Shown piece after piece: positions 1 to 64,000 of a stretch of DNA of 64,000 nucleotides. The position numbers and the translations under genes are program-made. A model generated the notes under the pieces. The model had not been told where the DNA came from. It saw only the letters and a program-made list of their open reading frames with translations, and did not search any database. How positions within the stretch are numbered: the stretch's first letter is position 1; every line of letters starts with the position of its first letter. The DNA is from Myxococcaceae bacterium JPH2 (GTDB lineage Bacteria > Myxococcota > Myxococcia > Myxococcales > Myxococcaceae), in the NCBI GenBank assembly GCA_016458225.1, contig JAEMGR010000003.1, forward strand, positions 496,001-560,000. Reading direction: 5' to 3'.

Positions 1-1
1 C

Positions 2-469
2 GGCGGCGGCACCGAGGCCTGGCGCGCGTCCTCCACGGACAACATGGGCCTGGTGCCCGGCGCGGCGAAGAAGGACCAGGTCGGCCTCCCGCAAGGGGAT
101 CCGCTCAAGCGGACGAAGCAGCTGTGGGGCAAGCAGACCGAGTCGGGCCGCAATGACAACTTCAACAGCACCGTGGGCGGCCCGGACCTCAAGGTCCAGA
201 ACGAGCAGCTCCACTGGGAGAAGATTCCCCTCAAGGACAACCTCAAGGGCATGGTCTGCACGTCCGAAGCGAGCTTCGACAAGATGATGCAGATCCCCGG
301 CTCGAAGCGCAGTCAGCTCAAGATGCCATCGGGCACGGGCATCCAGGCCATGGGCACCGTGTTCGTGGGCGACCAGAAGATCAAGGTCGCCCTGGCGTCA
401 CCTGACTCCTCGATGCTGTCCACCCTGCGCCACTCGGGCATCGCCAACGGCAACAACCAGGTGCGCTGA
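2..469 (+). CDS. C-terminal part of an unrecognised protein (5' end outside window)
   Basis: The reading frame is open from base 2, so only the last 155 codons are seen. An internal ATG lies at base 44, but the open, in-frame coding sequence before it argues that the gene begins outside the window. The product is hydrophilic, rich in Lys, Asn, Ser and Gly, and has one Cys. It shows no membrane segment and no motif I can name. The TGA stop lies inside the first copy of a 25-base tandem repeat. Function unknown. Confidence 0.6.
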   Translation, partial: GGGTEAWRASSTDNMGLVPGAAKKDQVGLPQGDPLKRTKQLWGKQTESGRNDNFNSTVGGPDLKVQNEQLHWEKIPLKDNLKGMVCTSEASFDKMMQIPGSKRSQLKMPSGTGIQAMGTVFVGDQKIKVALASPDSSMLSTLRHSGIANGNNQVR

Positions 470-520
470 GCGCACCTGCTTCCCGATGCGCTGAGCGCAC
501 CTGCTTCCCGATGCGCTGAG
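463..520. repeat. 25-bp tandem duplication over a stop codon
   Basis: A 25-base unit beginning GCGCTGAG and ending TTCCCGAT occurs at 463-487 and again, identically, at 488-512. The first eight bases of a third copy follow at 513-520. The first copy contains the stop codon of the upstream gene. The end of the array merges into a perfect 12-base palindrome GCTGAGCTCAGC (515-526) that could act as a weak hairpin between two convergent genes. Confidence 0.85.
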
Positions 521-538
521 CTCAGCGAGCGTCGTCCC

Positions 539-3500
539 TCACCAGCTCGTAGCCGAGGGGGCCCAGCCGGCCCCCACGGCCAACAGGAGCGCATCCGCGC
601 CGAAGCCTCGCTCCGCGTTGACGAAGCGCTCGTAGGCCACGTCCGCGAAGACGTGGAAGCGGCCCGTGCGCAGGCCCAGCCCCAGGCCCGCGCGCCCGCC
701 CACCGCGCCCTGCGGAAGGAAGGCCGTGGCCCCCAGCAACCCATACGGCCGCAGCAGCAGCCCGCCCGAACCTTGAATCCCTGGCAGGAAGAGGCGCCCC
801 TCCGCTCGCACATCCGGCCCCGCCTTCTGGCCCAGCACCGTGAGCGCCGCGCCGTACCCGAAGCCGTCCGGCGCCTCGTGGGGTGCGTGGACCACCTCGG
901 CGGTGACCGCGGGCAACATCCCCGAACCCACCATGTCCCGCTCGCCGCGCAGCCCCACCATGCGCAACGCCCAGCCCCCCTCGGGCGACGGCGACGGCAA
1001 CGGCGTCGGAGGCGTCTCGAGCGTGGGGGGTGGAGTCACGGGAGTGGGTGGAGGCGTGACGGGGGACGCGGCCGCGCGGGCTTGCGTGCGCTGCTGGCGC
1101 AGACGTGAGAAGCGCTCGCGCAGCGTGCTCGACGCGTCCTCCACCGGCAGGGACACCGTGGCGTCCTGCTCCAGCGCGCGCCCGAAGGCCGCGTCGGACT
1201 GCTCCATGCGGCCCAGCCCGTATTGCAGCAGGCCCTCCATCAAATCCATCCAGAGGACGTCCTCGGGACCGTTGCCCGGCTGGGCCCGCACCTTCTGGAG
1301 CAGCGACAACGCCTTCTCATACTCCAGGTCCCCATAGAGCCGCTCCACGCGGCGCAGCGAGGGATTGCGTGGATGTGGACACGTGGGACACGCCGCCGAC
1401 TCCGCGACAGCGCTCGACGGCGCGGCGCAGACCAGCAACGCCAGGAGCACCACTCCACCCCGCGAGGCGCCTCGCAGCCAGCGCGCGCTCAGCAGGACCA
1501 GCACCGACCCCCAGGCCCAGGGGCTTGGCGGCCCGTTCGTGCTGCCGCAGCCGGCGTAATAGCTGTCAGGCCGTGTCTGGATTTTGAGCGCGGGCGAGCC
1601 CTGGCTGACATTGCCCGCGACGTCCGTGGCCGTGGCCGTGAGCGCGTGGGTGCGCGAGTCCACATCCAAGCCCGACTCGACGCTCCACTTTCCATCCGTG
1701 GCCGTCGCGGTGCCCGCGAGCTGGCCATCGAAATAGACAGACACCTGGCTGCCCGCCTCCGCGGTGCCCGTGACGGTCGCCAACCCCTTCACCTCATCGC
1801 CCTCGGCGGGAGACGTCACCACGGGCGGCGCGGGCGGCTGCGTGTCCAGCGTCCAGGTGCGCCGCTCGGGGGTAGCGTCCACGTTGCCAGTCATGTCGAT
1901 GGCGCGCGCCGCGAACGTGTGCGCGCCATCCGTGAGCGTTGGGAGCGTGGGCGTCCGTCCACAAGGCACGAAGGCCGCCGAGTCCAGGCTGCACTCGAAG
2001 CCCAGCAAGTCACCGTCCGGCGAGTCCAGCGTGAAAGGCCCGGCGCGCACGTTGGTGATGGCGGCGGGCGCGTTCGTGAAGCGCGTCTCCGGCACCGAGT
2101 CATCCGCGACGCGCACCGCGCGACTCGCCGACACGCCATTGACCAGGACGGAGAGGACATAAGCGCCCGGCGCGATGCGCGGCACCTGCACCGTGGCGGA
2201 CGTGTCCGTGAAGCGATCCACCGTGAGCGTCACCCGGGCGCCGGACTCCAGCGCGGTGAGCGCGAACACCGGGACGCCGCTCGGCGAGGAGTTGAAGCTG
2301 CCACTGCTCGCCTCGGACAAGCCGCGCAGCAGCTTGCCGGCCACCACCACCGTCGTCCCAGGGGGCAACAGGTCCGGCGCGCTCAGCTCGGGTCGCCACT
2401 CCTCCAGCGCGCCTCGGTCATCCAGCAGCTCGGCGTTCGTGGTGAGACCGCCCGTCAGCAGCACCTTGCCCCGAGCCAGCAGCGTCGCCGTGTGATTCAC
2501 ATACACGCCCCCCGCGGCGGGAATCGCGGTCCACACTCCCGTCGCCGGCTCATAGAGGTCCGCCGAGAGCGGCTGCGTCGTCTTGGAGCCACCCGCCACC
2601 AGCACGCGGCCCGAGGGCAGCAACGTCGCCGTGGCCCCACGGCGCCCCGCGAACATCGTGTTGGTCGTGGCGGTCCAAGCGCCCGTGACGGGGTCATAGA
2701 CCTCCGCCTTGGTGAGGAAGGCCGTCCCATCCGAGCCACCCGCCACCAACACCCGCCCCGACGGCAGCAGCGTCACCGTGGCGTCCTGGCGCGGCACAAT
2801 CATGTCGCCCGTCGCAGTCCACTTGCCCGTGGCCGGGTCATACAGCTCGGCCTTGGTCAGCGTCGCGGTGCCATCCGTGCCGCCCGCCACCAATACCTTG
2901 CCGGTGGACAGCAGCACGGCCACGTGCCGAGCCCGGATATTGGGCATCGCCCCCGTGGCGCTCCACGTCCCCGTGGCGAGGTCATACAGCTCCGCCGTGT
3001 TGGTGAAGCCGTCCTCGTTCTGGCCTCCCGCCACGAGCACCTTCCCCGGGGGAAGCAGCGTGGCCGAGTGATGTCCCCGGCGCAGGGTCAGTCCCCCCAC
3101 GGGAACCCAGACACCGGCCTGCGGATCGAACAACTCCGCGGACGGGAGCACGTGCGACCCATCGAAGCCGCCCGCCGCCAACACACGTCCGGAGGGCAAC
3201 GGCGTGAGCGTGTGGTTCATGCGCGCCACGGACATGGGCGCCGCGCCCGCCCACGTCCCCAGCTCCGAGTCATACAACTCGGTGGTGGCGAGCACGCGGC
3301 CATCCAGCGCGGCCACGCCTCCGGCGATGAGCACCTTGCCCGTGGACAGCAGCGTGGACACCTGGGAGTTGCGCGCGCTCGCCAGGGAGCCCGTGGCCCC
3401 CCAACGCGGCGGCTCGGGGTCATACAGTTCGTTGGTGGCCAGGGCGCTGTTCGCGTCGAAGCCGCCCACCACCAACACCCGCCCCGACGACAGCAGCGTC

Positions 3501-4597
3501 GCCGTATGGAAATAGCGCCCCGCGCTCAGCGAGGGCGCCGCGCTCCACGTCCCCGAAGACGGGTCATACAGCTCCGCCGCCGCGACCGCGGGCGTCGGCT
3601 GGAATCCCATCAGCCCCCCCGCCACCAGGAGCTTCCCGGAGGGCAGCGCCGTGGCGGACGGATACATGCGCGCCATCGCCATCGAGCCCGTCGCGCTCCA
3701 GGTGTTCGACGCGGGGTCATACACCTCGGCGGTGGCCACGACCGTGCTGCCAGAGACGCCGCCCGCAACCAACACCCGGCCCGACGCCAGCACCGTGGCG
3801 GACGGGTAGTCACGCAGGGCGGTCATGGTCCCCGCCGCGCTCCACGTTCCCGAGGACGGGTCATACAGCTCCGCGTTGGTGACACCCGCGCCGCTGCCCA
3901 CCAGCACCTTGCCGGACGGCAGCAACGTGGCCGTGTGGCCCGAGCGCGAATTGACCAGCGAGCGCGCGGCGGACCAGGTGTTGGTGGCTGGGTCGTAGAG
4001 CTCCGCCGTGGCCAGCGCGGTGCTCCCCGAGCTGCCCCCCACCACCAACACGCGCCCATCCTTCAACAGCGTGGCCGTGTGTCCGGACCGCGCCACCGAC
4101 ATGGGCCTGGCGGCGCGCCACGTGCCGCTGACCGGGTCATACAGCTCCGCCGTGCCAATGGGCTTCGTCCCATCCTCGCCGCCCGTGACGAGCACCTGCC
4201 CGGAGGGCAGCAACGTGGCGCAATGCACGAAGTGCGCGCCCGGCATGGTGCCCGTAGGCGTCCAGACGCCTGTAGCGGGGTCATACAATTCCGCCGTGGC
4301 AACAGCTTGCGAGCCATTGGAGCCGCCCGCCACGAGCACCTTCCCCGAGGGCAGCAGGGTGGTCGAATGGGAGTGGCGCGCCGTCCCCAGGGGCTGCACG
4401 GAATCCCAGCCAGGCGCGAGCGAGGCAATCGCAGGCAGGACCGCGGGAACCCCACCTGGGTCCGCCGTGACGATTGTCTGTTTCTCAACAGGGGAGGCCG
4501 GTGTCGAAGCGCTCTCGCCGCCATGAGTTGGGGGCGTACAGGCCATCACGAGACACAGCCACGACCAGGAAAGGCGAGCAAGAGCGGGGGTCTGCAT
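539..4597 (-). CDS. Giant kelch-repeat lipoprotein with internal MYXO-CTERM-like tail fused to a TPR/barrel-like protein
   Basis: 1352 residues. The N terminus looks like a lipoprotein signal (LCLVMAC, Cys20). Residues about 70-735 hold 14 kelch repeats of about 47 residues (pattern LLPSGKVLVAGG ... AELYDPATGTW), enough for two seven-bladed propellers. Ig-like segments follow up to about residue 1010. Then comes a tail like MYXO-CTERM: GCGSTNG, a hydrophobic stretch, then Arg residues. Instead of stopping, the frame runs into a second signal-peptide-like stretch (VVLLALLVCAAPSSAVA), a TPR-like helical region, Pro-rich repeats and a Gly-rich barrel-like C terminus. This looks like two former genes joined, or two proteins in one frame with an internal GTG start at 1453. 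The gene is divergent from the Ser/Thr kinase, 54 bases away. Surface location is inferred. Confidence 0.8.
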   Translation of the reverse strand: MQTPALARLSWSWLCLVMACTPPTHGGESASTPASPVEKQTIVTADPGGVPAVLPAIASLAPGWDSVQPLGTARHSHSTTLLPSGKVLVAGGSNGSQAVATAELYDPATGVWTPTGTMPGAHFVHCATLLPSGQVLVTGGEDGTKPIGTAELYDPVSGTWRAARPMSVARSGHTATLLKDGRVLVVGGSSGSTALATAELYDPATNTWSAARSLVNSRSGHTATLLPSGKVLVGSGAGVTNAELYDPSSGTWSAAGTMTALRDYPSATVLASGRVLVAGGVSGSTVVATAEVYDPASNTWSATGSMAMARMYPSATALPSGKLLVAGGLMGFQPTPAVAAAELYDPSSGTWSAAPSLSAGRYFHTATLLSSGRVLVVGGFDANSALATNELYDPEPPRWGATGSLASARNSQVSTLLSTGKVLIAGGVAALDGRVLATTELYDSELGTWAGAAPMSVARMNHTLTPLPSGRVLAAGGFDGSHVLPSAELFDPQAGVWVPVGGLTLRRGHHSATLLPPGKVLVAGGQNEDGFTNTAELYDLATGTWSATGAMPNIRARHVAVLLSTGKVLVAGGTDGTATLTKAELYDPATGKWTATGDMIVPRQDATVTLLPSGRVLVAGGSDGTAFLTKAEVYDPVTGAWTATTNTMFAGRRGATATLLPSGRVLVAGGSKTTQPLSADLYEPATGVWTAIPAAGGVYVNHTATLLARGKVLLTGGLTTNAELLDDRGALEEWRPELSAPDLLPPGTTVVVAGKLLRGLSEASSGSFNSSPSGVPVFALTALESGARVTLTVDRFTDTSATVQVPRIAPGAYVLSVLVNGVSASRAVRVADDSVPETRFTNAPAAITNVRAGPFTLDSPDGDLLGFECSLDSAAFVPCGRTPTLPTLTDGAHTFAARAIDMTGNVDATPERRTWTLDTQPPAPPVVTSPAEGDEVKGLATVTGTAEAGSQVSVYFDGQLAGTATATDGKWSVESGLDVDSRTHALTATATDVAGNVSQGSPALKIQTRPDSYYAGCGSTNGPPSPWAWGSVLVLLSARWLRGASRGGVVLLALLVCAAPSSAVAESAACPTCPHPRNPSLRRVERLYGDLEYEKALSLLQKVRAQPGNGPEDVLWMDLMEGLLQYGLGRMEQSDAAFGRALEQDATVSLPVEDASSTLRERFSRLRQQRTQARAAASPVTPPPTPVTPPPTLETPPTPLPSPSPEGGWALRMVGLRGERDMVGSGMLPAVTAEVVHAPHEAPDGFGYGAALTVLGQKAGPDVRAEGRLFLPGIQGSGGLLLRPYGLLGATAFLPQGAVGGRAGLGLGLRTGRFHVFADVAYERFVNAERGFGADALLLAVGAGWAPSATSW
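1449..1564 (-). other. MYXO-CTERM-like sorting tail joined to a second signal-peptide-like segment
   Basis: Codons about 1012-1049 of the kelch gene encode YYAGCGSTNGPPSPWAWGS, a hydrophobic run VLVLLSARWL and basic residues RGASRGG. This is the Gly-Cys / transmembrane / Arg arrangement of MYXO-CTERM tails. No stop follows. The next in-frame codons are GTG GTG (1453-1448), preceded by a purine-rich GGGGTGGA, and they open a typical signal peptide. An independent internal start is therefore possible. Confidence 0.55.
2395..4390 (-). repeat. Fourteen kelch repeats (two predicted beta-propellers)
   Basis: Fourteen units of about 47 codons can be aligned by eye. Each has a hydrophobic LLPSG[KR]VLVAGG strand, an AELYDP strand and a TW pair. 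Units 1-13 are good matches and unit 14 is degenerate (AELLDDRG, then EEW). At DNA level the recurring phrase is the reverse complement of GGGTCATACAGCTCCGCC. This is protein-level repetition inside one gene, not a mobile repeat. Confidence 0.8.
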
Positions 4598-4651
4598 GGT
4601 GTGCTAAGGGGAAGCACCTCCTTTAGAACCCATATCACAGCAAAAGGACTC

Positions 4652-6613
4652 ATGGCGCAGATGGAAATGGGGCGATACCTGCTCACGAGAAAGCTCGCCA
4701 CGGGCGGCATGGCCGAAGTCTTCCTCGCCAAGACAGCCGGCCCCATGGGCTTCGAAAAACTGTTGGTTGTTAAACGCATCCTCCCCCACCTCGCGGAGGA
4801 CCCTCAGTTCATCGAGATGTTCCTCTCCGAGGCGAAATTGGTGGCGAAGCTGGACCACCCCAACATCGTCCAGATATTCGACTTCGGACAGGAGGAGGAC
4901 GCGTACTTCATCGCCATGGAATACGTGGAGGGCCCCAACCTCCGCTCCCTCTTCAAACGGGCGCTTCAACAGGGTCGCCGCATCCCGTTGGAGTTGAGTA
5001 CGCGCATCGTCGCGCTGGCCTGTGAGGGATTGGCGTATGCCCATGAGCTGTGTGATTCACGCACGGGCGAGCCCCTGAGCATCGTCCACCGAGACATCAG
5101 CACGGACAACCTGCTGGTCTCGCGCTCGGGCAACGTGAAGGTGATGGACTTTGGTATCGCGAAGGCCGCCAATGCCAGTCAGCACACCCGCTCGGGAATC
5201 CTGAAGGGAAAGCTGGGCTACATGGCGCCCGAGTATCTGATGGGACAGCCCGCCAGCGCGCGCTCGGACCTGTATGCGTTGGGCGTGGTGCTGTATGAGC
5301 TGGTCACCGGGCGCAAGCCATTCGAGGGCGAGAGCGATGCGCAGCTCATGCGCGCCGTGCTTCAGGAGCCGTTGATCGACGTGCGGGAGCTGAGCCCGGA
5401 GACACCCGAGGCGCTCGCGCTCGTCGTCGACAAGGCGCTCGCGCGCGAGCCCGAGAACCGCTACGCGAGCTGCCACGAATTGCAGGCGGCGCTCGATGAC
5501 CTGCTCCTCCAATGGGGACGCCGGGTCGGGATGCGCGAGATTGGCAATCAGGTGAAGGAGCTGTTTCCCACGCTCCCCTCCGATGAATCAGCGCCTCCGC
5601 CCTCCTCACCGTCCACCCCCTCGGCCCGGGTGAACACGTCGCGCACCCCCCGGCCGGTGTCCTCGGTGAGCGGCGTCGCGTCTCATACCGAGGCCACCCA
5701 CCAGTCCGCGTCGAAGGCCGCGCCCGAACCCGGGGTCACGGCCGCGCTGCCTCGGCGCTCCACCGCTCGGCCCTGGATGGCGGGGCTCGGCATCGTCGCG
5801 GGCCTGGGGATCGCCGCGAGCGCGGGCGCGTGGTGGGCGGGACGTCACCACGCCGAGCCCGCCCCCATCGCCCAGGCCGACCCGCCACGGGCCGTCACGG
5901 GCGCCCAGGACACCGCGCCCGCCGCGCCTGGAATACAGCCCCCTGGCCTCCCTCCCGCGCCCGCTGGCAATGGCACCCCAGTCGCTGTCGGCAATGACAA
6001 CCAGGCGGGGACTCCACCCCCGCCCCCGGGCAATGACACCCACGCCGCGGGCAATCCCACCCAGGTCGCGGCGCAAGCCACGAACACGGGTGAGGCCGCA
6101 TCCCCCACGGATGCCGACACCGCGGCTCCGAACGCGGGCGCGCAGACCGCCCCTCCTCCCGAGCCCACGGCAACCCAGGCGCTGCTGCGAATCGAGTCAC
6201 GCCCGTCCGGCCAGGTGCGACTCAATGACCGCGTCGTCGGACGCACACCGCTCGCGCTCTCGGTGGACCCTGGCGTGGTGCGCATCGAGCTGTCGGGCAC
6301 CGCCAACAAGTCCCGCTTCGACAAGTCCGCCCGGCTTCAGCTCAAGGCGGGCGAGAAGCGCACCCTCTCCTTGAACCCCCAGCAGCTCAACGTGACGCTG
6401 CGAGGCCGCCCGGATGACATGACCGTCCTGACCGTGGACGGCCAGCCGCTCCGGGGCCCGCCGCAGGTGACGCTCTACGAAGGGCGCCATCAGCTCACGC
6501 TCCGCCACGAGCCCACGAAGCGGACCTACAGCACCGACTGCGAGGTCCGCCCCGGAGACAAGCTCTGCAAGTTCTTCGTGCGGCTGGAGAGCGCCCAGGC
6601 CCGGCCCGAGTGA
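4652..6613 (+). CDS. Eukaryotic-like Ser/Thr protein kinase with PEGA-like C-terminal domain
   Basis: 653 residues. The ATG at 4652 is preceded by AAAAGGAC at a good distance; the frame is also open far upstream, but that part is antisense to the kelch gene. The kinase domain fills residues 8-275: glycine-rich loop ATGGMAEV, Lys41, HRDISTDN (catalytic Asp148), DFG (Asp166) and GYMAPE, so it should be active. A Pro/Ala/Thr-rich linker follows, then one transmembrane helix near residues 373-395 and a Pro/Asn/Gly-rich stretch. The C-terminal third contains a PEGA-like unit (SRPSGQVRLNDRVVGRTPL). The likely topology is a cytoplasmic kinase with a periplasmic PEGA-like sensor. The substrate is unknown; the divergent kelch gene may share its regulation. 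Confidence 0.9.
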   Translation: MAQMEMGRYLLTRKLATGGMAEVFLAKTAGPMGFEKLLVVKRILPHLAEDPQFIEMFLSEAKLVAKLDHPNIVQIFDFGQEEDAYFIAMEYVEGPNLRSLFKRALQQGRRIPLELSTRIVALACEGLAYAHELCDSRTGEPLSIVHRDISTDNLLVSRSGNVKVMDFGIAKAANASQHTRSGILKGKLGYMAPEYLMGQPASARSDLYALGVVLYELVTGRKPFEGESDAQLMRAVLQEPLIDVRELSPETPEALALVVDKALAREPENRYASCHELQAALDDLLLQWGRRVGMREIGNQVKELFPTLPSDESAPPPSSPSTPSARVNTSRTPRPVSSVSGVASHTEATHQSASKAAPEPGVTAALPRRSTARPWMAGLGIVAGLGIAASAGAWWAGRHHAEPAPIAQADPPRAVTGAQDTAPAAPGIQPPGLPPAPAGNGTPVAVGNDNQAGTPPPPPGNDTHAAGNPTQVAAQATNTGEAASPTDADTAAPNAGAQTAPPPEPTATQALLRIESRPSGQVRLNDRVVGRTPLALSVDPGVVRIELSGTANKSRFDKSARLQLKAGEKRTLSLNPQQLNVTLRGRPDDMTVLTVDGQPLRGPPQVTLYEGRHQLTLRHEPTKRTYSTDCEVRPGDKLCKFFVRLESAQARPE

Positions 6614-6625
6614 GCCACGGCGGCG

Positions 6626-6653
6626 GAGGGACGCGCCCCCGAGCGCGTCCCTC
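6626..6653. terminator. Bidirectional hairpin between convergent genes
   Basis: A perfect 11-base-pair inverted repeat, GAGGGACGCGC and GCGCGTCCCTC, encloses a six-base loop. It starts 12 bases after the kinase stop and lies 11 bases from the stop of the convergent acetyltransferase gene, as expected for a shared terminator. It lacks a T tract. Confidence 0.6.
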
Positions 6654-6664
6654 TCGACCAGGTC

Positions 6665-7714
6665 TCAACGCAGGTGCGTGAAGACGCGCGGCGACGCGGG
6701 CAGCACCACATCCGAGGTGGGCAGCAGACACGCCACCCGTCCTCCGCTCAGCCACGGCAACCACCCCGAGCGCCACATCACCTGCGAGGACCCGCCCGCC
6801 AGGCGCAGCATCGCGGCGGTGCTCACGCCCTGCTGCGCCATGTCTTGCATTGTCACCTGGAGCAACCTGCGCTGCTCGCCGAGCGGGACTCCGTCCTTGA
6901 AGGCCATCAGGTCCACCACGCCCATCGACCGGGTCTCTCGCGCCCGCAGCTGGAGGGTGTAGTAATTGACGAGCCCTTGGATGACGCCGTCGCGCTCCAG
7001 GACGAAGGTCCTCGGCACATCCCGATACTGCAGCTGATGCGCCAGTCGCTCCGTGGTGTACGAATAGCCAAACGTGACGGGTTTCATCACGTGCTGGATG
7101 AGCGCCGTGCACTGCGGCAGGTCCGTGGGACGGTAGAGCCGGATGCCCTCCTTCGTGGCCGCGCGGTAGCCGTGCCGCTGGAAGGGGCGCAGCAGGCGGA
7201 AGAAGGCGCGCTCGGAGCGATGAAACGACCAGCGCGTCATCGCCTCCGGCTCGAAGACATGAATCCACAGCCCCATCTCGTCCATGTATCGCGTTTGATG
7301 CTGCTTCCCCCAGAAGCCCGCCCCCTCGGAGCCGTGCGCGATACAGCCCAGCGCCAGCCTCGCGCCGCGCTCCCGGTGCCGATGCAACAGCTCGGCGGCG
7401 AGCTTGCGCCCAATCCCCAGCCCACGATGGGTCGTGTCCACGCTGGCCCAGCTCGTGAACGTGCCGTCCACCTCCCCCTCGCCCAGGCGGATCCGCGCGC
7501 GCTCGCCGAAGATGGTCCCGACGAGCTTCCCGTTCAGGTAAGCCCCTAATAGATAATCCGTACCCGCGTGGCGATTGCCAAAGAGAAGCCAGTCGAAATA
7601 CCGCTCGTCCCACAGCGCGAGCGGCACCTTCCCCCCGTAGCTGGCCTGCCAGACCCGGTTGGTGAAGCGCGACGCTTCCGCGGCATCCCCCTCGAAGGTA
7701 CGGACCTCAACCAT
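6665..7714 (-). CDS. GNAT-fold acetyltransferase (two GNAT-like halves)
   Basis: 349 residues. The start ATG overlaps the end of the upstream acetyltransferase gene by eight bases (ATGGTTGA), implying coupled translation. Residues about 1-140 carry a GNAT core with the acetyl-CoA loop THRGLGIGRKLAAELL (Q/RxxGxG/A type) after a VDGTFTSWASVDT strand. The second half (from about residue 190, EGIRLYRPTDLPQCTALI) resembles another, degenerate GNAT domain, as in two-domain N-acyltransferases. No signal peptide. The substrate cannot be read from the sequence; small-molecule or peptide N-acylation is the family expectation. Confidence 0.75.
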   Translation of the reverse strand: MVEVRTFEGDAAEASRFTNRVWQASYGGKVPLALWDERYFDWLLFGNRHAGTDYLLGAYLNGKLVGTIFGERARIRLGEGEVDGTFTSWASVDTTHRGLGIGRKLAAELLHRHRERGARLALGCIAHGSEGAGFWGKQHQTRYMDEMGLWIHVFEPEAMTRWSFHRSERAFFRLLRPFQRHGYRAATKEGIRLYRPTDLPQCTALIQHVMKPVTFGYSYTTERLAHQLQYRDVPRTFVLERDGVIQGLVNYYTLQLRARETRSMGVVDLMAFKDGVPLGEQRRLLQVTMQDMAQQGVSTAAMLRLAGGSSQVMWRSGWLPWLSGGRVACLLPTSDVVLPASPRVFTHLR

Positions 7715-8411
7715 GGCGCAATTCCAAAGGCGGCGAGCCGGCGGTGTCCGCCGGGTGGGCGCCGAAGAGATGGGTGAACAGCGCTCGCGTGGACGGGATG
7801 AGCACATTCCAATCCGGCAGGTGCACCTTCTCCGGCCCCACCAACACCTTGGCGTAGAGCGCCTCATACACGCGCTTGACGGTGCCGGGCCCAATGGCAT
7901 CCACGTCGAAGGCAGGCACGAGCCCCACCAGCTTGAAGCCATGCCGCTCGGCATTGCGCTGGGTACGAGCGACCTTGAGCGTCGAGTAATACAACGCAAC
8001 CTCCGCCCCGATGCTGCGCCCCACCACCTCCAGCACGGGGACGCCCAGCTGGCCAATCCCCAAGCCCCGATACGTCGGCTCCACCGCGCCCATGGGCGCG
8101 GAAATCTGAAGCCCTCGCGCGTTCTTCTCCAGCGTCAACAGACCAATGATGTCATTGCTCTCCCGCGCCCGGCACACCAGCGCGGTGAGCGGGCGGTCCT
8201 CGGACTCGCCCCGCAGGGAGAACTCGCGCTCGTAGAACGCGGGCTCGAGGTGACGGCTCTCCGTCCCCACCCGGATGTCCGGATACCACGCCCGCAGCAG
8301 CGCTGTGACCTTCGGGATGTCCTCCCTCGCCAACAGCTCCACGGAGTAGATCTCCGGCACCACCAGCCCCTTCAACATCTCCTCCAGACTTCGCCATTGC
8401 ATCACGTTCAT
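7707..8411 (-). CDS. GNAT family N-acetyltransferase
   Basis: 234 residues, first gene of a two-gene unit. GNAT features are visible: an IIGLLTLEKN strand, then ISAPMGAVEPTYRGLGIGQLGVPVLEVV, of which EPTYRGLGIGQLG is the acetyl-CoA pyrophosphate loop. Then comes a strand with ARTQRNAERHGFKLVGLVP, the typical end of a GNAT fold. The stop codon lies inside the start region of the next acetyltransferase. The two adjacent enzymes probably act on related substrates or arose by duplication; neither substrate is evident. Confidence 0.75.
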   Translation of the reverse strand: MNVMQWRSLEEMLKGLVVPEIYSVELLAREDIPKVTALLRAWYPDIRVGTESRHLEPAFYEREFSLRGESEDRPLTALVCRARESNDIIGLLTLEKNARGLQISAPMGAVEPTYRGLGIGQLGVPVLEVVGRSIGAEVALYYSTLKVARTQRNAERHGFKLVGLVPAFDVDAIGPGTVKRVYEALYAKVLVGPEKVHLPDWNVLIPSTRALFTHLFGAHPADTAGSPPLELRHG

Positions 8412-8859
8412 GGCCGATATCTGTAATCAGCCACGTCATGCCCCACATCTGGCGCACCGAAAAAAGGAGCAGGACTTGTCGATGGCGCGTCAAACGCATC
8501 ACGAGGAACGTGCCGTGCTCTACAGGCCTTGCTCCTGAACACAGCTCACCCCGCCAATTCGTTGCAAATCATGCCGGCCTGCCTGCCCGCGCCGCGATGA
8601 CACAGCGCCCCCTGCCGCTCGCTGGCCTGGCATTCCCCCGCCGGCACCCGCACACGGTGGAGGCTCTCAAAGGTGGTTCCCCCTCAACCTTCGGAGGTCC
8701 AACGCATCGGCGCGCGGGCTGAAACGGCGCGAAAATCAGGGGTCGGGCGGGACTCGCGGTATCGAAATCGTTTGAAATATGACAGGCTCCGATACGCTGG
8801 GCCGGCGCAAGCGTTAGCAGCTTGCCACCGCAAGACTCCCCCCTGGAAAGCGTCTCGAC
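8412..8859. other. Intergenic region between divergent GNAT genes and TonB receptor
   Basis: About 450 bases without a credible gene. It should carry promoters in both directions. The part nearest the receptor has a short AT-richer stretch around 8760-8790 (TCGTTTGAAATATGACAGG) that is a possible promoter zone, but I cannot assign convincing -35/-10 boxes. A short imperfect long-range inverted repeat joins GGAGCAGG (about 8467) and CCTTGCTCC (about 8527). Confidence 0.4.
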
Positions 8860-11800
8860 ATGACATCACTCCCCTGGCGCCGGACACCCGGTGCCGTCCT
8901 CGTCGCGGGCCTGCTGTTCGGGTCCACGGCTCTGGCTCAATCCAGTGTCATCATCGGCACGGTCGTCAACACCGAGACCAAACAGCCAGCCGCGGACGTC
9001 GTGGTGACCGCCACCTCACCCAACCTGCAGGGTGAGCAGACCGTGGTGACGGACGCGCAGGGCCTGTACCGCATCCCCCAGCTCCCACCGGGCATGTACA
9101 CGCTCCGGTTCGAGAAGGAATCGTTCAAGCCGTTCGCCCGCTCCGACGTGCAGTTGCGGCTCAACCGCACCATCCGCGTCAACGTCGAGCTGCTCCCTGA
9201 CGCGTTCTCCGAGCAGATTGTCATCGAGTCCCGCCCGCCCACCATCGACGTGGGCTCCACGAGCACCGGCGTGAACGTCGGAGACGACTTCATCCGCCGC
9301 ATCGCGGTGAACCGCCCCGGCGGCAAGGGCGGCGCGACCCGCTCCTTCGACAGCCTGGCCGAGCTGGCGCCGGGCGCGCAGACGGACACCTTCGGCGTGT
9401 CCGTGAACGGCGCCACGTCCCCGGAGAACGGCTACCTGGTGGACGGCATCTCCACCGCCGACCCGTCCGTGGGCATCAACGCCAGCCCCATGACCGTGGA
9501 GTTCGTGCAGGACGTGAACGTCATCACCGGCGGCTACCTGCCGGAGTTCGGTCGCTCCACGGGTGGCGTCATCACGGCCGCGACCAAGTCCGGCTCCAAC
9601 GAGTTCCACGGCACGGTGTTCGCCAACCTCACGCCGGGCGCGCTGGAGGGCAAGCGCGAGCTGGTGGTGAGCCAGGGCTCGGCCATCAGCGGCGTCACCA
9701 AGCTGCACAACCTGGGCGACTTCGGCGCCACGTTGGGCGGCCCCATCATGAAGGACAAGCTCTGGTTCTTCGCGGGCGTGGCGCCCTCCGTGACGCGCTA
9801 CGCGCACGAGCGGTCGTTCAACTCGTACAACGTGACGTACGACGACCAGGGCAAGGCGTCCCGCGTGGTGGATGACCGCGGGTTCTTCACCACGACGCGC
9901 ATCCCCGGCTCCGAGCGCACGTACTTCGCGGACTCGAGCACCGTGCAGTACATGGGCAAGCTGACGTACCTCATCAATCAGGACCACAACCTCTCGCTGA
10001 GCGTCTTGGGGACGCCGTCCACCACGGGTGGCGAGGGCAAGCTCCTGGTGGATCCGCAGCAGGGCACCGTCATCCTGACGCGCATGAGCTCGTCGCCCGC
10101 GTTCCACACCGCCCTGGTCCAGGACGCCAGCGCCCGGACCCTGTCCGCGGCGTACGCGGGTGCGTTCATGGACAAGAAGCTGCTCGTGGACGCCAACGTG
10201 GGTTGGTTCCACCAGGTCTCCTCGCAGCTCCCTTCTGACGGCAGCAAGATTGGCGGCGACGAGGGCATCGCGGGGACGGCGCGCGTGACGTACGCCACGC
10301 TCAACAAGTTCCCCCACGCCCTCACCGAGTTCGAGTCCGTCCCGGACGCGGACACGTACTGCGGCACCACGGCGGCCGAGCAGCGGCTGCGCTGCCAGGT
10401 GACCAACTACAACATCGGCGGCGGACTGATTTTCGACTCGAAGCTGGACCGCTACCAGGTCAACACCAAGCTGACGTACCTCCTCAACAACTTCACCGGC
10501 TCGCACGTCATCAAGGCGGGCGCGGACGCGGAGTTCCTCAGCTACGACAACCAGAAGGCCTATACGGGCGGCGTCCTGCTCCAGGAGGCCGAGGTCGCCA
10601 CGAACGTGCTGGGCTGGACGGACGCGCGCCGCTTCGGATACCTGCACGCGCCGGATGACCCGCAGGTGTTGATGGTCCGCGAGTCGCACACCCGCAGCAA
10701 CACCGTGGGCGGCTTCCTCCAGGACAGCTACACCATCGCGAACATGGTGACGGTCAACGCCGGCCTCCGCTACGACGCGCAGTGGCTCTACGGCAGCGAC
10801 GGCAAGCTGGCCTTCTCCATGGGCAACCAGGTGTCTCCGCGCCTGGGCGTCATCGTGGACCCGATGCGCAACGGCCGGAGCAAGCTGTTCGCCAGCTTCT
10901 CGCGCTACTACGAGCAGGTGCCCATCCGCATGCTGGACCGCGGCTACCCGCCCGACCCGCGCTACGTGGCCAACCACTACGCCAAGGACGTCAACCACCC
11001 GAACGGCTGCGACCCCTCCACCGTGGAGGGCCAGCGCGCGTGCGTGGACCCCAACAGCCACAACGAGGTGGCGACCCCCGAGTCCTCGCGCGACCCGAGC
11101 CGCCTCTACTCGGGCGGCAAGGCCGAGGCCCGGCCGGTGGACCCCGACATCAAGCCCCAGTCCTCGGATGAGCTGGCGCTCGGTGGCGAGTACGAGGTTC
11201 TCACGAACACCCGCGTGGGCGTGACGTACACGCACCGGAAGATGAACGCGGTCATCGAGGACATGAGCCGCGACGAGGGCAACACATACTTCCTCGGCAA
11301 CCCGGGCTTCGGTTTCGCCAAGGACTTCCCGGAGGCGAAGCGCGACTACGACGCCGCCACCGTCTACCTGACCCGGGCGTTCGGCGATGGCTGGCTCGCG
11401 CAGGCCAGCTACACGTGGTCGCGGCTGTACGGAAACTACGCGGGCCTCTACCGCCCGGAGACCAACCAGCTCGACCCGAACACCAACGCGGACTTCGACA
11501 TCATCCCCATCCTCCAGAACCGCACGGGCCTCTTGCCCGCGGACCGCACCCACGCCATCAAGCTGTTCGGCGCCAAGGAGGTGGCACTCACCCAGAAGCT
11601 GGTGGCGAACGTGGGCCTGTCCTACCGCGGCAGCTCCGGCACGCCCATCAACTACCTGGGCGCGTACCTGCGCTACGGCCAGGGTGAGACGTTCATCCTC
11701 CCGCGCGGCTCGGGTGGCCGCACGCCGTGGATCAACACCATCGACACGAGCCTGGGCCTCACCTACCGGCTGGCCAAGGAGCAGTCCGTGGCGTTCACGG

Positions 11801-12042
11801 TGGACCTCTTCAACCTGTTCAACTTCCAGGGCGTCACCAGCGTGGACAACACGTACACCACGGCCACCGTGTACCCCGTGGCCAATGGCAAGAAGGACGA
11901 CCTGCCGGGCAGCGTGCAGAAGGCGCCGGATTCGGACCCCAAGGTGTTCCTCACCAATGACGACGTGAACCCGAACTTCGGCAAGCCCACCCAGTACCAG
12001 CCGCCGCGTCAGGTGCGTCTGGGACTCCGGTACTCCTTCTAG
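8860..12042 (+). CDS. TonB-dependent outer-membrane receptor, Oar-like
   Basis: 1060 residues. A signal peptide ends near TALAQ (about residue 27). It is followed by a carboxypeptidase-regulatory-like beta-sandwich (IIGTVVNTETKQPAADVVVTA ... GLYRIPQLPPGMYTLRFEK, residues 30-115). The plug region contains FGVSVNGATSPENGYLVDG and TGGYLPEFGRSTGGVI. The barrel ends in VRLGLRYSF, with the terminal Phe expected for outer-membrane insertion. Length and domain order match Oar-type receptors known from Myxococcus, which are linked to outer-membrane function and protein export. A lipoprotein gene follows closely and is probably in the same operon. The ligand is unknown. Confidence 0.88.
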   Translation: MTSLPWRRTPGAVLVAGLLFGSTALAQSSVIIGTVVNTETKQPAADVVVTATSPNLQGEQTVVTDAQGLYRIPQLPPGMYTLRFEKESFKPFARSDVQLRLNRTIRVNVELLPDAFSEQIVIESRPPTIDVGSTSTGVNVGDDFIRRIAVNRPGGKGGATRSFDSLAELAPGAQTDTFGVSVNGATSPENGYLVDGISTADPSVGINASPMTVEFVQDVNVITGGYLPEFGRSTGGVITAATKSGSNEFHGTVFANLTPGALEGKRELVVSQGSAISGVTKLHNLGDFGATLGGPIMKDKLWFFAGVAPSVTRYAHERSFNSYNVTYDDQGKASRVVDDRGFFTTTRIPGSERTYFADSSTVQYMGKLTYLINQDHNLSLSVLGTPSTTGGEGKLLVDPQQGTVILTRMSSSPAFHTALVQDASARTLSAAYAGAFMDKKLLVDANVGWFHQVSSQLPSDGSKIGGDEGIAGTARVTYATLNKFPHALTEFESVPDADTYCGTTAAEQRLRCQVTNYNIGGGLIFDSKLDRYQVNTKLTYLLNNFTGSHVIKAGADAEFLSYDNQKAYTGGVLLQEAEVATNVLGWTDARRFGYLHAPDDPQVLMVRESHTRSNTVGGFLQDSYTIANMVTVNAGLRYDAQWLYGSDGKLAFSMGNQVSPRLGVIVDPMRNGRSKLFASFSRYYEQVPIRMLDRGYPPDPRYVANHYAKDVNHPNGCDPSTVEGQRACVDPNSHNEVATPESSRDPSRLYSGGKAEARPVDPDIKPQSSDELALGGEYEVLTNTRVGVTYTHRKMNAVIEDMSRDEGNTYFLGNPGFGFAKDFPEAKRDYDAATVYLTRAFGDGWLAQASYTWSRLYGNYAGLYRPETNQLDPNTNADFDIIPILQNRTGLLPADRTHAIKLFGAKEVALTQKLVANVGLSYRGSSGTPINYLGAYLRYGQGETFILPRGSGGRTPWINTIDTSLGLTYRLAKEQSVAFTVDLFNLFNFQGVTSVDNTYTTATVYPVANGKKDDLPGSVQKAPDSDPKVFLTNDDVNPNFGKPTQYQPPRQVRLGLRYSF

Positions 12043-12066
12043 GCCCGCCCCATGAGGACCCATCCC

Positions 12067-12786
12067 ATGACCCAGCGATTGATTGCGGCAGTGCCGCTCC
12101 TGCTCCTGGCGGGCTGCGACTTCGAGCAGCCCAACTCAGGCTGCATCGTGCAAGACAGCGCCAGTTGGATCCTGAAGTACGACGAGGTGCAGAAGGCCAC
12201 CGATGACGTGTGCGTCGCCAACAAGCGCTTCGCTCCCGTCGGAGAGCTGGCGGGCATCTTCAAGTACATCGACTTGGAGAAGGGCGGCGACAGCACGCTG
12301 GCCATCCGCCCGGATGGCCTGTCGAGCCGCGGCGCGCGCGACAACGTCACCAACCAGCGCGAGCAGACGGCCTTCGGAGACCTGAACCTCCAGCAGGACG
12401 CGCAGTACTTCTGCTCGGCCGGCGACTTGTCCGTGGCCAAGGTGGACGCGGTGGCGCGCGAGGCGGTGCCGGGCAAGGACGGCAAGCCGGGCATCTCCGC
12501 CGAGGAGCCGAAGAAGCTCGCGTATGCCTTCACCCACGTGAAGGTGTACTCGGCGCCCTCGGCTCCGGGGACGCAGTTCAGCGCGGACCTCGAGTACACG
12601 GACAACGGCTGCACCAGCACCTACAAGGTCCGGGGCATGTGGCCGGCGGTGGCGTGCACGCCGGGCTCGGAAGTCCCCGCGCTGAGCTGCGGCCAGGGCT
12701 CGGGCGTCAACCCGGACTTCGCCGTGGTGTGTGACCCGACGCTGAAGCTCTGCGTCCTGGAGAAGGACGTCCCGTCGCTGAAGTAG
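12067..12786 (+). CDS. Lipoprotein partner of the TonB receptor
   Basis: 239 residues from ATG 12067, chosen because GAGGA lies eight bases upstream; an ATG at 12052 would add five residues. The N terminus is a lipoprotein signal, LLLLAGC, with Asp after the Cys. That Asp suggests inner-membrane retention by the E. coli rule, but the rule is not reliable in myxobacteria. The mature part has several Cys residues (CIVQD, DDVCVA, YFCSAG, DNGCTST, VACTP, LSCGQG) that may form disulfides. No domain recognised. It lies 24 bases after the receptor gene and before a strong hairpin, so it is probably co-transcribed with the receptor. Confidence 0.75.
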   Translation: MTQRLIAAVPLLLLAGCDFEQPNSGCIVQDSASWILKYDEVQKATDDVCVANKRFAPVGELAGIFKYIDLEKGGDSTLAIRPDGLSSRGARDNVTNQREQTAFGDLNLQQDAQYFCSAGDLSVAKVDAVAREAVPGKDGKPGISAEEPKKLAYAFTHVKVYSAPSAPGTQFSADLEYTDNGCTSTYKVRGMWPAVACTPGSEVPALSCGQGSGVNPDFAVVCDPTLKLCVLEKDVPSLK

Positions 12787-12797
12787 CCGGTCGCGCG

Positions 12798-12825
12798 GGT
12801 GCCCCACCTGTTGGCGTGGGGCACC
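12798..12825 (+). terminator. Hairpin terminator after the TonB receptor operon
   Basis: A perfect 10-base-pair stem, GGTGCCCCAC and GTGGGGCACC, with an eight-base loop starts 11 bases after the lipoprotein stop codon. There is no clear T tract. Confidence 0.6.
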
Positions 12826-12917
12826 TGGCGCACCCGCTCGAATGGCCGCTGATGGGCCGGGCGGGTGTGAACGCGTGAGCAGCGGCGAGCCCGCGAGGTC
12901 CGCGTTAGGACTGTCCG

Positions 12918-14108
12918 GTGCCCGCCGCCCCCTCGCTCCGCCTTCGCATCCAGGCCGCCATCACCGACGTCCCCGCCGCGGAGTGGGACGCGCTCCTGGA
13001 ACCGGACGCTCCGCCCTTCGTGAGACATGCCTGGCTGGCCGCCATGGAGGAGAGCGGCAGCGCCACCGAGGACACGGGCTGGGCTCCGCACCACCTGACG
13101 CTGTGGCGAGGCCCCCGGCTGGTCGCGGCGGCGCCCGCGTACCTCAAGTTCCACAGCATGGGCGAGTACATCTACGACTTCGGCTGGGCCAACGCCGCGG
13201 CCCGCCTGGGCGTGGAGTACTACCCCAAGCTCATCGTGGGCGGACCGCTGTCTCCCGCCACCGTGCCGCGCCTGCTCATCGCGCCCGGCGAGGACGTGCC
13301 CGCGCTGCGCCGCGCCCTGCTGGAGGCGGCCGTGGAGAGCGCGAAGGAGGCGGGGTGCTCCTCGGTCCACGTGCTCTACCCCACCGACGCCGAGGCGGGC
13401 TTCCTGGAAGAGGCGGGCCTCGCGCGCCGCATCACCCTCCAGTTCCAGTGGAAGAACCCGGGCTACCAGCACTACGACGACTACCTGTCGCGCTTCGACT
13501 CCAAGCGCCGCAACCAGCTCAAGCGCGAGCGTGGCGCCGCCGCCACCCAGGGCATCACCCTGCGCACGGTGCGCGCCGCCGAGCTGGGCCCCGAGCACGC
13601 GCGACGCGCCTTCGAGTTCTACGCCTCCACCTGCGAGCGCCACTCCTGGGGGCAGGTGCAGCTCACCCCGGACTTCTTCGCGCGCCTGTTCCGCGCCATG
13701 CCTGGCACCGTGGAGATGGTGGAGGCCGTGCGGGAGGGGAAGGTCATCGCGGGCGCCTTCAACCTGGCCACCGCGGAGCGGCTCTACGGCCGGTATTGGG
13801 GCTGCGTGGAGGAGCACCCCTTCCTCCACTTCAATGTCTGCCTCTACCACTCGGTGGAGGACTGCATCCGCGCGGGGCGCAAGGTGTTCGAGCCGGGCGC
13901 GGGCGGCGAGCACAAGGTGTCCCGAGGGTTCGAGCCCACCGCGGTGCACAGCGCGCACCTCGTGTTCGACCGGCGACTGGACTCCGCCGTGCGCGACTTC
14001 GTCCGCCGCGAGCGGCACCAGCTACAACCCGCAGTGGAGGAAGCCGAGCGCATCTGCGGGCTCAAGCCCTGGGCCGGGGCGGCGCGGCCCGAGCCTCGGA
14101 CGGACTGA
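12918..14108 (+). CDS. FemAB-like / GNAT-superfamily acyltransferase
   Basis: 396 residues from a GTG start. It resembles the bacterial FemAB-like family of putative N-acyltransferases: PPFVRHAWLAAMEESGSA near the N terminus, LKFHSMGEYIYDFGWANAA, FQWKNPGYQHYDDYLSRF, KRRNQLKRERG, and near the C terminus EPGAGGEHKVSRGFEPT. No signal peptide. Members are proposed to transfer acyl or aminoacyl groups, perhaps in envelope biosynthesis, but the substrate is unproven. It stands alone between a terminator hairpin and the SUFU-domain gene. Confidence 0.75.
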   Translation: MPAAPSLRLRIQAAITDVPAAEWDALLEPDAPPFVRHAWLAAMEESGSATEDTGWAPHHLTLWRGPRLVAAAPAYLKFHSMGEYIYDFGWANAAARLGVEYYPKLIVGGPLSPATVPRLLIAPGEDVPALRRALLEAAVESAKEAGCSSVHVLYPTDAEAGFLEEAGLARRITLQFQWKNPGYQHYDDYLSRFDSKRRNQLKRERGAAATQGITLRTVRAAELGPEHARRAFEFYASTCERHSWGQVQLTPDFFARLFRAMPGTVEMVEAVREGKVIAGAFNLATAERLYGRYWGCVEEHPFLHFNVCLYHSVEDCIRAGRKVFEPGAGGEHKVSRGFEPTAVHSAHLVFDRRLDSAVRDFVRRERHQLQPAVEEAERICGLKPWAGAARPEPRTD

Positions 14109-14201
14109 AGGCTGCCCGTCCGTCCACCGGGCCACGGCCCGTGCCGCCTGGCCACTCTGAACAAGTTGTGCGGCGGGCCGGAACCTTTAGAGTCTCGTGA
14201 C

Positions 14202-14888
14202 ATGAAAGCCCCCGAGACGGACGAAGACTTCATCCAGTGGTACGAAGACTGCTGGGCCGACCGCGACGAGGTGGAGTACCCGAAGATGTTCGGCGCCATC
14301 CAGGAGAACGTCTTCACCCTCGAACAGACTGGCGCGCTCGAAGCGTGGATGGAGAGCGAGCTGGCCGAGGTGAAGGAGCTGGACCCGAACTGGGCCCCCA
14401 TGGGCGTGCGCGTGGCGCCGCCGAGCCCCGAGTACCCCTACTGGACCTACGTCACCAGCGGCCTGTCCAACCCCTTCACCGTGGCTCCCGGAGAGGAGTT
14501 CCCGGACGACGCGCCCAGCGGCCTGGGCTACGAGATGGTCATCCACACGCCCGAGGAGGCACGCTGGCCGGTGCTGCGGCTGCTGGACATGATGGCCTAC
14601 AACCTCGTGTGCCTGCGGGCCTTCGCCCTGGGCCACCGCTATCCGGTGGAGGGCACGCTGGACGGCGGCGAGTCCAAGCTGGGGGGCTTCGTGTTCGTGC
14701 ACGACGCCGAGCGCCCCAGCCACTTCCAGCTCCCCAGCGGCAAGGTGGAGCTGCTGACGCTGGTGGGCGTGACACGCAACGAGATGGCCTTCGCGCGCTC
14801 CAACGGCATGAACAAGCTGCTGGAGAAGCTGGCCGCGGCGGGCCCCGCCTACATCACCAAGGCGGACCGCGACGAGCTGAAGCTGTAG
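14202..14888 (+). CDS. Suppressor-of-fused (SUFU) domain protein
   Basis: 228 residues from ATG 14202; an in-frame start 36 bases earlier would add an unlikely leader. The central region (YPYWTYVTSGLSN, PSGLGYEMVIHTPEEARWP, LLDMMAYNL) and the C-terminal part (FQLPSGKVELLTLVGVTRNEMAFA ... GMNKLLEKL) match the layout of bacterial SUFU domains, in which a final strand FLQLVPLT-like is followed by a helix. No signal peptide; the protein is acidic. Bacterial SUFU proteins are often immunity factors for polymorphic toxins, but no toxin gene is next to this one. Confidence 0.6.
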   Translation: MKAPETDEDFIQWYEDCWADRDEVEYPKMFGAIQENVFTLEQTGALEAWMESELAEVKELDPNWAPMGVRVAPPSPEYPYWTYVTSGLSNPFTVAPGEEFPDDAPSGLGYEMVIHTPEEARWPVLRLLDMMAYNLVCLRAFALGHRYPVEGTLDGGESKLGGFVFVHDAERPSHFQLPSGKVELLTLVGVTRNEMAFARSNGMNKLLEKLAAAGPAYITKADRDELKL

Positions 14889-14900
14889 TCGCGCCCTGAA

Positions 14901-16928
14901 TCACTCCTCGCGCGCCGGCGGTCTCCAGGCCCCGGCGCGCGGCGGAGCCCCCTCCACCAGCGCGAACAGGGTGACCGGGTCGAAGGGCTTCTCCAGCCGA
15001 GGCAGCGGCACGGCCTGAAGGAAGGCCCGCGCCCGCTCGGTGAAGCTGCCGCCCGTCATGAAGACGAAGCGCGACAGCAGCTCCGGGCTGCGGCCCACCA
15101 GCGCCGCGTGCACGTCCATCCCCGTCAGGTCGGACATCATCAGGTCGCAGAACACGCGGTCGAACGCGTCGTCCCGCGCGAGCACCGCCAGGGCCTCGCG
15201 ACCGCTGTGCGCCACCACCACCTCGTGCTGACGGCCCAGCAGCCGGCGCAGCACGCTGGCGAGCTGCGGCTCGTCATCCACCACCAGCACGCGCTTGCGC
15301 TGGGGCGCGTCCTCCACGGTTGGCGGCGGCCGAGGGCGCGCCGCGGCCTCGCTGGTGAGCAGACGGACTTGAAAGGTGCTGCCCTGCCCGGGGGTGCTGG
15401 TCGCCGTCAGCTCGCCGCGCATGGCGCGCACCTGGCCCAGGCTGATGGACAACCCCAGCCCCGAGCCCTCACCCATGGGGCGCGTGGTGAAGAACGGCTC
15501 GAACGCGCGCTGGAGCACCTCGGGCGTCATGCCGTGGCCCGTGTCGGAGACCTCCACCACCACCCAGGCCTCCTCGCGGCGCGTGGTGAGCGTCACACAG
15601 TGCCGCGCGGAGTCTCCCTCGGGGATGGCGTGCGCGGCGTTGAGCAGCAGGTGGAGGAACACCTGCCCCAGGCGGGCCTCGTGCGCCATCACCGTGGGCA
15701 CTTCGCCAAAGGCACGCACCACCTTCGCGCGATGGCGCAGGCGCGGCGTGGCCATGGACAGGCCGAACTCCAGCGCCGCGTGCACGTCCACCGGCACCAG
15801 GTGCGGCGCGTCCGCGCGGGCGAAGGTCTGCAGGTCCCGGACGATGACGCGGATCCGCTCGGCGCCCTCGCGGGCCTCGCGCAGTGAGTCCAGCGCTTCT
15901 TGAAGCGGCGCGCACCCGACGCGCGCGGGGATGAGCTGGAGGCGCTCCAACTGCTCCAGCTGCTCCAGCGCGAACTGGATGTTGCCGGTGACGTAGGAGA
16001 GCGGGTTGTTGATTTCGTGGCCCACGCCCGAGGCGAGCTGCCCCGCCATGGCCAGCTTCTCCGACTGCACCAGCCGCTCGCGCGCGGCGACCAGCTCCTG
16101 GGTCCGCTGCTGCACCAGCGCCTCGGCCTCCAGGCGACCCGAGTGCTCGCGGGCGAGCAGCCCGTCGCGCTCGGCCTCCATGCGCTTCTTGTCGGAGATG
16201 TCGCGCGCGGTGATGCACAGGTTGCGGCCCGAGGACCACGCGTGCACCTCGTGCCAGCGCTCCGGCGCGGTGCGCAGCTCGAAGAGGGCCGGGGTCCCTT
16301 CGTCCGACACCCGACGCAGCTCGCGCTCCAGTCGCGTGCCCTGCAGCTCCGGACAGGCCTCCCACAGCACGCGGCGGAAGAGGACGTCCGCGCCCCGGCC
16401 GGTGAGCGCCGCCGCGTTGCGGTTGACGTAGGTGAGCCGCCAATCCGCGTCCACGGTGAAGAACGCGTCCGGCGTGCTCTCCAGCACGTCGCTCACCCAG
16501 TCCAGCGTCTCGCGAAGCCCCTCTTCGACGCGCTGCGCGCTGGTGATGTCACGAATCCGCAACAGCACGCCGTCGCGCAGGGGGACCGCGGTGCCGTGCA
16601 GCCAGGCCTCGCCCTCCGCGAAGCTGTCTTCTGTTGGACGTCCCGTCTCCACCACCCGGCACAGCAGCTCCATGCGGCCGGCCAGACCGTGCTCGGAGGA
16701 GACCTCGCGCAGGCGGCGGCCCCGGAGTGACTCAGGGGCGCGGCCCAGGGCGCGCGCGGCGGTGGGATTGGCCCACAGCCACTCGAAGTCGGAGATGCGT
16801 CCGCCACCGTCCCGCACGGCCCGCAGCACCATGCACCCCTCCGGGTCATGGGCCTCGGACTCCTCCAGGGCGCGGAGGAGGACATCCGCCGGAGGCGGAA
16901 GCGCCAGCGTGATGTCAGTCGCGAACAT
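14901..16928 (-). CDS. PAS-containing hybrid sensor histidine kinase with C-terminal receiver
   Basis: 675 residues. The ATG at 16928 was chosen because GGAGGAGG stands just upstream; the frame is open 32 codons further. Two PAS-like domains lie at about residues 20-135 and 145-245, followed by a coiled coil (about 246-295). The H-box is GVGHEINNPL (His304). Then come an N-box (LLLNAAHAIPEG), DTGHGM and GSGLGLSI of the ATPase domain. A C-terminal receiver from about residue 555 has VLVVDDE, the acceptor in VFCDLMMSD and the Lys in RLEKPF. No transmembrane segment, so it is a cytoplasmic sensor. The adjacent divergent receiver and membrane genes may be partners. Confidence 0.9.
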   Translation of the reverse strand: MFATDITLALPPPADVLLRALEESEAHDPEGCMVLRAVRDGGGRISDFEWLWANPTAARALGRAPESLRGRRLREVSSEHGLAGRMELLCRVVETGRPTEDSFAEGEAWLHGTAVPLRDGVLLRIRDITSAQRVEEGLRETLDWVSDVLESTPDAFFTVDADWRLTYVNRNAAALTGRGADVLFRRVLWEACPELQGTRLERELRRVSDEGTPALFELRTAPERWHEVHAWSSGRNLCITARDISDKKRMEAERDGLLAREHSGRLEAEALVQQRTQELVAARERLVQSEKLAMAGQLASGVGHEINNPLSYVTGNIQFALEQLEQLERLQLIPARVGCAPLQEALDSLREAREGAERIRVIVRDLQTFARADAPHLVPVDVHAALEFGLSMATPRLRHRAKVVRAFGEVPTVMAHEARLGQVFLHLLLNAAHAIPEGDSARHCVTLTTRREEAWVVVEVSDTGHGMTPEVLQRAFEPFFTTRPMGEGSGLGLSISLGQVRAMRGELTATSTPGQGSTFQVRLLTSEAAARPRPPPTVEDAPQRKRVLVVDDEPQLASVLRRLLGRQHEVVVAHSGREALAVLARDDAFDRVFCDLMMSDLTGMDVHAALVGRSPELLSRFVFMTGGSFTERARAFLQAVPLPRLEKPFDPVTLFALVEGAPPRAGAWRPPAREE

Positions 16929-17203
16929 CCGCCTCCTCCGGCGGAAAGAACGGGTGGCTGGGTGAGGCTTTCGGCTGGGCTCGACGCGGCGCCCCGAGAA
17001 GACAGACGGCCGAAGGGCCCGCATGTCGCCATGAAAGGGCGTCTTTCACAAGTCACCTCGGGCGTTCCGCGGGCCCGGCGTATCGGGTGGGAGGCGGGAT
17101 GGGCATGTCGCTGTCTGAAACAGCACCGCTGGCGGGGCGGGTGCCTTGCGGCGCGGCGCCCGGAGGCGGACCCTGCGGGCCCAAGCGTCGGGAGAGCGGT
17201 GTG

Positions 17204-17578
17204 GTGCGACAAGTGCTCGTACTCGAGGACGACGACGACCTCCGGGGCATGCTCTGCGACCTGCTGAGGATGTATGGGGTCACGGCCTGCGTGGACGTGA
17301 ACTCCTTCGAGGCCCTGGTCCAACAGCGAGACGCGGCGCTGGGCTGCGAGCTGGCGCTCCTGGACGTGAACCTGGGCGCGGGCGTGCAGAGCGGACTGGA
17401 TGCGTTGGACTGGCTCCTCGCGCAGGCCTACCAGGGCCGCGCCGTGTTCCTCACCGGCCACGCTCGCTCGCACCCGCTGGTGCGGCTGGCCTACGAGCAG
17501 ACCCAGGTGAAGGTGCTCGCCAAGCCGGTGGACTCGAGGGCGCTGCGCGCGCTGCTGGAGGAACCTCGGGGTGCATAG
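17204..17578 (+). CDS. Single-domain response regulator (receiver only)
   Basis: About 124 residues from GTG 17204; GGAGAG seven bases upstream supports this start, though in-frame ATGs further upstream (17087, 17099, 17105) would add a Gly/Pro-rich leader. The whole product is one CheY-like receiver: acidic pair in VLVLEDDDDL, phospho-acceptor Asp in ALLDVNLG, Thr in VFLTGHA and Lys in VLAKPVD. No output domain. The stop overlaps the start of the next gene by eight bases, so the two are translationally coupled. It probably relays phosphate from, or competes for, a nearby histidine kinase. Confidence 0.8.
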   Translation: MRQVLVLEDDDDLRGMLCDLLRMYGVTACVDVNSFEALVQQRDAALGCELALLDVNLGAGVQSGLDALDWLLAQAYQGRAVFLTGHARSHPLVRLAYEQTQVKVLAKPVDSRALRALLEEPRGA

Positions 17579-18488
17579 CACGCGGCCCTCCTCGCCCCCC
17601 GCGCCCGCGCCGCGAGGGTTGATGACGGTGGAGCAGGAGCGCCGGGCGCGCGCGTGGCGGTCGAGCACCGCGGCCCTCCTGCTGCTCGTGCTCTGCCAGG
17701 TGTCCTCGCTCTTCATCGACCTGACGGTGCTGCCCCTCTCGCGCCTGCTGCCGCTCCTGCGCGGCGCGCACATCGCCCTGTGCCTGGGGCTGCTGGGCTG
17801 GCTGTATGCGCGGCGGCGGACGCCCACGGGCTTCGTGTCCTCCACGGCCTTCCTGGTCGCCGCGGTGCCGCTCCTGCCTGTGTTCGCGCTGACCGAGCAG
17901 GTCCTGGCCCAGCACCACTCCACCTGGGCGCCGCTCATGGGCCACCGGCTGACCCTGCTGAGCATCGGCGTGTTCGCGCCGCTGGGCTTCTGGCCCGGAA
18001 CCGCGCTCATCGCCGCGTTCGCGACGGAGGCCGTGGCGCTCTGGTACGGGCTCCACCTGTCCGCCCATCTGCCCGCCATGGTGTGGGAGCCGTGGGCCAC
18101 GCTCGTCTACGCGGCCGCGGGGCTGGCCTTGTTGGGCTCGCGCTTGCGCAGCCGCCGCGCCGAGCACCAGCTGCGGCACGCCCGGGCGGAGGCCGAGTCC
18201 CTGGAGCGAATGGCCGCGCTGATTCTCGCCCTGCGCGACGCGGTGAGCACGCCCTTGCAGACCCTGGAGGTGGGCACCGCGCTGCTGCGCCAGCGGGCCC
18301 CGGGCTGCGAGGTGACGCTGGACGCCATGGACCGGGCCCTGGACCGGCTGCATCGGCTCACCCAGCAGATGGCCTCGTCGGACCCGCTGGTCGTCTGGCA
18401 CAAGGGCGAGGAGTCCTTCGACGCGGACACCGTGCTGCGCAACCTGGAAGAGTCGCTCACCCGCGAGCTTCAGCGCCGTCGGAACTAG
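17571..18488 (+). CDS. Membrane protein with degenerate histidine-kinase dimerisation helix
   Basis: 305 residues from GTG 17571, overlapping the receiver gene. About five or six transmembrane helices occupy residues 32-190. A coiled stretch (EHQLRHARAEAESLERM) follows, then a segment that copies a histidine-kinase H-box, LRDAVSTPLQTL, in which Asp223 stands where His is expected (HELRTPL in active kinases). A second helix (DAMDRALDRLHRLTQQM) completes a HisKA-like hairpin. No ATP-binding domain follows. It may be a membrane sensor or phosphotransfer modulator for the coupled receiver, unable to autophosphorylate; a pseudokinase role is inferred. Confidence 0.7.
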   Translation: MHSTRPSSPPAPAPRGLMTVEQERRARAWRSSTAALLLLVLCQVSSLFIDLTVLPLSRLLPLLRGAHIALCLGLLGWLYARRRTPTGFVSSTAFLVAAVPLLPVFALTEQVLAQHHSTWAPLMGHRLTLLSIGVFAPLGFWPGTALIAAFATEAVALWYGLHLSAHLPAMVWEPWATLVYAAAGLALLGSRLRSRRAEHQLRHARAEAESLERMAALILALRDAVSTPLQTLEVGTALLRQRAPGCEVTLDAMDRALDRLHRLTQQMASSDPLVVWHKGEESFDADTVLRNLEESLTRELQRRRN

Positions 18489-18499
18489 ACTGCGGCGCC

Positions 18500-19576
18500 A
18501 TGCGCCCCACCCTCGTCACCGGCCTGTCCTTCGAGCCGCTGCACCTGCCCCTCACCGAGCCCTTCGCCATCGCCACCGGCGCGCAGCACGCGGCGGAGAA
18601 CGTGCTCGTGCGCTTGACCCTCGCGGACGGCACCGTGGGCCTGGGCGAGGCCGCGCCCTTCACCGCCGTGAGCGGCGAGACGCAGGCCAGCACCCTGGCC
18701 GCCCTGGAGTCCGCGCGAGGCGTGCTCGAAGGCAAGGACGCACGGGCCTGGCGCCCGCTGTCCGAGTTCCTGGGCGACGTGCTCGCGCTGGCGCCCGCCG
18801 CGCGCTGTGGCCTGGAGACAGCGCTGCTGGACGCGCTCACCCGTCACCACCGCGTCCCGCTCTATGTCTTCCTGGGCGGCGCGGGCACGACGCTGGACAT
18901 CGACATGACGGTGACGGCCGGGGACGTGGCGCACGCGGTGAACTCCACGCGGGCCATCCTCGCGCGCGGCATCCGCACGCTGAAGGTCAAGGTGGGCGCG
19001 CTCTCTCCCGACGAGGACGCGGCGCGGCTGGTGGCCATCCATCAGGAGGCACCTCGGGCGCGGCTGTTCGCGGACGCCAACGGCGGCTACGACGTGTCCG
19101 AGGCGCTCGCGTTCCTCAAGGGCCTGGAGCGCGCGGGCATCCCGCTGGCCTTGTTCGAGCAGCCCGTGCCCGCGACCGACGTCGCCGGCATGGCGGAGCT
19201 GGCGCGGCGCACCCGCGTGAGCCTGTGCGCGGACGAGTCGGCGCGCTCGGCAAGGGACGTGCTGCGGCTCATCCGCGAGAACGCCTGTCACGCCATCAAC
19301 ATCAAGACGATGAAGTGCGGCGTGGTGGAGGCGATGACCATGTGGAGCCTGGCGCGCGCCGCCGGGCTGGAGCTGATGGTGGGCGGCATGGTGGAGAGCG
19401 TGCTGGCCATGAGCACGTCCGCGCACCTGGCGGCGGGCCTGGGTGGCTTCGCCTACGCGGACCTGGACACACCGCTGTTCATCGCGCGCCATCCGTTCCA
19501 GGGCGGAGGGCGGTACGAGGGCTCCACGTTGAGCCTGGACCCCGACGCGCCCGGCCACGGCGTCTCGCTGGCTTGA
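18500..19576 (+). CDS. Enolase-superfamily dipeptide epimerase (L-Ala-D/L-Glu epimerase-like)
   Basis: 358 residues, starting 11 bases after the membrane protein stop. It has the muconate-lactonising subgroup layout: an N-terminal capping domain (LPLTEPFAIATG ... GLGEAAPF), then a barrel with the KxK acid/base motif in TLKVKVG. Metal ligands follow in LFADANGGYD, ALFEQPV and CADESA, and a second Lys in INIKTMKCG. The MVGGMVES loop near the C terminus matches dipeptide epimerases. The family epimerises the second residue of dipeptides such as L-Ala-D-Glu from recycled peptidoglycan. No signal peptide, so cytoplasmic. The exact substrate is not proven. Confidence 0.82.
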   Translation: MRPTLVTGLSFEPLHLPLTEPFAIATGAQHAAENVLVRLTLADGTVGLGEAAPFTAVSGETQASTLAALESARGVLEGKDARAWRPLSEFLGDVLALAPAARCGLETALLDALTRHHRVPLYVFLGGAGTTLDIDMTVTAGDVAHAVNSTRAILARGIRTLKVKVGALSPDEDAARLVAIHQEAPRARLFADANGGYDVSEALAFLKGLERAGIPLALFEQPVPATDVAGMAELARRTRVSLCADESARSARDVLRLIRENACHAINIKTMKCGVVEAMTMWSLARAAGLELMVGGMVESVLAMSTSAHLAAGLGGFAYADLDTPLFIARHPFQGGGRYEGSTLSLDPDAPGHGVSLA

Positions 19577-19650
19577 GGCGCGGACGACGGAGCATCGGCC
19601 GAGCCGCCGAGTCGGGTGGCAATGCGCGCCCGAGCGGTTAGGGATAGTCC

Positions 19651-20292
19651 GTGCTGGATGCCCTCGCCGCTCCCTTCCGCCTCGCGCTGGTCGCCGAGGA
19701 CCCGCTCGCTCGGGGTGCGCTCAGCCGCGCGCTGAGCGACCAGGGAGGCGACCAGGTGGTCCTCGCGACAGGCACGCAGGCGGAGCTGGAGGCGGCGGGC
19801 GGTGATGCGCCGGACGCGGTGCTCTGGGACACGGGGCTGCGTCCACCGGAGCGCGAGGGACGCGTGGAGGCGCCGGACCTGGGCGCGCCGGTGCTCGCGC
19901 TGGTGACGGACGAGGCCGCGGGCGAAGTGGCGCTGACGGTGGGCGCGCGCGGGCTCCTGTTCCGAGACGCGCCGCCCGCGTCACTCATGGCCGCGCTGCA
20001 CGCGGTGGCCCGAGGGCTGACGGTGTTCGAGCCCGCCCTCGCGGAGCTGCGAGGCACGCCCCGCGCGAGCGCGGCCCCATCCCCGACGAGCGCGGAGTCG
20101 CTCACGCCTCGGGAGCGAGAAGTGTTGGCCCTGCTCGCCGAGGGGTTGTCCAACAAGGCCATCGCTGACCGGCTCGCCATCAGCGAGCACACGGCCAAGT
20201 TCCATGTGAACGCCGTGCTGGCCAAGCTGGGCGTGCAGCGGCGCACGGAGGCCGTGGTGCGCGCGGCGCGACTGGGGCTGGTGACGCTGTGA
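19651..20292 (+). CDS. LuxR/NarL-type response regulator
   Basis: 213 residues from a GTG start. Residues 8-125 look like a receiver but are diverged: the acceptor position is probably the Asp in AVLWDTGL, and the usual Lys is not evident (LLFRDAPP instead), so phosphorylation is uncertain. The C-terminal helix-turn-helix is clear: [25 protein letters not shown], then [20 protein letters not shown]. It stands 46 bases upstream of the MoxR ATPase gene on the same strand and could regulate, or be transcribed with, that operon. Confidence 0.85.
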
Positions 20293-20338
20293 GCACGGGC
20301 GCCCCGGGCACGTGCTCGGGTGTTAGGCTCGACCGCGA

Positions 20339-21874
20339 ATGGCGAACCAGGATTGGGTGTCGCGCCTGCTGACCGGGCGTGCGTCGGCGGACAAAGGGCT
20401 CAACGTCCACCTCTCCGAGCGCGATGGCGGCGGCCTGCACGACAAGATGCGGCAGGCGTACTGGTGGATCACCAACAACGCCGTCATCTGCCCCTACTAC
20501 GACATCGAGTTCGGGGGGCGCGCCGCGCTGAAGAACGCCGCGGGTGACGAGGTCCACCTGCCCGAGGACATGAGCTACAGCTCGTTCGTCCTCATCCCGC
20601 TGCTCACGCTCTTCACCTGTCGCCGCGCGATGCTCGTGGGCGGCCCCGGGCGCGGCAAGACGACGTCCGCGGTCCTCATGGCGCTGCTGTCCGGCATGAG
20701 CCGCGACGAGGTGCACCGCGGCATCCAGCGCGGCCATCCGCAGCTGTCCATCGCGGATCTGCTCGGCGCGCCCCTGCCCTCGGACATGCTCAAGGCCGAG
20801 GACATGGCGCAGGTGAAGGTGAGCTGGCGCAAGTGGATTGGCCAGCGCGTGAAAATCATCGACGAGTACAACCGCATCCCCACCAAGACGCAGTCCGCCC
20901 TGCTGTCCCTCATGGCCGAGGGCTACGCGGAGATGATGGACCAGTATGTCTATGCGGGGCGCTCGTCCTGGTTCCTCACCGCCAACGACGACCAGGGCGG
21001 CGGCACGTTCCAGGTCATCGAGGCGCTCAAGGACCGCATCGACGTCGTCGTGCGCGCGGTGCCGTTCAACTCGCACTTCATCGACACGCTGCTCCAGCGC
21101 ATCGAGGCGGACCGCTCCCCCGAGGAGATGCTGCCGCGCGAGATTGTCTTCACGCCCGGAGAGCTGGAGAAAATCTACGCCTCCATCCTCGCGGTGGAGG
21201 TGCCGCCGGACGTGCTGGAGCGCGTGGCCTTCTTCCTGGGGCAGCTCGACTTCTGTCGCATGGCCTCGCCGCGCTTCGAGTTCAAGCACAAGGACACGCT
21301 GAAGCTGGCCGGTCAGACGGTGTCCGCCGTGTGCAACGAGCAGTGCCCGCTCGACAAGAAGGTGCACCTGTGCACGCAGACGGAGAACGGCGTCAGCGTG
21401 CGCGCGTACCAGACCATCCTCCACTTCGCGAAGGCGCTCGCCTTCTTCCGAGGCCACGCCACCGTGGAGCTGGAGGACTTCCGGCAGATTGCCCCCTGGG
21501 TGCTGCACGAGAAGCTGGTGCCCAACGCGCGCAGCCCGTTCTTCGAGGTGAAGGGCCACCGGCCGCTGCTCCAGGACCGCGTGGCGTGGATCCGCCAGAT
21601 GTTCGACATGGCCGGGGCGCAGTTCGACGCGCACCTGCCGCTGCGCCGCAAGGTGGATGCGCTGCGCAAGGACCTGGACAAGGGCTTGGCGGGCGTGGAC
21701 CTGCGCACCACGGAGAAGCGCCTGGCGGCGGTGACGGCGCTGATGAACGAGCTGCTATCGCGCCACGAGCTGTCCGGTCCCATCTACGAGGACCTCATCC
21801 ACCTCAAGTCCATGTACAGCCGCTATCGCAACTACGCGACGTGGCTGAAAGAGAGCCCGGGCGGGACGCCATGA
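20339..21874 (+). CDS. MoxR-type AAA+ ATPase
   Basis: 511 residues. Walker A is GGPGRGKTT (101-109) and Walker B is VKIIDEYNR (171-179), followed by TKTQSALLSLMAEG and a sensor-1 Asn in SSWFLTANDDQ. This is the MoxR order. The C-terminal half has Cys residues (NEQCPLDKKVHLC) and an AAA lid, then a helical tail of about 100 residues. MoxR ATPases usually work with VWA-domain proteins to remodel or insert cofactors into target proteins. Here the partner VWA protein is two genes downstream. The stop overlaps the next start by ATGA. First gene of the operon. Confidence 0.85.
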   Translation: MANQDWVSRLLTGRASADKGLNVHLSERDGGGLHDKMRQAYWWITNNAVICPYYDIEFGGRAALKNAAGDEVHLPEDMSYSSFVLIPLLTLFTCRRAMLVGGPGRGKTTSAVLMALLSGMSRDEVHRGIQRGHPQLSIADLLGAPLPSDMLKAEDMAQVKVSWRKWIGQRVKIIDEYNRIPTKTQSALLSLMAEGYAEMMDQYVYAGRSSWFLTANDDQGGGTFQVIEALKDRIDVVVRAVPFNSHFIDTLLQRIEADRSPEEMLPREIVFTPGELEKIYASILAVEVPPDVLERVAFFLGQLDFCRMASPRFEFKHKDTLKLAGQTVSAVCNEQCPLDKKVHLCTQTENGVSVRAYQTILHFAKALAFFRGHATVELEDFRQIAPWVLHEKLVPNARSPFFEVKGHRPLLQDRVAWIRQMFDMAGAQFDAHLPLRRKVDALRKDLDKGLAGVDLRTTEKRLAAVTALMNELLSRHELSGPIYEDLIHLKSMYSRYRNYATWLKESPGGTP

Positions 21875-22698
21875 GCGACTTCGTGCGCGAGCTGGAGGAG
21901 AACGCGCGGGCCCGCTTCGTGCGGTGGCATCCGGCGCTGTGGAGCGAGCTATTGCAGGGCCCCGCTCAGGCACTGGGGCAAGCCCTGGTTGCGGCCGGCG
22001 TCGGCGAGGACGAGGCCGGGCACCTGATGCGGAGCTATCTCCAGCTCGGCGCCGAGGGCATCGGGCTGGGCTATCTGTACCCCGCGTCCTCGGGGCGGCT
22101 GAACGTCTTCACGCTGGCGTGGTCCACCCTGGTGCCTCGACTACTGGCCGCGGTGCCCTCTGCCCGGCGCGCGGACACGCTCGCGCAGCTGTGGAACCTG
22201 GGCGAGAACCTGGAGGCCGCGCCACCGTGGGTGCAGCGCGTGTTCTGCCGCGTCTGCCGAGACCTGCCGTCGCTCGATGACATCGAGGCGCGGTTGCGCC
22301 ACGTGGCCGCGTCCGTCCTGGAGGCCCCGGGCACGCCGCTGCGGCAGTCCGTCCAGGCGCATTGGGTGGACCTGTCTCGCGAGGACGCGCGCTTCCTCCC
22401 CGGCGCGATGCACTTCCTGGCCCCCACCGTGGTCTGCGTTCACGACCGCCACCGACTGGCCGCGGCCGGCCGAGACGCCGCGACGCAAGGCGTGTGGCTG
22501 ACGGAGACGCCGCTCCCGCTGGGCGCCATGGGCTGCAAGGAAGTACCGCCCTCGACGTGTGAGCCCACCGCCGCGCTGGTGAGCCTGGAGCAGCGTGACG
22601 CCCGGGCCGGGGAGTGGTTCGCCACGGGAGCCAATGGCTGGCGCACCGTGGCGACGATGCAGACATCGCAGTGGCTGGCGGTGCTCATCCCGGCATGA
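21871..22698 (+). CDS. Unrecognised MoxR-operon protein
   Basis: 275 residues; start and stop overlap both neighbours by four bases (ATGA), so it belongs to the MoxR unit. N-terminal helices (FVRELEENARARFVRWHPALW) are followed by a helical middle with two Cys (RVFCRVCRDLPSLDDIEARL). A more strand-rich C-terminal half contains HFLAPTVVCVHDRHRLA, CKEVPPSTCEPTA and a final WRTVATMQTSQWLAVLIP. No signal peptide or membrane segment. Position between ATPase and VWA protein suggests an adaptor or substrate-recognition role, which is inference only. Confidence 0.7.
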   Translation: MSDFVRELEENARARFVRWHPALWSELLQGPAQALGQALVAAGVGEDEAGHLMRSYLQLGAEGIGLGYLYPASSGRLNVFTLAWSTLVPRLLAAVPSARRADTLAQLWNLGENLEAAPPWVQRVFCRVCRDLPSLDDIEARLRHVAASVLEAPGTPLRQSVQAHWVDLSREDARFLPGAMHFLAPTVVCVHDRHRLAAAGRDAATQGVWLTETPLPLGAMGCKEVPPSTCEPTAALVSLEQRDARAGEWFATGANGWRTVATMQTSQWLAVLIPA

Positions 22699-24356
22699 GC
22701 GGGAGCGCCTTCACACCCGAGGAGGTGGAGCGCTGCTGGCGCGAGGCGCTGGCGCTCTGGGACATGCACGTCCAGCTCAGTCCTCCCGCGCCTCACCTGC
22801 CCTTCCTCCCCGCGGAGCGAGGCCTGAGCGAGCCGCTCGCGTACATCGACCTGGTGAAGCGTCAGGTGTTCGTGAACTTCGAGCTGCTCGCCACGATGGG
22901 CGCGCGAGACAGCTTGACGGCAGTGCTGGCGCACGAGATTGGCCACCACGTGCGCTTCCCTCACACGCTGGGCTGGGACGCGGAGCTGCGCGTGGTGGAG
23001 CAGCGCTTGATGCCCGGCCTGAAGCAATCGCTCACCAACCTCTACTTCGACCTCCAGGTGAACGAGTACGTGGGGCGCACGCACGCCCCCGCGCTCTGCG
23101 CCGTGTACCAGGGCTTCCTGCGCCGCCCCGGCTCCGCCCCGCCGTCCCCGCTGTTCTGCTTCTACCTCGCCCTCTACGAGGAGCTGTGGGGCCTGCCGCC
23201 GGGACACCTGGTGCCTCGCGAGCAATTGGAGCCGATGGAGGCGGCCTATCCCGGCACGCGCGCGGAGGCCCGCGTGTTCGCGCAGACGTTCTATTCGCTG
23301 GCGGATCCACGCGAGCAATTCCTCTACTTCTGCGCCACCTTCATCCGCTACCTCGACTCGCTGGATGACGAGGACCCCACGCTTCCGCTGGGCGGGGACA
23401 TCCCCTTGCCGGACGAGGCGGACCTGGACGCGGCGGTGCAGTCGGGCGGCAGATGGGATGACGCACTGGCCGAGGCCAAGGCGCGAGGCTGGCTGACCGA
23501 GTCACACGACACGCGTGACGCGGATCCACTCACCACCATCTCCCGCGCCACGAACCACCTGCCCGGCAAGGGACAAGCAGAGGTGCGCCGCGCGCTGGTC
23601 GGTCGTTACTACCGCCGCCTCGTGGACGCGCACGTGCTGCGGCTGCCCAGCGCCCCGACGAATCCCGAGCCGAGCCTGCGCACCACGCCCACCGAATGGG
23701 AATACGGCGACGACCCGAGCACCATCGATTGGACGCTGACGGTGCTCTCGCGGGGGCCGCTCGCGGCGGTCTCGCCATTGCGCCGCGAGCTGGAGGTGGA
23801 CGTGCCGCCCGCCTCGGAGCCCGGCATCCCGGCCGTGGAGCTGTACCTGGACACCAGCGGCTCCATGCCCAATCCCCAGACGCAGCTCAACGCGATGACG
23901 CTGGCGGCGCAGGTGCTGTCCGCCTCCGCGCTGCGCAAGCAGGGCCGGGTTCGGGCCGTGGTGTATTCGGACGGACCGCCCCTGGAGTCCGGCTGGATGT
24001 ACAGCGAGGACACCGCCCGCGAGTTCCTCTTGCAGTTCATCGGTGGGGGCACGCGCTTCCCCATCGAGCGCCTCACGGAGTCCGCGCAACAGACGCCCGA
24101 TGTGCTGCGCGTGCTCATCTCGGACAGCGACTTCCTGTCGAACATGTCGGACCCCGCCGCGCTGAAGCGGCTCGTGGAGGCGACGCGACGCTCGCGGCTG
24201 CTCGTCGCCTTCCTCGCCCTGCCGGACGAGCACGCCGCGCGCAAGCTGTTGGCCCCAGCGCTGGCGGACCGGCGCTTCCGCCTGGTGACGGTGGCGTGGA
24301 TGTCCGACTTCGGACCCATGGCCGCGGCGCTCTCTCGGGCGCTGTTGGAGACCTGA
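22695..24356 (+). CDS. HExxH metallopeptidase-like protein with C-terminal VWA domain (DUF2201 type)
   Basis: 553 residues. The N-terminal part has a zinc-protease signature, LAHEIGHHVRFPH (HEIGHH at 80-85), followed by a helical domain. The C-terminal part is a VWA-like domain with an intact metal-ion-dependent adhesion site (LDTSGSM, 385-391), VVYSDG, a Thr in GGGTRFPIE and VLISDSDF. This arrangement resembles the VWA-like DUF2201 family with its putative metallopeptidase N domain. Together with the MoxR ATPase it probably forms an ATPase/VWA pair. Whether it cleaves protein is unknown. Translation is coupled to both neighbours. Confidence 0.8.
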   Translation: MSGSAFTPEEVERCWREALALWDMHVQLSPPAPHLPFLPAERGLSEPLAYIDLVKRQVFVNFELLATMGARDSLTAVLAHEIGHHVRFPHTLGWDAELRVVEQRLMPGLKQSLTNLYFDLQVNEYVGRTHAPALCAVYQGFLRRPGSAPPSPLFCFYLALYEELWGLPPGHLVPREQLEPMEAAYPGTRAEARVFAQTFYSLADPREQFLYFCATFIRYLDSLDDEDPTLPLGGDIPLPDEADLDAAVQSGGRWDDALAEAKARGWLTESHDTRDADPLTTISRATNHLPGKGQAEVRRALVGRYYRRLVDAHVLRLPSAPTNPEPSLRTTPTEWEYGDDPSTIDWTLTVLSRGPLAAVSPLRRELEVDVPPASEPGIPAVELYLDTSGSMPNPQTQLNAMTLAAQVLSASALRKQGRVRAVVYSDGPPLESGWMYSEDTAREFLLQFIGGGTRFPIERLTESAQQTPDVLRVLISDSDFLSNMSDPAALKRLVEATRRSRLLVAFLALPDEHAARKLLAPALADRRFRLVTVAWMSDFGPMAAALSRALLET

Positions 24357-24919
24357 TGGCCTTCTCGATTCCTCGACTTCGTGAGCAGCTCGCCGCGGCG
24401 CCCCTCGCGTCCCCCTATCCGCACGAGCTGGCGCTGGCCGTCATCTGCGACGTGTTCCGAGCCGCGAACCAGCGGCCTCCCCGGCGCGAAGCCTTCGTCC
24501 AGTTCGAGCGGCATCACGGTCATCCCCTCTGGCGCGAGCAGGTGGGCATGTTGGCCCACGTGCTGGCCTCCACGGCGCTGCGCGAGGAGACGGTGAAGGC
24601 GCTCGACGCGACGCGCGCGCCCATGGCGCGCCTGGAGCAGTTCTTCGAGGAGATCCAACCCCTCACCGCGGAGATGGTGCGCGCGAACGCCTTCCGCCAG
24701 GAGGAGTTCCTCCGCGTGTGGATCCGCGGGATGGGTGGCGAGATTGAGCACGAGACTCCGGCGACGTCGAAGCAGCGCCTGGAGCAACTCGATTACCGCA
24801 AGGCCTTGGCGGACTTCCGCGCGGCCGAGTCCGCCCGAAAGAAAGAAGCCGAGCGCCGCGAGCAGCTCATTCAAGAAGCCGCGAGGCGCGAAGCCGAAGC
24901 GCGCGGCTGGCGCGAGTAA
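24356..24919 (+). CDS. Small coiled-coil protein of the MoxR operon
   Basis: 187 residues; the ATG shares one base with the upstream stop (TGATG). The N-terminal half is helical (PHELALAVICDVFRAANQ, WREQVGMLAHVLASTALREE). The last 50 residues are a charged coiled coil (ALADFRAAESARKKEAERRE and onward). No Cys-rich or catalytic motif and no signal peptide. It is likely a structural or regulatory subunit of the MoxR/VWA complex. No family recognised. Confidence 0.7.
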   Translation: MAFSIPRLREQLAAAPLASPYPHELALAVICDVFRAANQRPPRREAFVQFERHHGHPLWREQVGMLAHVLASTALREETVKALDATRAPMARLEQFFEEIQPLTAEMVRANAFRQEEFLRVWIRGMGGEIEHETPATSKQRLEQLDYRKALADFRAAESARKKEAERREQLIQEAARREAEARGWRE

Positions 24920-24931
24920 GGCAAGGCGCGC

Positions 24932-26257
24932 GTGTCCACGCACTCCGTCCTCGCGCCGAACCTGGGCGTCGCGCCTCGGGCGAGGATCCGCCGCGACACC
25001 GCGACGCAGCGCCCGCACATCCCCTGGGCCGAGGCCGTCGCCCAGGAACTGTCCGCGCTCGCCTCGCTCTCGGATGAGGCCCAGGCCCGCGCGCGCGTGG
25101 AGGCTCGACTCGACGGACTGCGACGCGCCCTGCACGACTCGCCCTTTCATGCGCGGCGGCTGCGCGACTTGGGGCTGCATCCCGGCGACCTGCGCGGACT
25201 GGACGACCTGAAGCACTTCCCCGTCCTGGAGCGCGCGACGCTCGCGGAGCACTGGGACGCCATTCCAACCTTGCCCACCGAGTCCTCGGAGTGCGTGGTG
25301 GTGCGCAGCTCCGGCACCACGGGCGACCCGGTGAACGTCGTGCGCGACCGACGCGACTGCCTGCTCATGTGGGCCGTGCTGCGCTTTCTGCTCGCGCGCG
25401 CGGGTGCCCGGCTGTCACCGCGCCCCCGCGTGGTGCTGCTGGACGCGCTGCCCGGTGGGCTGGAGTACTCGGTGCGACTGCCCATCCTGGAGAACGGAGC
25501 CTTGCACCGCGTCTCCGTGCTGCGCGCCGACGCGGCCGAGCGCCTGCGCCGCGTGCGTCCCTCCGTGGTGTTCTCCGACCCCGAGGGACTGCGCTGGTGG
25601 ATTGCCCAGCCAGCGCTGCCTCGGCCCGCGCTCATGCTGACGTCCGCGCAGCATCTGCCCGCCGCGCTGCGGGACACCCTCACGCGCGACCTCGGCGTGC
25701 CCGTGCTCAACTACTACGCCACCACTGAGACCGGGCCGCTCGCGTGGGAGTGTCTGCACACGCCTGGGCACTTCCATGTCTTCGCGCCCGATGTCTGGTT
25801 GGAGCCGGACTCGGACGACGTGGTGGTGACGCGCCTGCGGCCCAGCGTGTTGCCGCTGTTGCGCTATCGGCCGGGAGACCGCGGCACGGCGCGACGGGAT
25901 GCGTGCGCGTGCGGCTTCCACGGCTGGACGCTGACGGGCTTCGGCGGACGGGGCGCGTGCCGCTTCCTCGCGCCCACGGGCCGCTCGGTGGATGCGTGGG
26001 CCGTGGCCTGGGTGTTCAAGCACCACGCGCTGCGGGCGTTCCGCCTCACGCAGGAAGACTCCGAGGGATTCCTGTTGGAGCTGGCCGGGGCCTCGGCGCA
26101 AGAGGCCCGCGCTTTGACGGAGCGACTCGTCGCGGCGCTGCGGAACCTGGGCTGGACCTCACCGCGCGTGGCCGTGCACGCCGTGGACGCTGCGGCGTGG
26201 AGCACGCCCGCCAAGCCGCAGCCGTTCCGGTGCCTCGTGCCCGCTCAGGGGCACTGA
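24932..26257 (+). CDS. PaaK-like adenylate-forming enzyme
   Basis: 441 residues from GTG, 12 bases after the coiled-coil gene, so probably the last gene of the MoxR operon. It has the phenylacetate-CoA ligase/CapK layout: VVVRSSGTTGDPVNVV phosphate loop (near residue 123), LMLTSAQHLPAALRD, NYYATTETGPLAWEC (the A5-like YxxTE signature), RYRPGDRG (the A7-like RTGD equivalent) and a Cys-containing ACACGFHGW. The substrate and acceptor are unknown; CoA ligation, carrier loading or carboxylate activation are all possible. Its 3' end overlaps the convergent lipoprotein gene by 13 bases. Confidence 0.78.
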   Translation: MSTHSVLAPNLGVAPRARIRRDTATQRPHIPWAEAVAQELSALASLSDEAQARARVEARLDGLRRALHDSPFHARRLRDLGLHPGDLRGLDDLKHFPVLERATLAEHWDAIPTLPTESSECVVVRSSGTTGDPVNVVRDRRDCLLMWAVLRFLLARAGARLSPRPRVVLLDALPGGLEYSVRLPILENGALHRVSVLRADAAERLRRVRPSVVFSDPEGLRWWIAQPALPRPALMLTSAQHLPAALRDTLTRDLGVPVLNYYATTETGPLAWECLHTPGHFHVFAPDVWLEPDSDDVVVTRLRPSVLPLLRYRPGDRGTARRDACACGFHGWTLTGFGGRGACRFLAPTGRSVDAWAVAWVFKHHALRAFRLTQEDSEGFLLELAGASAQEARALTERLVAALRNLGWTSPRVAVHAVDAAAWSTPAKPQPFRCLVPAQGH

Positions 26258-27492
26258 CGCGAATACTGGAGCGGGAGGTCTCGCGTCCCGTCCCGGTCGA
26301 CGAGCACCACCTTGACCCAGACAATGTGCGCGCGTCCCTGGTTGTCCACCGCGAGCAGCCGCTCACTCGACAGGTTGACCGAGTAGGGCTTCATCCGGGG
26401 CGTCACCTGCATCTCGCGCCACGTCCCCTGGGCGTTGGTCATGTACAGGACGAACGTGCCCTGGCTGTCCGCGCCCACCAGGTGCGCCATGCCGAGCCGA
26501 TCCACCGCGAGCGTCGTCTGCGCGTCCGCGCCCGTGCGGATGCGCGACAGTGACCACGCGCCGTTCCGCCGCGCGCCGTACCAGAGGTCGCCGTCCGAGA
26601 ACGTCACGTGGGGCACGCCCATGACATCCAGGTCCAGTGACTGCCCATAGCCATAGGCGCGGATCTCCTCATCCACCCACGCGCCCGAAGCATTGGTCAG
26701 GTAGTGCAGCCGCGAGTCCTCCAGCGTGCTGTAGACCACGTGGCTGTTGCCCAAGCCGTCCACCCGCAGCACCGCGCCTCGCAAATCGGTGGCGACCCCC
26801 AGGTCCGTGGCGGTCCACACGCCGAGCCGGTCGTTCGCGTAGAACAGCTCACCGCCCTGCGCGCTGCTGACGTAGAGGACGTGCGTGACCCCCTGCGCAT
26901 CCAGGTCGAACGCCATCGCGGTGCCCGTGCCCACGAGGCTGCGCCGCCACTTCCCGCCGGCATAGCTGCCCGCGTACACCAGCGACGGCGCGGTCAGGTC
27001 CGTGTCCTCCGCGCGCGCGTCGTAGAGCAGGTGCAACGCATTGGCGGCATCCACCTTCAGCCCCGCCAGGTGCGGCGTGCCACGAAAGCCCGGCTCCTCC
27101 ACCCACGGGTCCGACGACACGTTGCCCGTCCGGATGCCGCCGGGGCGCGAGTACGCATACAGCCCTTCGTCCCCGGCCCCGAGCGTGAAGCCCGCGGAGA
27201 TGATGCCTCGCGCCAGCTCCATGCTCTGCCACCCGTTGATGCACGCACCCCAGCTCGACAGGGTCTGCGACCGGCGCTCCAGGCCCGGCGGCACCGGCGC
27301 CGCCCAGCCCCCATCCAGCGTGTCGCCCTCCGGGTTGTGCGGGGAGCCACCGCCATTGGGCGGGTACTTCGCGGTCGGCACGTCCAGCGGCTTCACGACG
27401 ATGGGGTCGCACGCCACCACCCCCGCGGCGGCGGCAAGCAACGCGAGACACAGGCGGGGAACCGACAGTCCCACGGGGTAGCTCCCAGGCAT
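26245..27492 (-). CDS. Lipoprotein with beta-propeller-like repeats
   Basis: 415 residues from ATG 27492; the frame is open 26 codons upstream, but this start places a lipoprotein signal correctly ([11 protein letters not shown]). Repeated strands with the pattern [A/L]xxVDxxGxxHxxY recur ([88 protein letters not shown]). These suggest a six- or seven-bladed propeller, as in NHL/BNR-type lipoproteins. Envelope-anchored; ligand unknown. It overlaps the convergent adenylating enzyme gene by 13 bases. Confidence 0.75.
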
Positions 27493-27647
27493 GCGGCGCG
27501 GGCCGCGCACCGGCCCGTGTCGGGACAATACGGAAGAATCCTCCCGAGCAGGAGATGCCCCCCGCGACAACCGGGCTTCCCGCCCGTCTCCGGGGCTCCC
27601 GCAGAACGCACCGTGAAGAACCCGAGGACTCGGAGGAACACCCGCAC

Positions 27648-28664
27648 ATGGAGACTCGCCGGCTGGGGGCCCAGGGGCCCGTCGTCTCGAAGTTGGGATT
27701 GGGTTGCATGGGGATGTCCGACTTCTACGCGGGCCGCGACGACGCGGAGTCCGAGGCCACGCTGCGGCGCGCGCTGGAGCGGGGCATCACCTTCTTCGAC
27801 ACCGCGGACGTCTACGGCTCGGGTCGCAACGAGGAGCTGGTGGGCCGCGTGCTGCGCGCACACCGCGCCCACGTCGTCCTGGCCACCAAGTTCGGCCTCG
27901 TGCTCGACCCGAACAACCCGCGCACGCGCGGCGTCAACGGCCGGCCCGAGTACGTGCGCCAGTGCTGCGACGCCAGCCTCCAGCGCCTCGGCACCGACGT
28001 CATCGACCTCTACTACCTGCACCGCGTGGATCCGCGCACGCCCATCGAGGACACCGTGGGCGCCATGGCGGACCTCGTGAAGCAGGGCAAGGTGCGCCAC
28101 CTGGGATTGTCGGAGGTGAGCTCGGACACGCTGCGGCGCGCGTGCGCCGTGCATCCCATCGCCGCGCTCCAGACCGAGTACTCGCTGTGGAGCCGCGAGC
28201 CCGAGGACGGCGTGCTCCAGACCTGCCGCGAGCTGGGCGTGGGCTTCGTGCCGTACAGCCCGCTCGGCCGCGGCTTCCTCACCGGCCAGTTCAAGCGCGT
28301 CGAAGACTTCGCGCCGGATGACTACCGCCGCACCTCGCCTCGCTTCCAGGGCGAGAACTTCCAGCGCAACCTGGCGCTGGTGGAGCACCTGGAGCACCTG
28401 GCGCGACAGCGGCGCTGCACGCCCGCGCAGCTCGCACTCGCCTGGGTCCTGGCTCGGGGTGAGGACCTGGTGCCCATCCCCGGCACCAAGCGCCGCGCGT
28501 TCCTGGAGGACAACCTGGCCGCGCTGGAGGTGCGGCTGACCCGACAGGACTTGGATGACCTCGAGTCCATCGCACCGCCGGGTGTGGCCTCGGGCGAGCG
28601 TTACCCGGAGGCGTTGCTGGGGCTGGTGCAGCCCCAGGGGCCAGGCCAATCGCGCACGCGCTGA
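27648..28664 (+). CDS. Aldo/keto reductase
   Basis: 338 residues from ATG 27648, which has GGAGGA upstream; an in-frame start at 27555 would add an Arg-rich leader. AKR signatures are all visible: [30 protein letters not shown] (Asp and Tyr of the catalytic set), VVLATKFG (Lys), [11 protein letters not shown] (His), and [16 protein letters not shown] near the C terminus for NADPH binding. It is the YajO/Tas-like type that reduces aldehydes or ketones with NADPH. It is divergent from the lipoprotein gene and appears to be a single-gene unit. Confidence 0.9.
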
Positions 28665-28846
28665 GGGCGACCGCCGGTCCAGCACCCGACACCGCCACCC
28701 ACCTCCGGGCACACCGATGTCGTCTCCTTGGAGACCGCGGCGCGTCTGCTTCCTCGCGTCGCCGTTCGAGTGAACGCCCCAGCAGGGGGGTCCCTGCCGC
28801 CCAGGCAGGTCCGTCGCTACGATGGAACCGGGGGGAGGCCATCACC

Positions 28847-31018
28847 GTGTCCATGCCCGTACATTCCGAGCCCGCAGCTCGAGCGTCTGGCGTTGTCTCG
28901 AATGACGATGTCGCACCGCCCAGGGGCCCCGAGGCCCGGGGACAGTCACGCACGGGACTCGCGGTGGTCCAGGTGAAGACGTCCGCGGTCGGACAGTACA
29001 GCGTGGCACTGATGGCCTTCGGCATCGCGCTGTTCCTGGAGCGCGTCCTGGGTGTCTTCATGGCCACCCATCCCTTCCTGTTCTTCTACGGGGCCGTCGC
29101 CATCGCGGGCTGGTGGGGCGGCTGGGGCCCGGCGCTCATGAACACGGCGCTGTCCCTCATCTCCTTCAGCGCCTTCTTCCCGCTCGGCCACCAGGGCGAC
29201 TGGGTGCGTCCGTCGGACGTCGTGTCGCTCGGCATCTTCGCGATGCTGGCGCTGCTCGTGACGAAGCTGAACGTGAGCCTGCGGCGCACCAACGCCGAGC
29301 GCGCGCTGCTGCTGGAGCGGGAGCGCGCCGCCCGAAGCGAGGCCGAGAACGAGCGCGCCCGCCTCCACTCGCTCTTCATGCAGGCCCCCGCGCACATCGC
29401 GCTCTTCCGAGGTCCGCAGCACATCTACGAGCTGTCCAACCCGCCCAACAACGAGCTGCTGGGCCACCGCCAGCTCGTGGGCCGCTCGGTGCGGCAGGCC
29501 GTGCCCACCGCCGAGGCCGAGGTCATCGCGTCGCTGCTGGACCGCGTCTACACCTCGGGAGAGCCGTTCATCGGGAGGGAGATGCCCATTCGCGTCCCGC
29601 GCCCCGACGGCGGCGAGCACGAGGTCTACTTCAACCTGGTGTACCAACCCACGCGCAACGCGCAGGGGCAGGTGGATGGCATTGCGGGCTTCGGCTTCGA
29701 CGTCACGGACCTGGCGCAGGCCCGCCAGCGCGCGGAGGCACTCACCGCCGAGCTGCGCCATGGAGAAGAGCGGCTGCGCATGCTGGCCGAGGCGAGCGCC
29801 ACCCTCGCCTCCTCACTGGACTACGAGGCCACGCTGCACAACATGGCGAAGCTGGCCGTGCCGCGCCTGGCGGACTGGTGCTTCGTGGACGTGGCCATGG
29901 CGGACGGCTCGTTCAAGCGGGTGGAGGTCGCGCACGCCGCGCCCGAGGACGCGCCCCTCGCGGAGAAGGTGCGAGGGTTCACCGCCCTGCTGGACGGCAA
30001 TCCCTTGCATCCGCCCACGCAGGCCCTGCTGCGCGGCGAGGCGCTCCTCATCGAGGACTTCTCGGACGAGCGACTGGAGTCGAGCGGCCACAACGCGGAG
30101 CACGTGCGCGTCATGCGCGCCATCCGGCCTCGCTCGTTCGTGGTCGTGCCCTTGATGGTGCGTGAGCGCACCATGGGCATCCTCACGTGCTTCACGACGC
30201 ACTCGGGCCGGCACTACACGGAGATAGACCTGTCGTTCTTCCGAGAGCTGGCGAGCCGGGCCGCCCTCTCCATGGAGAACGCGCGCCTGTATCGCGAGGC
30301 CCAGGAAGCCATCCACCTGCGCGACGAGTTCCTCTCCATCGCGAGCCACGAGCTCAAGACGCCGCTCACGCCCTTGAGCCTCAAGCTGCAATCCCTCTCG
30401 CGAGAGCTGGGTCGCACCGCCGGGGTGCTGCCGCGCCCGCTGGTGGAGAGCTACGTGGAGGTGGGCTCGCGACAGGTGAAGAAGCTGTCGGAGCTGGTGA
30501 ACACGCTGCTGGATGTCTCGCGCATCGCCTCGGGGCGACTGCGGCTGGACGCGGCGGAGGTGGACCTGGCCGCGCTGGTGCGCGAGCTGGTGGGACGGCA
30601 CGAAGCCCAGGCGGTGCGCATGGGCTCGCCCCTGCAGCTCGAGGGCGCGGACGTGCCCATCCTCGGGTGGTGGGACCGGCTCCGGTTGGAGCAGGTGGTG
30701 ATGAACCTGGTGGACAACGCCATCAAGTACGGCCAGGGACGGCCCATCCACCTGCGGCTCGCCGAGGGGCCCGAGCGCGCCCGGCTCACGGTGCGCGACG
30801 AGGGCATCGGCATCGCGCCCGAGCATCTGCCGCGCATCTTCGGCCGCTTCGAGCGCGCGGTGTCCGACCGGCACTATGGCGGCCTGGGGCTGGGGCTCTA
30901 CATCACCCGCACGCTCGTGGAGGCCATGAGCGGCACGGTGCAGGTGGAGAGTCGCTTGGGCCGCGGCTCCATCTTCACCGTGGAGCTGCCCCGGGTTCAT
31001 CACGCACGCGAGTCGTGA
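28847..31018 (+). CDS. Membrane PAS/GAF sensor histidine kinase
   Basis: 723 residues from GTG 28847 (ATG 28853 is an alternative). Three or four transmembrane helices at residues about 45-140 resemble the DUF4118 sensor module (PFLFFYGAVAIAGWWGGWGPAL). A coiled coil, a PAS domain (about 175-290) and a GAF domain (about 310-485) follow. The kinase core has H-box SIASHELKTPL (His501), N-box VVMNLVDNAIKYG, DEGIGI and GLGLGLYI. No receiver. The signal sensed and the cognate regulator are not evident. The gene ends four bases from the convergent 5'-nucleotidase gene. Confidence 0.88.
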   Translation: MSMPVHSEPAARASGVVSNDDVAPPRGPEARGQSRTGLAVVQVKTSAVGQYSVALMAFGIALFLERVLGVFMATHPFLFFYGAVAIAGWWGGWGPALMNTALSLISFSAFFPLGHQGDWVRPSDVVSLGIFAMLALLVTKLNVSLRRTNAERALLLERERAARSEAENERARLHSLFMQAPAHIALFRGPQHIYELSNPPNNELLGHRQLVGRSVRQAVPTAEAEVIASLLDRVYTSGEPFIGREMPIRVPRPDGGEHEVYFNLVYQPTRNAQGQVDGIAGFGFDVTDLAQARQRAEALTAELRHGEERLRMLAEASATLASSLDYEATLHNMAKLAVPRLADWCFVDVAMADGSFKRVEVAHAAPEDAPLAEKVRGFTALLDGNPLHPPTQALLRGEALLIEDFSDERLESSGHNAEHVRVMRAIRPRSFVVVPLMVRERTMGILTCFTTHSGRHYTEIDLSFFRELASRAALSMENARLYREAQEAIHLRDEFLSIASHELKTPLTPLSLKLQSLSRELGRTAGVLPRPLVESYVEVGSRQVKKLSELVNTLLDVSRIASGRLRLDAAEVDLAALVRELVGRHEAQAVRMGSPLQLEGADVPILGWWDRLRLEQVVMNLVDNAIKYGQGRPIHLRLAEGPERARLTVRDEGIGIAPEHLPRIFGRFERAVSDRHYGGLGLGLYITRTLVEAMSGTVQVESRLGRGSIFTVELPRVHHARES

Positions 31019-31022
31019 GCGC

Positions 31023-32879
31023 TTACGGCGCCGCGCCACACTTCGCCGCGCCCAGCGTGGGAGCGAAGTACGCGCCGTAGAGGTCCGGCGTGAGCGAGAA
31101 GTTGCACGTGTTCGTCGCGACCGGAGACACGTTGGGGTGCGCCTCCAGGTAGCGCGCGATGTAATCACGCACGCCATCGGCGGAGGTCCAGAGCACGCTG
31201 CCCTCGCGGAACATGTCGTAGCCGCCGCCACCGCCCGCGCGGTAGTTGTTGATGGCGATGCGGAACACCTGATCGTCGGTGACGTCTTTTCCGTGGAAGC
31301 GCAGGTGGGTGAGCCGGGAGCCTGTGGGCCGAGAGAGGTCGTAGCCGTACTCGATGCCCGAGTAGAGGTCCCAGTTGAAGTCCGGCACGGTGGGCGTGGT
31401 GGCCTTGGCGTCCTCGGGCTTCGCGGGCAGGTGGTTGCCATCCAGCGTGGCGAAGTAGCGGGCATTCACCTCCAGCGCGCGACGCAGGATGGAGCCATTG
31501 ATCTCCATCACATACAGCGTGTTGTCGTAGATGTAGATGCTGTACGCGTCGCGCAGGGTGAGGTCACCGGCCGGCAGCGCGCCGTCATTGGTGAAGAGGG
31601 CCGCCAGGGACACGTCCACGTCATGGCCGGCCTGATGCGCGGCATCTTCCTGCACGAGGTTGATGAGGTCCGCGAGGGGGCTGTCGACGTATCGCCCGGC
31701 GAAGCCTCCGGGGAACGCGGCCGTGGTGTTGCCCACCTTCCGATTCACATACGCGAGGGTGGTGTCATGCGCCGCCTGGGAGAGCCGCTTCACGTCCGCG
31801 TCCTCCGCGACCGCCTCCACCGAGAGCAGCTTCGAGTCGTGGCTGTTGACGACCCAGTGGGCATCATTCCAGTTGAGCTTGAGCTGGACCTCGGCGAGAT
31901 GGCTGCCCCAGCGATTGGGTTGGGTGAGGAGGACCTCGCGCCCGTCCTTGTTGTGCATCAGCATCTTCGGAATGGGCTGATGGGTGTGTCCGGTGAGGAG
32001 CACGTCCACGTCGGGCACATCCTGAGCAATCTGGACGGCCTCGTTCTCGCCCGGGAGGTTGCCTCGGTCGTTCCACTTCGTGGGGTCCGCGTAGTCCGCG
32101 AGCCACGAGTCCGCGACGCTGGCGCTCCCGGTGGGTTGCTTGTCCGGACCGCTGTGGATGGCCACCACGATGATGTCGGCGCCAGCGGCCTTCATCCGGG
32201 GCACATAGGTCTTCGCGGTCTTCAGCGGATCATCGAAGCGCAGGTCCGGAATGTTCTCCGCCCGCTCCCAGGTGGTGACGCCTGGCGTGACGAGGCCGAG
32301 GATGCCCACCGTCACGCCGCACACGTTCTGAAGGACATAGGGCGTGAAGGCCTCGGAGCCATCGGCGCTCTTGCGAACGTTGGCGCCGAGGAGGGGGAAG
32401 CGGACCTCGCCCTTGAACTTCCCGAGGACGCCGAGCCCGTAGTTGAACTCGTGATTGCCGAGCGCCATGGCGGCATAGCCCAGCTCGTTCATGGCGGTGG
32501 CCATGGGGTGCTGGGGCTTGTTGTCGACGAGGGCGTAATACGTGCCGAGCGGCGTGCCCTGGATGGTGTCACCGGTATCGACGAGCAGGGTGCAGTCGGG
32601 GTTCTTGGCGCGCTCTTGTTTGACGAGAGCGGCGACCTTGGCCAGGCCACGCTTCGCGTCGGCTTTCCCGGTGAAGTAGTCCCACGCGAAGATGTTGGAG
32701 TGCAGGTCGCTCGTCTGGAGGAGGGTGAGCGTCCGGGGCGAGAAATCGGCTGCTTGGGGGATGACGGTGACGGGCGGGGGGCCTTCCGAGTCATTGCACG
32801 CGGTGAGGAGGGGACAGACACCGACGAGACAGGAAATCGCGGCACGCACTGCGCGCGCCAGACGGGGGGAATGCATCAT
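31023..32879 (-). CDS. 5'-nucleotidase/UshA-family lipoprotein
   Basis: 618 residues. The N-terminal lipoprotein signal ends PLLTAC. The calcineurin-like metal site is complete: QTSDLHSN, DTGDTIQG, LGNHEFNYG, VAIHSG and TGHTHQ. The C-terminal 5'-nucleotidase domain holds NRWGSHL and INNYRAGGGGGYDMF, which form the substrate pocket. Expected activity is hydrolysis of nucleotides or 2',3'-cyclic nucleotides outside the cytoplasm, for phosphate and nucleoside salvage. It is a single-gene unit convergent with the histidine kinase. ATG 32879 and ATG 32876 are both possible starts. Confidence 0.88.
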   Translation of the reverse strand: MMHSPRLARAVRAAISCLVGVCPLLTACNDSEGPPPVTVIPQAADFSPRTLTLLQTSDLHSNIFAWDYFTGKADAKRGLAKVAALVKQERAKNPDCTLLVDTGDTIQGTPLGTYYALVDNKPQHPMATAMNELGYAAMALGNHEFNYGLGVLGKFKGEVRFPLLGANVRKSADGSEAFTPYVLQNVCGVTVGILGLVTPGVTTWERAENIPDLRFDDPLKTAKTYVPRMKAAGADIIVVAIHSGPDKQPTGSASVADSWLADYADPTKWNDRGNLPGENEAVQIAQDVPDVDVLLTGHTHQPIPKMLMHNKDGREVLLTQPNRWGSHLAEVQLKLNWNDAHWVVNSHDSKLLSVEAVAEDADVKRLSQAAHDTTLAYVNRKVGNTTAAFPGGFAGRYVDSPLADLINLVQEDAAHQAGHDVDVSLAALFTNDGALPAGDLTLRDAYSIYIYDNTLYVMEINGSILRRALEVNARYFATLDGNHLPAKPEDAKATTPTVPDFNWDLYSGIEYGYDLSRPTGSRLTHLRFHGKDVTDDQVFRIAINNYRAGGGGGYDMFREGSVLWTSADGVRDYIARYLEAHPNVSPVATNTCNFSLTPDLYGAYFAPTLGAAKCGAAP

Positions 32880-32967
32880 GAGACCTCCGAGGATGGTGAC
32901 TCGGCACCCTACGTGTCCGTCGGGCAGTGTCTCGCCAACACTCGGCGACGCAAGGGTCCCGGTTCCG

Positions 32968-33189
32968 TCACATCCCCGAGTGTCCGATGTCTGGCTTCAT
33001 CCCCACGTCCGAGCGTGTGCTTTCAATCGACAGCCAGAACCAACGCCCTCCCGAGTCGAGCGCGCCGCGAAGAAACTCGGCGAACGAGGCCGCGATCCTC
33101 GGACAGTATTCAGGGTCGGGAAACGCCTCGCGATATCCATCGCGAATGACATAGCGACCCGCCTCCCGCTGCCCCACGTCGAGCAGGAG
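32968..33189 (-). pseudogene. Truncated SMI1/KNR4-like (SUKH) C-terminal remnant
   Basis: A frame of about 73 codons on the minus strand, with no good start codon (only GTG 33177), directly after a stop codon. It reads LLLDVGQREAGRYVIRDGY, then CPRIAASFAEFLRGAL and RWFWLSIES. The phrase SFAEFLRGAL with an aromatic, acidic lead-in looks like the end of SUKH/SMI1-KNR4 proteins. The N-terminal two thirds are missing: the radical SAM gene ends about 40 bases upstream. I read it as a broken remnant of an immunity-type gene; the family assignment is tentative. Confidence 0.45.
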
Positions 33190-33229
33190 TCAGTTGAGTG
33201 CGCCGGGCGCCCCAGGCAGGCACGATGAA

Positions 33230-34036
33230 TCAATAAGCAGAGAGTCGAGGATGCGGCGTCCGAGGAAGCTGGGCGTGCGGCGCCCACGGGCCACTGGACC
33301 CCAGACATCGCCGGCAGGTCTCCAGCGGCGTCTCTCGCTCCAGATAGCCGAGCATCCGCGCGAGCAACTCCGGGCCGTCCAGTGACACCCCATCCACTTC
33401 CGACAACGCAGGCGACTCCGGGTGCTCACGCCGCACCACGGTCTCGACATGCGGAGGCCGCGTGCACAGGTAGAAGCGACCTTGGTGCACCAGATGGCAC
33501 CGCGTCTTGAGCCAGCAGCGCGCGAAGACCTCGCGCGTCTCGGCGTCCGACGTCGAGGGGCTCTCGGGAGTCAGCTGCTGGAACGCGTCGATGCGCTTCA
33601 CTGTGAGATAGACGCCGTGCTGTTCGCACCGCTCCGTGATGCGCGCGATGGAGCGCTCCGGTAACAGCCGCGACGAATAGACAGACAGCGTCATCCGGTC
33701 GAGCCGCTCGTACACCGCATCCGGCGCGCTCTGCGCGAGGAACCCATTCGTGGTGACGGAGAACTGCTCGCTGATGCCCGAGGCCCGAGCCACGTCGAGC
33801 AGCGCGGGAAGGTCCGGATGCAGGAACGGCTCCCCTCCCGTGAACTTGAACACCTGCGGCTTGAGGACTCGGGCCAGCGTCCGCAGGTCCTCACCGAGCC
33901 GCTCGGGCGACACGGTCCAGGCCGGCAAGTGGGGAGACAAGGGGCAGCACTGCACGCAGCGCAGGTTGCAGTGCGTGGCGGCATGCGCCTCCAGGGCCCA
34001 GGTGAGGATGCGACCGTCGTGGAGGTCGTAATGCAC
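33230..34036 (-). CDS. Radical SAM protein with SPASM/twitch-like C terminus
   Basis: 268 residues from GTG 34036, chosen because AGGATGGGG lies just upstream and it avoids overlap with the divergent gene; the frame is open 75 codons further. The cluster motif is CNLRCVQCC (CxxxCxxC), followed by FKFTGGEPFLHPDL (the GGE motif). The C-terminal quarter has Cys residues spaced like a twitch/SPASM auxiliary cluster site (FARCWLKTRCHLVHQGRFYLC ... ETCRRC). Such enzymes act on peptides or on amino sugars (BtrN type). It diverges from an asparagine-synthetase-like gene 53 bases away, suggesting a shared specialised pathway. Confidence 0.8.
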   Translation of the reverse strand: MHYDLHDGRILTWALEAHAATHCNLRCVQCCPLSPHLPAWTVSPERLGEDLRTLARVLKPQVFKFTGGEPFLHPDLPALLDVARASGISEQFSVTTNGFLAQSAPDAVYERLDRMTLSVYSSRLLPERSIARITERCEQHGVYLTVKRIDAFQQLTPESPSTSDAETREVFARCWLKTRCHLVHQGRFYLCTRPPHVETVVRREHPESPALSEVDGVSLDGPELLARMLGYLERETPLETCRRCLGSSGPWAPHAQLPRTPHPRLSAY

Positions 34037-34089
34037 GGCCCCATCCTGCCAGGGTTGCCCCGAGCCTCGCGCGCCTGCACCATCTCCCC

Positions 34090-35361
34090 GTGTCGCATCC
34101 TCTCGGAGAAACGCGCGGGCCCCTCGCTCGACTGCCCTCGTGGCGAGCCACCGAAAGGGCCGAGCCCGGACTCGCCCCCACGTCCGTCGCGGCCCTCCTG
34201 CGTCACGACCTGTCCCCCACCGCGAGCCTGTTCCAAGGGATGCAATGCCTCCCGGTCCCACCGCCCGCCATCACGCGCGGCGTGGACACGCCACGCGATG
34301 AGGACACCCTGGCTGATGCGCTGCGCACGCTCGGGGAGCAAGCCATTCAAGCCCAGGTCGGCGCGGGCACACGTGATGTGAGCCTCAGCGGTGGAGTCGA
34401 CAGCGCGGCGCTGTGCGCGATGGCCGCGCGCCACGCACCGGGGCGGATCCGCGCGTGGACCATGGACGTCCACTTCGCCGACACCACCGAGCGCGCCAAC
34501 GCCCAGCTCATGGCGCGCGTGGCCGGAGTCGAACAGGTGGACGTGCCGATTCCGGATGCGTGCCTGCCCGATCTCTTCGAGCCGGCGGTGCGCGCCAACC
34601 CACGCGTCATCCTCAATGCCCGCGCCATCGCCAGCTTCGCGTTCTACGCGGAGGCGAAGCGACTCGGAGTCGGCCCGGTCATGCTCAGTGGCGCGGGCGC
34701 GGACGAAGTGATGCTCGGCAATCCCCGAGCACGCGCCAACGCCCGCGCGCAGGTGGATGAGGATCGAAAGCTCGCGGCCCGCGTACTCCGCCATCCCGCA
34801 CCGGAGTTCGCCCTCGACTCCACGACCATGCCCTGGGACCTCGGGCCGTGGGAGGCGAACCGCTCCGACGAGGTCCGCCACGCCGCCTGGGTCTTGCGAG
34901 AGCTGGTCCTGCCTCCCGAGCTGTGCGGCGCCCGAGCCCATGGCCTCACGGTGCGCACACCGTACCTGGACGAAGCCTTCGCTCGCTTCACGCTCGCACT
35001 CCCCGCTTCGTTGCTGGTGCGAGGCGACCTGGGCAAGTGGCTCTTCCGGCACGCGGTGCGCACGCTCGTCCCCGACGAGGTCCGGCTCGCGCGCAAGACG
35101 CCGCGCTATGCCCAGACCGCCCTCTCCAGTCCCATGCGCCAGCGCTGGCTGGAGCTGTATCGCGAATGGCTCTCTCCCCACCGCCTGGAGCCGCTCCAGG
35201 TCATCGACCCCGTCGCGGTGCTCGCGCTCCTGGATGACTATGCGCGGCTCGCTCCCGAGGACACCCGTGCGGCGGCGGTGGATCGCCTGTTGATGCGGCT
35301 GGTGTCACTCGCCATGCTCCACGCTCACCCCGAGGCATGTCGCGCATGTCCCGAATCCTGA
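34090..35361 (+). CDS. Asparagine-synthetase-like ATP-dependent amide synthetase lacking the glutaminase domain
   Basis: 423 residues from GTG. The ATP-pyrophosphatase motif is DVSLSGGVDSAALC (SGGVDS at 100-105). It is followed by MLSGAGADEVMLGN and RTPYLDEAFARFTLALP, then the Lys in GDLGKWLFRHAVRTLVPDE, all matching the AsnB C-terminal domain. Only about 65 residues precede it, resembling the tail of a glutaminase domain (LFQGMQCLPVP). The N-terminal Cys nucleophile is absent, so it cannot use glutamine alone; beta-lactam synthetase and lasso-peptide cyclase relatives behave similarly. Probably activates a carboxylate and forms an amide. It overlaps the downstream glycosyltransferase gene. 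Confidence 0.78.
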   Translation: MSHPLGETRGPLARLPSWRATERAEPGLAPTSVAALLRHDLSPTASLFQGMQCLPVPPPAITRGVDTPRDEDTLADALRTLGEQAIQAQVGAGTRDVSLSGGVDSAALCAMAARHAPGRIRAWTMDVHFADTTERANAQLMARVAGVEQVDVPIPDACLPDLFEPAVRANPRVILNARAIASFAFYAEAKRLGVGPVMLSGAGADEVMLGNPRARANARAQVDEDRKLAARVLRHPAPEFALDSTTMPWDLGPWEANRSDEVRHAAWVLRELVLPPELCGARAHGLTVRTPYLDEAFARFTLALPASLLVRGDLGKWLFRHAVRTLVPDEVRLARKTPRYAQTALSSPMRQRWLELYREWLSPHRLEPLQVIDPVAVLALLDDYARLAPEDTRAAAVDRLLMRLVSLAMLHAHPEACRACPES

Positions 35362-36539
35362 TCGCCACCTCGCCCGAGAAAGGGCACGTCAACCCGATGG
35401 TCGGCGTGGCGCAGTGGCTGCGCCGCTTGGGCCACACCGTGGGCTGGCTGTGTCTGCCCGAGCCCGCGCCCCAGCTCGAACACCTCGGTGTCGAGCTGCT
35501 CCACCTCCCCACGGCGCGCCCCGCCGCGCCCGCCATCGAGACCGGTGGCGAGGCCCTGGCGAAGCTCGTTCAAGACGAGGCCGCGTTGGGCGCGTGGATC
35601 CGTGGGCTGCTGCTCGACGCGGTACCCGCGCTCATTCCTCCCGTGCGCGAGGTGGTGCGCGCCTTCCGTCCCGACGTGATGGCGCTGGATGGAATGCAGT
35701 ACGCGGCCGTGCTCGCCGCGCACGCGGAAGGCATCCCCTGGGCGGGAGTGTCCTCCGCGCTGACGCTGCTGGAACCAGAGCTGGACCTGGCGCTCTTGCG
35801 CAACGTGCGAGCCCTGGCCGCAGACCGTCAGGCCCTGTTCGCCCGCTATGGCTTCGACGCGCGCTTCCGAACCTGTGAGTGCCTGTCACCGAGCCTCAAC
35901 ACCATCTTCGCGACAGAGGACTTCGTCGGCTCGGACGCGCGCGTTCCTCCCGCCACGCACCTCGTGGGCCCCTCGATTCCGCCCGAGGACCGAGGCGATG
36001 AAGTGGACTTCCCCTGGCACCGCATGGGCGACAAGCCCGTGGTGTATGCCTCGTTCGGCAGTCAGATTTCGTGGCAGCCCGAGCTGTTCCGTCTCATCGC
36101 GGAAGCCGCCGCACCGCTGGGCGTCACGCTGGTCCTCACGGCAGGAGCGCTGGCCGGCACGGACTTCCCCAGCACGCTGCCCGGTGACGTCGTGGCCGTT
36201 CCGTATGTGCCACAGCGCCAGCTCCTGCGGCGCACGTCCGTGTTCATCTCGCATGGCGGCGCCAACTCGGTGATGGAGGCGATGACGGCGGGCGTTCCGC
36301 TCCTCTTGCTGCCCGTCTGCAATGATCAGCCGGTGCAGGCGCACTTCCTCGAGCAGGCAGGAGCGGGGCGTGTACTCGCCCCCTCCCGAATGACCGTGCA
36401 CGAGTGCCGAGCCGCGCTCACCCAGCTCATGGCTCCAGAGTCCTCCATCCGGCGCAAGGTGTCCGCCATCTCCAAGGTCTACGGCGCACGCGACGGAGCC
36501 CGAGAAGCCGCCGAGCGCATCGCGGGTCTGGTCGAGTGA
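35346..36539 (+). CDS. GT1-family (UGT/MGT-like) glycosyltransferase
   Basis: 397 residues from ATG 35346, which has GAGG eight bases upstream; ATG 35337 is an alternative. The start lies inside the end of the asparagine-synthetase-like gene. The N terminus, RILIATSPEKGHVNPMVGVA, is the acceptor-binding half. The C-terminal nucleotide-sugar signature is FISHGGANSVMEAMTAGVPL followed by LLPVCNDQPVQAHFLEQAGAG. This family glycosylates small lipophilic molecules such as macrolides and polyketides. In this context it may decorate the product of the upstream enzymes. The stop overlaps the next gene by GTGA. Confidence 0.85.
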   Translation: MSRILIATSPEKGHVNPMVGVAQWLRRLGHTVGWLCLPEPAPQLEHLGVELLHLPTARPAAPAIETGGEALAKLVQDEAALGAWIRGLLLDAVPALIPPVREVVRAFRPDVMALDGMQYAAVLAAHAEGIPWAGVSSALTLLEPELDLALLRNVRALAADRQALFARYGFDARFRTCECLSPSLNTIFATEDFVGSDARVPPATHLVGPSIPPEDRGDEVDFPWHRMGDKPVVYASFGSQISWQPELFRLIAEAAAPLGVTLVLTAGALAGTDFPSTLPGDVVAVPYVPQRQLLRRTSVFISHGGANSVMEAMTAGVPLLLLPVCNDQPVQAHFLEQAGAGRVLAPSRMTVHECRAALTQLMAPESSIRRKVSAISKVYGARDGAREAAERIAGLVE

Positions 36540-37393
36540 CAGAGCCACGGCCTTGGGTCGCGCGCCGGCATCACCCTCCGGGCGTCACGCCGCTGGAGGT
36601 GTGGAACCTGCCCGTGCTGGGACACGAGTTCTGGGAGCTGGCGGGAGCAGTCCGAGTGGACGCGACCCGCCGCGCGGGAGTCCCCGAGCCCACGCTCACC
36701 GCGAGACTCGTCGCCACGGTGCAGGCCGCGCTGGAACTCCTCGTCCACCAGCACGCACCGGACGCCGTCTATCTCAGCGGAGGGCTCGCATGTCTGGAGG
36801 GCTTCAACGCCGAGCTGGCCCGGGCCACGCAAGCACTCCCCTGCACCGTGCACGTCGCCGAGGCGCCTCGCTTCGCCCCCGTGCACGCAGGGCTCGCCGT
36901 GCTGGAATCACTCTCAGCCCGCGCACCACTGTCCGTGGACGTCGGGCAGACCAGCATCAAGTGCGCGAGCCCCCATGTCTCGTGGCTCGTCGAGCGCAGC
37001 CCCGCGACCCTGCCCTGGCTGTTCATCGGCATGCCTCGTCCGAAGGATGGGCACCACATCACCGCCGCCACGCGGTTCATCGCGGGCACGATGCGAACGT
37101 TCATCGAAACGAACGCCGAAGCGCCGGATGCCCTGTGCCTCGCCCTGCCCTGTCCGCTGGATGAAGCGCTGCTCCCAGGGGGTTGCACCTACGGCTGGGA
37201 GGGACACGCCTCACTCGTCTCGGACATCCTCACCCAGGCGAGCCTGCCCGCGAGCGGCGGCACGGTGTGGGTGCTCAACGACGCCGAGCTGGCCGCGGAG
37301 TCCGCGCGACGTGATGCGCGCGTGAAGGGCCGCAAGGTGTTGTGCCTCACGCTCGGCTTCGGCCCGGGCGGGGCCCTGCTCGAACGGACGTGA
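36536..37393 (+). CDS. ROK/ASKHA-like kinase with apparently swapped (permuted) lobes
   Basis: 285 residues from GTG 36536, overlapping the glycosyltransferase stop. The second half starts with a phosphate-1 motif, VDVGQTSIK (134-142). It continues with VLNDAELAA (247-255, the ROK ND motif) and LTLGFGPGGALLE (271-283, a phosphate-2/GTGIGGG-like motif), and then ends. In normal ROK kinases this is the N-terminal lobe. The first half contains YLSGGLACLEGFNAEL (79-94) and FAPVHAGLAVLES, which look like the adenosine-binding C-terminal lobe. The order therefore appears circularly permuted. A sugar or small-molecule kinase role in the cluster is inferred; catalytic Asp and substrate are not certain. 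Confidence 0.65.
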   Translation: MTEPRPWVARRHHPPGVTPLEVWNLPVLGHEFWELAGAVRVDATRRAGVPEPTLTARLVATVQAALELLVHQHAPDAVYLSGGLACLEGFNAELARATQALPCTVHVAEAPRFAPVHAGLAVLESLSARAPLSVDVGQTSIKCASPHVSWLVERSPATLPWLFIGMPRPKDGHHITAATRFIAGTMRTFIETNAEAPDALCLALPCPLDEALLPGGCTYGWEGHASLVSDILTQASLPASGGTVWVLNDAELAAESARRDARVKGRKVLCLTLGFGPGGALLERT

Positions 37394-37396
37394 CGA

Positions 37397-37431
37397 ACCC
37401 TTCGGATGGGGAGGGCCCTGTCCGAACGGGT
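37397..37431 (+). terminator. Hairpin after the radical SAM/GT1 cluster
   Basis: ACCCTTCGGA (37397-37406) pairs with TCCGAACGGGT (37421-37431) over ten base pairs with one bulged base and a 14-base loop. It begins four bases after the ROK-like gene. No T tract is present. Confidence 0.45.
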
Positions 37432-37507
37432 AGGTCCACGCCCTAGCCTGTCCGCCGATGTGGCGATTCCGCGAGGCCTTTACCTTCTGCCTCGAAAGGA
37501 ATCTCCC

Positions 37508-38392
37508 ATGTCCGCCGACTCCCTTGTCTCCCTCTCTCAATCCATTGCATCCGTCGTCGAGCGCATCGCGCCGAGCATCGTCCGCGTGGAGGCCCGCCGC
37601 CGTCGTGGCGCCACGGGCCTTGTCTTCGGCAACGACGGGCACATCCTCACCACCAGCCATGCCGTCGAGCACGAAGGCCACATCCAGCTCGGCCTCGCCG
37701 ATGGAAGAACCGTCTCCGCCGAGCTGGTGGGCCGAGACCCGAGCACCGACCTCGCGCTCCTGAAGACCGAGACCTCGGGCCTCACGCCGCTCACGCCCGC
37801 GCCGCTCGATGACGTGAAGGTGGGGCACCTCGTCCTCGCCGTGGGACGTCCGGGTCGTACAGCGCGCGCCACGCTCGGCATCGTCAGCGCGTTCGGAGAA
37901 GGTTGGCGAACGCACGCTGGAGGGCGCGTGGACCACTACCTGGAAACCGACGCGGACCTTCCGCCCGGCTTCTCGGGTGGCGCGCTCGTGGATGCCCAAG
38001 GCCGCTTCCTCGGCCTGCTGACGGCGGCGTTCTCGCGCTCGGCGGCGGTGGTGATTCCGGGCAGCACGCTCACCCGCGTGGCGAATGGTCTCGTGGAGCA
38101 CGGCGGCATTCGCCGCGGCTACCTCGGCGTGGGAGCCCATCCCGTGCGACTCCCGCAGACGCAGGGAGAGACCGGGCTCATCCTCCTATCGGTCGATCCA
38201 GATGGCCCCGCGCACCGCGCCGGTCTGCTGTTGGGCGATGTGCTGTTGAGCCTGGGCGGCCAGTCGCTGCACGGCGTGGAGGACCTGCTCGGCTACCTGG
38301 GCGACGAGAAGGTGGGCTCCACCGTGACGGCGAAGGTGCTGCGCGCGGGCGAGGCACGCGACGTGTCCATCACCATTGGCAAGCGCGCGTGA
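37508..38392 (+). CDS. HtrA/DegP-like trypsin-fold protease with PDZ domain, no signal peptide
   Basis: 294 residues from ATG 37508; GAAAGGAA precedes it. The triad positions are His51 (LTTSHAVEH), Asp81 (PSTDLALLK) and Ser156 (PPGFSGGALVD). The usual GNSGG is GFSGG here. A PDZ domain follows (LGVGAHPVRL ... GLLLGDVLLSLGGQSLHGVE). There is no signal peptide or membrane helix, so the enzyme should be cytoplasmic, which is unusual for HtrA proteins. A second, related protease gene follows 16 bases downstream, and the pair is probably co-transcribed. Confidence 0.85.
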   Translation: MSADSLVSLSQSIASVVERIAPSIVRVEARRRRGATGLVFGNDGHILTTSHAVEHEGHIQLGLADGRTVSAELVGRDPSTDLALLKTETSGLTPLTPAPLDDVKVGHLVLAVGRPGRTARATLGIVSAFGEGWRTHAGGRVDHYLETDADLPPGFSGGALVDAQGRFLGLLTAAFSRSAAVVIPGSTLTRVANGLVEHGGIRRGYLGVGAHPVRLPQTQGETGLILLSVDPDGPAHRAGLLLGDVLLSLGGQSLHGVEDLLGYLGDEKVGSTVTAKVLRAGEARDVSITIGKRA

Positions 38393-38408
38393 GGAAGGGA
38401 GCGCACCG

Positions 38409-39323
38409 ATGAAGTTCCTGCAACAACTCTCCGATGACCTCGAGAGCCTGGTGGCGCGAGCCTCTCCCGCCGTCGTCGGCGTGGAGCACGCGCGAGGCCA
38501 CGGCACGGGCCTCTTCCTCACGCCGGATGGCTACATCCTCACCAACCGCCACGTGGTGATGCGCAGCCCCCGAAAGCTCCGCGTCCAGCTCTCCACGGGC
38601 GAGGAGCGCGGGGCGTCGCTCGTGGGCGTGGACCTTCCCACCGACCTCGCGGTGGTGCGCGCGGAGGGCGATGCCTTCCCCACGTTGCCCCTGGCGGATC
38701 CCGAGAAGGTCCGCGTGGGTCAGCTCGTGGTGGCCATCGGCAATCCCTTCCGATTGGAGCAATCCGTGTCGCTCGGCATGGTGAGCGCCATCAACCGCTC
38801 CATCACCTTGCCCAACGACGTCATCCTGGAGGGCATGCTTCAGACCGACGCGGCCATCAACCCGGGCAACTCGGGCGGCCCGCTGCTGAACACGCAGGGC
38901 CAGGTGGTGGGGCTCAACACGCTGGTGCTCCCGGACGCGCAGGGCATCGGCTTCGCGGTGAGCGCGGCCACCGCCGCGTGGGTGGCCAGCTTGCTGATTC
39001 AGCGAGGCAAGGTGGAGCGGAAGTTCCTGGGCATCGCCGCCACGGCGGTCACCTTGGAGTCCGCGCTGGCCAAGGACATCGGCCAGTTGCGCGCGGTGCG
39101 CGTGCTTCAGGTCAAACCCGGCGCGCCAGCGGATGACGCGGGACTCCTCGCCGAGGACCTGCTCCTGAGCATCAACGGTCGGCCCGTGCAGAGCGTGGAC
39201 GACCTCCAGCGCTTGATGGCGCTGTCCACGGACGACGCCGTCCAGCTCGACGTGCTCCGCAAGGGCCGCCGCAAGACGACGGCGGTGCGGGCGCATCCGC
39301 GCCTGGAGTCCGCCGCCGCGTAA
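38409..39323 (+). CDS. HtrA/DegP-like serine protease with PDZ domain, no signal peptide
   Basis: 304 residues from ATG 38409, with AGGAAGGGAG upstream. Canonical trypsin/HtrA motifs: His48 (ILTNRHVV), Asp79 (LPTDLAVVR) and Ser155 (NPGNSGGPL), then a PDZ domain (FLGIAATAVTL ... GLLAEDLLLSINGRPVQSVDDL). It lacks a signal peptide. Compared with its upstream neighbour it is closer to consensus, so the pair may be an active enzyme plus a diverged partner able to form mixed trimers (inference). An inverted-repeat terminator follows. Confidence 0.88.
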   Translation: MKFLQQLSDDLESLVARASPAVVGVEHARGHGTGLFLTPDGYILTNRHVVMRSPRKLRVQLSTGEERGASLVGVDLPTDLAVVRAEGDAFPTLPLADPEKVRVGQLVVAIGNPFRLEQSVSLGMVSAINRSITLPNDVILEGMLQTDAAINPGNSGGPLLNTQGQVVGLNTLVLPDAQGIGFAVSAATAAWVASLLIQRGKVERKFLGIAATAVTLESALAKDIGQLRAVRVLQVKPGAPADDAGLLAEDLLLSINGRPVQSVDDLQRLMALSTDDAVQLDVLRKGRRKTTAVRAHPRLESAAA

Positions 39324-39333
39324 CGAGAGGGAC

Positions 39334-39362
39334 CGCGGCTCCGGCACTCGACCGGAGCCGCG
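39334..39362. terminator. Shared terminator hairpin between convergent genes
   Basis: A perfect 11-base-pair stem, CGCGGCTCCGG and CCGGAGCCGCG, has a seven-base loop. It sits in the 44-base gap between the second protease gene and the convergent zinc-finger gene. Confidence 0.7.
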
Positions 39363-39367
39363 CGTCC

Positions 39368-39658
39368 TCACACGCGTGCTTCGTCCGCCGAGGGCCGCTC
39401 GTCCACGAAGACCTGATCCTCGAAGCACCACAGCCAGTCCTCGCCCGGCTCGAAGGACTGGACCACGGGGTGCTGCGTCGCGCGCCAGTGCTTCGTCGCG
39501 TGCTTGTTCTTGGACGAGTCGCAGCACCCCACGTGCCCGCACGACAGACAGCGCCGCAGGTGCACCCAGGTGTCGCCCATCTTGAGGCACTCCTCGCAGC
39601 CCTCGGTCCGCGGCTCCGGGTCACCTGCTTGCAGGATGTGCTCGCACATCTCGGCCAT
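39368..39658 (-). CDS. UBP-type zinc-finger protein
   Basis: 96 residues from ATG 39658. The Cys/His pattern of the ubiquitin-hydrolase (ZnF-UBP) zinc finger is present: CEHI near the N terminus, CEECLKMGDTWVHLRRCLSCGHVGCCDSSKNKHATKHWRATQH, described here by its key residues C-x2-C, C-x2-C, C and the three His of HATKHW and QH. It continues HPVVQSFEPGEDWLWCFEDQ, with the Trp and Phe that in eukaryotes bind the ubiquitin C terminus. Bacteria have no ubiquitin in general, so the ligand is unknown. Single-domain bacterial proteins of this type occur in actinobacteria and myxobacteria. Confidence 0.82.
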   Translation of the reverse strand: MAEMCEHILQAGDPEPRTEGCEECLKMGDTWVHLRRCLSCGHVGCCDSSKNKHATKHWRATQHPVVQSFEPGEDWLWCFEDQVFVDERPSADEARV

Positions 39659-39845
39659 GGCCCACCTCCCTCGCGCCACCAACCCGCGCGCGACTACCGT
39701 GCACACGGCCCGAGGACACCCCATCCCCTCGGCGGCCAGCCCGGGGCCCCGCCGGCTCCTCGCTCCCAGCGGAATGGCCCGAGCGCCCGCCCGGTCGCCA
39801 GCGCGATGGCTGGCGCATGTCGCGCACGCATCCCACGCTGAGCGC

Positions 39846-41336
39846 ATGTCGCGGTCATCCACCGAACAGCGCACCGTCGCGTATGCGAGCAGCCGAGGCC
39901 GAGGCGTCCTGCTCGCGAGCATCGTCGGCAGCGGCATGGCCTTCCTCGACTCGACGGCCGTCAACGTGGCCCTGCCCGCGTTGGGGCGCGACCTGGGCGC
40001 GGGGATGGCGGGCCTCCAGTGGGCCGTGGATGCGTACCTGCTGACACTCGGCTCGCTCGTCCTCACGGGCGGCGCACTGGGCGACGCGTGGGGCCAGCGC
40101 AAGGTCTTCATCCTCGGCCTCATCGCCTTCACGGCCATGTCCGTGCTGTGCGGCCTGGCGCCCAACGCCACGGTGCTCGCAATCGCCCGAGCCGCCCAGG
40201 GCATCGGCGCGGCGATGCTCGTCCCCACCAGCCTCGCCTTGCTGCGCACCGCGTTCCCCGCGGTGGACCGGCAGCGCGCCGTCTCCGCGTGGGCGGGCCT
40301 GTCTGGCGTCAGCACCGCCGTGGGTCCGCTGCTGGGCGGCTGGTTGGTGGACACGGCCTCCTGGCGCTTCGTGTTCTTCCTCAACCTGCCCGTGTCGCTC
40401 CTGGCGCTCTGGGCCGCGCTGCGCTTCGTGCCGGACATCGCCCCCGAGCGGGACGCGCGCACCCTGGACATCCGAGGCGCGGTGACGGCGGCGCTGGGCC
40501 TGGGCGGCATCATCTACGCGCTCATCGAGGGCCCCGCGCATGGCTGGACCCCGCTGTCCGTGAGCGCCGCGGTGGGCGGCGTCTTCCTCTTCGGCCTCTT
40601 CTTCTTCCTGGAGGCGCGCGAGCCGCATCCCATGCTGCCGCTGTCGCTGTTCCACTCCCGCACGTTCTCGGGCGCCAACCTCACGACGCTCGCGGTGTAC
40701 TTCGCGCTGGGCGGCGCGCTGTTCCTCGTGGTCATCGCGTTGCAACAGCAGGCGGGTTACTCCGCGCTGGCGGCGGGCGCGTCCATGCTTCCGCTCACGC
40801 TGCTCATGATGCTGTTGTCACCGCCGGTGGGACGGCTGGCCGAGCGCATCGGCGCGCGTCCGCTCATGGTGGTGGGTCCGCTGCTGGCCGGCGCGGGGCT
40901 CGCGCTGCTCACGCGCATCCACCGAGGCGGGGACTACGTGACGACGGTGCTCCCGGGCGTCGTGGTGCTGGGCATGGGGCTGTCGCTCACGGTGGGACCG
41001 CTGACCGCGGTGGTCCTCGGCAGCGTGGAGGACCAGCACGCGGGCGTGGCCTCCGGGGTGAACAACGCGGTGGCGCGCATCGCGGGTCTGCTCGCGGTGG
41101 CGCTGTTGCCGATGCTTGGAGGCATCACGGGACAGTCCTCCGAGAACTTCCTGGGAGGGATGCGGCGCGCGCTGTGGATCTCCGCGGCCCTGTGCGCGCT
41201 GGGCGCCCTGTGCTCGCAGCTCATGCTGCCCAAGTCGACCGGGAAGGTAGAGCGCCCTCGCCCCAAGGAGAGCCGCGCCCCGGTTCGTCCGCCCCTGGGG
41301 CGCACGCCCGCGCCCTCCGGGGGTGGCCGCTCGTAA
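39846..41336 (+). CDS. DHA2-family MFS multidrug efflux transporter
   Basis: 496 residues from ATG 39846. About 14 transmembrane helices. Diagnostic sequences: MAFLDSTAVNVALPAL in helix 1 (the D1 motif of 14-helix antiporters), GALGDAWGQRKVF in loop 2-3 (motif A) and GVSTAVGPLLGGWLVDTASWRFVF in helix 5 and after (motif C). These are of the EmrB/QacA type, which exports toxic compounds using the proton gradient. No regulator or membrane-fusion partner is next to it, so it may act alone in the inner membrane. Confidence 0.88.
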   Translation: MSRSSTEQRTVAYASSRGRGVLLASIVGSGMAFLDSTAVNVALPALGRDLGAGMAGLQWAVDAYLLTLGSLVLTGGALGDAWGQRKVFILGLIAFTAMSVLCGLAPNATVLAIARAAQGIGAAMLVPTSLALLRTAFPAVDRQRAVSAWAGLSGVSTAVGPLLGGWLVDTASWRFVFFLNLPVSLLALWAALRFVPDIAPERDARTLDIRGAVTAALGLGGIIYALIEGPAHGWTPLSVSAAVGGVFLFGLFFFLEAREPHPMLPLSLFHSRTFSGANLTTLAVYFALGGALFLVVIALQQQAGYSALAAGASMLPLTLLMMLLSPPVGRLAERIGARPLMVVGPLLAGAGLALLTRIHRGGDYVTTVLPGVVVLGMGLSLTVGPLTAVVLGSVEDQHAGVASGVNNAVARIAGLLAVALLPMLGGITGQSSENFLGGMRRALWISAALCALGALCSQLMLPKSTGKVERPRPKESRAPVRPPLGRTPAPSGGGRS

Positions 41337-41401
41337 CGCGCGCCCCCGCGACAACATGCCACGCAGGACATGGGGGCAAGCCTCGGTAGCCTTCCGCCGG
41401 A

Positions 41402-42250
41402 ATGCCCACGCCCCTGCCGTTGTCCCGCCCGTGCTCATCCTGGAAGCACCTTCCGCCCCTGGGCCTCCTGCTGTCATTGCTGGCCTGTGGCGGCTCGGAG
41501 CCCACGGCTCCGGATCCAGGCCCCAATGAGCTGCCCTGCGACGTGAAGGAGGTGCTCGCGAGACGCTGCGCGCAGTGCCACGCCTCGCCGCCCTCGTCGG
41601 GCGCACCCGCCCCGCTCCTGTCGCGCGCGGATCTCCAGAAGGCCTCCGCGCTGTATCCGGGCACCACCTGGGGCGAGCGCAGCGTCGTGCGCATGAAGGA
41701 CACGGGGGCGCCCATGCCGCCCACCTCGGAGCCTCCGCTCACCGCCGAGGAGCGCAGCATCGTCGAGCAATGGGTCCAGGCCGGCATGCCCGCGGGGACC
41801 TGCGGGGCGCTGCCCACGGCCCCGGCCGCCACCTCCTGCGGCAGCGGCAGCTTCTGGAAGGACTCGGCCCAGGCCAACGCGACCATGGCCCCAGGGCTCG
41901 CGTGCCGTGAGTGCCACCTGCGCCTCGCGCCCGACCGCGCCTACTTCTTCATGGGGACCGTGTTCCCCTCCTTCCACGAGAAGGACGCGTGCAACGCACC
42001 TCCGCCCGCCGACGCTCGCGTGGAGCTCCTCGACAGCGCGGGGCGGGTCCAGCTCACGCTCACGCCCAACGCGGCGGGCAACTTCCTCTCCTCGGGACTC
42101 CAGCCCGCGTTCTCGATGCCCTATCGGGCGCGCGTCATCGCCCAGGGCCGCGTGCGAGAGATGAACACCCTGCAACGCAGTGGCGACTGCAACACGTGTC
42201 ACACCGAGCAAGGGAACCACGACGCCCCCGGGCGCATTGTCTGGCCCTGA
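41402..42250 (+). CDS. Tri-haem c-type cytochrome-like lipoprotein
   Basis: 282 residues. The N-terminal lipoprotein signal ends LSLLAC. Three CxxCH haem-attachment motifs are seen: RRCAQCHASP near residue 56, LACRECHLRL in the middle, and CNTCHTEQG at the C terminus. A beta-rich stretch lies between the second and third motif. Distal Met ligands are not obvious. It is probably an exported haem protein that carries electrons at the outer face of a membrane. The next gene encodes a YcnI-like metal-binding protein, and both may respond to the same metal or redox condition. Confidence 0.75.
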   Translation: MPTPLPLSRPCSSWKHLPPLGLLLSLLACGGSEPTAPDPGPNELPCDVKEVLARRCAQCHASPPSSGAPAPLLSRADLQKASALYPGTTWGERSVVRMKDTGAPMPPTSEPPLTAEERSIVEQWVQAGMPAGTCGALPTAPAATSCGSGSFWKDSAQANATMAPGLACRECHLRLAPDRAYFFMGTVFPSFHEKDACNAPPPADARVELLDSAGRVQLTLTPNAAGNFLSSGLQPAFSMPYRARVIAQGRVREMNTLQRSGDCNTCHTEQGNHDAPGRIVWP

Positions 42251-42348
42251 GCCCAGAAGCCCGCTGCGACAAATGACCGCATCCAGGAAGCCCGGGGCGC
42301 TTTGCTAAGCCGGCCTCTATCGGTTCCCACGCCAGGAGGCATGGACAC

Positions 42349-43071
42349 ATGAAGCTCCCGCTCGGCACGCTGTTCGCTCTCGCAGGTTCCCTCCTCGCCA
42401 CGACCGCGCACGCGCACGTGTCCGTCAGCGGCCCAGGCCCCGCCGTCGCGGGCGCGAGCTTCGACGCGGACTTCACGCTCAGCCACGGCTGCAGCGGCGC
42501 GGACACCTACCGCGTGCGCATCGCCATCCCCGAGGGCGTCACCTCGGTGCGCCCCTTGGACGCAGTGTTCGGCAAGGCCGTGGTGGAGAAGGACGCCACC
42601 ACCGGCAACGTGACGGCCGTGACGTGGACCAAGGCGAGCGCGGACGTGCTCCCCGCCGACACGCAGCTCTATCGCTTCACGCTGCGCGCGAAGCTGCCGG
42701 GCAAACCCTTCACCACGCTGTACTTCCCCACCACCCAGACCTGCCGCGCGGCGAATGGAGCCGAGACGACGGTGGAGTGGGTGGGCACCTCGGGAGAGCA
42801 CGACCACGGGGGCAGCGACGCGGGCACCACTCCCGCCGCCGAGCCCGCACCGTCCCTGTTCCTGGTGCCCTCGCGCGTGCCGGGCTGGAACCGCTACACC
42901 GTCATGGAGCACGTCCACGACCTCACGGTCTTCAAGGACGCGCTCATCGTCTGGTCAGGCGCCGCGGCCTACAGCTTCAACCCCATCACCCAGGCGCAGA
43001 TTGAACAGGAGCCCGGCGTCCAGCCGCTGTCGGAGATTCATCCCGGCACGGACATCTGGGTGAAGTACTGA
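42349..43071 (+). CDS. YcnI-domain (DUF1775-like) exported copper-binding protein
   Basis: 240 residues. A signal peptide ends in TAHA and leaves His as the first mature residue (AHVSVS), the Cu-binding feature of YcnI proteins. The domain continues with FTLSHGCSGADTYRVRIAIPEGV, FRLYRF-like strands and PTTQTC, with Trp in VTWTKAS. A linker rich in His, Asp and Gly (GEHDHGGSDAG) separates it from an unfamiliar C-terminal segment with a partly conserved VMEHVHDLTVF that may add metal ligands. Periplasmic or surface exposed. Associated with the cytochrome upstream and a small lipoprotein downstream. Confidence 0.78.
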   Translation: MKLPLGTLFALAGSLLATTAHAHVSVSGPGPAVAGASFDADFTLSHGCSGADTYRVRIAIPEGVTSVRPLDAVFGKAVVEKDATTGNVTAVTWTKASADVLPADTQLYRFTLRAKLPGKPFTTLYFPTTQTCRAANGAETTVEWVGTSGEHDHGGSDAGTTPAAEPAPSLFLVPSRVPGWNRYTVMEHVHDLTVFKDALIVWSGAAAYSFNPITQAQIEQEPGVQPLSEIHPGTDIWVKY

Positions 43072-43088
43072 GGCGGGAGACAGCCACG

Positions 43089-43280
43089 ATGCGAACCTGG
43101 CACCTCGTCGTCATCACCGCCGGACTGCTCTGCGCCTGCGGGAAGAAGCCCCCCGCGCCGCCCGATTTTCCTGACGCGGGCACCGAGACTCCGTCGGGGT
43201 TGGAGCGCCCCGCGACTCGGCTCGAGCGTCCCCCCACGGGCCCTGGGCTGCCGGCGGACTTGAAGCCACCGGCGCCCTGA
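43089..43280 (+). CDS. Small proline-rich lipoprotein
   Basis: 63 residues, 17 bases after the YcnI gene. A lipoprotein signal (VVITAGLLCAC) is followed directly by GKKPPAPPDFPDAG and a Pro/Arg/Gly-rich tail with no fold. Such short lipid-anchored tails are common among myxobacterial orphan lipoproteins. It is probably in the same transcript as the cytochrome and YcnI genes. The stop is 15 bases from the convergent redoxin gene. Confidence 0.65.
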   Translation: MRTWHLVVITAGLLCACGKKPPAPPDFPDAGTETPSGLERPATRLERPPTGPGLPADLKPPAP

Positions 43281-43295
43281 AGCCGTGAGCGCGTC

Positions 43296-43883
43296 TCAGC
43301 TCTTGTACTTCACCGAGCAGCCATAGGGCTCGGACGTGGGGGCGGCCACCGGCTTGCCGCCCAGCAGCGCGTCCACCGCGCTCTTCACGTAGTTGGTCTT
43401 CGTCGCGTTCTTGCCGCGCGGGTCGTCATCGATGGCGCCCGCGTAGCGGACCACGCCCTGCGCGTCGATGACGTACATGTGCGGCGTCGTCTTCGCGCCA
43501 TACGACTTGCCCACGGTGCCGGCCGTGTCCAGCAGCACCGGGTAGCTCAGCGCCTCCTTCTTCTTCCACTCGGACGCGACCTGCGGCGTGTGCGTGGAGG
43601 TGGAGTCCACCGCGAGCCACACGACCTTCTTCGAGTCGAAGCCCTTCACGGTGTCCTGCATCGTCTTGGCCTCGTAGTGCCGCTTCACGAAGGGGCACTC
43701 CGGGTTGGTCCACTCGAGGACGACGACCTTGCCCTTGTACTCGGCCAGCGAGTGCTCCTTGCCGGACTCGTCCTTCAGCGTGAAGGCAGGTGCGGGCTTG
43801 CCCACTTCAGCGGTGTCAGCGGCGAACACAGGGGCGCCCACGAAGGCCGTGGTGAGCGCGAGAGCGGTGAAGACCTGCTTCAT
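43296..43883 (-). CDS. Exported redoxin (AhpC/TSA-thioredoxin fold)
   Basis: 195 residues. The signal peptide ends PVFAAD. The redoxin core shows VGKPAPAFTLKDESGKEHSL, KGKVVVLEWTNPECPFVKRHY and YGAKTTPHMYVIDAQGVVRYAGAIDDDPRG, a pattern typical of periplasmic AhpC/TSA-like proteins with a PxCPxV site. Only one Cys sits in the active loop. A second Cys near the end (YGCSVKYK) may be its disulfide partner. It is encoded 51 bases downstream of the DsbD/ScsB-like gene, and is likely reduced by that membrane protein. Confidence 0.85.
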   Translation of the reverse strand: MKQVFTALALTTAFVGAPVFAADTAEVGKPAPAFTLKDESGKEHSLAEYKGKVVVLEWTNPECPFVKRHYEAKTMQDTVKGFDSKKVVWLAVDSTSTHTPQVASEWKKKEALSYPVLLDTAGTVGKSYGAKTTPHMYVIDAQGVVRYAGAIDDDPRGKNATKTNYVKSAVDALLGGKPVAAPTSEPYGCSVKYKS

Positions 43884-43934
43884 GACGTTCTCTCCTTCAA
43901 CGAGGGAAGACTGCGACGACAGCGTGAGACCACT

Positions 43935-46235
43935 TCAGCGCCGCGGGGAGTCGGCGGCGCAGAGCACTCCAGAACCCTTGCGGTCTGGCCCGCATTCCGC
44001 CGCGCGCCGCACGGCCTCGATGACGGAGTCGGTGGTGAGCAACTCCGAGAGCACCTCGGGCTTGTCCGGCGAGGAGGGGCTCAGCACCAGGTACATGGGC
44101 ACGCCCGCGCGACCGTGGTCGGCCAGCTTCGCGGTGATGCGCGCGTCCCGGCGCGTCCAGTCCGCCACGAAGAAGGCCACCCCATACTTCGTGAACGCGG
44201 CGCGCACCTCTTCACGAGACAGCACGGTGCGCTCGTTGAACTTGCACGTGAGACACCAGTCCGCGGTGAAGTCGATGAACACCGGCTGCCCGGCCTCCAG
44301 CGCCGCGGTCACCGCCGCCTCGTCCCACGGTTGAGCCGCGTGCGCCACGGCCGCGCCCGCCGCGCCTCGCGAGGCCTGCGACTCATCGAAGCGCAGGGCC
44401 AGCGCGCCACAGGCCACCAGCAGCACCGCCGCGATGCCCACCGTGCCCAGCTTGCGCACACCCTCCATCAACTGGGCCTGGCCATACAGCCACGTGCCCA
44501 ACCCGACGACGACGAGGAAGGCCAGGAGGCGCGCCATGCCGTCCACGCCCGCCAGCCCGCCCATGACCCACACGAGCCACACGGTGGTGCCGAGCAGCGC
44601 GAACCCGAGCAACTGCTTGGCGCGCTCCATCCACGCGCCCGGCTTGGGCAGTCGCTTGACCAACCCCGGCACCATCACCAGCACACAGAAGGGCAGCGCG
44701 AGCCCCAGGCCCAGCGCCAGGAACACGGCCAGCACCGTCGCCGGACCCGCCGCGAAGGCGAAGCCCACCGCGGTCCCCAGCAGCGGCGCCGAGCAGGGCG
44801 TCGCCAGCACCACGGCCAGCACGCCCTCGCCCGCGCTGCGCAAGAGGCCGTGGCTCTGGTCCACCTTGCCGGCCAGTGCCGTGCCGTCAGTGCCCAGCGT
44901 GAAGAGACCGAAGAGGTTGAGCGCGAACACCACCAGCACCGCGCTCACGCCCGCGACGAAGAGCGGCTCCTGGAACTGGAAGCCCCAGCCCACGCTGTGT
45001 CCGCCCGCGCGCACCGCCAGCACCGCGCCCGCCAGCAACATCATCGTGCCGACGATGCCGCCCGCGTACGCCGCCGCATGCGGGGCCACGCGCCCCTTCT
45101 CCTCCTGCACCATGCGCGTGAAGCCGTAGGCCTTGAGCGCCAGCACCGGGAACACGCACGGCATCAGGTTGAGCAGCGCGCCACCGAGGAACGCGAACAG
45201 CAGCGCCAGCCCCAGCCCGAACGGCGCGGCCTCCGCGGCGGGAGCCACGGCCACGGGCTTCACCTTGCTCATCGCGTCCTGCACCGAGGGCATCTTCAGC
45301 GGCGCGGGCGGAGTCGGCGCGACCGCCGCGGCAGCGAACGGCGCCAGCGGAAGGTTCACCTCCACCGCGCGGTAGCCCTGGCTCGCCGTGCCCAACCGCA
45401 GCACCCCCGCGAGCCGAGGCTCACCCTTGGGCGCGACGGGAGACGCCTTCCCCTCCAGCTTGAACTGGCCCGCGCCCAGCGACTTCAACGCGACGGTGTC
45501 CACGCCGTTGATGCGCTCGGGGACGAAGAAGTCACCCTCCACCGGAGGGAGCGCCTGCGCCGAGCCCACCGTGAGGGTGCCGGTGAACGGCTGGTCCGCG
45601 GTCAGCGTCTTCGCATCCAGCGCCAGCGACAGCTTGAGCCCCGCCGCATCCTCGGCCTGGGGCACGCGCGCCTGGGCCGCATCGAAGAGCGAAGCGAACT
45701 CCGGGTCAGCCTCCGTGCGCGGACCCACGGGGATGGCGCGCGTGAGCAGGAGCTGTGCGGGGATGCAGTGCACCTTGCACACGAGCGCATCCACCGCGGC
45801 CGACAACGTCAGCGAGCCCGTGGCCTGCTTCGAGGCATGCGCGGGCGCGAACAGCAGCACCTCATCGTGGTAGCCGTACGTGGTGATGAACCCGTCCGAC
45901 GTCCGGAAGGTGGACGGGAAGGGCCAACGCACCGCATCCACCGTGACGCCCGGCGTGTCCCACGCCACGTCCGTGGCCAGCCCCGAGTCTCCTGGATTCT
46001 TCCAGTAGATGTGCCAGTCCGGGTCCAAGCGGAAGCGCACGCCCACGCGGAAGTCCCCGCCCGCCTGGACCTGGGTGGAGTCCACCACCAGCGCGGCCTC
46101 GACACGCGGATCGCCCTCGTCAGGAGCACCACTGGCCACGGCGGAGGGAGGCAGCGCGGCATTCGCCACCGCCGCCAGGAGCAACGCACCCAGACCACCA
46201 CTCCACCCGAGCCTCTTGAACCACTGACGCGACAT
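43935..46235 (-). CDS. ScsB/DsbD-like thiol:disulfide interchange membrane protein
   Basis: 766 residues from ATG 46235, which has GGGAGG upstream. The signal peptide ends near VANAAL. The N-terminal periplasmic domain has LDPDWHIYWKNPGDSGLAT and VCKVHCIPA, characteristic of the copper-sensitivity-suppressor (ScsB) branch of DsbD. An eight-helix CcdA-like core from about residue 345 includes NLMPCVFPVLALKA and ATPCSAPLLGTAVG with the two membrane Cys. The C-terminal thioredoxin domain carries DFTADWCLTCKFNE (CxxC). It should pass electrons from cytoplasmic thioredoxin to periplasmic partners, the downstream redoxin being the obvious candidate. Confidence 0.88.
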   Translation of the reverse strand: MSRQWFKRLGWSGGLGALLLAAVANAALPPSAVASGAPDEGDPRVEAALVVDSTQVQAGGDFRVGVRFRLDPDWHIYWKNPGDSGLATDVAWDTPGVTVDAVRWPFPSTFRTSDGFITTYGYHDEVLLFAPAHASKQATGSLTLSAAVDALVCKVHCIPAQLLLTRAIPVGPRTEADPEFASLFDAAQARVPQAEDAAGLKLSLALDAKTLTADQPFTGTLTVGSAQALPPVEGDFFVPERINGVDTVALKSLGAGQFKLEGKASPVAPKGEPRLAGVLRLGTASQGYRAVEVNLPLAPFAAAAVAPTPPAPLKMPSVQDAMSKVKPVAVAPAAEAAPFGLGLALLFAFLGGALLNLMPCVFPVLALKAYGFTRMVQEEKGRVAPHAAAYAGGIVGTMMLLAGAVLAVRAGGHSVGWGFQFQEPLFVAGVSAVLVVFALNLFGLFTLGTDGTALAGKVDQSHGLLRSAGEGVLAVVLATPCSAPLLGTAVGFAFAAGPATVLAVFLALGLGLALPFCVLVMVPGLVKRLPKPGAWMERAKQLLGFALLGTTVWLVWVMGGLAGVDGMARLLAFLVVVGLGTWLYGQAQLMEGVRKLGTVGIAAVLLVACGALALRFDESQASRGAAGAAVAHAAQPWDEAAVTAALEAGQPVFIDFTADWCLTCKFNERTVLSREEVRAAFTKYGVAFFVADWTRRDARITAKLADHGRAGVPMYLVLSPSSPDKPEVLSELLTTDSVIEAVRRAAECGPDRKGSGVLCAADSPRR

Positions 46236-46343
46236 GCGCCTCCCGTTAACCCACTGACGACAGACCCGCCACACTGGAGGGCCCTCCACCGGGGGACCGG
46301 TGAACCCTCCGGGCGGGCATGCATTCCCCTCATCGGGACGGGG

Positions 46344-47636
46344 TCAGGACTCCTCGCCCACCTTCCAAGGAACCATCCCGGACACGGGCGCCGGGGCAGG
46401 CCCCACGCGGCTGATGGAGATGCGGGACACCTCCGACTGCGCGCGTCGGATGCCGAGCGGAGGAAGCTGTGAGGCCCGCCGCTCCACCGCGCGCCGCAGC
46501 TCCGCCAACCGGTCCACGTGTCGCTGCGCGGGGACCGCGGGAGAGCCCAAGCGGGCGAGCTTGAAGAGCGCACGGTCCGCGCCGTCGAGCGCTCGGTCGG
46601 CCGCATCCACCTGCCGCTTGCCGAGCGCCTTCCACGCCGCGGCCTCGCACGCCACCAGGTCGAGTTCGGCGGACACGGCGCGCACGAAGCGCCCCTCTTC
46701 GCTGTCTGGCAACAGCCGCGTGACAGGGAGGCTGATGCGACGCGCGTCGTTGTCCTGCGTGTAGGAGGCCGTGACGCTCAGGTTCCACTCGGCGCGCTCC
46801 AGCGTGCCGGTGAAGAGGACGCGGCGAGGGAACGCGCGAGACACCGAGCCCAGCGTCGCGCTCATCGCATCGCCCTCCACGCGCGACGGATAGCGATGGC
46901 TGCACCGCACCGCGGAGAAGCCCGTGGGGAGCACGTACACGCGCGCATCCGAGACGACCTCACCGAAGAGGTCCGCGCCCACCACGTCCACGGCCAGGGG
47001 CAAGCCCTCGGCATCGTCCACGTGCGTGAAGCCCGTGCCGGAGGGGCCCGTGAGCGCCTCGAGAATCTCGGGCAGGTAGTGGCGCCCCAACCCCAGCGCC
47101 TGCAGCGACACGCCGGACTCCGCCACCTTGCCGCCCAGCGCGCGGAAGTCAGGCAGCAGCGTGGTGCCCACGGACGGCTCGCCATCGGTGAGCACCAGAA
47201 GCTGCGGGCGCGCGCCGGGAACGAGCACACGGCGGACGGCCTCGGCGCCTCGCTCGATGGCCTCGTGCAGCGCGGTGCCTTCGCCGCACTCCAGACGCGC
47301 GAGCGCCTGAAGGAAGGCGGCCTTCGCGCCAGGCTCCATGGCGCGCAGGGGCAGCACCTGCTCCGGCTCGGCGTCGAAGGTCAGCAGCCCCAGGTAATCG
47401 CGAGGGCCCGCGCGCTCCACGAGCGACCGGGCGGCATCCACCGCCGCGGCCATCGGCGCCCCGCGCATGGAGGCGCTGCGGTCCATGACGAGGTTGACCG
47501 CGACAGGCGCGCGCGGGGACTCCGCGTCCGCCTCCAGCACGACGAGCAGGAGCACTTCGCGGCCGGGCTCCGCGTCGCGCTCCACTGCCCAGGCTGTCTG
47601 CTTCAATGCACACCCCCGCACGAGGTCGTGAGGCAT
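46344..47636 (-). CDS. VWA-domain protein
   Basis: 430 residues from ATG 47636; the open frame extends 32 codons further upstream without a better start. A von Willebrand A domain fills residues about 45-240, with MIDAS VNLVMDRSASM (DxSxS), a Thr in GEGTALHEAI and VLTDGEPS. The region after it is strand-rich with SVTASYTQDNDARRISLPV, similar to VIT/VWA proteins, then a helical C terminus. No signal peptide or membrane anchor seen. It may bind metal-dependent protein ligands. No ATPase neighbour exists here, so it does not obviously belong to the MoxR system at 20-26 kb. Confidence 0.8.
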   Translation of the reverse strand: MPHDLVRGCALKQTAWAVERDAEPGREVLLLVVLEADAESPRAPVAVNLVMDRSASMRGAPMAAAVDAARSLVERAGPRDYLGLLTFDAEPEQVLPLRAMEPGAKAAFLQALARLECGEGTALHEAIERGAEAVRRVLVPGARPQLLVLTDGEPSVGTTLLPDFRALGGKVAESGVSLQALGLGRHYLPEILEALTGPSGTGFTHVDDAEGLPLAVDVVGADLFGEVVSDARVYVLPTGFSAVRCSHRYPSRVEGDAMSATLGSVSRAFPRRVLFTGTLERAEWNLSVTASYTQDNDARRISLPVTRLLPDSEEGRFVRAVSAELDLVACEAAAWKALGKRQVDAADRALDGADRALFKLARLGSPAVPAQRHVDRLAELRRAVERRASQLPPLGIRRAQSEVSRISISRVGPAPAPVSGMVPWKVGEES

Positions 47637-47931
47637 TCTGCGTGATTGCCGCCAGGCAGAGGGGGGCCTCACCCAGGCGGAAGTCTCATGGCCCACAAGC
47701 GCCCGCGAGCGCGGACCCACGGGAGGGGGCACTTCCGCCGAGCATGTCGGGGCTTCGCCCCTGGAGCAAGCGGGCCAGGGGAACCCTCGCGTCGGGCCTC
47801 ACAGCCCCCGCACCTGGGCCGACCGAGTCCTCGCGAAGGGTTTACGGATTTACTTCATGGCAGCGTCCATGAGGCTCGGGCCCCCGGGACCGTCCGCACA
47901 GAGCGGCGGAGCGCCAGGGACCCGCGACTCA
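47637..47931. other. Intergenic region upstream of the VWA gene
   Basis: Just under 300 bases. I see no gene with a ribosome-binding site. It lies downstream of the small acidic gene and upstream of the VWA gene, both on the minus strand, so it may contain the VWA promoter and a terminator, but no clear signals could be assigned. A short AT-rich patch (GGTTTACGGATTTACTTC) is at about 47838-47856. Confidence 0.4.
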
Positions 47932-48090
47932 TCACTCCGCGTCCCAGCCGCCCCAGGCTTCCTCGTCCAGGTGGCCCCAGTCGCCCCGGTCGTCCGCCAG
48001 CACCGGGACCACGGTCTCGGATTCGCCATCCTCGCCCAGGTCCAGGTAGATAGACCGCTCATCCAGGTACGTGGTGTCGTCGTGGCCCAT
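47932..48090 (-). CDS. Small acidic protein of unknown function
   Basis: 52 residues; ATG 48090 is preceded by AAGGAG at the right spacing, and that supports this start over longer alternatives. The sequence is strongly acidic: MGHDDTTYLDERSIYLDL, then GEDGESETVVPVLADDRGDW, ending HLDEEAWGGWDAE. It has three Trp near the end. There is no Cys and no signal peptide. It could be a DNA-mimic, a chaperone-like or an antitoxin-like protein, or a peptide precursor; nothing in the sequence decides. A still smaller basic open frame lies just upstream on the same strand. Confidence 0.6.
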   Translation of the reverse strand: MGHDDTTYLDERSIYLDLGEDGESETVVPVLADDRGDWGHLDEEAWGGWDAE

Positions 48091-48148
48091 GGAGTGCTCC
48101 TTGGACGCTCTGCATACACGGAGTGTGCGGCTCTTCGCTCGCATCTCC

Positions 48149-48241
48149 TCAGGCGTCTTTCCCGCCGGACAAGGAAGCCCCGCGCCATGCGGTGCCATTT
48201 ACAAACCAGTCCTTGACCGATTTACGGAGCAGGTTGCCCAT
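48149..48241 (-). CDS. Possible 30-residue basic peptide
   Basis: ATG 48241 opens a 30-codon frame reading MGNLLRKSVKDWFVNGTAWR followed by GASLSGGKDA and a TGA. Its codons (AAA, GTA, AAT, TTT) are AT-richer than those of neighbouring genes. It has a net positive charge and an amphipathic N-terminal half. No good ribosome-binding site precedes the ATG, so the call is weak. It is 58 bases upstream of the small acidic gene and on the same strand. Confidence 0.25.
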   Translation of the reverse strand: MGNLLRKSVKDWFVNGTAWRGASLSGGKDA

Positions 48242-48553
48242 GCCGCCGCGCGTTGTAAAGCCCCTGCCCCAGGAAAGTGCGGCGAGCGTCAGGAAGCGCA
48301 CGCCTGCTCACCCGCCGGCGGCCCTGTCCGCGCGACAGGCCCGGCCGCGCGTGGCAGACTCCCGGCCCCGTTCCCAGCCGCGCCGCGCCCGCGCCTCGCT
48401 CTGCCCACTCCTGCCTCGCGCGGTGACGGACAGCGGTTTCAGCAGCGTGCTTGATTCGCGAATCACCCCTGTTAGGGTTGACCCGAACTCAAGAATTGCC
48501 GCGACGCGGCAACCGGGCCTTTCGCCGCGCGCCCACGAGGTCTCCAAGATTCC
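48242..48553. other. Intergenic region upstream of the Fe-S oxidoreductase gene
   Basis: About 310 bases without a credible gene. The left half is GC-rich and unremarkable. The right end holds a possible promoter and a perfect 12-base palindrome (listed separately) roughly 80-100 bases before the start of the downstream gene. Confidence 0.4.
48451..48478 (+). promoter_or_regulatory. Candidate promoter with overlapping palindromic operator
   Basis: TTGATT (48451-48456) and TAGGGT (48473-48478) are separated by 16 bases and resemble a vegetative promoter. The perfect palindrome GATTCGCGAATC (48453-48464) overlaps the -35 element, a usual place for a repressor site. It would drive the EtfD-like gene starting at 48554. 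No experimental or comparative support. Confidence 0.35.
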
Positions 48554-50728
48554 ATGAGTCCCATCATCACCGGCCTGCTACTCGCCGTCGCCGTCTCACT
48601 CTTCATCATCACCATGTCCGGCCGAGCCGGCGTGCTGCTCGCGATGAAGCAGGAGAACCGGCTGGACCAGATTCCCTACCGCGTGGCGCAGCTGGTGCGC
48701 TTCGGGTTGGGCCAGAAGCGCATGGTGGACCCGGAGGAGTTCACGCCCGGCCTGTTCCACATCTTCATCTACGCCGCCTTCATGGTGCTGGCGGTCCGTA
48801 CGGTGATGCTCTTCACCATCGGCTTCTCGTCCACGGCGTTGGAAGTGCTGACGGACTTCAGCCACCCGGTGTGGGCGGACGTCCCGGCGCTCGCTGCGGT
48901 GTACCGCGTCTACCTGTTGATCAAGGACGTGGTCGCGGCGCTGGCGCTCCTGGGCGTGGCCTTCTTCGTGTGGACGCGCTGGAAGGTGAAGCCGGACCGC
49001 ATGTCGCAGTCGTGGGAGGCGTACCTCATCCTCGGATTCATCGCGGGCCTGATGGTGACGGAGTTCGTCTTCGGCGGTGGCCACCTGGTGACGGCGCACG
49101 CGGCGCAGGGCGCTCAGGCCCCGGCGCCTTCCCTGGCCTGGTACGAGCCGGTCACCAGCGCGGTGGGCCTGGCGATGATGCCGATGGGTCCCACAGCCGC
49201 GCACGCGCTGGGCACGGCGGGCTTCTGGACGCACCTGACCATCATCCTGGCGTTCCTGAACTTCCTGCCGCTGGGCAAGCACTTCCACATCATCACCGGC
49301 CTCTTCAACGTCTTCTTCCAGCGCTCCCACTCCACGGGCAAGCTGCCCACGCCCAACCTGGAGAAGGAAGAGTTCGGCGCCGCCACGGTGAAGGACCTCA
49401 CGTGGAAGCAGGGCCTGGACCTCTACTCCTGCACCGAGTGCGGTCGCTGCCAGACGCACTGCCCCACGTACATCACGGGCAAGCCGCTCACGCACAAGGC
49501 CGTCAACCAGGACCTGAAGCACTGGATCTGGGACCACGAGCAGTGGGTGGAAGAGGGCTACCACGACGGCATGAAGCAGCCCCTGCCGGAGATGATTGGC
49601 AGTGCGCTGAAGGCCGAGACGGTGTGGGCGTGCACGAGCTGCGGCTGGTGTGAGCAGGCCTGCCCGGTGTTCATCGAGAACGTCCCGCGCCTCATCGACA
49701 TGCGCCGCTACCAGGTGCAGGTGAAGGCCGAGTTCCCGCCGGAGATCCAGCGCGTGTTCGAGGGCATCGAGCGCCAGGGCAACCCCTGGGGCCTGGGCCA
49801 GGACCGCCGCGACGAGTGGGCCGAGGACCTGAACCTGCCCACGTGGGGTGACGGCGGCGGACCGTACGAGTACCTGTTCTTCGTGGGCTGCGCGGGCAGC
49901 TACGACGACAAGCAGAAGAAGGTGAGCCGCTCGCTCGTGAAGATCATGCGCGAGGCGGGCGTGACGTTCGCCACGCTCTCCAAGCAGGAGATGTGCAACG
50001 GCGACCCGGCGCGCCGCATGGGCAACGAGTACCTGTACCAGACGATGGCCAAGACGAACGTCGAGACGTGGAACTCGATGGGCGTGAAGGCGGTCATCAC
50101 CCAGTGCCCGCACTGCTTCAACACCATCAAGAACGAGTACCCGGAGTTCGGCGGCGAGTACCGGGTCATCAACCACACGCAGCTCATCAACGAACTGCTG
50201 AAGGACAAGCGCATCAAGCTGTCCGCGGTCATGAATACGAAGCTCACGTACCACGACCCCTGCTACCTGGGCCGCCACAACGGCGTGTACGACGCGCCTC
50301 GCGAGGTGCTCAACGCCATCCCGGGTCTGGAGGTCGTGGAGATGCAGCGCAGCAAGCGCGAGGGCTTCTGCTGCGGCGCCGGTGGCGGACGGATGTGGAT
50401 GGAAGAGCACATCGGCACGCGCATCAACCACAACCGCATCAACGAAGTGGCGCTCACGCTCAAGCACGCCGAGGACCCGTCCACGCCGTTCCCCGATGCC
50501 ACGGACAAGAAGAAGCCGGGCCAGGTGGGCGACTACAAGGAGACGGGTGGCAGCGGCGTGGTCGCGGTGGCCTGCCCGTTCTGCTCGACGATGCTCAACG
50601 ACGCCGTGAACGACACGGGCCGCGAGCAGATCAAGATCAAGGACATCACCGAGCTGGTCGCCGATGCGATGGAGACGCGCGGCGGCTCCGTGGCGCCCGG
50701 AGTGACGGTGAGCGCCAAGCCGGAGTAG
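48554..50728 (+). CDS. Membrane (Fe-S) oxidoreductase, EtfD/HdrD-like
   Basis: 724 residues. Five or so transmembrane helices lie in residues 1-265, with His pairs that could bind haem b (SHPVW, KHFHIITG). Two 4Fe-4S ferredoxin-type clusters follow: CTECGRCQTHCP (from residue 293) and CTSCGWCEQACP (from residue 360). Two CCG-type domains carry FVGCAG, CPHCFN, DPCYLGRHNG, FCCGAGGG and CPFCSTM. This is the layout of heterodisulfide-reductase D-like proteins and EtfD, which pass electrons from ETF flavoprotein to menaquinone during fatty-acid oxidation. No etfAB genes are in the window. Hairpins follow the stop. Confidence 0.85.
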   Translation: MSPIITGLLLAVAVSLFIITMSGRAGVLLAMKQENRLDQIPYRVAQLVRFGLGQKRMVDPEEFTPGLFHIFIYAAFMVLAVRTVMLFTIGFSSTALEVLTDFSHPVWADVPALAAVYRVYLLIKDVVAALALLGVAFFVWTRWKVKPDRMSQSWEAYLILGFIAGLMVTEFVFGGGHLVTAHAAQGAQAPAPSLAWYEPVTSAVGLAMMPMGPTAAHALGTAGFWTHLTIILAFLNFLPLGKHFHIITGLFNVFFQRSHSTGKLPTPNLEKEEFGAATVKDLTWKQGLDLYSCTECGRCQTHCPTYITGKPLTHKAVNQDLKHWIWDHEQWVEEGYHDGMKQPLPEMIGSALKAETVWACTSCGWCEQACPVFIENVPRLIDMRRYQVQVKAEFPPEIQRVFEGIERQGNPWGLGQDRRDEWAEDLNLPTWGDGGGPYEYLFFVGCAGSYDDKQKKVSRSLVKIMREAGVTFATLSKQEMCNGDPARRMGNEYLYQTMAKTNVETWNSMGVKAVITQCPHCFNTIKNEYPEFGGEYRVINHTQLINELLKDKRIKLSAVMNTKLTYHDPCYLGRHNGVYDAPREVLNAIPGLEVVEMQRSKREGFCCGAGGGRMWMEEHIGTRINHNRINEVALTLKHAEDPSTPFPDATDKKKPGQVGDYKETGGSGVVAVACPFCSTMLNDAVNDTGREQIKIKDITELVADAMETRGGSVAPGVTVSAKPE

Positions 50729-50739
50729 TCACGCGTCAG

Positions 50740-50761
50740 GCGCCGGGGACTCCCCCGGCGC
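50740..50761 (+). terminator. Hairpin after the Fe-S oxidoreductase gene
   Basis: A perfect nine-base-pair stem, GCGCCGGGG and CCCCGGCGC, has a four-base loop (ACTC). It lies 11 bases after the stop codon. Confidence 0.6.
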
Positions 50762-50770
50762 ACTGATGAC

Positions 50771-50810
50771 AGGGCCCGGTCCGCCTCCCTCCTGGGAAGC
50801 GCCGGGCCCT
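50771..50810. terminator. Second hairpin with T-rich tail between convergent genes
   Basis: AGGGCCCGG and CCGGGCCCT form a nine-base-pair stem around a 22-base loop. They are followed by TTCGTGTTT on the plus strand. It stands between the Fe-S oxidoreductase gene and the convergent ankyrin gene, so it can serve both. Confidence 0.6.
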
Positions 50811-50838
50811 TCGTGTTTCCCGCGACGAGCGCGAGGGC

Positions 50839-51309
50839 TCAGGGCTTGCGCTGCTTCTCCGCGCGCAGCGCACGCTCCAGCCGCTTCGTGGGGCCGTCAT
50901 CGCCCAGCTTCCCCGCGACGTAGGCGCCCGCCGAGGCGAGCTTGCGGCGGAAGCTGTCCGGCGGCACAGCCGGCGGATCCATCGGGATGTGCCCCAGCCC
51001 GAGTCCCGACAGGAGCGTGCGAGCCAGGTCCTTCTCATCCGCGCGCGCGTGGGGCAGGAGCAGGCGGCACACCTCGGCGTGGCCGTGGGCAGCGGCCATG
51101 ATGAGCGGCGTCTCGCCGATGGAGTCCGTGAGGATGGGGTCGGCGCCCGCCTCCAACAGCAGGCCCACCAGCTCCGTCTGCCCCTCGCGAGCGGCCAGCA
51201 TGAGGGGCGTGCGGCCTTCCAGGTCAAAGGGATTGGGGTCCGCGCCCGCATCGAGCTGGGCCAGCACGGCGGCGCGGTCTCCCGCGCTCACGGCATCGAA
51301 CAAGGACAT
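50839..51309 (-). CDS. Ankyrin-repeat protein
   Basis: 156 residues from ATG 51309, which has GGAGGTGG upstream; the long in-frame extension is Arg-rich and unlikely. Three ankyrin repeats: SLFDAVSAGDRAAVLAQLDAG, GRTPLMLAAREGQTELVGLL and GETPLIMAAAHGHAEVCRLL. A helical C-terminal tail of about 50 basic and acidic residues follows. No signal peptide, so it is a cytoplasmic protein-binding module. The partner is unknown. Confidence 0.85.
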   Translation of the reverse strand: MSLFDAVSAGDRAAVLAQLDAGADPNPFDLEGRTPLMLAAREGQTELVGLLLEAGADPILTDSIGETPLIMAAAHGHAEVCRLLLPHARADEKDLARTLLSGLGLGHIPMDPPAVPPDSFRRKLASAGAYVAGKLGDDGPTKRLERALRAEKQRKP

Positions 51310-51492
51310 CAGCCACCTCCAGCGGCGGGAAGAGCATCGCGCCCCGAAGGCCCCACGCGCCAGGGGCACTCGCCTCCGCGGGCAGGGCCGCCTGTCATCC
51401 GAGCGACATGCGCCCTCCGCGCCCCAAGGTCCCTGCCTCGTAGCCTCACGCCGACAGGCAGCGGGCGCCAAGCGTACGCACACCTGGGTGAT

Positions 51493-52224
51493 TCAGTTCC
51501 TGGGCAAGTCATCCAGCCACGCGAGCAGGGCAGCCCGCACGGCAGGGTCCGCGAGGAGCCATGCATGGCCCTGACCGGGCACCTCACGCAGCTCCAGCAA
51601 GAGGCCCGCGGCGAGCCAGGGCTCCCGCGCCTCGCGCCACAGCGGAGCGCTCCCATCCAACGCACCAATCCAAGACACCAAGGGCACCCGCGCCGTGGCG
51701 AGCCCAACAGGCGGGGTGCGCTCATCCGCGCGAGAGATGCGCGGCGAGCCAGCGACCAGCGCCAGACCGCCCACCACGTCGGGACGCGCCGCCCCGAGTT
51801 CGAGCGCCATCTGCGCTCCCGCGCTGAAGCCCAGCAGCACGGGCCGGCGCGCATCGACGCCCGGCACCCGCGCCACGTCCGGCACCACGCCGAGCATCAA
51901 GCGGTTCGCCTCCGCGCCGCTCCAGCCCTCCACTCGCTCGCGAGGCAGTGTCAGCAAGGCCCAGCCGTGCCGAGCCAACTCATCGCCCCAGGGCTCCACC
52001 AGCGCGAGCCCATCGGTCCCCGTCGGGTGCAGCCACACGAGCAACCGATGCGGCCGCGCGGGCGTGGCGCTGTCGGAGACAACGAGGCGATACGGCAACC
52101 CGGCGACCGGCGACCCCGTCACGAGCCGCACACCCGGCGGTGGCGAGGGCCGCGGTCCACTCGACGCGCACGCCGCGAGGCCCAGGAGCCCCACGGCGAG
52201 GAGGTGCCGCGCCCTCGACCTCAA
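51493..52224 (-). CDS. Alpha/beta-hydrolase lipoprotein (esterase-like)
   Basis: 243 residues from a TTG start at 52224, four bases after the upstream stop. The lipobox (VGLLGLAAC) supports an N terminus here. Hydrolase features: LLVWLHPTGTDG (oxyanion loop), nucleophile in VLLGFSAGAQMALEL (GxSxG), a possible acid in SWIGALDGSAP, and His in VPGQGHAWLL. It resembles dienelactone-hydrolase or phospholipase/carboxylesterase types. It is envelope-anchored by lipid and follows a propeller lipoprotein gene closely, so they are probably co-transcribed. Confidence 0.75.
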   Translation of the reverse strand: MRSRARHLLAVGLLGLAACASSGPRPSPPPGVRLVTGSPVAGLPYRLVVSDSATPARPHRLLVWLHPTGTDGLALVEPWGDELARHGWALLTLPRERVEGWSGAEANRLMLGVVPDVARVPGVDARRPVLLGFSAGAQMALELGAARPDVVGGLALVAGSPRISRADERTPPVGLATARVPLVSWIGALDGSAPLWREAREPWLAAGLLLELREVPGQGHAWLLADPAVRAALLAWLDDLPRN

Positions 52225-52228
52225 GCCG

Positions 52229-53194
52229 TCAGAAGGGCCCGTAGGACGGCTCCGCGGCCGTGGGCACCGCGAGGCTCACCGAGCTGGGCGTGAGGCTCAC
52301 CGTCGCGCGGTAGATGCTCGGGTCTCCGCCCGCGTCGGAGAAGAGGAAGCCCAGGCCACTGGCGCTCGTCCAGCTCGGGAAGGTCTCCTGCACGGTGGCC
52401 GTGGAGTAGTCGGACAGGCGGCGGAGCTGGCCGATGCCCGTGGACGTCAGCGGCCCCACGAAGATGCGCGTGCTGCCCGAGGAGAGCTTCCCATCGAGCG
52501 CCACCTGCGTGCCGTCCGACGACACCACCGCGCGGTTCACGATGGACAGCACCTCGTTGCCCAGCGAGCTGAACGTCGCGGGCCCGCCATTGAGCGGCAC
52601 CCGCGCGAGCTGGTTGAACTGGAAGGTGTTGTTGCCCGCGGGCACCAGCACCGTCGTGCCGTTCGGGAAGAAGGACGGCGCGCCGTAGGAGATGGTGGTG
52701 CCCGGGGTGAGCGCCTTGAAGCTGCTGCCATCCACGTTCACCTGCCCCAGCTCGCTGTTGGAGCCCGAGCCCCGGTCGAACACGAAGACGATGGTGCGCG
52801 AGTCCGGGCTGAAGGTGGGATAGCGGAAGTTGGTGCAGCCCCTCACGCCACACGCCACGTCGTTGGTCGTGAAGAGGGTCGCCGTCACGCCGCCCGAGGT
52901 GGGGACCGTCTGCAGCGACGTGGTGTTGCCCGACTTCTGCACGAAGACGACGCTGCGCCCGTCACGCGACACCGAGGGCTGGAACGCGCCACCGCCGGAC
53001 GTCAGCCGCTGCGGGCTGTTGGGGTCTCCTTTGTCATCCACCACGTAGACGTTGCGGTCGTTGCGAACGAACGCGAAGCCTCGGGTGAAGAGCACGTCGC
53101 CCGCGCCACCGCCGCCTCCTTCGTCCAGGGGCTGGCACGCGCCCAGAAGTCCCACCGCCACCATCCCGCCGAGAATTCGCCGGATGCCACGCAT
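52229..53194 (-). CDS. TolB-like/PD40 beta-propeller lipoprotein
   Basis: 321 residues from ATG 53194; ten more codons are open upstream. The lipoprotein signal ends VGLLGAC. WD40-like PD40 repeats recur with the S[P/R]DGRxxVF pattern: PSVSRDGRSVVFV, PTFSPDSRTIVFVF, PSFFPNGTTVLVP, AVVSSDGTQVAL and PSWTSASGLGFLFS. Six or seven blades are expected, like the C-terminal domain of TolB. A periplasmic or surface scaffold is likely. No tol-pal genes are nearby. The hydrolase gene follows four bases downstream. Confidence 0.8.
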   Translation of the reverse strand: MRGIRRILGGMVAVGLLGACQPLDEGGGGGAGDVLFTRGFAFVRNDRNVYVVDDKGDPNSPQRLTSGGGAFQPSVSRDGRSVVFVQKSGNTTSLQTVPTSGGVTATLFTTNDVACGVRGCTNFRYPTFSPDSRTIVFVFDRGSGSNSELGQVNVDGSSFKALTPGTTISYGAPSFFPNGTTVLVPAGNNTFQFNQLARVPLNGGPATFSSLGNEVLSIVNRAVVSSDGTQVALDGKLSSGSTRIFVGPLTSTGIGQLRRLSDYSTATVQETFPSWTSASGLGFLFSDAGGDPSIYRATVSLTPSSVSLAVPTAAEPSYGPF

Positions 53195-53293
53195 CGCTGT
53201 CTCCACTGTCGGCCCTGTTGGCAAAGCGCCCGCACTACAGAGTGCGAAGGCTCCGACGTCAACGCGGACAGCGGATTCAACTTCCCGTGGGAG

Positions 53294-53821
53294 TCAGCGG
53301 TTGAGCTTCTGCAGCTCGTTGCGGCACAGGTTGCAGAGCGACAGCTGCTTGCGGTCACAGTCCTGTGGCGCCTGGGCGAAGAACATCACGCAGCGAAGGT
53401 CCTCGCAGTACGACAGGCCCAGCAGGTGACCGGCCTGGTGCACCACCTCCACCTGGAGGCGGCGGCGCAGGTGCTCGCCCTCCGCGCCATGGCGCATGCG
53501 GGACAGGCTCACCACCGCGACCTTCGACTCGCGGTCCGCCTCGCCGAGGACGAAGGGCGAGTCCGGGACGAACAGGTCCACGTCCGTCACGCCCATCACC
53601 AGGTGCTGCCCCGGCTCCATCAAGGGAGTGAGCCGGCGCATGATGGCGTTGCAGTGGTATTGGCCGCGATCCTTGTTGAAGGCGTAGGTGGGAGCTGGCA
53701 GCGCCGCGCGTCCCACCACCGCCGTGACGCCCATGTGCGTCGCCAGCGGGTCCTGCAAGTCCCTCAACAGGGTGGCCGGAGGGCTCCCCACGGAGAGCAG
53801 CAGGAGTGTCTTCTGCGGCAT
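53294..53821 (-). CDS. Archaemetzincin-like protein with Gln in place of catalytic Glu
   Basis: 175 residues from ATG 53821. The archaemetzincin pattern HExxHxxGx3Cx4CxM...CxxC is present with one change: VVHQAGHLLGLSYCEDLRCVM gives His128, Gln129 instead of Glu, His132, then Cys139 and Cys144. A CNLC pair (163-166) comes before the end. The zinc ligands are kept, but the general base is missing, so it may bind zinc without normal peptidase activity. The N-terminal part (LPAPTYAFNKDRGQYHCNAIM, VTDVDLFVPD) also fits the family. No signal peptide. It is downstream of tRNA-Gln on the same strand. Confidence 0.75.
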   Translation of the reverse strand: MPQKTLLLLSVGSPPATLLRDLQDPLATHMGVTAVVGRAALPAPTYAFNKDRGQYHCNAIMRRLTPLMEPGQHLVMGVTDVDLFVPDSPFVLGEADRESKVAVVSLSRMRHGAEGEHLRRRLQVEVVHQAGHLLGLSYCEDLRCVMFFAQAPQDCDRKQLSLCNLCRNELQKLNR

Positions 53822-53879
53822 CGGCCCACCGTCCTTGTTCCCGATGGGGGACGCTCTACCGCGTCCCCCCGGAGCGGAG

Positions 53880-53953
53880 TGGCTGGGGCGCAAGGATTCG
53901 AACCTTGATAATCAGATTCAAAGTCTGACGTCCTGCCATTAGACGACGCCCCA
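53880..53953 (-). tRNA. tRNA-Gln (anticodon TTG)
   Basis: The minus strand folds as a cloverleaf. The acceptor stem is TGGGGCG with CGCCCCA and a G discriminator. The anticodon arm is TCAGA-CTTTGAA-TCTGA, with loop anticodon TTG. The T arm is AAGG-TTCGAAT-CCTT, within the standard GGTTCGAATCC. The 3' CCA is encoded. Total 74 bases including CCA. It reads Gln CAA codons, rare in this GC-rich genome, and wobble to CAG is likely. Confidence 0.93.
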
Positions 53954-53981
53954 GCAGGTTCGCACGCGTACCTTCGAGCCG

Positions 53982-54010
53982 ATTGTACGGCATCCCGACG
54001 GCCTCGGGAA
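53982..54010 (-). promoter_or_regulatory. Candidate promoter of tRNA-Gln
   Basis: On the minus strand TTCCCG (54010-54005) and TACAAT (53987-53982) are 17 bases apart. TACAAT is a strong -10 match; the -35 match is weak. Transcription would start about 20 bases before the mature tRNA 5' end. Confidence 0.45.
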
Positions 54011-54069
54011 CCCACCCTGACGCGCTCCCCCTCACGCGGAGCGTCCGTCCCGTGAGGAGGAAGCACAGC

Positions 54070-54092
54070 GGATTTCACTTTTCGTGAAATCC
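54070..54092 (-). terminator. AT-rich hairpin downstream of rtcB
   Basis: GGATTTCAC and GTGAAATCC form a perfect nine-base-pair stem with a five-base loop (GAAAA on the minus strand). It starts 10 bases after the rtcB stop codon and is much more AT-rich than its surroundings. A terminator is the simplest reading; an operator for the downstream tRNA promoter is an alternative. Confidence 0.5.
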
Positions 54093-54102
54093 ACCCAGCC
54101 GG

Positions 54103-55260
54103 TCAGCCCTTGAGGACCGCCAGCGGGGTGAGCCGCACCCGGGGCACGGCGAGATCTGCAGCGTCCTCCAGCACCTCGGAGATGTCGCGATAGGCCGCCG
54201 GGGCCTCCTCCACCAGCGAGTCGAGGCGCCGAGGGTCGAAGACGACGCGACGCAGGGCGTTCTCCAATGCGGCAGGGCGGATGCGCTGGCGGGCCTCGGT
54301 GCGGGTGAGGACGCGGCCGGCGCCGTGCGCGCAGGAGCGGTAGGCCCGGGGCTCGCCTCGGCCCGTGACGAGGTAGGAGGCCGTCCCCATCGAGCCGGGG
54401 AGGAGGCCCACCGCGCCCTCCTCCAGCCCCACCGCCCCCTTTCGGTGCACCCACAACGCGCGGCCGAAGTGCGTCTCCCGCGCGACGTGGTTGTGGTGCA
54501 CGTCCACTGTGGAGTCAGGCTCCGGCGCCACCCCGAGCACCTCACCCAGCACCGCGAGCGCCTGGGCCGCGAGGGCCTCCCGATTGGCGCGCGCGAATCG
54601 GCAGGCGAGCGCCATGTCCTCGAGGCAGGCGAGCCCCTCGGGGGTGTCCGTCCGGAGCGCCGGGAGTGAGCCCTCGCCCTTCGCGACCGCCGCCTGCTGG
54701 TGGTGCGCACCGATGGCGGCGCCCACGCCCCGAGAGCCCGAGTGCACGAGCAGCCACAGGTCGCCCGCGCCGTCGCGGTCCAGCTCGAGGAAGTGGTTGC
54801 CCCCGCCGAGCGTGCCCAGGTGTCGCGGCGCGAGCTGCGTCCACGCGCGGCCCAGGCGCTGGGTGGAGAGCGGGGGCGTCCGCAGGTCCGCCGGCAGCTC
54901 CTGCTCGCGCCTCCGGTGGACGTCGTCTCCCACGGGGATTCGCGCGCCCAGTCGGGACACGAGGTCCTCCAGGTCCGAGCGCCCGAGCGACGCCGCGGGG
55001 AACGCGAAGCGGTACGCGCTCACGCCGCAGCCCAGGTCCCCGCCGAGCGCCCCTGGCACGACGTGGTGCTCGGTGGCGAAGACGGTGCCCACCGCCACCC
55101 CGTGTGCCACGTGAACATCGGGCATCGCCGCGATGTGCTCGACGACATAGGGCTGCGCCGCGAGGTGCTGGAGCTGCTTCAGCGCTTTCGGCGGAAGGGC
55201 GCGAGCCCACGCGAGGATGGGGACGGCGCTCGACGAGGCATCGAAGACGCGCGGCATCAT
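54103..55260 (-). CDS. rtcB: RtcB-family RNA ligase
   Basis: 385 residues. RtcB signatures are complete: metal ligand Cys78 in GGDLGCGVSAYRF, the His of LGTLGGGNHFLEL (near 155), LVHSGSRGVG, VDVHHNHVARETH, and the guanylylated His312 in SCAHGAGRVLTR. It is slightly shorter than typical RtcB (about 400-480). The family joins RNA 2',3'-cyclic phosphate or 3'-phosphate ends to 5'-OH ends using GTP and Mn2+, in tRNA splicing or RNA repair. The start ATGATG overlaps the stop of the RbfA-like gene by four bases, so the two are translationally coupled. No PrfH or archease gene is adjacent. Confidence 0.92.
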   Translation of the reverse strand: MMPRVFDASSSAVPILAWARALPPKALKQLQHLAAQPYVVEHIAAMPDVHVAHGVAVGTVFATEHHVVPGALGGDLGCGVSAYRFAFPAASLGRSDLEDLVSRLGARIPVGDDVHRRREQELPADLRTPPLSTQRLGRAWTQLAPRHLGTLGGGNHFLELDRDGAGDLWLLVHSGSRGVGAAIGAHHQQAAVAKGEGSLPALRTDTPEGLACLEDMALACRFARANREALAAQALAVLGEVLGVAPEPDSTVDVHHNHVARETHFGRALWVHRKGAVGLEEGAVGLLPGSMGTASYLVTGRGEPRAYRSCAHGAGRVLTRTEARQRIRPAALENALRRVVFDPRRLDSLVEEAPAAYRDISEVLEDAADLAVPRVRLTPLAVLKG

Positions 55261-55673
55261 GACGCGTCTCCTTCCTCGTCGGGCGCATCCTCCTCGTCCG
55301 ACCAGGGAGCGGTGCCCAGGTAGACGAACCGCAGGTACGGCACGCGCTTGAGGTTGAGGTGGGCGGCTACCTGCGCGCGCAGGTAGCCCTGCGCTCCCTC
55401 CAGCGCGTCCTCCACCGAGGACGAAGCATGACGTGTGGCGTGGAGGGTGTAGCCGATGCGGATGAGCCGACCATCCGGGGACAACTCGAAGGACTTCAGC
55501 GCGAAGCCCTCGAGGCGTGGGTCGGACAGCTCGGTGCGAAACAGCAGGTCCACCTCGTGGAACAGGGTGGACTGCACGCGCAGGTGACGCGCGGTGAACG
55601 GCTGCGACTTCAACAGCGAGGAACCCGAGCGCCGATGCGGCGCGCGGGGACGACGAGGCGTGGAAGGAGACAT
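55257..55673 (-). CDS. RbfA-like ribosome-binding factor paralogue
   Basis: 138 residues. The core resembles RbfA: a first helix VQSTLFHEVDLLFRTELSDPRL with the conserved DPRL, then FELSPDGRLIRIGYTL, a helix ALEGAQGYLRAQVAAHLNLK and the final strand RVPYLRFVYL. The N terminus is basic (RRPRAPHRRSG) and the C terminus acidic. RbfA binds the 30S subunit and 16S rRNA in maturation. The housekeeping rbfA normally sits near infB/nusA, which are not here, so this may be a specialised paralogue. Its coupling to rtcB suggests a joint role in rRNA or ribosome repair (inference). Confidence 0.7.
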   Translation of the reverse strand: MSPSTPRRPRAPHRRSGSSLLKSQPFTARHLRVQSTLFHEVDLLFRTELSDPRLEGFALKSFELSPDGRLIRIGYTLHATRHASSSVEDALEGAQGYLRAQVAAHLNLKRVPYLRFVYLGTAPWSDEEDAPDEEGDAS

Positions 55674-56110
55674 GAACGGAACGGTTCCCAGACGACAGGG
55701 TGCACGCAGACGGCGGCTCCGCGCGGCACACGCTGGCCTGAGGTGGCGACCCCGTTCCCATGCCCGACTCCACCCTGGGAGCCCGGCGAGACGACGGATG
55801 ACGCCCGGTCAGGCGCGCGACGACGCGCGAGCACACTCCGAGACACCGTTGAAGACACCATCCATGACACACCTCCCGCCGCGCTCATCGGCACGGCTCG
55901 CACTGTCGCGGTCGGTCGCCGGACGGCGCGACCGGCCGCGCTGACGAAATTGCCCCTGAATTCCTGACACGGACGCTGTCTCTCGTCCCCGCGCGCCAGG
56001 GCCAGCGGCTGTCCACCGGTGACCACTCGCTCTTTCCACCAGCCGACGCGCGGGCCCAGGTGCATTGGCGGACTGCTCGCATCCAGGCAAGCAGTCACTT
56101 GGGAGGACCC
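55674..56110. other. Divergent intergenic region between rbfA-like and disulfide-reductase genes
   Basis: About 440 bases, which should hold the promoters of both divergent genes. Apart from the possible 18-codon leader frame, I see no gene, long repeat or clear promoter. A purine-rich GGGAGGA precedes the reductase start at 56111. Confidence 0.4.
55809..55865 (-). CDS. Possible 18-residue leader peptide upstream of the rbfA-like gene
   Basis: ATG 55865 is preceded at a good distance by GGGAGGTG, the strongest ribosome-binding site in this intergenic region. It opens an 18-codon frame (MDGVFNGVSECARASSRA) ending in TGA, about 135 bases upstream of the rbfA-like start. It could be a translated leader or just a chance site. 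Confidence 0.3.
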   Translation of the reverse strand: MDGVFNGVSECARASSRA

Positions 56111-57508
56111 ATGTCCGAGACATTCGACGTCGTGGTCATCGGAGGCGGCCCCACGGGCGAGAACGTCGCGGCCCGAGCCGCCGCGGGCGGACTCTCCGTG
56201 GCGCTGGTGGAGCACGAGCTCTACGGCGGCGAGTGCTCCTATTGGGCCTGCGTCCCCAGCAAGGCGCTGCTGCGCCCCACCGAGGCGCTGTGGCTCGCCC
56301 AGCACACCCCTGGCGCTCGCGAGGCGCTCAAGGGTCCGCTGGTGGCGAGCGCGGTGCTCGCGCATCGCGATGCCCTGGTGAAGGGCTACGACGACTCCTC
56401 ACAGGTGAAGTGGGCCGAGAACGCGAACCTCACACCCGTGCGCGGCCATGGACGGCTCGCGGGTCCTCGGCGGGTGAGCGTGGCGAGCAAGGACGGCACG
56501 ACGCGCGAGCTGGAAGCGCGGCGCGCGGTGGTGCTGGCCACGGGCAGCCAACCGCGCGTGCCGGACATCCCGGGCCTGCGGGCGTCGAAGCCTTGGGACA
56601 ACCGAGAAGCCACGGCGGCGGCTCGCGCCCCACGGCGACTCCTGGTGCTGGGCGGTGGCGTGGAGGCCGTGGAGCTGGCGCAAGCGTGGCGCGGGTTGGG
56701 CTCGGAGGAGGTCACGCTGGTGCAGCGCGGCCCGCGCGTGCTCACGCGCTTCGAGCCCTTCGTGGGAGAGCAGGTCGCCCAGGCCCTGCGGGACTCCGGC
56801 GTGCGCGTGGTGCTGGGGACGGAGGCCGCGCGGGTGAGCCGCGCGGGTGACGCGGGCGAATACACGGTGACGCTCACGCACGACGCGGGCGAGGCGCGCG
56901 CCGATGCGCTGCTCGTGGCGATGGGCCGCGTGGCCCGTACAGACGACCTGGGTCTGGAGACCGTGGGCCTGAAGCCGGGCGGCTCGGTGGAGGTGGATGA
57001 TCAACTTCGCGCCCGAGGCGTGGCGGGCGGCTGGCTCTACGCGTGTGGCGACGTGAACGGCCGCAACCTCCTCACGCACATGGGCAAGTACCAGGCGCGG
57101 ACCGCCGGAGACGTCATCCTCGGCAAGCAGGCAGCGGCCTGGGCGGACGCGCGCGCTGTTCCCCAGGTCGTCTTCACCCATCCCCAGGTCGCGAGCGTAG
57201 GACTCACGGAGGCGCAAGCTCGCCGCGCAGGACTGCCCGTGCGCGCGGTGCAGTACGAGCTGGGGAACGTGACGGGCACCGTGCTGCTGGGCGAGGGCTT
57301 GAAGGGCACCGCGAAGCTCGTCGTGGACGAGAAGCGCCGCATCATCGTAGGCGCCAGCTTCACCGGCCCCGAGGTGGGCGAGATGCTCCACGCGGCCACC
57401 ATCGCCGTCGCCGGTCAGGTGTCCCTGGACACGCTGTGGCACGCGGTGCCGTCCTTCCCCACCCTGAGCGAGGTGTGGCTGCGCCTGCTGGAGACCTACG
57501 GCCTCTGA
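56111..57508 (+). CDS. FAD-dependent pyridine nucleotide-disulfide oxidoreductase
   Basis: 465 residues from ATG 56111. The N-terminal FAD loop is VVVIGGGPTGENVAARAA. The redox-active disulfide is in GGECSYWACVPSKALL (CxxxxC). The NAD(P) loop is LLVLGGGVEAVELAQAW. YACGDVNG is the second FAD contact and HAVPSFPTLSEVWLRLLE the dimer-interface end. It belongs to the lipoamide dehydrogenase/mercuric reductase/glutathione reductase family, but the substrate cannot be decided. The spacing and the SYWA insert resemble poorly characterised disulfide reductases. No E2/E3 complex genes or mer genes are adjacent. Confidence 0.88.
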   Translation: MSETFDVVVIGGGPTGENVAARAAAGGLSVALVEHELYGGECSYWACVPSKALLRPTEALWLAQHTPGAREALKGPLVASAVLAHRDALVKGYDDSSQVKWAENANLTPVRGHGRLAGPRRVSVASKDGTTRELEARRAVVLATGSQPRVPDIPGLRASKPWDNREATAAARAPRRLLVLGGGVEAVELAQAWRGLGSEEVTLVQRGPRVLTRFEPFVGEQVAQALRDSGVRVVLGTEAARVSRAGDAGEYTVTLTHDAGEARADALLVAMGRVARTDDLGLETVGLKPGGSVEVDDQLRARGVAGGWLYACGDVNGRNLLTHMGKYQARTAGDVILGKQAAAWADARAVPQVVFTHPQVASVGLTEAQARRAGLPVRAVQYELGNVTGTVLLGEGLKGTAKLVVDEKRRIIVGASFTGPEVGEMLHAATIAVAGQVSLDTLWHAVPSFPTLSEVWLRLLETYGL

Positions 57509-57546
57509 TTGCGGCCCGGCGCCGCCCATGGAATGACGCCGGCTGC

Positions 57547-58815
57547 ATGAGCGCCGTCACACCCGGGCACGCCCCTCCCTCTCCCCGAGCCTCCCCTACC
57601 TCGCGCGACTGGCGAGAGGATCCCAAGTGGGCCCGCTGGGTGGGATGGGGGGTGCTCGCGGTGCTCGCCATCGCGGCGGTGGCGCTGGGGCAGAATCCAC
57701 GGCGAGGGATCGACTTCCGCGTCTATCTCACCGCCGCGGAGCGCTTCCTCGAGGGCTCGGACCTGTACCGGGTCTCCGACGGCACCATGCCGTTCAAGTA
57801 CGCCCCCGTCACCGCGCCGCTCTTCATTCCCTTCCAGGTGCTGCCCGCGCGGCTCGCGGTGGCGCTGTGGAATCTCGGATCCGTCCTGGCCCTGCTGGCC
57901 GTGGCGCGCCTCACGGCCCGCGCCCAGCCGGCTCCGGGTGAGGCGCCTTCGTGGGCCTGGGCGCCTGTGCTCGCCACGCTCGCGCTCTTCCCTGCCTTCT
58001 CCTTCGAACTCTTCTACGGACAGGTGGACGCGGTGCTCCTCCTGTTGCTCGTGCTGGCTGCGGCCCGTGCGGAGCGAGGCGAAGCCTGGGTGCCCGGCGC
58101 GGCGTTCGCCGTCGCGTGTCTGCTGAAGCCGCCCGCCGCGCTGCTCGGCCTGTTCTTCCTCTGGCGTCGACAGTGGCGCGTCGTGGGCACCACCGCCGCC
58201 GTGGGCAGCCTGCTCGTGCTGCCCACGCTCGCGCGCTACGGCATGACAGGGACGATGTCCCAGCTCCACGCGTGGACCGAGACGCTCGCGCGCACCACGC
58301 CGCCCTGGGCCCTGGGACACAATCCCCAAGGGCTGCCCACGTTGCTGCTCTCGCTGGTGCTTCCTGCGGAGTCCGTGCCGCCGCCTCACGCGCTCCCGAT
58401 CGCGCAGGGCGTGGCGCTCGTGCTCTTCATTGCGGCCATCGCGTGGGCTCGCCCTGGACCCGCGGATCTGCTCGCGATGTGCTGCCTGGGGGTGACGCTG
58501 CTGTCGCCCCTGGCCTGGCGCGCCAACTACGTCCTCGCGTGGCCGCTGCTCCGCGGGCTGCTGGAGGGGCGCACGCGAATCGGAGTCGCGCTCGTCGCGC
58601 TGGTGGCGCTCACGGGGATGCTTGTCTCGGACACGGCGTTCGGGCCGGACCTCTCGCGACAGGTGCTCCTCTTCCGGCCCTTCGCGCTCGCGTACACGGC
58701 GCTGCTACTCGCCACCGTGTGGCAGGTGCATCGCCGTGGCGCTCCCGCCGCCGTGCTCCCCAGTGGAGAGGTGACGCAACTGCCGCGTGGGCTCGCGAGC
58801 AGCCGCGTTCCGTAG
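57547..58815 (+). CDS. GT87-family (DUF2029) membrane glycosyltransferase
   Basis: 422 residues, 38 bases after the reductase gene. About ten transmembrane helices with an extracytoplasmic loop after the first: RRGIDFRVYLTAAERFLEGS is the GT-C acidic motif region (Asp in IDFRVY), then VSDGTMPFKYAPVTAPLFIP, with YGQVDAVLLLLL and a LLKPPAALL segment characteristic of the alpha-mannosyltransferase-like GT87 family. It would use a polyprenyl-phosphate sugar at the outer face of the inner membrane for cell-envelope glycan. The acceptor is unknown. Confidence 0.82.
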   Translation: MSAVTPGHAPPSPRASPTSRDWREDPKWARWVGWGVLAVLAIAAVALGQNPRRGIDFRVYLTAAERFLEGSDLYRVSDGTMPFKYAPVTAPLFIPFQVLPARLAVALWNLGSVLALLAVARLTARAQPAPGEAPSWAWAPVLATLALFPAFSFELFYGQVDAVLLLLLVLAAARAERGEAWVPGAAFAVACLLKPPAALLGLFFLWRRQWRVVGTTAAVGSLLVLPTLARYGMTGTMSQLHAWTETLARTTPPWALGHNPQGLPTLLLSLVLPAESVPPPHALPIAQGVALVLFIAAIAWARPGPADLLAMCCLGVTLLSPLAWRANYVLAWPLLRGLLEGRTRIGVALVALVALTGMLVSDTAFGPDLSRQVLLFRPFALAYTALLLATVWQVHRRGAPAAVLPSGEVTQLPRGLASSRVP

Positions 58816-59028
58816 CGCAGTCCCTCGCGAGTGCTGATCGGCTACGCCTCGGCTTGCGATCGCGAGGCACTCGGCATGCGACCGAGGGGGCTGCACTTCC
58901 GCCCGCGATGGACGGGCCCCTGCACGCGGCAAATGGAGCGGTGCTTCATGGCCCAGGCGCGAGGCCCATCCGGGCGCTCGCGCTCCTGGCACTGGGACCT
59001 TCGTGGCGCGGCTCTCCGTTGGGCGAGA

Positions 59029-59556
59029 TCAGGCGGACGGGAGCATTCCGTTGGAGGACTCTTCGTGGACCGCGGCGATGACCTCGGCGGAGGCTCCGTC
59101 CGAGAACAGCGAGGCGCCATTCAGCGACCGCACCTTGGGCGGACGGCCACGACGACGGGGCGCGTTCTCCTCGGAGCCGATGGACGGCGCGACGGGCTCC
59201 GCCGCGAGCGTGCCCTCCGCCTTGCTCGCCTTTCGCATCGGACGCGGCAAGTGGATGCCCTCCAGCTTCTCGCTCAGCGCCGCATCCTCCTCGGCGAAGA
59301 CGCGCGCATAGGCCAGCGCCCGCTGTCCCTTCTGAAGCAGCGCGTCCTGGCTCTCCTGCAGCCCCTGGCGCGCGGCCTCCAGCGCCGCCTGGGCCCGAGC
59401 GACCACCTCGGCACGCTCACGCACCAGCGCCGCGGCATCTCCCAGCACCGCCGTGTCCAGGTCGGGGAAGCGAACCTCGGCCAGGTCCGTGGCGAACAGC
59501 TCGAGCAGCGCACGCAGCGCGGGAGAGATGGAGTCGTTGTCGGTCGGATCGAACAT
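59029..59556 (-). CDS. Protein with AT-hook-like C terminus
   Basis: 175 residues. The N-terminal 110 residues are helical and coiled-coil prone (LGDAAALVRERAEVVARAQA, then LEAARQGLQESQDALLQKGQ). A basic patch, RRRGRPPKVR (near residues 133-142), matches the GRP core of AT-hook DNA-binding motifs known in eukaryotic HMGA and in the myxobacterial regulator CarD. The last part is unremarkable. It may bind AT-rich DNA minor groove as a small architectural factor. That is an inference from one motif. Confidence 0.6.
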   Translation of the reverse strand: MFDPTDNDSISPALRALLELFATDLAEVRFPDLDTAVLGDAAALVRERAEVVARAQAALEAARQGLQESQDALLQKGQRALAYARVFAEEDAALSEKLEGIHLPRPMRKASKAEGTLAAEPVAPSIGSEENAPRRRGRPPKVRSLNGASLFSDGASAEVIAAVHEESSNGMLPSA

Positions 59557-59661
59557 GTGGGTGCCTCCTCACAAGGCAGGGGAGCCAGTATCTGCCCAGA
59601 TGTTCAGTGTCCTTTCAAGGGGGTTCGTTCCGGAGCCTGAAAGTCGGGCCCCGGCGCACGT

Positions 59662-60261
59662 TCACCAGCGGACCACCAGCGAGAAGTCCGTGAACGGATC
59701 CGCGCCGGCCTCCAGCTCGGCCACGAAGCGCTGCCCGGTGGGTCCGCGTGACACCCCGCCCAGCGTCAGCCCCATGCACCAGGACGGCCCCAAGAGGTCG
59801 CCGCGGAAAGAGAGCCGCGCGCTCGTGTCCGAGACGCGCTCGTAGTCGCGCTCGCCGAACGTGCACGTGGCCCCCGCGAGCCCCGGCACGTTGGACAGGC
59901 CTCGGTGCGGATCATCTCCCGCGATGGCCAACACGAGCTGCCCCACCGCCGAGGAGAACACCCGCTCGGAGGCCGCGCGCGCCACCTGCTCGACCGCGAC
60001 CGCATAGTCCTGACCGCGCCGCTCCAGCTCGCGCCCCGCCAGGTCGAGCACGCTCAGATACTCCAGCGCGGAACACGACTGGTGAGACTTGAGCTTCGCC
60101 AGCCCTCGCGTCATCGCGCGCGCCTCGCGCAGCGTCTCCTCTCCCGCGAGCCGCTCCACTCCCTCCAGCAGCCCCTCGAAGAAGAACCCCATCAGCGTGT
60201 GCTCGGGCTGGCACAGCGCCATCCGGGCTTGTACCGCCTGCGCGGAATCCGTCAGTCTCAC
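59662..60261 (-). CDS. DUF2378/TIGR02265-like myxobacterial family protein
   Basis: 199 residues. It resembles the roughly 200-residue myxobacterial paralogous family: TLMGFFFEGLLEGVERLAG near residue 25, a helical middle, then a strand-rich C-terminal half (YERVSDTSARLSFRGDLLGP, VAELEAGADPFTDFSLVVRW). The family function is unknown. No signal peptide. The start lies four bases after the stop of the phosphoesterase gene upstream, so it is probably in the same transcript. The family assignment is from memory of pattern and size, hence tentative. Confidence 0.5.
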   Translation of the reverse strand: MRLTDSAQAVQARMALCQPEHTLMGFFFEGLLEGVERLAGEETLREARAMTRGLAKLKSHQSCSALEYLSVLDLAGRELERRGQDYAVAVEQVARAASERVFSSAVGQLVLAIAGDDPHRGLSNVPGLAGATCTFGERDYERVSDTSARLSFRGDLLGPSWCMGLTLGGVSRGPTGQRFVAELEAGADPFTDFSLVVRW

Positions 60262-60265
60262 GGGC

Positions 60266-61375
60266 TCAGTCTACGCGCACCAGCCCCACATCCCGAACGC
60301 CCTCACGGGGCGCCACTTCCACCGCGAGGTAGTGACGACCCACGCCGTCGAAGCGCTCGGGGATGGCACCTCCGCCACCGGAGATGAAGGCCGGAATTCC
60401 CGCGTTCGAAAACGAATAGTACGAATGGATGTGGCCATACAGCGTGAGGTCCACGCCCGCTCGCGCGAGCTTGCCCACCAGACCCGCGGCCTCGTTCCGA
60501 CTGGCGAACCCACCTCCGCGCACGCCCACGGGATCCAACGGAGGGACGTGCATGGCCACCACATGCACCGCATCGCGCGCCTCGTCGAGCCACCCGTCGA
60601 GTTGCGCCTCCACGGTGGGGTCCACCGTTCCATTGCCTGAGTCCACCAGACTGAAGTGCACGCCGTGGAAGACGAAGTGCTGGCTGCCTCGGCCTACCAG
60701 TTGGTGGTACGCCCGCGCGTCTTGCGTGAACGTCTCGTGGTTGCCCAGTGTGGCGAACAACGGGATGCGCGCGCCGAACTCCAACCGCTGCTGGAACTCT
60801 TCCAACTCCTCGCGCTGGCCCCGCTCCGTGAGGTCTCCCGCGAAGAAGATGAAGCGCAGCGAAGGGTCCTCGGACATGCGCGCGTAGACATCGCCCACGC
60901 GCGGCAGCGCCTCTTGAACGTCCGCCAACGCCGCGAAGCGGAACGGTGCGTCGGAATCCCAGTCAGGCGGCGCCACCATGAGGCGCGCCACGGTCCCGGG
61001 TCGCAATCCCACGCGCCAGACCTTCAGCGTGGGCCGCACCGAGGGGAACGGCTCCACCGGCACCACCCCGCCCCCCTCGTCCGTCGCCGTCAGCTCCGCA
61101 TCCGGCATCGCATTGTGGACGGTGAGCAACAACCCCGACGGCGCGTCCGCCGACATCGTCACCTTCGTGGAGAAGGCGGGCGCCTGCCCCCACAGCTCCA
61201 GGCCACCGGCCGCAACGGCGCGCACCGACGCCAACCCGCCCTCCACCTCCACCGACACGCCGCCGTTCTCCTCTCGCCCCACGTTCGCATCGCGCGTCGC
61301 GCGATCCTCCGCGGGACGGACGCAGGCGGTGATCAACAGCGCGGCGAGGACACCATGCTTCAACGCGCCGTTCAC
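60266..61375 (-). CDS. Calcineurin-like metallophosphoesterase lipoprotein
   Basis: 369 residues. The lipoprotein signal ends ALLITAC. Phosphoesterase motifs: FAALADVQ (DxQ, where DxH is usual), IFFAGDLTERG, FATLGNHET, VVAMHVPP and LYGHIHSYY. The N-terminal 130 residues are a strand-rich domain as found in purple-acid-phosphatase-like enzymes. It should be exported and bind two metal ions. The Gln in the first motif is seen in some class III phosphodiesterases. The substrate is unknown. The stop is four bases from the DUF2378-like gene start. Confidence 0.8.
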   Translation of the reverse strand: MNGALKHGVLAALLITACVRPAEDRATRDANVGREENGGVSVEVEGGLASVRAVAAGGLELWGQAPAFSTKVTMSADAPSGLLLTVHNAMPDAELTATDEGGGVVPVEPFPSVRPTLKVWRVGLRPGTVARLMVAPPDWDSDAPFRFAALADVQEALPRVGDVYARMSEDPSLRFIFFAGDLTERGQREELEEFQQRLEFGARIPLFATLGNHETFTQDARAYHQLVGRGSQHFVFHGVHFSLVDSGNGTVDPTVEAQLDGWLDEARDAVHVVAMHVPPLDPVGVRGGGFASRNEAAGLVGKLARAGVDLTLYGHIHSYYSFSNAGIPAFISGGGGAIPERFDGVGRHYLAVEVAPREGVRDVGLVRVD

Positions 61376-61463
61376 GCCTCACCTCCCCATGCGCCACGGA
61401 GAAACACTCGCTCCACGTTCGCGGCACGCCCTTCCGCGAGCACGCCTTGATCCACCCCGCCGC

Positions 61464-62780
61464 TCACGTCTCGCCTCCGAGCGCGTAGAGGAGCGACACT
61501 CGACCGACGAGCGCCCCCCCGGCTTGGGCTTCCGCGGCGATGCCCCACGAGTTGGACAGCAACACGCGCCCTCGCACCCCGACCGAGCCGACCACGCCTC
61601 CGCCCAACGTGCGCATGCCGCCCACCAAGTCGTCCTTGCGATGGTCGTAGAAGAGCATCGCCTCGCCCCGCAGCGGCCCTCCTCGGCCGAGCCACACGCC
61701 GTAGCCGAAGGTGAAGAGCAGTTGCTCATGCAGGTTGTCGTCCGAGGGCGGCCCTGGATAGCTGTAGCCCTGGAAGGACATGCCCAGGCTCGCCTCCGCG
61801 AACGACCCTTCCAGTCGCGGGCTCAATCGCGCCATCGCATAGCGCCCGCGCAGCCCCGCCTCGGCGCCGCCCACCGTGAAGCCCTCGGTGGGGAAGCGGT
61901 GGTAGAGCGCGAACAGCTCCGCATCCAGCGACGTGCCATCCCCCTGGCCCAGCGTCTGCTCGGGAGCGCCCATCAACCGGTACGCACCGCCCGCGCGCAC
62001 GCGCGTGTTCCCTTCACCGGGGGCCAGTCGCGCCGTTGCCTCCAAGCGGAACGCGGACACTCGCGCCACTGCGCCCAGCGCGACGAAGTGGTCGTATGGG
62101 AACGAGGGGTCGTGCACGTACTGGTAGCCCATCTCCAGCTCCAGCGGCGGCAGTGACGCCGGCACCACACCGGGCTCCACGGCGGGAGCCAGCACCGCGT
62201 AGAGGTTCGAGAGCGCCGAGATGGAGAACAGCCCCGCGCCCGCGAGCGTCACCGCGTACAGCGGCCCAATGGTCCGCCGCGATGCCCCCGTCAACACGAT
62301 GGGCACACCGCCCACCGCGATGAGCCCAAGGCCCGCGCCCTCCAACGCGAACAACCGGCGTCCAGTCTTCGCGTCTCCCGCCAGCCACGGCCCTACGCCA
62401 TGCAACACCAACCCCGGCACCACCGCGGCCACCGCCGGCAACGACTTGAACCCCGGGCGCTCCGCATGGATCCACCGAGACGGCGGAACGGCGACCTCGG
62501 CGGAGGGCTCGGGCGAGGAGGGATCCGAGGAGACCTGCTCCGGAGGCTTCGTGGGCGGAGCCACCAGCGTGCGCGACGCGATGTCCGCCGTGGCCCTCCT
62601 CGCGCGCGTCTCACCTGGCACATCGGAGGCGCCCAGCTCCGGCCCCCGAGCCAACAGGTCGAGCGCGGAGAACGCGTCGCTCCCCAGTTCCTGTGCTCGC
62701 GCGTCGCGCGCAGACACCAGCAGCGCGAACACCGCCGCCAGGACTGCCCACCGACCCGGGAGGTGGAGCGCCGATGCCAT
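61464..62780 (-). CDS. Secreted protein with outer-membrane barrel-like C terminus
   Basis: 438 residues from ATG 62780 (GTG 62783 is directly adjacent). The signal peptide ends ARDARAQ. A low-complexity linker rich in Pro, Ser and Glu follows, then hydrophobic segments (VVPGLVLHGVGPWLAG and LFALEGAGLGLIAVGGVPIV) like those of small membrane hairpins. The C-terminal 220 residues have alternating aromatic/hydrophobic strands (LEMGYQYVHDPSFPYDHFVA, LFTFGYGVWLGRGG, VGRVSLLYALGGET) that suggest a barrel. No recognised family. It could be a myxobacterial outer-membrane protein with a periplasmic tail. Confidence 0.65.
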   Translation of the reverse strand: MASALHLPGRWAVLAAVFALLVSARDARAQELGSDAFSALDLLARGPELGASDVPGETRARRATADIASRTLVAPPTKPPEQVSSDPSSPEPSAEVAVPPSRWIHAERPGFKSLPAVAAVVPGLVLHGVGPWLAGDAKTGRRLFALEGAGLGLIAVGGVPIVLTGASRRTIGPLYAVTLAGAGLFSISALSNLYAVLAPAVEPGVVPASLPPLELEMGYQYVHDPSFPYDHFVALGAVARVSAFRLEATARLAPGEGNTRVRAGGAYRLMGAPEQTLGQGDGTSLDAELFALYHRFPTEGFTVGGAEAGLRGRYAMARLSPRLEGSFAEASLGMSFQGYSYPGPPSDDNLHEQLLFTFGYGVWLGRGGPLRGEAMLFYDHRKDDLVGGMRTLGGGVVGSVGVRGRVLLSNSWGIAAEAQAGGALVGRVSLLYALGGET

Positions 62781-63212
62781 CACCGCTGCCTCGATTCCCG
62801 GGAAGGCGCGTCTTCAGTCCGCCCAGCCCGGCATGCGGCCGTACATAACGCCGAGCCCCCTCCAGACCGCATGAAGCGCCGTGAAGAAGTGTGAAGCCCT
62901 CCAGCAGCGTGCCTCACGCCTACCTCACGCGGCGTGGATCAGACACCTCCAGGCCCAATGAATCCCAGAGGTTATCGAGCTTCTTCAGATACTTCACGCA
63001 CCTGAACCAATCATTCCGAGACACGACCGACTCGCTTCGAGAAGCACCCGGGTTCCAGATGACCTCAGGATTTCACGGAGCGTCAGGTGGGCGTCGTGGC
63101 GCGGACTTCACCACCGGCAGCGAAAACTTCGCGTGAGATGCGAGCGCTAACGGGACTTTCCGGTGAAGGCGAGTATGCTCCACATCCCTTTTCTTCCCCC
63201 GAACCAGCACCC
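62781..63212. other. Intergenic region upstream of the second kinase
   Basis: About 430 bases. It includes an AT-richer stretch (about 62935-63075) that reads as a possible broken gene on the minus strand, listed separately. I found no clear promoter boxes for the kinase. GAGTATGCT (about 63171-63179) is a possible -10 for the plus strand. Confidence 0.4.
62920..63072 (-). pseudogene. Possible degraded gene remnant
   Basis: A 50-codon minus-strand stretch between a TGA (63075-63073) and a TAG (62922-62920) reads like real protein: NPEVIWNPGASRSESVVSRN, then DWFRCVKYLKKLDNLWDSLG and LEVSDPRRVR. Its codons are AT-richer than the window. The same frame is open upstream of the TGA (HAKFSLPVVKSAPRR), so one stop may interrupt a longer gene. 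No start codon or family could be assigned. It could be an immunity-like or mobile-gene remnant. Confidence 0.3.
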
Positions 63213-64000
63213 GTGGCGGACCCGAACAGCCCTCAGCCATTTGGCAAGTACGTCCTGCTGTCGAAGATTGCCGCGGGCGGCATGGCCGTCACGTATCGCG
63301 CGCGACTGACGGGCGCGGCAGGCGTCACGAAGCCGTGTGTCATCAAGCAGATCCTCCCGCACTTCGTCGACGACACTGACTTCGTCGAGATGTTCATCAG
63401 CGAGGCGCGGGTGGCCGCGGGGCTGACGCACGGGAACATCGCGCAGGTCTTCGACTTCGGAGAGGTGGACGGGCAGTACTTCATCGCCATGGAGCTGGTG
63501 CACGGCCAGCCCCTGTCGAAGGTGCTGCGGCGCGCTGCTCGCGCGGGGATGGGCTTCTTCCCCATGCCGCTGGCGCTGCACATCGCCAGCAAGCTGTGCG
63601 ACGGGCTGGACTACGCGCACCGGCACGTGGGCGAGGACGGACGGGCGCTCGGGCTCGTGCACCGCGACGTGTCTCCCGACAACGTCCTCATCTCGTACGA
63701 GGGCGAGGTCAAGGTCATCGACTTTGGCATCGCCAAGGCCACCAGCGTGGTGGAGGCGAAGACGTCTCCCGGCACGCTCAAGGGCAAGTACCCGTACTTC
63801 TCTCCCGAGCAGGCGCAGGGCCGGCAGGACCTGGATCCGCGCACGGACGTCTACGCCGCGGGCGTCGTCCTCTACGAGATGGTCTGCGGACGCCGCCCGC
63901 TGGAGGGCGAGTTCGTCACCGTGTTGCCGCGCATCCTCACGGCGGACTACCTGCCGCCGTCCGCGGTGAATCCCGGCGTCAGCCCGGACCTGGAGACCGT
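63213..64000 (+). CDS. Eukaryotic-like Ser/Thr protein kinase (3' end outside window)
   Basis: At least 262 residues from GTG 63213, running off the window. The kinase domain is intact as far as seen: FGKYVLLSKIAAGGMAVTYRA (glycine loop), Lys45 in CVIKQILP, HRDVSPDNVLIS, VIDFGIAKA, and FSPEQAQG where APE is usual (SPE). Regulatory-type activation segment TSVVEAKTSPGTLKGK contains several Thr/Ser. It is closely similar in layout to the kinase at 4.6 kb. Its C-terminal sensor or output domain cannot be seen. Confidence 0.9.
   Translation, partial: MADPNSPQPFGKYVLLSKIAAGGMAVTYRARLTGAAGVTKPCVIKQILPHFVDDTDFVEMFISEARVAAGLTHGNIAQVFDFGEVDGQYFIAMELVHGQPLSKVLRRAARAGMGFFPMPLALHIASKLCDGLDYAHRHVGEDGRALGLVHRDVSPDNVLISYEGEVKVIDFGIAKATSVVEAKTSPGTLKGKYPYFSPEQAQGRQDLDPRTDVYAAGVVLYEMVCGRRPLEGEFVTVLPRILTADYLPPSAVNPGVSPDLET

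Follow-up and report, generated by a model that had tools for sequence, protein, structure and literature searches.

The 64,000-nucleotide stretch of DNA from Myxococcaceae bacterium JPH2 analysed here (the window) contains a compact group of four genes that raises two questions: do these genes serve a single pathway, and does that pathway act on a peptide or on a sugar? The genes, and the short region from which they diverge, are as follows.

33230..34036, minus strand: radical SAM (rSAM) gene with a GTG start; Pfam Radical_SAM PF04055, E 3.4e-9; twitch type, HygY-like, predicted radical sugar epimerase
34037..34089, no strand: divergent intergenic region of 53 bases, the site of other genes in genus g5
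34090..35361, plus strand: AsnB-like gene; Asn_synthase PF00733, E 2.7e-42; ATP-PPi synthetase domain, predicted amide or ester former
35346..36539, plus strand: GT1 glycosyltransferase gene, MGT/YjiC-like; UDPGT PF00201, E 5.4e-20
36536..37393, plus strand: ROK-like gene; apparently circularly permuted ROK/ASKHA domain by motif order and rotation test, predicted sugar kinase

The layout described in the initial annotation, with four genes at these positions, overlaps of 16 and 4 bases and a divergent gap of 53 bases, is confirmed in full from the sequence. The 16-base overlap of the AsnB-like and GT1 genes is counted from the ATG at 35346, which is the start used by relatives, a second possible ATG being located at 35337; the 4-base overlap of the GT1 and ROK-like genes is formed by GTGA. 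We consider it about an even chance that the four genes form one small pathway that makes and tailors a glycoside, perhaps an aminoglycoside-like one, the activities, step order and product being those that we infer below.

The rSAM and ROK-like proteins, the two of the four with which 195 Myxococcota genomes were searched for homologues, are found in an identical set of 49 genomes, comprising a main clade of 46 and three of the 149 genomes outside it. Since these homologues exist and all four genes have dN/dS values of 0.14–0.22 against the nearest relative (L031), indicative of purifying selection, the genes are more than chance open reading frames. The rSAM and ROK-like genes are divergent in 46/46 clade genomes, and the rSAM, AsnB, GT and ROK-like genes occur together, with their order kept, in all 19 of the long clade loci read, among which some species are represented twice; the co-conservation that had been proposed as a check of the cluster is therefore borne out. 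Carriers include 16/16 of the listed genomes of genus g5, which we take to be Corallococcus, and 27/27 of those of genus g19, and a copy is present in Myxococcus xanthus strain AM003. Inside the clade, such co-occurrence may reflect plain vertical descent. A contig scan with the rSAM, which reaches close relatives only, returns seven loci (Citreicoccus, Pyxidicoccus and Myxococcus). On plasmids, rSAM relatives are found in seven records at E<=0.001, and the ROK-like protein gives no match at E<=1.

Genus g5 harbours extra genes between rSAM and AsnB in 8/8 loci read, several of them of defence type; representatives scanned with Pfam include RecQ, NERD and DEAD helicases, BrxC/D, an AbiE pair and a subtilase. 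They were rejected as pathway members, given that clustering places a RecQ-type helicase in 8/8 loci and the remainder is variable. A second candidate, the PaaK-like AMP ligase encoded at 24932–26257, was left out as a fifth gene because, at the limits used, both this ligase and the VWA gene of its operon miss genomes G027 and G186. The ligase exceeds 400 bits in 47 genomes, all within the 49 (the 46 of the clade and G155), with a partial match of 295 bits in the incomplete genome G139; the distribution of the VWA gene is identical except for additional matches of 809 bits in G139 and 337 bits in G142.

The substrate class is best approached through the rSAM enzyme, whose cysteines (P0001 numbering) comprise the CxxxCxxC triad at 24, 28 and 31, those at 175, 181 and 192, and a late CxxC at 242 and 245. 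The alignment comprises 27 loci, 26 of them myxobacterial (the window included, and some species twice) and one from Streptomyces sp. SAT1. C24, C28 and C31 are present in 27/27 loci, as are C175, C192, C242 and C245, the twitch set of a single auxiliary cluster, which by analogy we take to be its ligands; the ‘SPASM/twitch-like’ cysteines of the initial annotation are thus real, and the alignment narrows them to the twitch set. The closest solved chain is 7wzv (E 6.4e-40, residues 6–261). The enzyme is also 34% identical, over 263 aligned positions and almost its whole length, to the rSAM of a plasmid cluster of Streptomyces sp. SAT1, which carries an APH(7'')-Ia hygromycin-resistance gene (94.88%, a PLSDB prediction) and sugar genes for glycosyltransferases, GalE, a SIS protein and aminotransferases. 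Judging by the APH(7'') context, the SAT1 enzyme is presumably HygY, the sugar epimerase of hygromycin B biosynthesis. An extra cysteine, Cys 183 of HygY, is the presumed hydrogen donor; C181 aligns with SAT1 position 183, and the site is Cys in 26/26 myxobacterial loci and in SAT1, with Ser in 7wzv. The CxxxCxxC motif, the twitch cysteines, the extra Cys and the 34% identity are what the rSAM and the presumed HygY have in common; they differ in setting, in that the cluster here consists of four genes without adjoining aminocyclitol or heptose genes. From these features we predict that the substrate chemistry is sugar epimerisation and not peptide modification, so that the choice between peptide and amino sugar, at first left open, now leans towards the sugar.

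Two other readings of the rSAM have to be weighed against a sugar epimerase. RiPP clusters can hold both rSAM enzymes and AsnB-like cyclases, and about 350 bases are free at the 3' side of the rSAM gene in the window, so a pathway in which the rSAM and AsnB-like enzymes modify a ribosomal peptide deserves mention. We regard it as very improbable: the cysteine set is of the twitch type, the best matches are 7wzv and an enzyme from a sugar cluster, and no conserved precursor peptide was seen at the rSAM 3' side, the flank counted in 19 clade loci. The next called gene lies within 46 bases there in 17 of the 19, so no small gene is conserved at this site, and the RiPP reading was set aside on this ground. 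A closer relative of the epimerase reading is that the rSAM is a dehydrogenase yielding a keto sugar, the cluster otherwise acting as in the glycoside pathway. HygY itself reportedly has a latent dehydrogenase activity, to go by the title of one paper, and BtrN is described as a dehydrogenase (PMC10991966). The closest solved chain, 7wzv, lacks the extra Cys, which also speaks for a dehydrogenase. The presence of this Cys throughout the 26 aligned myxobacterial loci argues for epimerisation, and no aminotransferase that could use a ketone was seen in the cluster; a dehydrogenase is improbable, and a sugar epimerase remains our preferred assignment.

The two middle genes encode enzymes of more familiar families. 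The AsnB-like protein resembles the asparagine synthetase/beta-lactam synthetase family in its synthetase domain and its PP-loop SGGVDS, the SGGxDS pattern being kept in 10/10 sequences, and is predicted from sequence to be an amide or ester former. It differs from asparagine synthetase in two respects. The window protein has no Pfam match to GATase: the N-terminal glutaminase domain, whose Cys stands at residue 2, is missing, though AsnB-type enzymes of the distant clusters L043 and L045 do carry it; and A202, present in 10/10 sequences, replaces the Glu of SGEGSDE in asparagine synthetase 8sue, a residue that is catalytic in that enzyme. The C-terminal domain of the GT1 protein scores 72.1 bits against PF00201 (cut-off 19.5) and 53.7 against PF06722 (cut-off 31.7), and its profile matches PDB glycosyltransferases with a best E of 3.4e-42. 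The likeness to MGT-type enzymes (YjiC, OleD, CalG) lies in near whole-length profile matches and in the HGGANSVMEA region; however, at 158.6 bits the enzyme falls under the TIGR01426 cut-off of 260 and is therefore left unassigned to that subfamily.

The fourth protein was first described as ROK-like or sugar-kinase-like, and both motifs and kind hold, but that description missed the swapped order of the motifs. D135, G137 and T139, N248 and D249, and G274, G276 and G278 are invariant in 14/14 sequences, and in all 14 the order is C-lobe, then N-lobe. In a profile search by halves, residues 125–276 match the ROK N-lobe, and residues 35–118, approximately, match ASKHA C-lobes weakly (best E 0.087), an argonaute chain (E 0.0037) outscoring every C-lobe match in the same search. 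In a 2x2 rotation test, for which the cut points in 12 ordinary kinases were placed by motif searching and do not correspond exactly, profile alignments cover both lobes only if one partner is rotated: with the permuted set rotated, 231 columns align in place of 135 at a score that barely moves (46.0 to 46.4), and rotation of the ordinary kinases instead raises the score to 57.8. On the strength of motif order, half-profile matches and this test, we read the protein as an ASKHA/ROK domain that has apparently undergone circular permutation. Rotation brings no gain in the Pfam matches of single sequences: 5/14 unrotated members match Pfam ROK (best E 0.026, the gathering score not being reached) and 1/7 rotated ones do; the rotated profile gives no full-length match in the PDB, and a weak match to 3lm2 (E 0.03) crosses the joint. 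With ROK sugar kinases such as the polyphosphate/ATP glucomannokinase 1woq the protein shares the DVGQT phosphate-1, ND, GxGxG and adenosine-type GG motifs; it differs from them in being permuted, in falling below the Pfam ROK cut-off and in having no CxCGxxGC, the cysteine-rich zinc motif of ROK kinases, in its consensus. AlphaFold models of this protein (mean pLDDT 52, pTM 0.48) and of the rSAM (mean pLDDT 39.9, pTM 0.32) were too poor because only eight close sequences were available for each, and Foldseek with the former gave no informative match, the best being a type III PKS at E 0.009.

Taken as one pathway, the enzymes could act as follows. The GT1 enzyme would attach a sugar to an acceptor. 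The rSAM would use a 5'-deoxyadenosyl radical to take hydrogen from a carbinol carbon of the sugar, and Cys181 would return hydrogen from the opposite face, leaving that carbon epimerised. The permuted ROK-like protein may phosphorylate the sugar or glycoside at the expense of ATP, and the AsnB-like enzyme may adenylate a carboxylate and join it to an amine or hydroxyl. Hygromycin B-type aminoglycoside clusters likewise combine a HygY-like rSAM with glycosyltransferase and sugar-kinase-type functions, but cluster-wide homology to them is absent: when 12 proteins from the window and the distant clusters were compared with 15 SAT1 proteins, only the rSAM matched, every other match having E >= 0.01. 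No aminocyclitol synthase, aminotransferase or NDP-sugar enzymes were seen in the cluster, and no aminocyclitol supply is seen among the Pfam-scanned genes. Distant clusters add a PIG-L deacetylase directly 3' of the ROK-like gene (L045, L043) and a GT2 (L045, L042), which are partners of sugar type. Against the window's genome, the L042 GT2 gives one weak match and the L043 PIG-L none, an empty answer that by itself shows nothing.

The GT2 and PIG-L families are compatible with envelope glycans too, and the same enzyme steps could modify an envelope glycoconjugate (a glycolipid, the spore coat or an exopolysaccharide unit) in place of a small specialised metabolite. Fixation in every listed genome of g5 and g19 and a stable arrangement, unlike many antibiotic clusters, favour this alternative. 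On the other hand, GT1 enzymes of MGT type, to which the PDB profile matches point, usually glycosylate small molecules; the closest rSAM context found, in SAT1, is of antibiotic type; and within the family only genera g1, g5, g8 and g19 match, other genera giving none. We judge an envelope role possible but unlikely. Mere inheritance side by side, with a divergent rSAM next to an AsnB-GT-ROK operon of other function and no common product, would suit genome G155, a distant one in which the rSAM lies on a different contig from AsnB-GT-ROK and adjoins a MoxR-VWA-PaaK-like operon that is near rSAM in the window too; it would also suit genus g5, in which ROK and rSAM can lie as much as 14.5 kb apart. 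Yet G027 and G186, from other families, keep rSAM and ROK on the same strand within 5.0 and 1.0 kb, respectively, and identical presence in 3/149 non-clade genomes would arise with a probability of about 2e-6 were the two genes independent, relatedness being ignored, which makes mere neighbourhood decidedly improbable. The single pathway, originally proposed from gene packing, is well supported by co-occurrence and synteny, with G155 (split contigs) and G186 (rSAM, GT2 and ROK only, on a 6 kb contig) as contrary cases.

A bolder form of the glycoside pathway can be offered only tentatively: a new glycoside class made by a four-gene core that is fixed in the whole myxobacterial clade, including M. 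xanthus, in which a HygY-like rSAM would invert a single carbon of the sugar; phosphate would be added to the product or to its precursor by a circularly permuted ROK/ASKHA kinase, the founding member of a family of permuted kinases. No paper describing the cluster or a permuted ROK was among the matches listed in the open-licence PMC literature; the interest of the locus lies in a compact pathway, with no described product found in the literature searched, that is present in a genetically tractable species, Myxococcus xanthus. To our knowledge, few pathways with radical epimerisation of sugars are known, and a further, compact setting would indicate how widespread such chemistry is. Confirmation of the permuted sugar-kinase fold would reveal the extent to which ASKHA domains can be rewired with the ATP site kept. 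The ROK-like protein of the window escapes the Pfam scans made here, with no match at E<=1.

All four genes that the initial annotation had placed in the cluster are real, their coordinates in the window agree, and the divergent gap of 53 bases and the overlaps of 16 and 4 bases that it described were checked on the sequence:

33230-34036, minus strand: twitch radical SAM protein (rSAM)
34090-35361, plus strand: AsnB-like protein
35346-36539, plus strand: GT1 glycosyltransferase
36536-37393, plus strand: ROK-like protein

The dN/dS ratios are 0.17 (rSAM), 0.22 (AsnB), 0.14 (GT) and 0.14 (ROK) against a Citreicoccus relative (locus L031), and 0.19-0.36 over the four genes against locus L036 of M. 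xanthus AM003, a more distant comparison with synonymous distances of up to 0.9-1.1; these low values indicate that all four genes encode constrained proteins.

The genes are also conserved together. The rSAM (E<=1e-10) and the ROK-like protein (E<=0.001), the two proteins searched across 195 Myxococcota genomes, occur in an identical set of 49. Forty-six of these form a clade of four genera of the window's family (g1, g5, g8 and g19), with matches in 16/16 listed handles of g5 and 27/27 of g19, genus completeness being read from unbroken handle numbers bordered by other genera (G073, G090, G111 and G139); the remaining three (G027, G155 and G186) come from other families. In all 46 clade genomes the rSAM and ROK-like genes are divergent on a single contig, 2.5-2.9 kb apart in 30 and 4.8-14.5 kb apart in the 16 of g5; the rSAM of G079 and G084 is split across two contigs. 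Presence of the AsnB-like and GT genes was taken from the loci read: all four genes stand in the same order in 19 of 19 long clade loci, made up of 12 picked from the 46 and seven of named genomes, whose species overlap in part with those of the 12. The proposal of a single pathway, originally drawn from gene packing, is thus supported. The divergent gap of g5 (rSAM to AsnB, L050-L057) is an insertion hotspot, with a RecQ-type helicase gene in 8/8 loci (by clustering) and an otherwise variable insert including several defence-type genes; scanned representatives carry varying NERD and DEAD helicases, BrxC/D, an AbiE pair or a subtilase.

The most surprising part of the cluster is the ROK-like protein, a predicted kinase, which appears, from motif order and profile comparisons, to be a circularly permuted ROK/ASKHA domain. 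In a 14-member alignment GG (G82, G83), a motif typical of the ASKHA C-lobe, precedes DVGQT (D135), ND (N248, D249) and GxGxG (G274-G278). Against the PDB, the second half of the profile (125-276) matches residues 15-158 of 1woq, a ROK N-lobe (E 7.9e-5), and the first half gives weak C-lobe matches (N-acetylmannosamine kinase, MreB and Hsp70-type chains, E 0.09-0.2), in a search whose noise level is marked by an argonaute chain at E 0.0037. The permuted set was then compared with 12 ordinary ROK kinases, each rotated (re-cut to swap the lobe order) or unrotated. The alignment covered 135 columns both when neither side was rotated (score 46.0, positions 130-280 falling on 2-143, plus a second, weak match placing 37-96 on 217-275) and when both were (score 47.1); single alignments were obtained for unrotated against ordinary rotated (222 columns, score 57.8, E 1.7e-7) and rotated against ordinary (231 columns, score 46.4). 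Both lobes are therefore spanned in both mixed comparisons and in neither like-with-like one, although the score rises in only one of the mixed two. Against a permutation, rotation did not improve single-sequence Pfam matches, and the rotated profile had no full-length PDB match; the AlphaFold model was too poor to support it, and Foldseek found nothing with that model. Length varies at the joint in L033 and G138, the latter matching over 6-125 and 117-284 with a gap between, and away from it, near residue 190, in G122.

The closest solved relative of the rSAM is 7wzv (E 6.4e-40, residues 6-261), annotated only as a '4Fe-4S cluster-binding domain-containing protein'. Its best plasmid relative, from Streptomyces sp. 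SAT1 (33.8% identity, residues 2-260), lies among aminotransferases, GalE, a SIS protein, glycosyltransferases and a predicted APH(7'')-Ia (94.88%), a hygromycin B resistance enzyme. We infer that the SAT1 protein is HygY, the radical SAM epimerase of hygromycin B biosynthesis; it has a cysteine at exactly position 183, and Cys183 is what we take to be the hydrogen donor of HygY. This extra cysteine is kept in 27/27 aligned loci (that of SAT1 and 26 from myxobacteria, which count the window and represent some species twice), as are three cluster-motif and four twitch cysteines; 7wzv has serine in its place. Together with knowledge of the family, its conservation points to net epimerisation of a sugar carbinol as the probable chemistry of the rSAM.

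The AsnB-like protein retains the PP-loop, a Pfam scan gave no glutaminase match, and Ala202 replaces the glutamate of asparagine synthetase 8sue in 10/10 proteins, which makes asparagine formation unlikely. As called, two g5 loci (L057, L053) lack most of the N-terminal remnant. The glycosyltransferase is a GT1 enzyme near the YjiC, OleD and CalG types, but scores below the TIGR01426 cut-off.

Outside the clade, G027 (L045) carries on one strand the rSAM, a glutaminase-less synthetase domain (277 residues), a complete asparagine-synthase-type enzyme (TIGR01536, 342.7 bits, above cut-off), GT1, GT2, the permuted ROK and a PIG-L deacetylase. G155 has a complete AsnB-type enzyme, GT1, permuted ROK and PIG-L on contig C78 (L043) and the rSAM on C34 (L044), and a 6.2 kb contig of G186 (L042) has rSAM, GT2 and permuted ROK. 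The ROK-like gene is thus accompanied by sugar-type genes in all three (L045, L043, L042). The substrate class, which the initial annotation had left open, narrows to sugars or glycosides. Queried against the window's own genome, the L043 PIG-L gave no match and the L042 GT2 one weak match. In open-licence literature, no description of the cluster or of a permuted fold of this kind was found among the matches listed. The rSAM proteins of L042:16-1728 and L045:6781-8013 are longer at the N-terminus by about 145-290 residues, and a Pfam scan of the L042 extension gave no match at E<=0.01. A purS gene (PF02700, E 1.8e-32; L043:6535-6777) lies 12 bases upstream of the AsnB-type gene of G155.

Downstream of the cluster stand two tandem HtrA-like protease genes (37508-39323, plus strand), the first with Trypsin_2 and PDZ in a Pfam scan; 15 of the 19 clade loci read include at least one of them. 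A further conserved run (20339-26257, plus strand) encodes a MoxR-type AAA ATPase, a 275-aa protein, a VWA protein with an M48-like motif, a 187-aa protein and a PaaK-like AMP-binding enzyme. The PaaK-like ligase and VWA genes have strong matches in the 46-genome clade and G155, the VWA gene additionally in G139 and, more weakly, G142; in G155 the ligase gene directly adjoins the rSAM.
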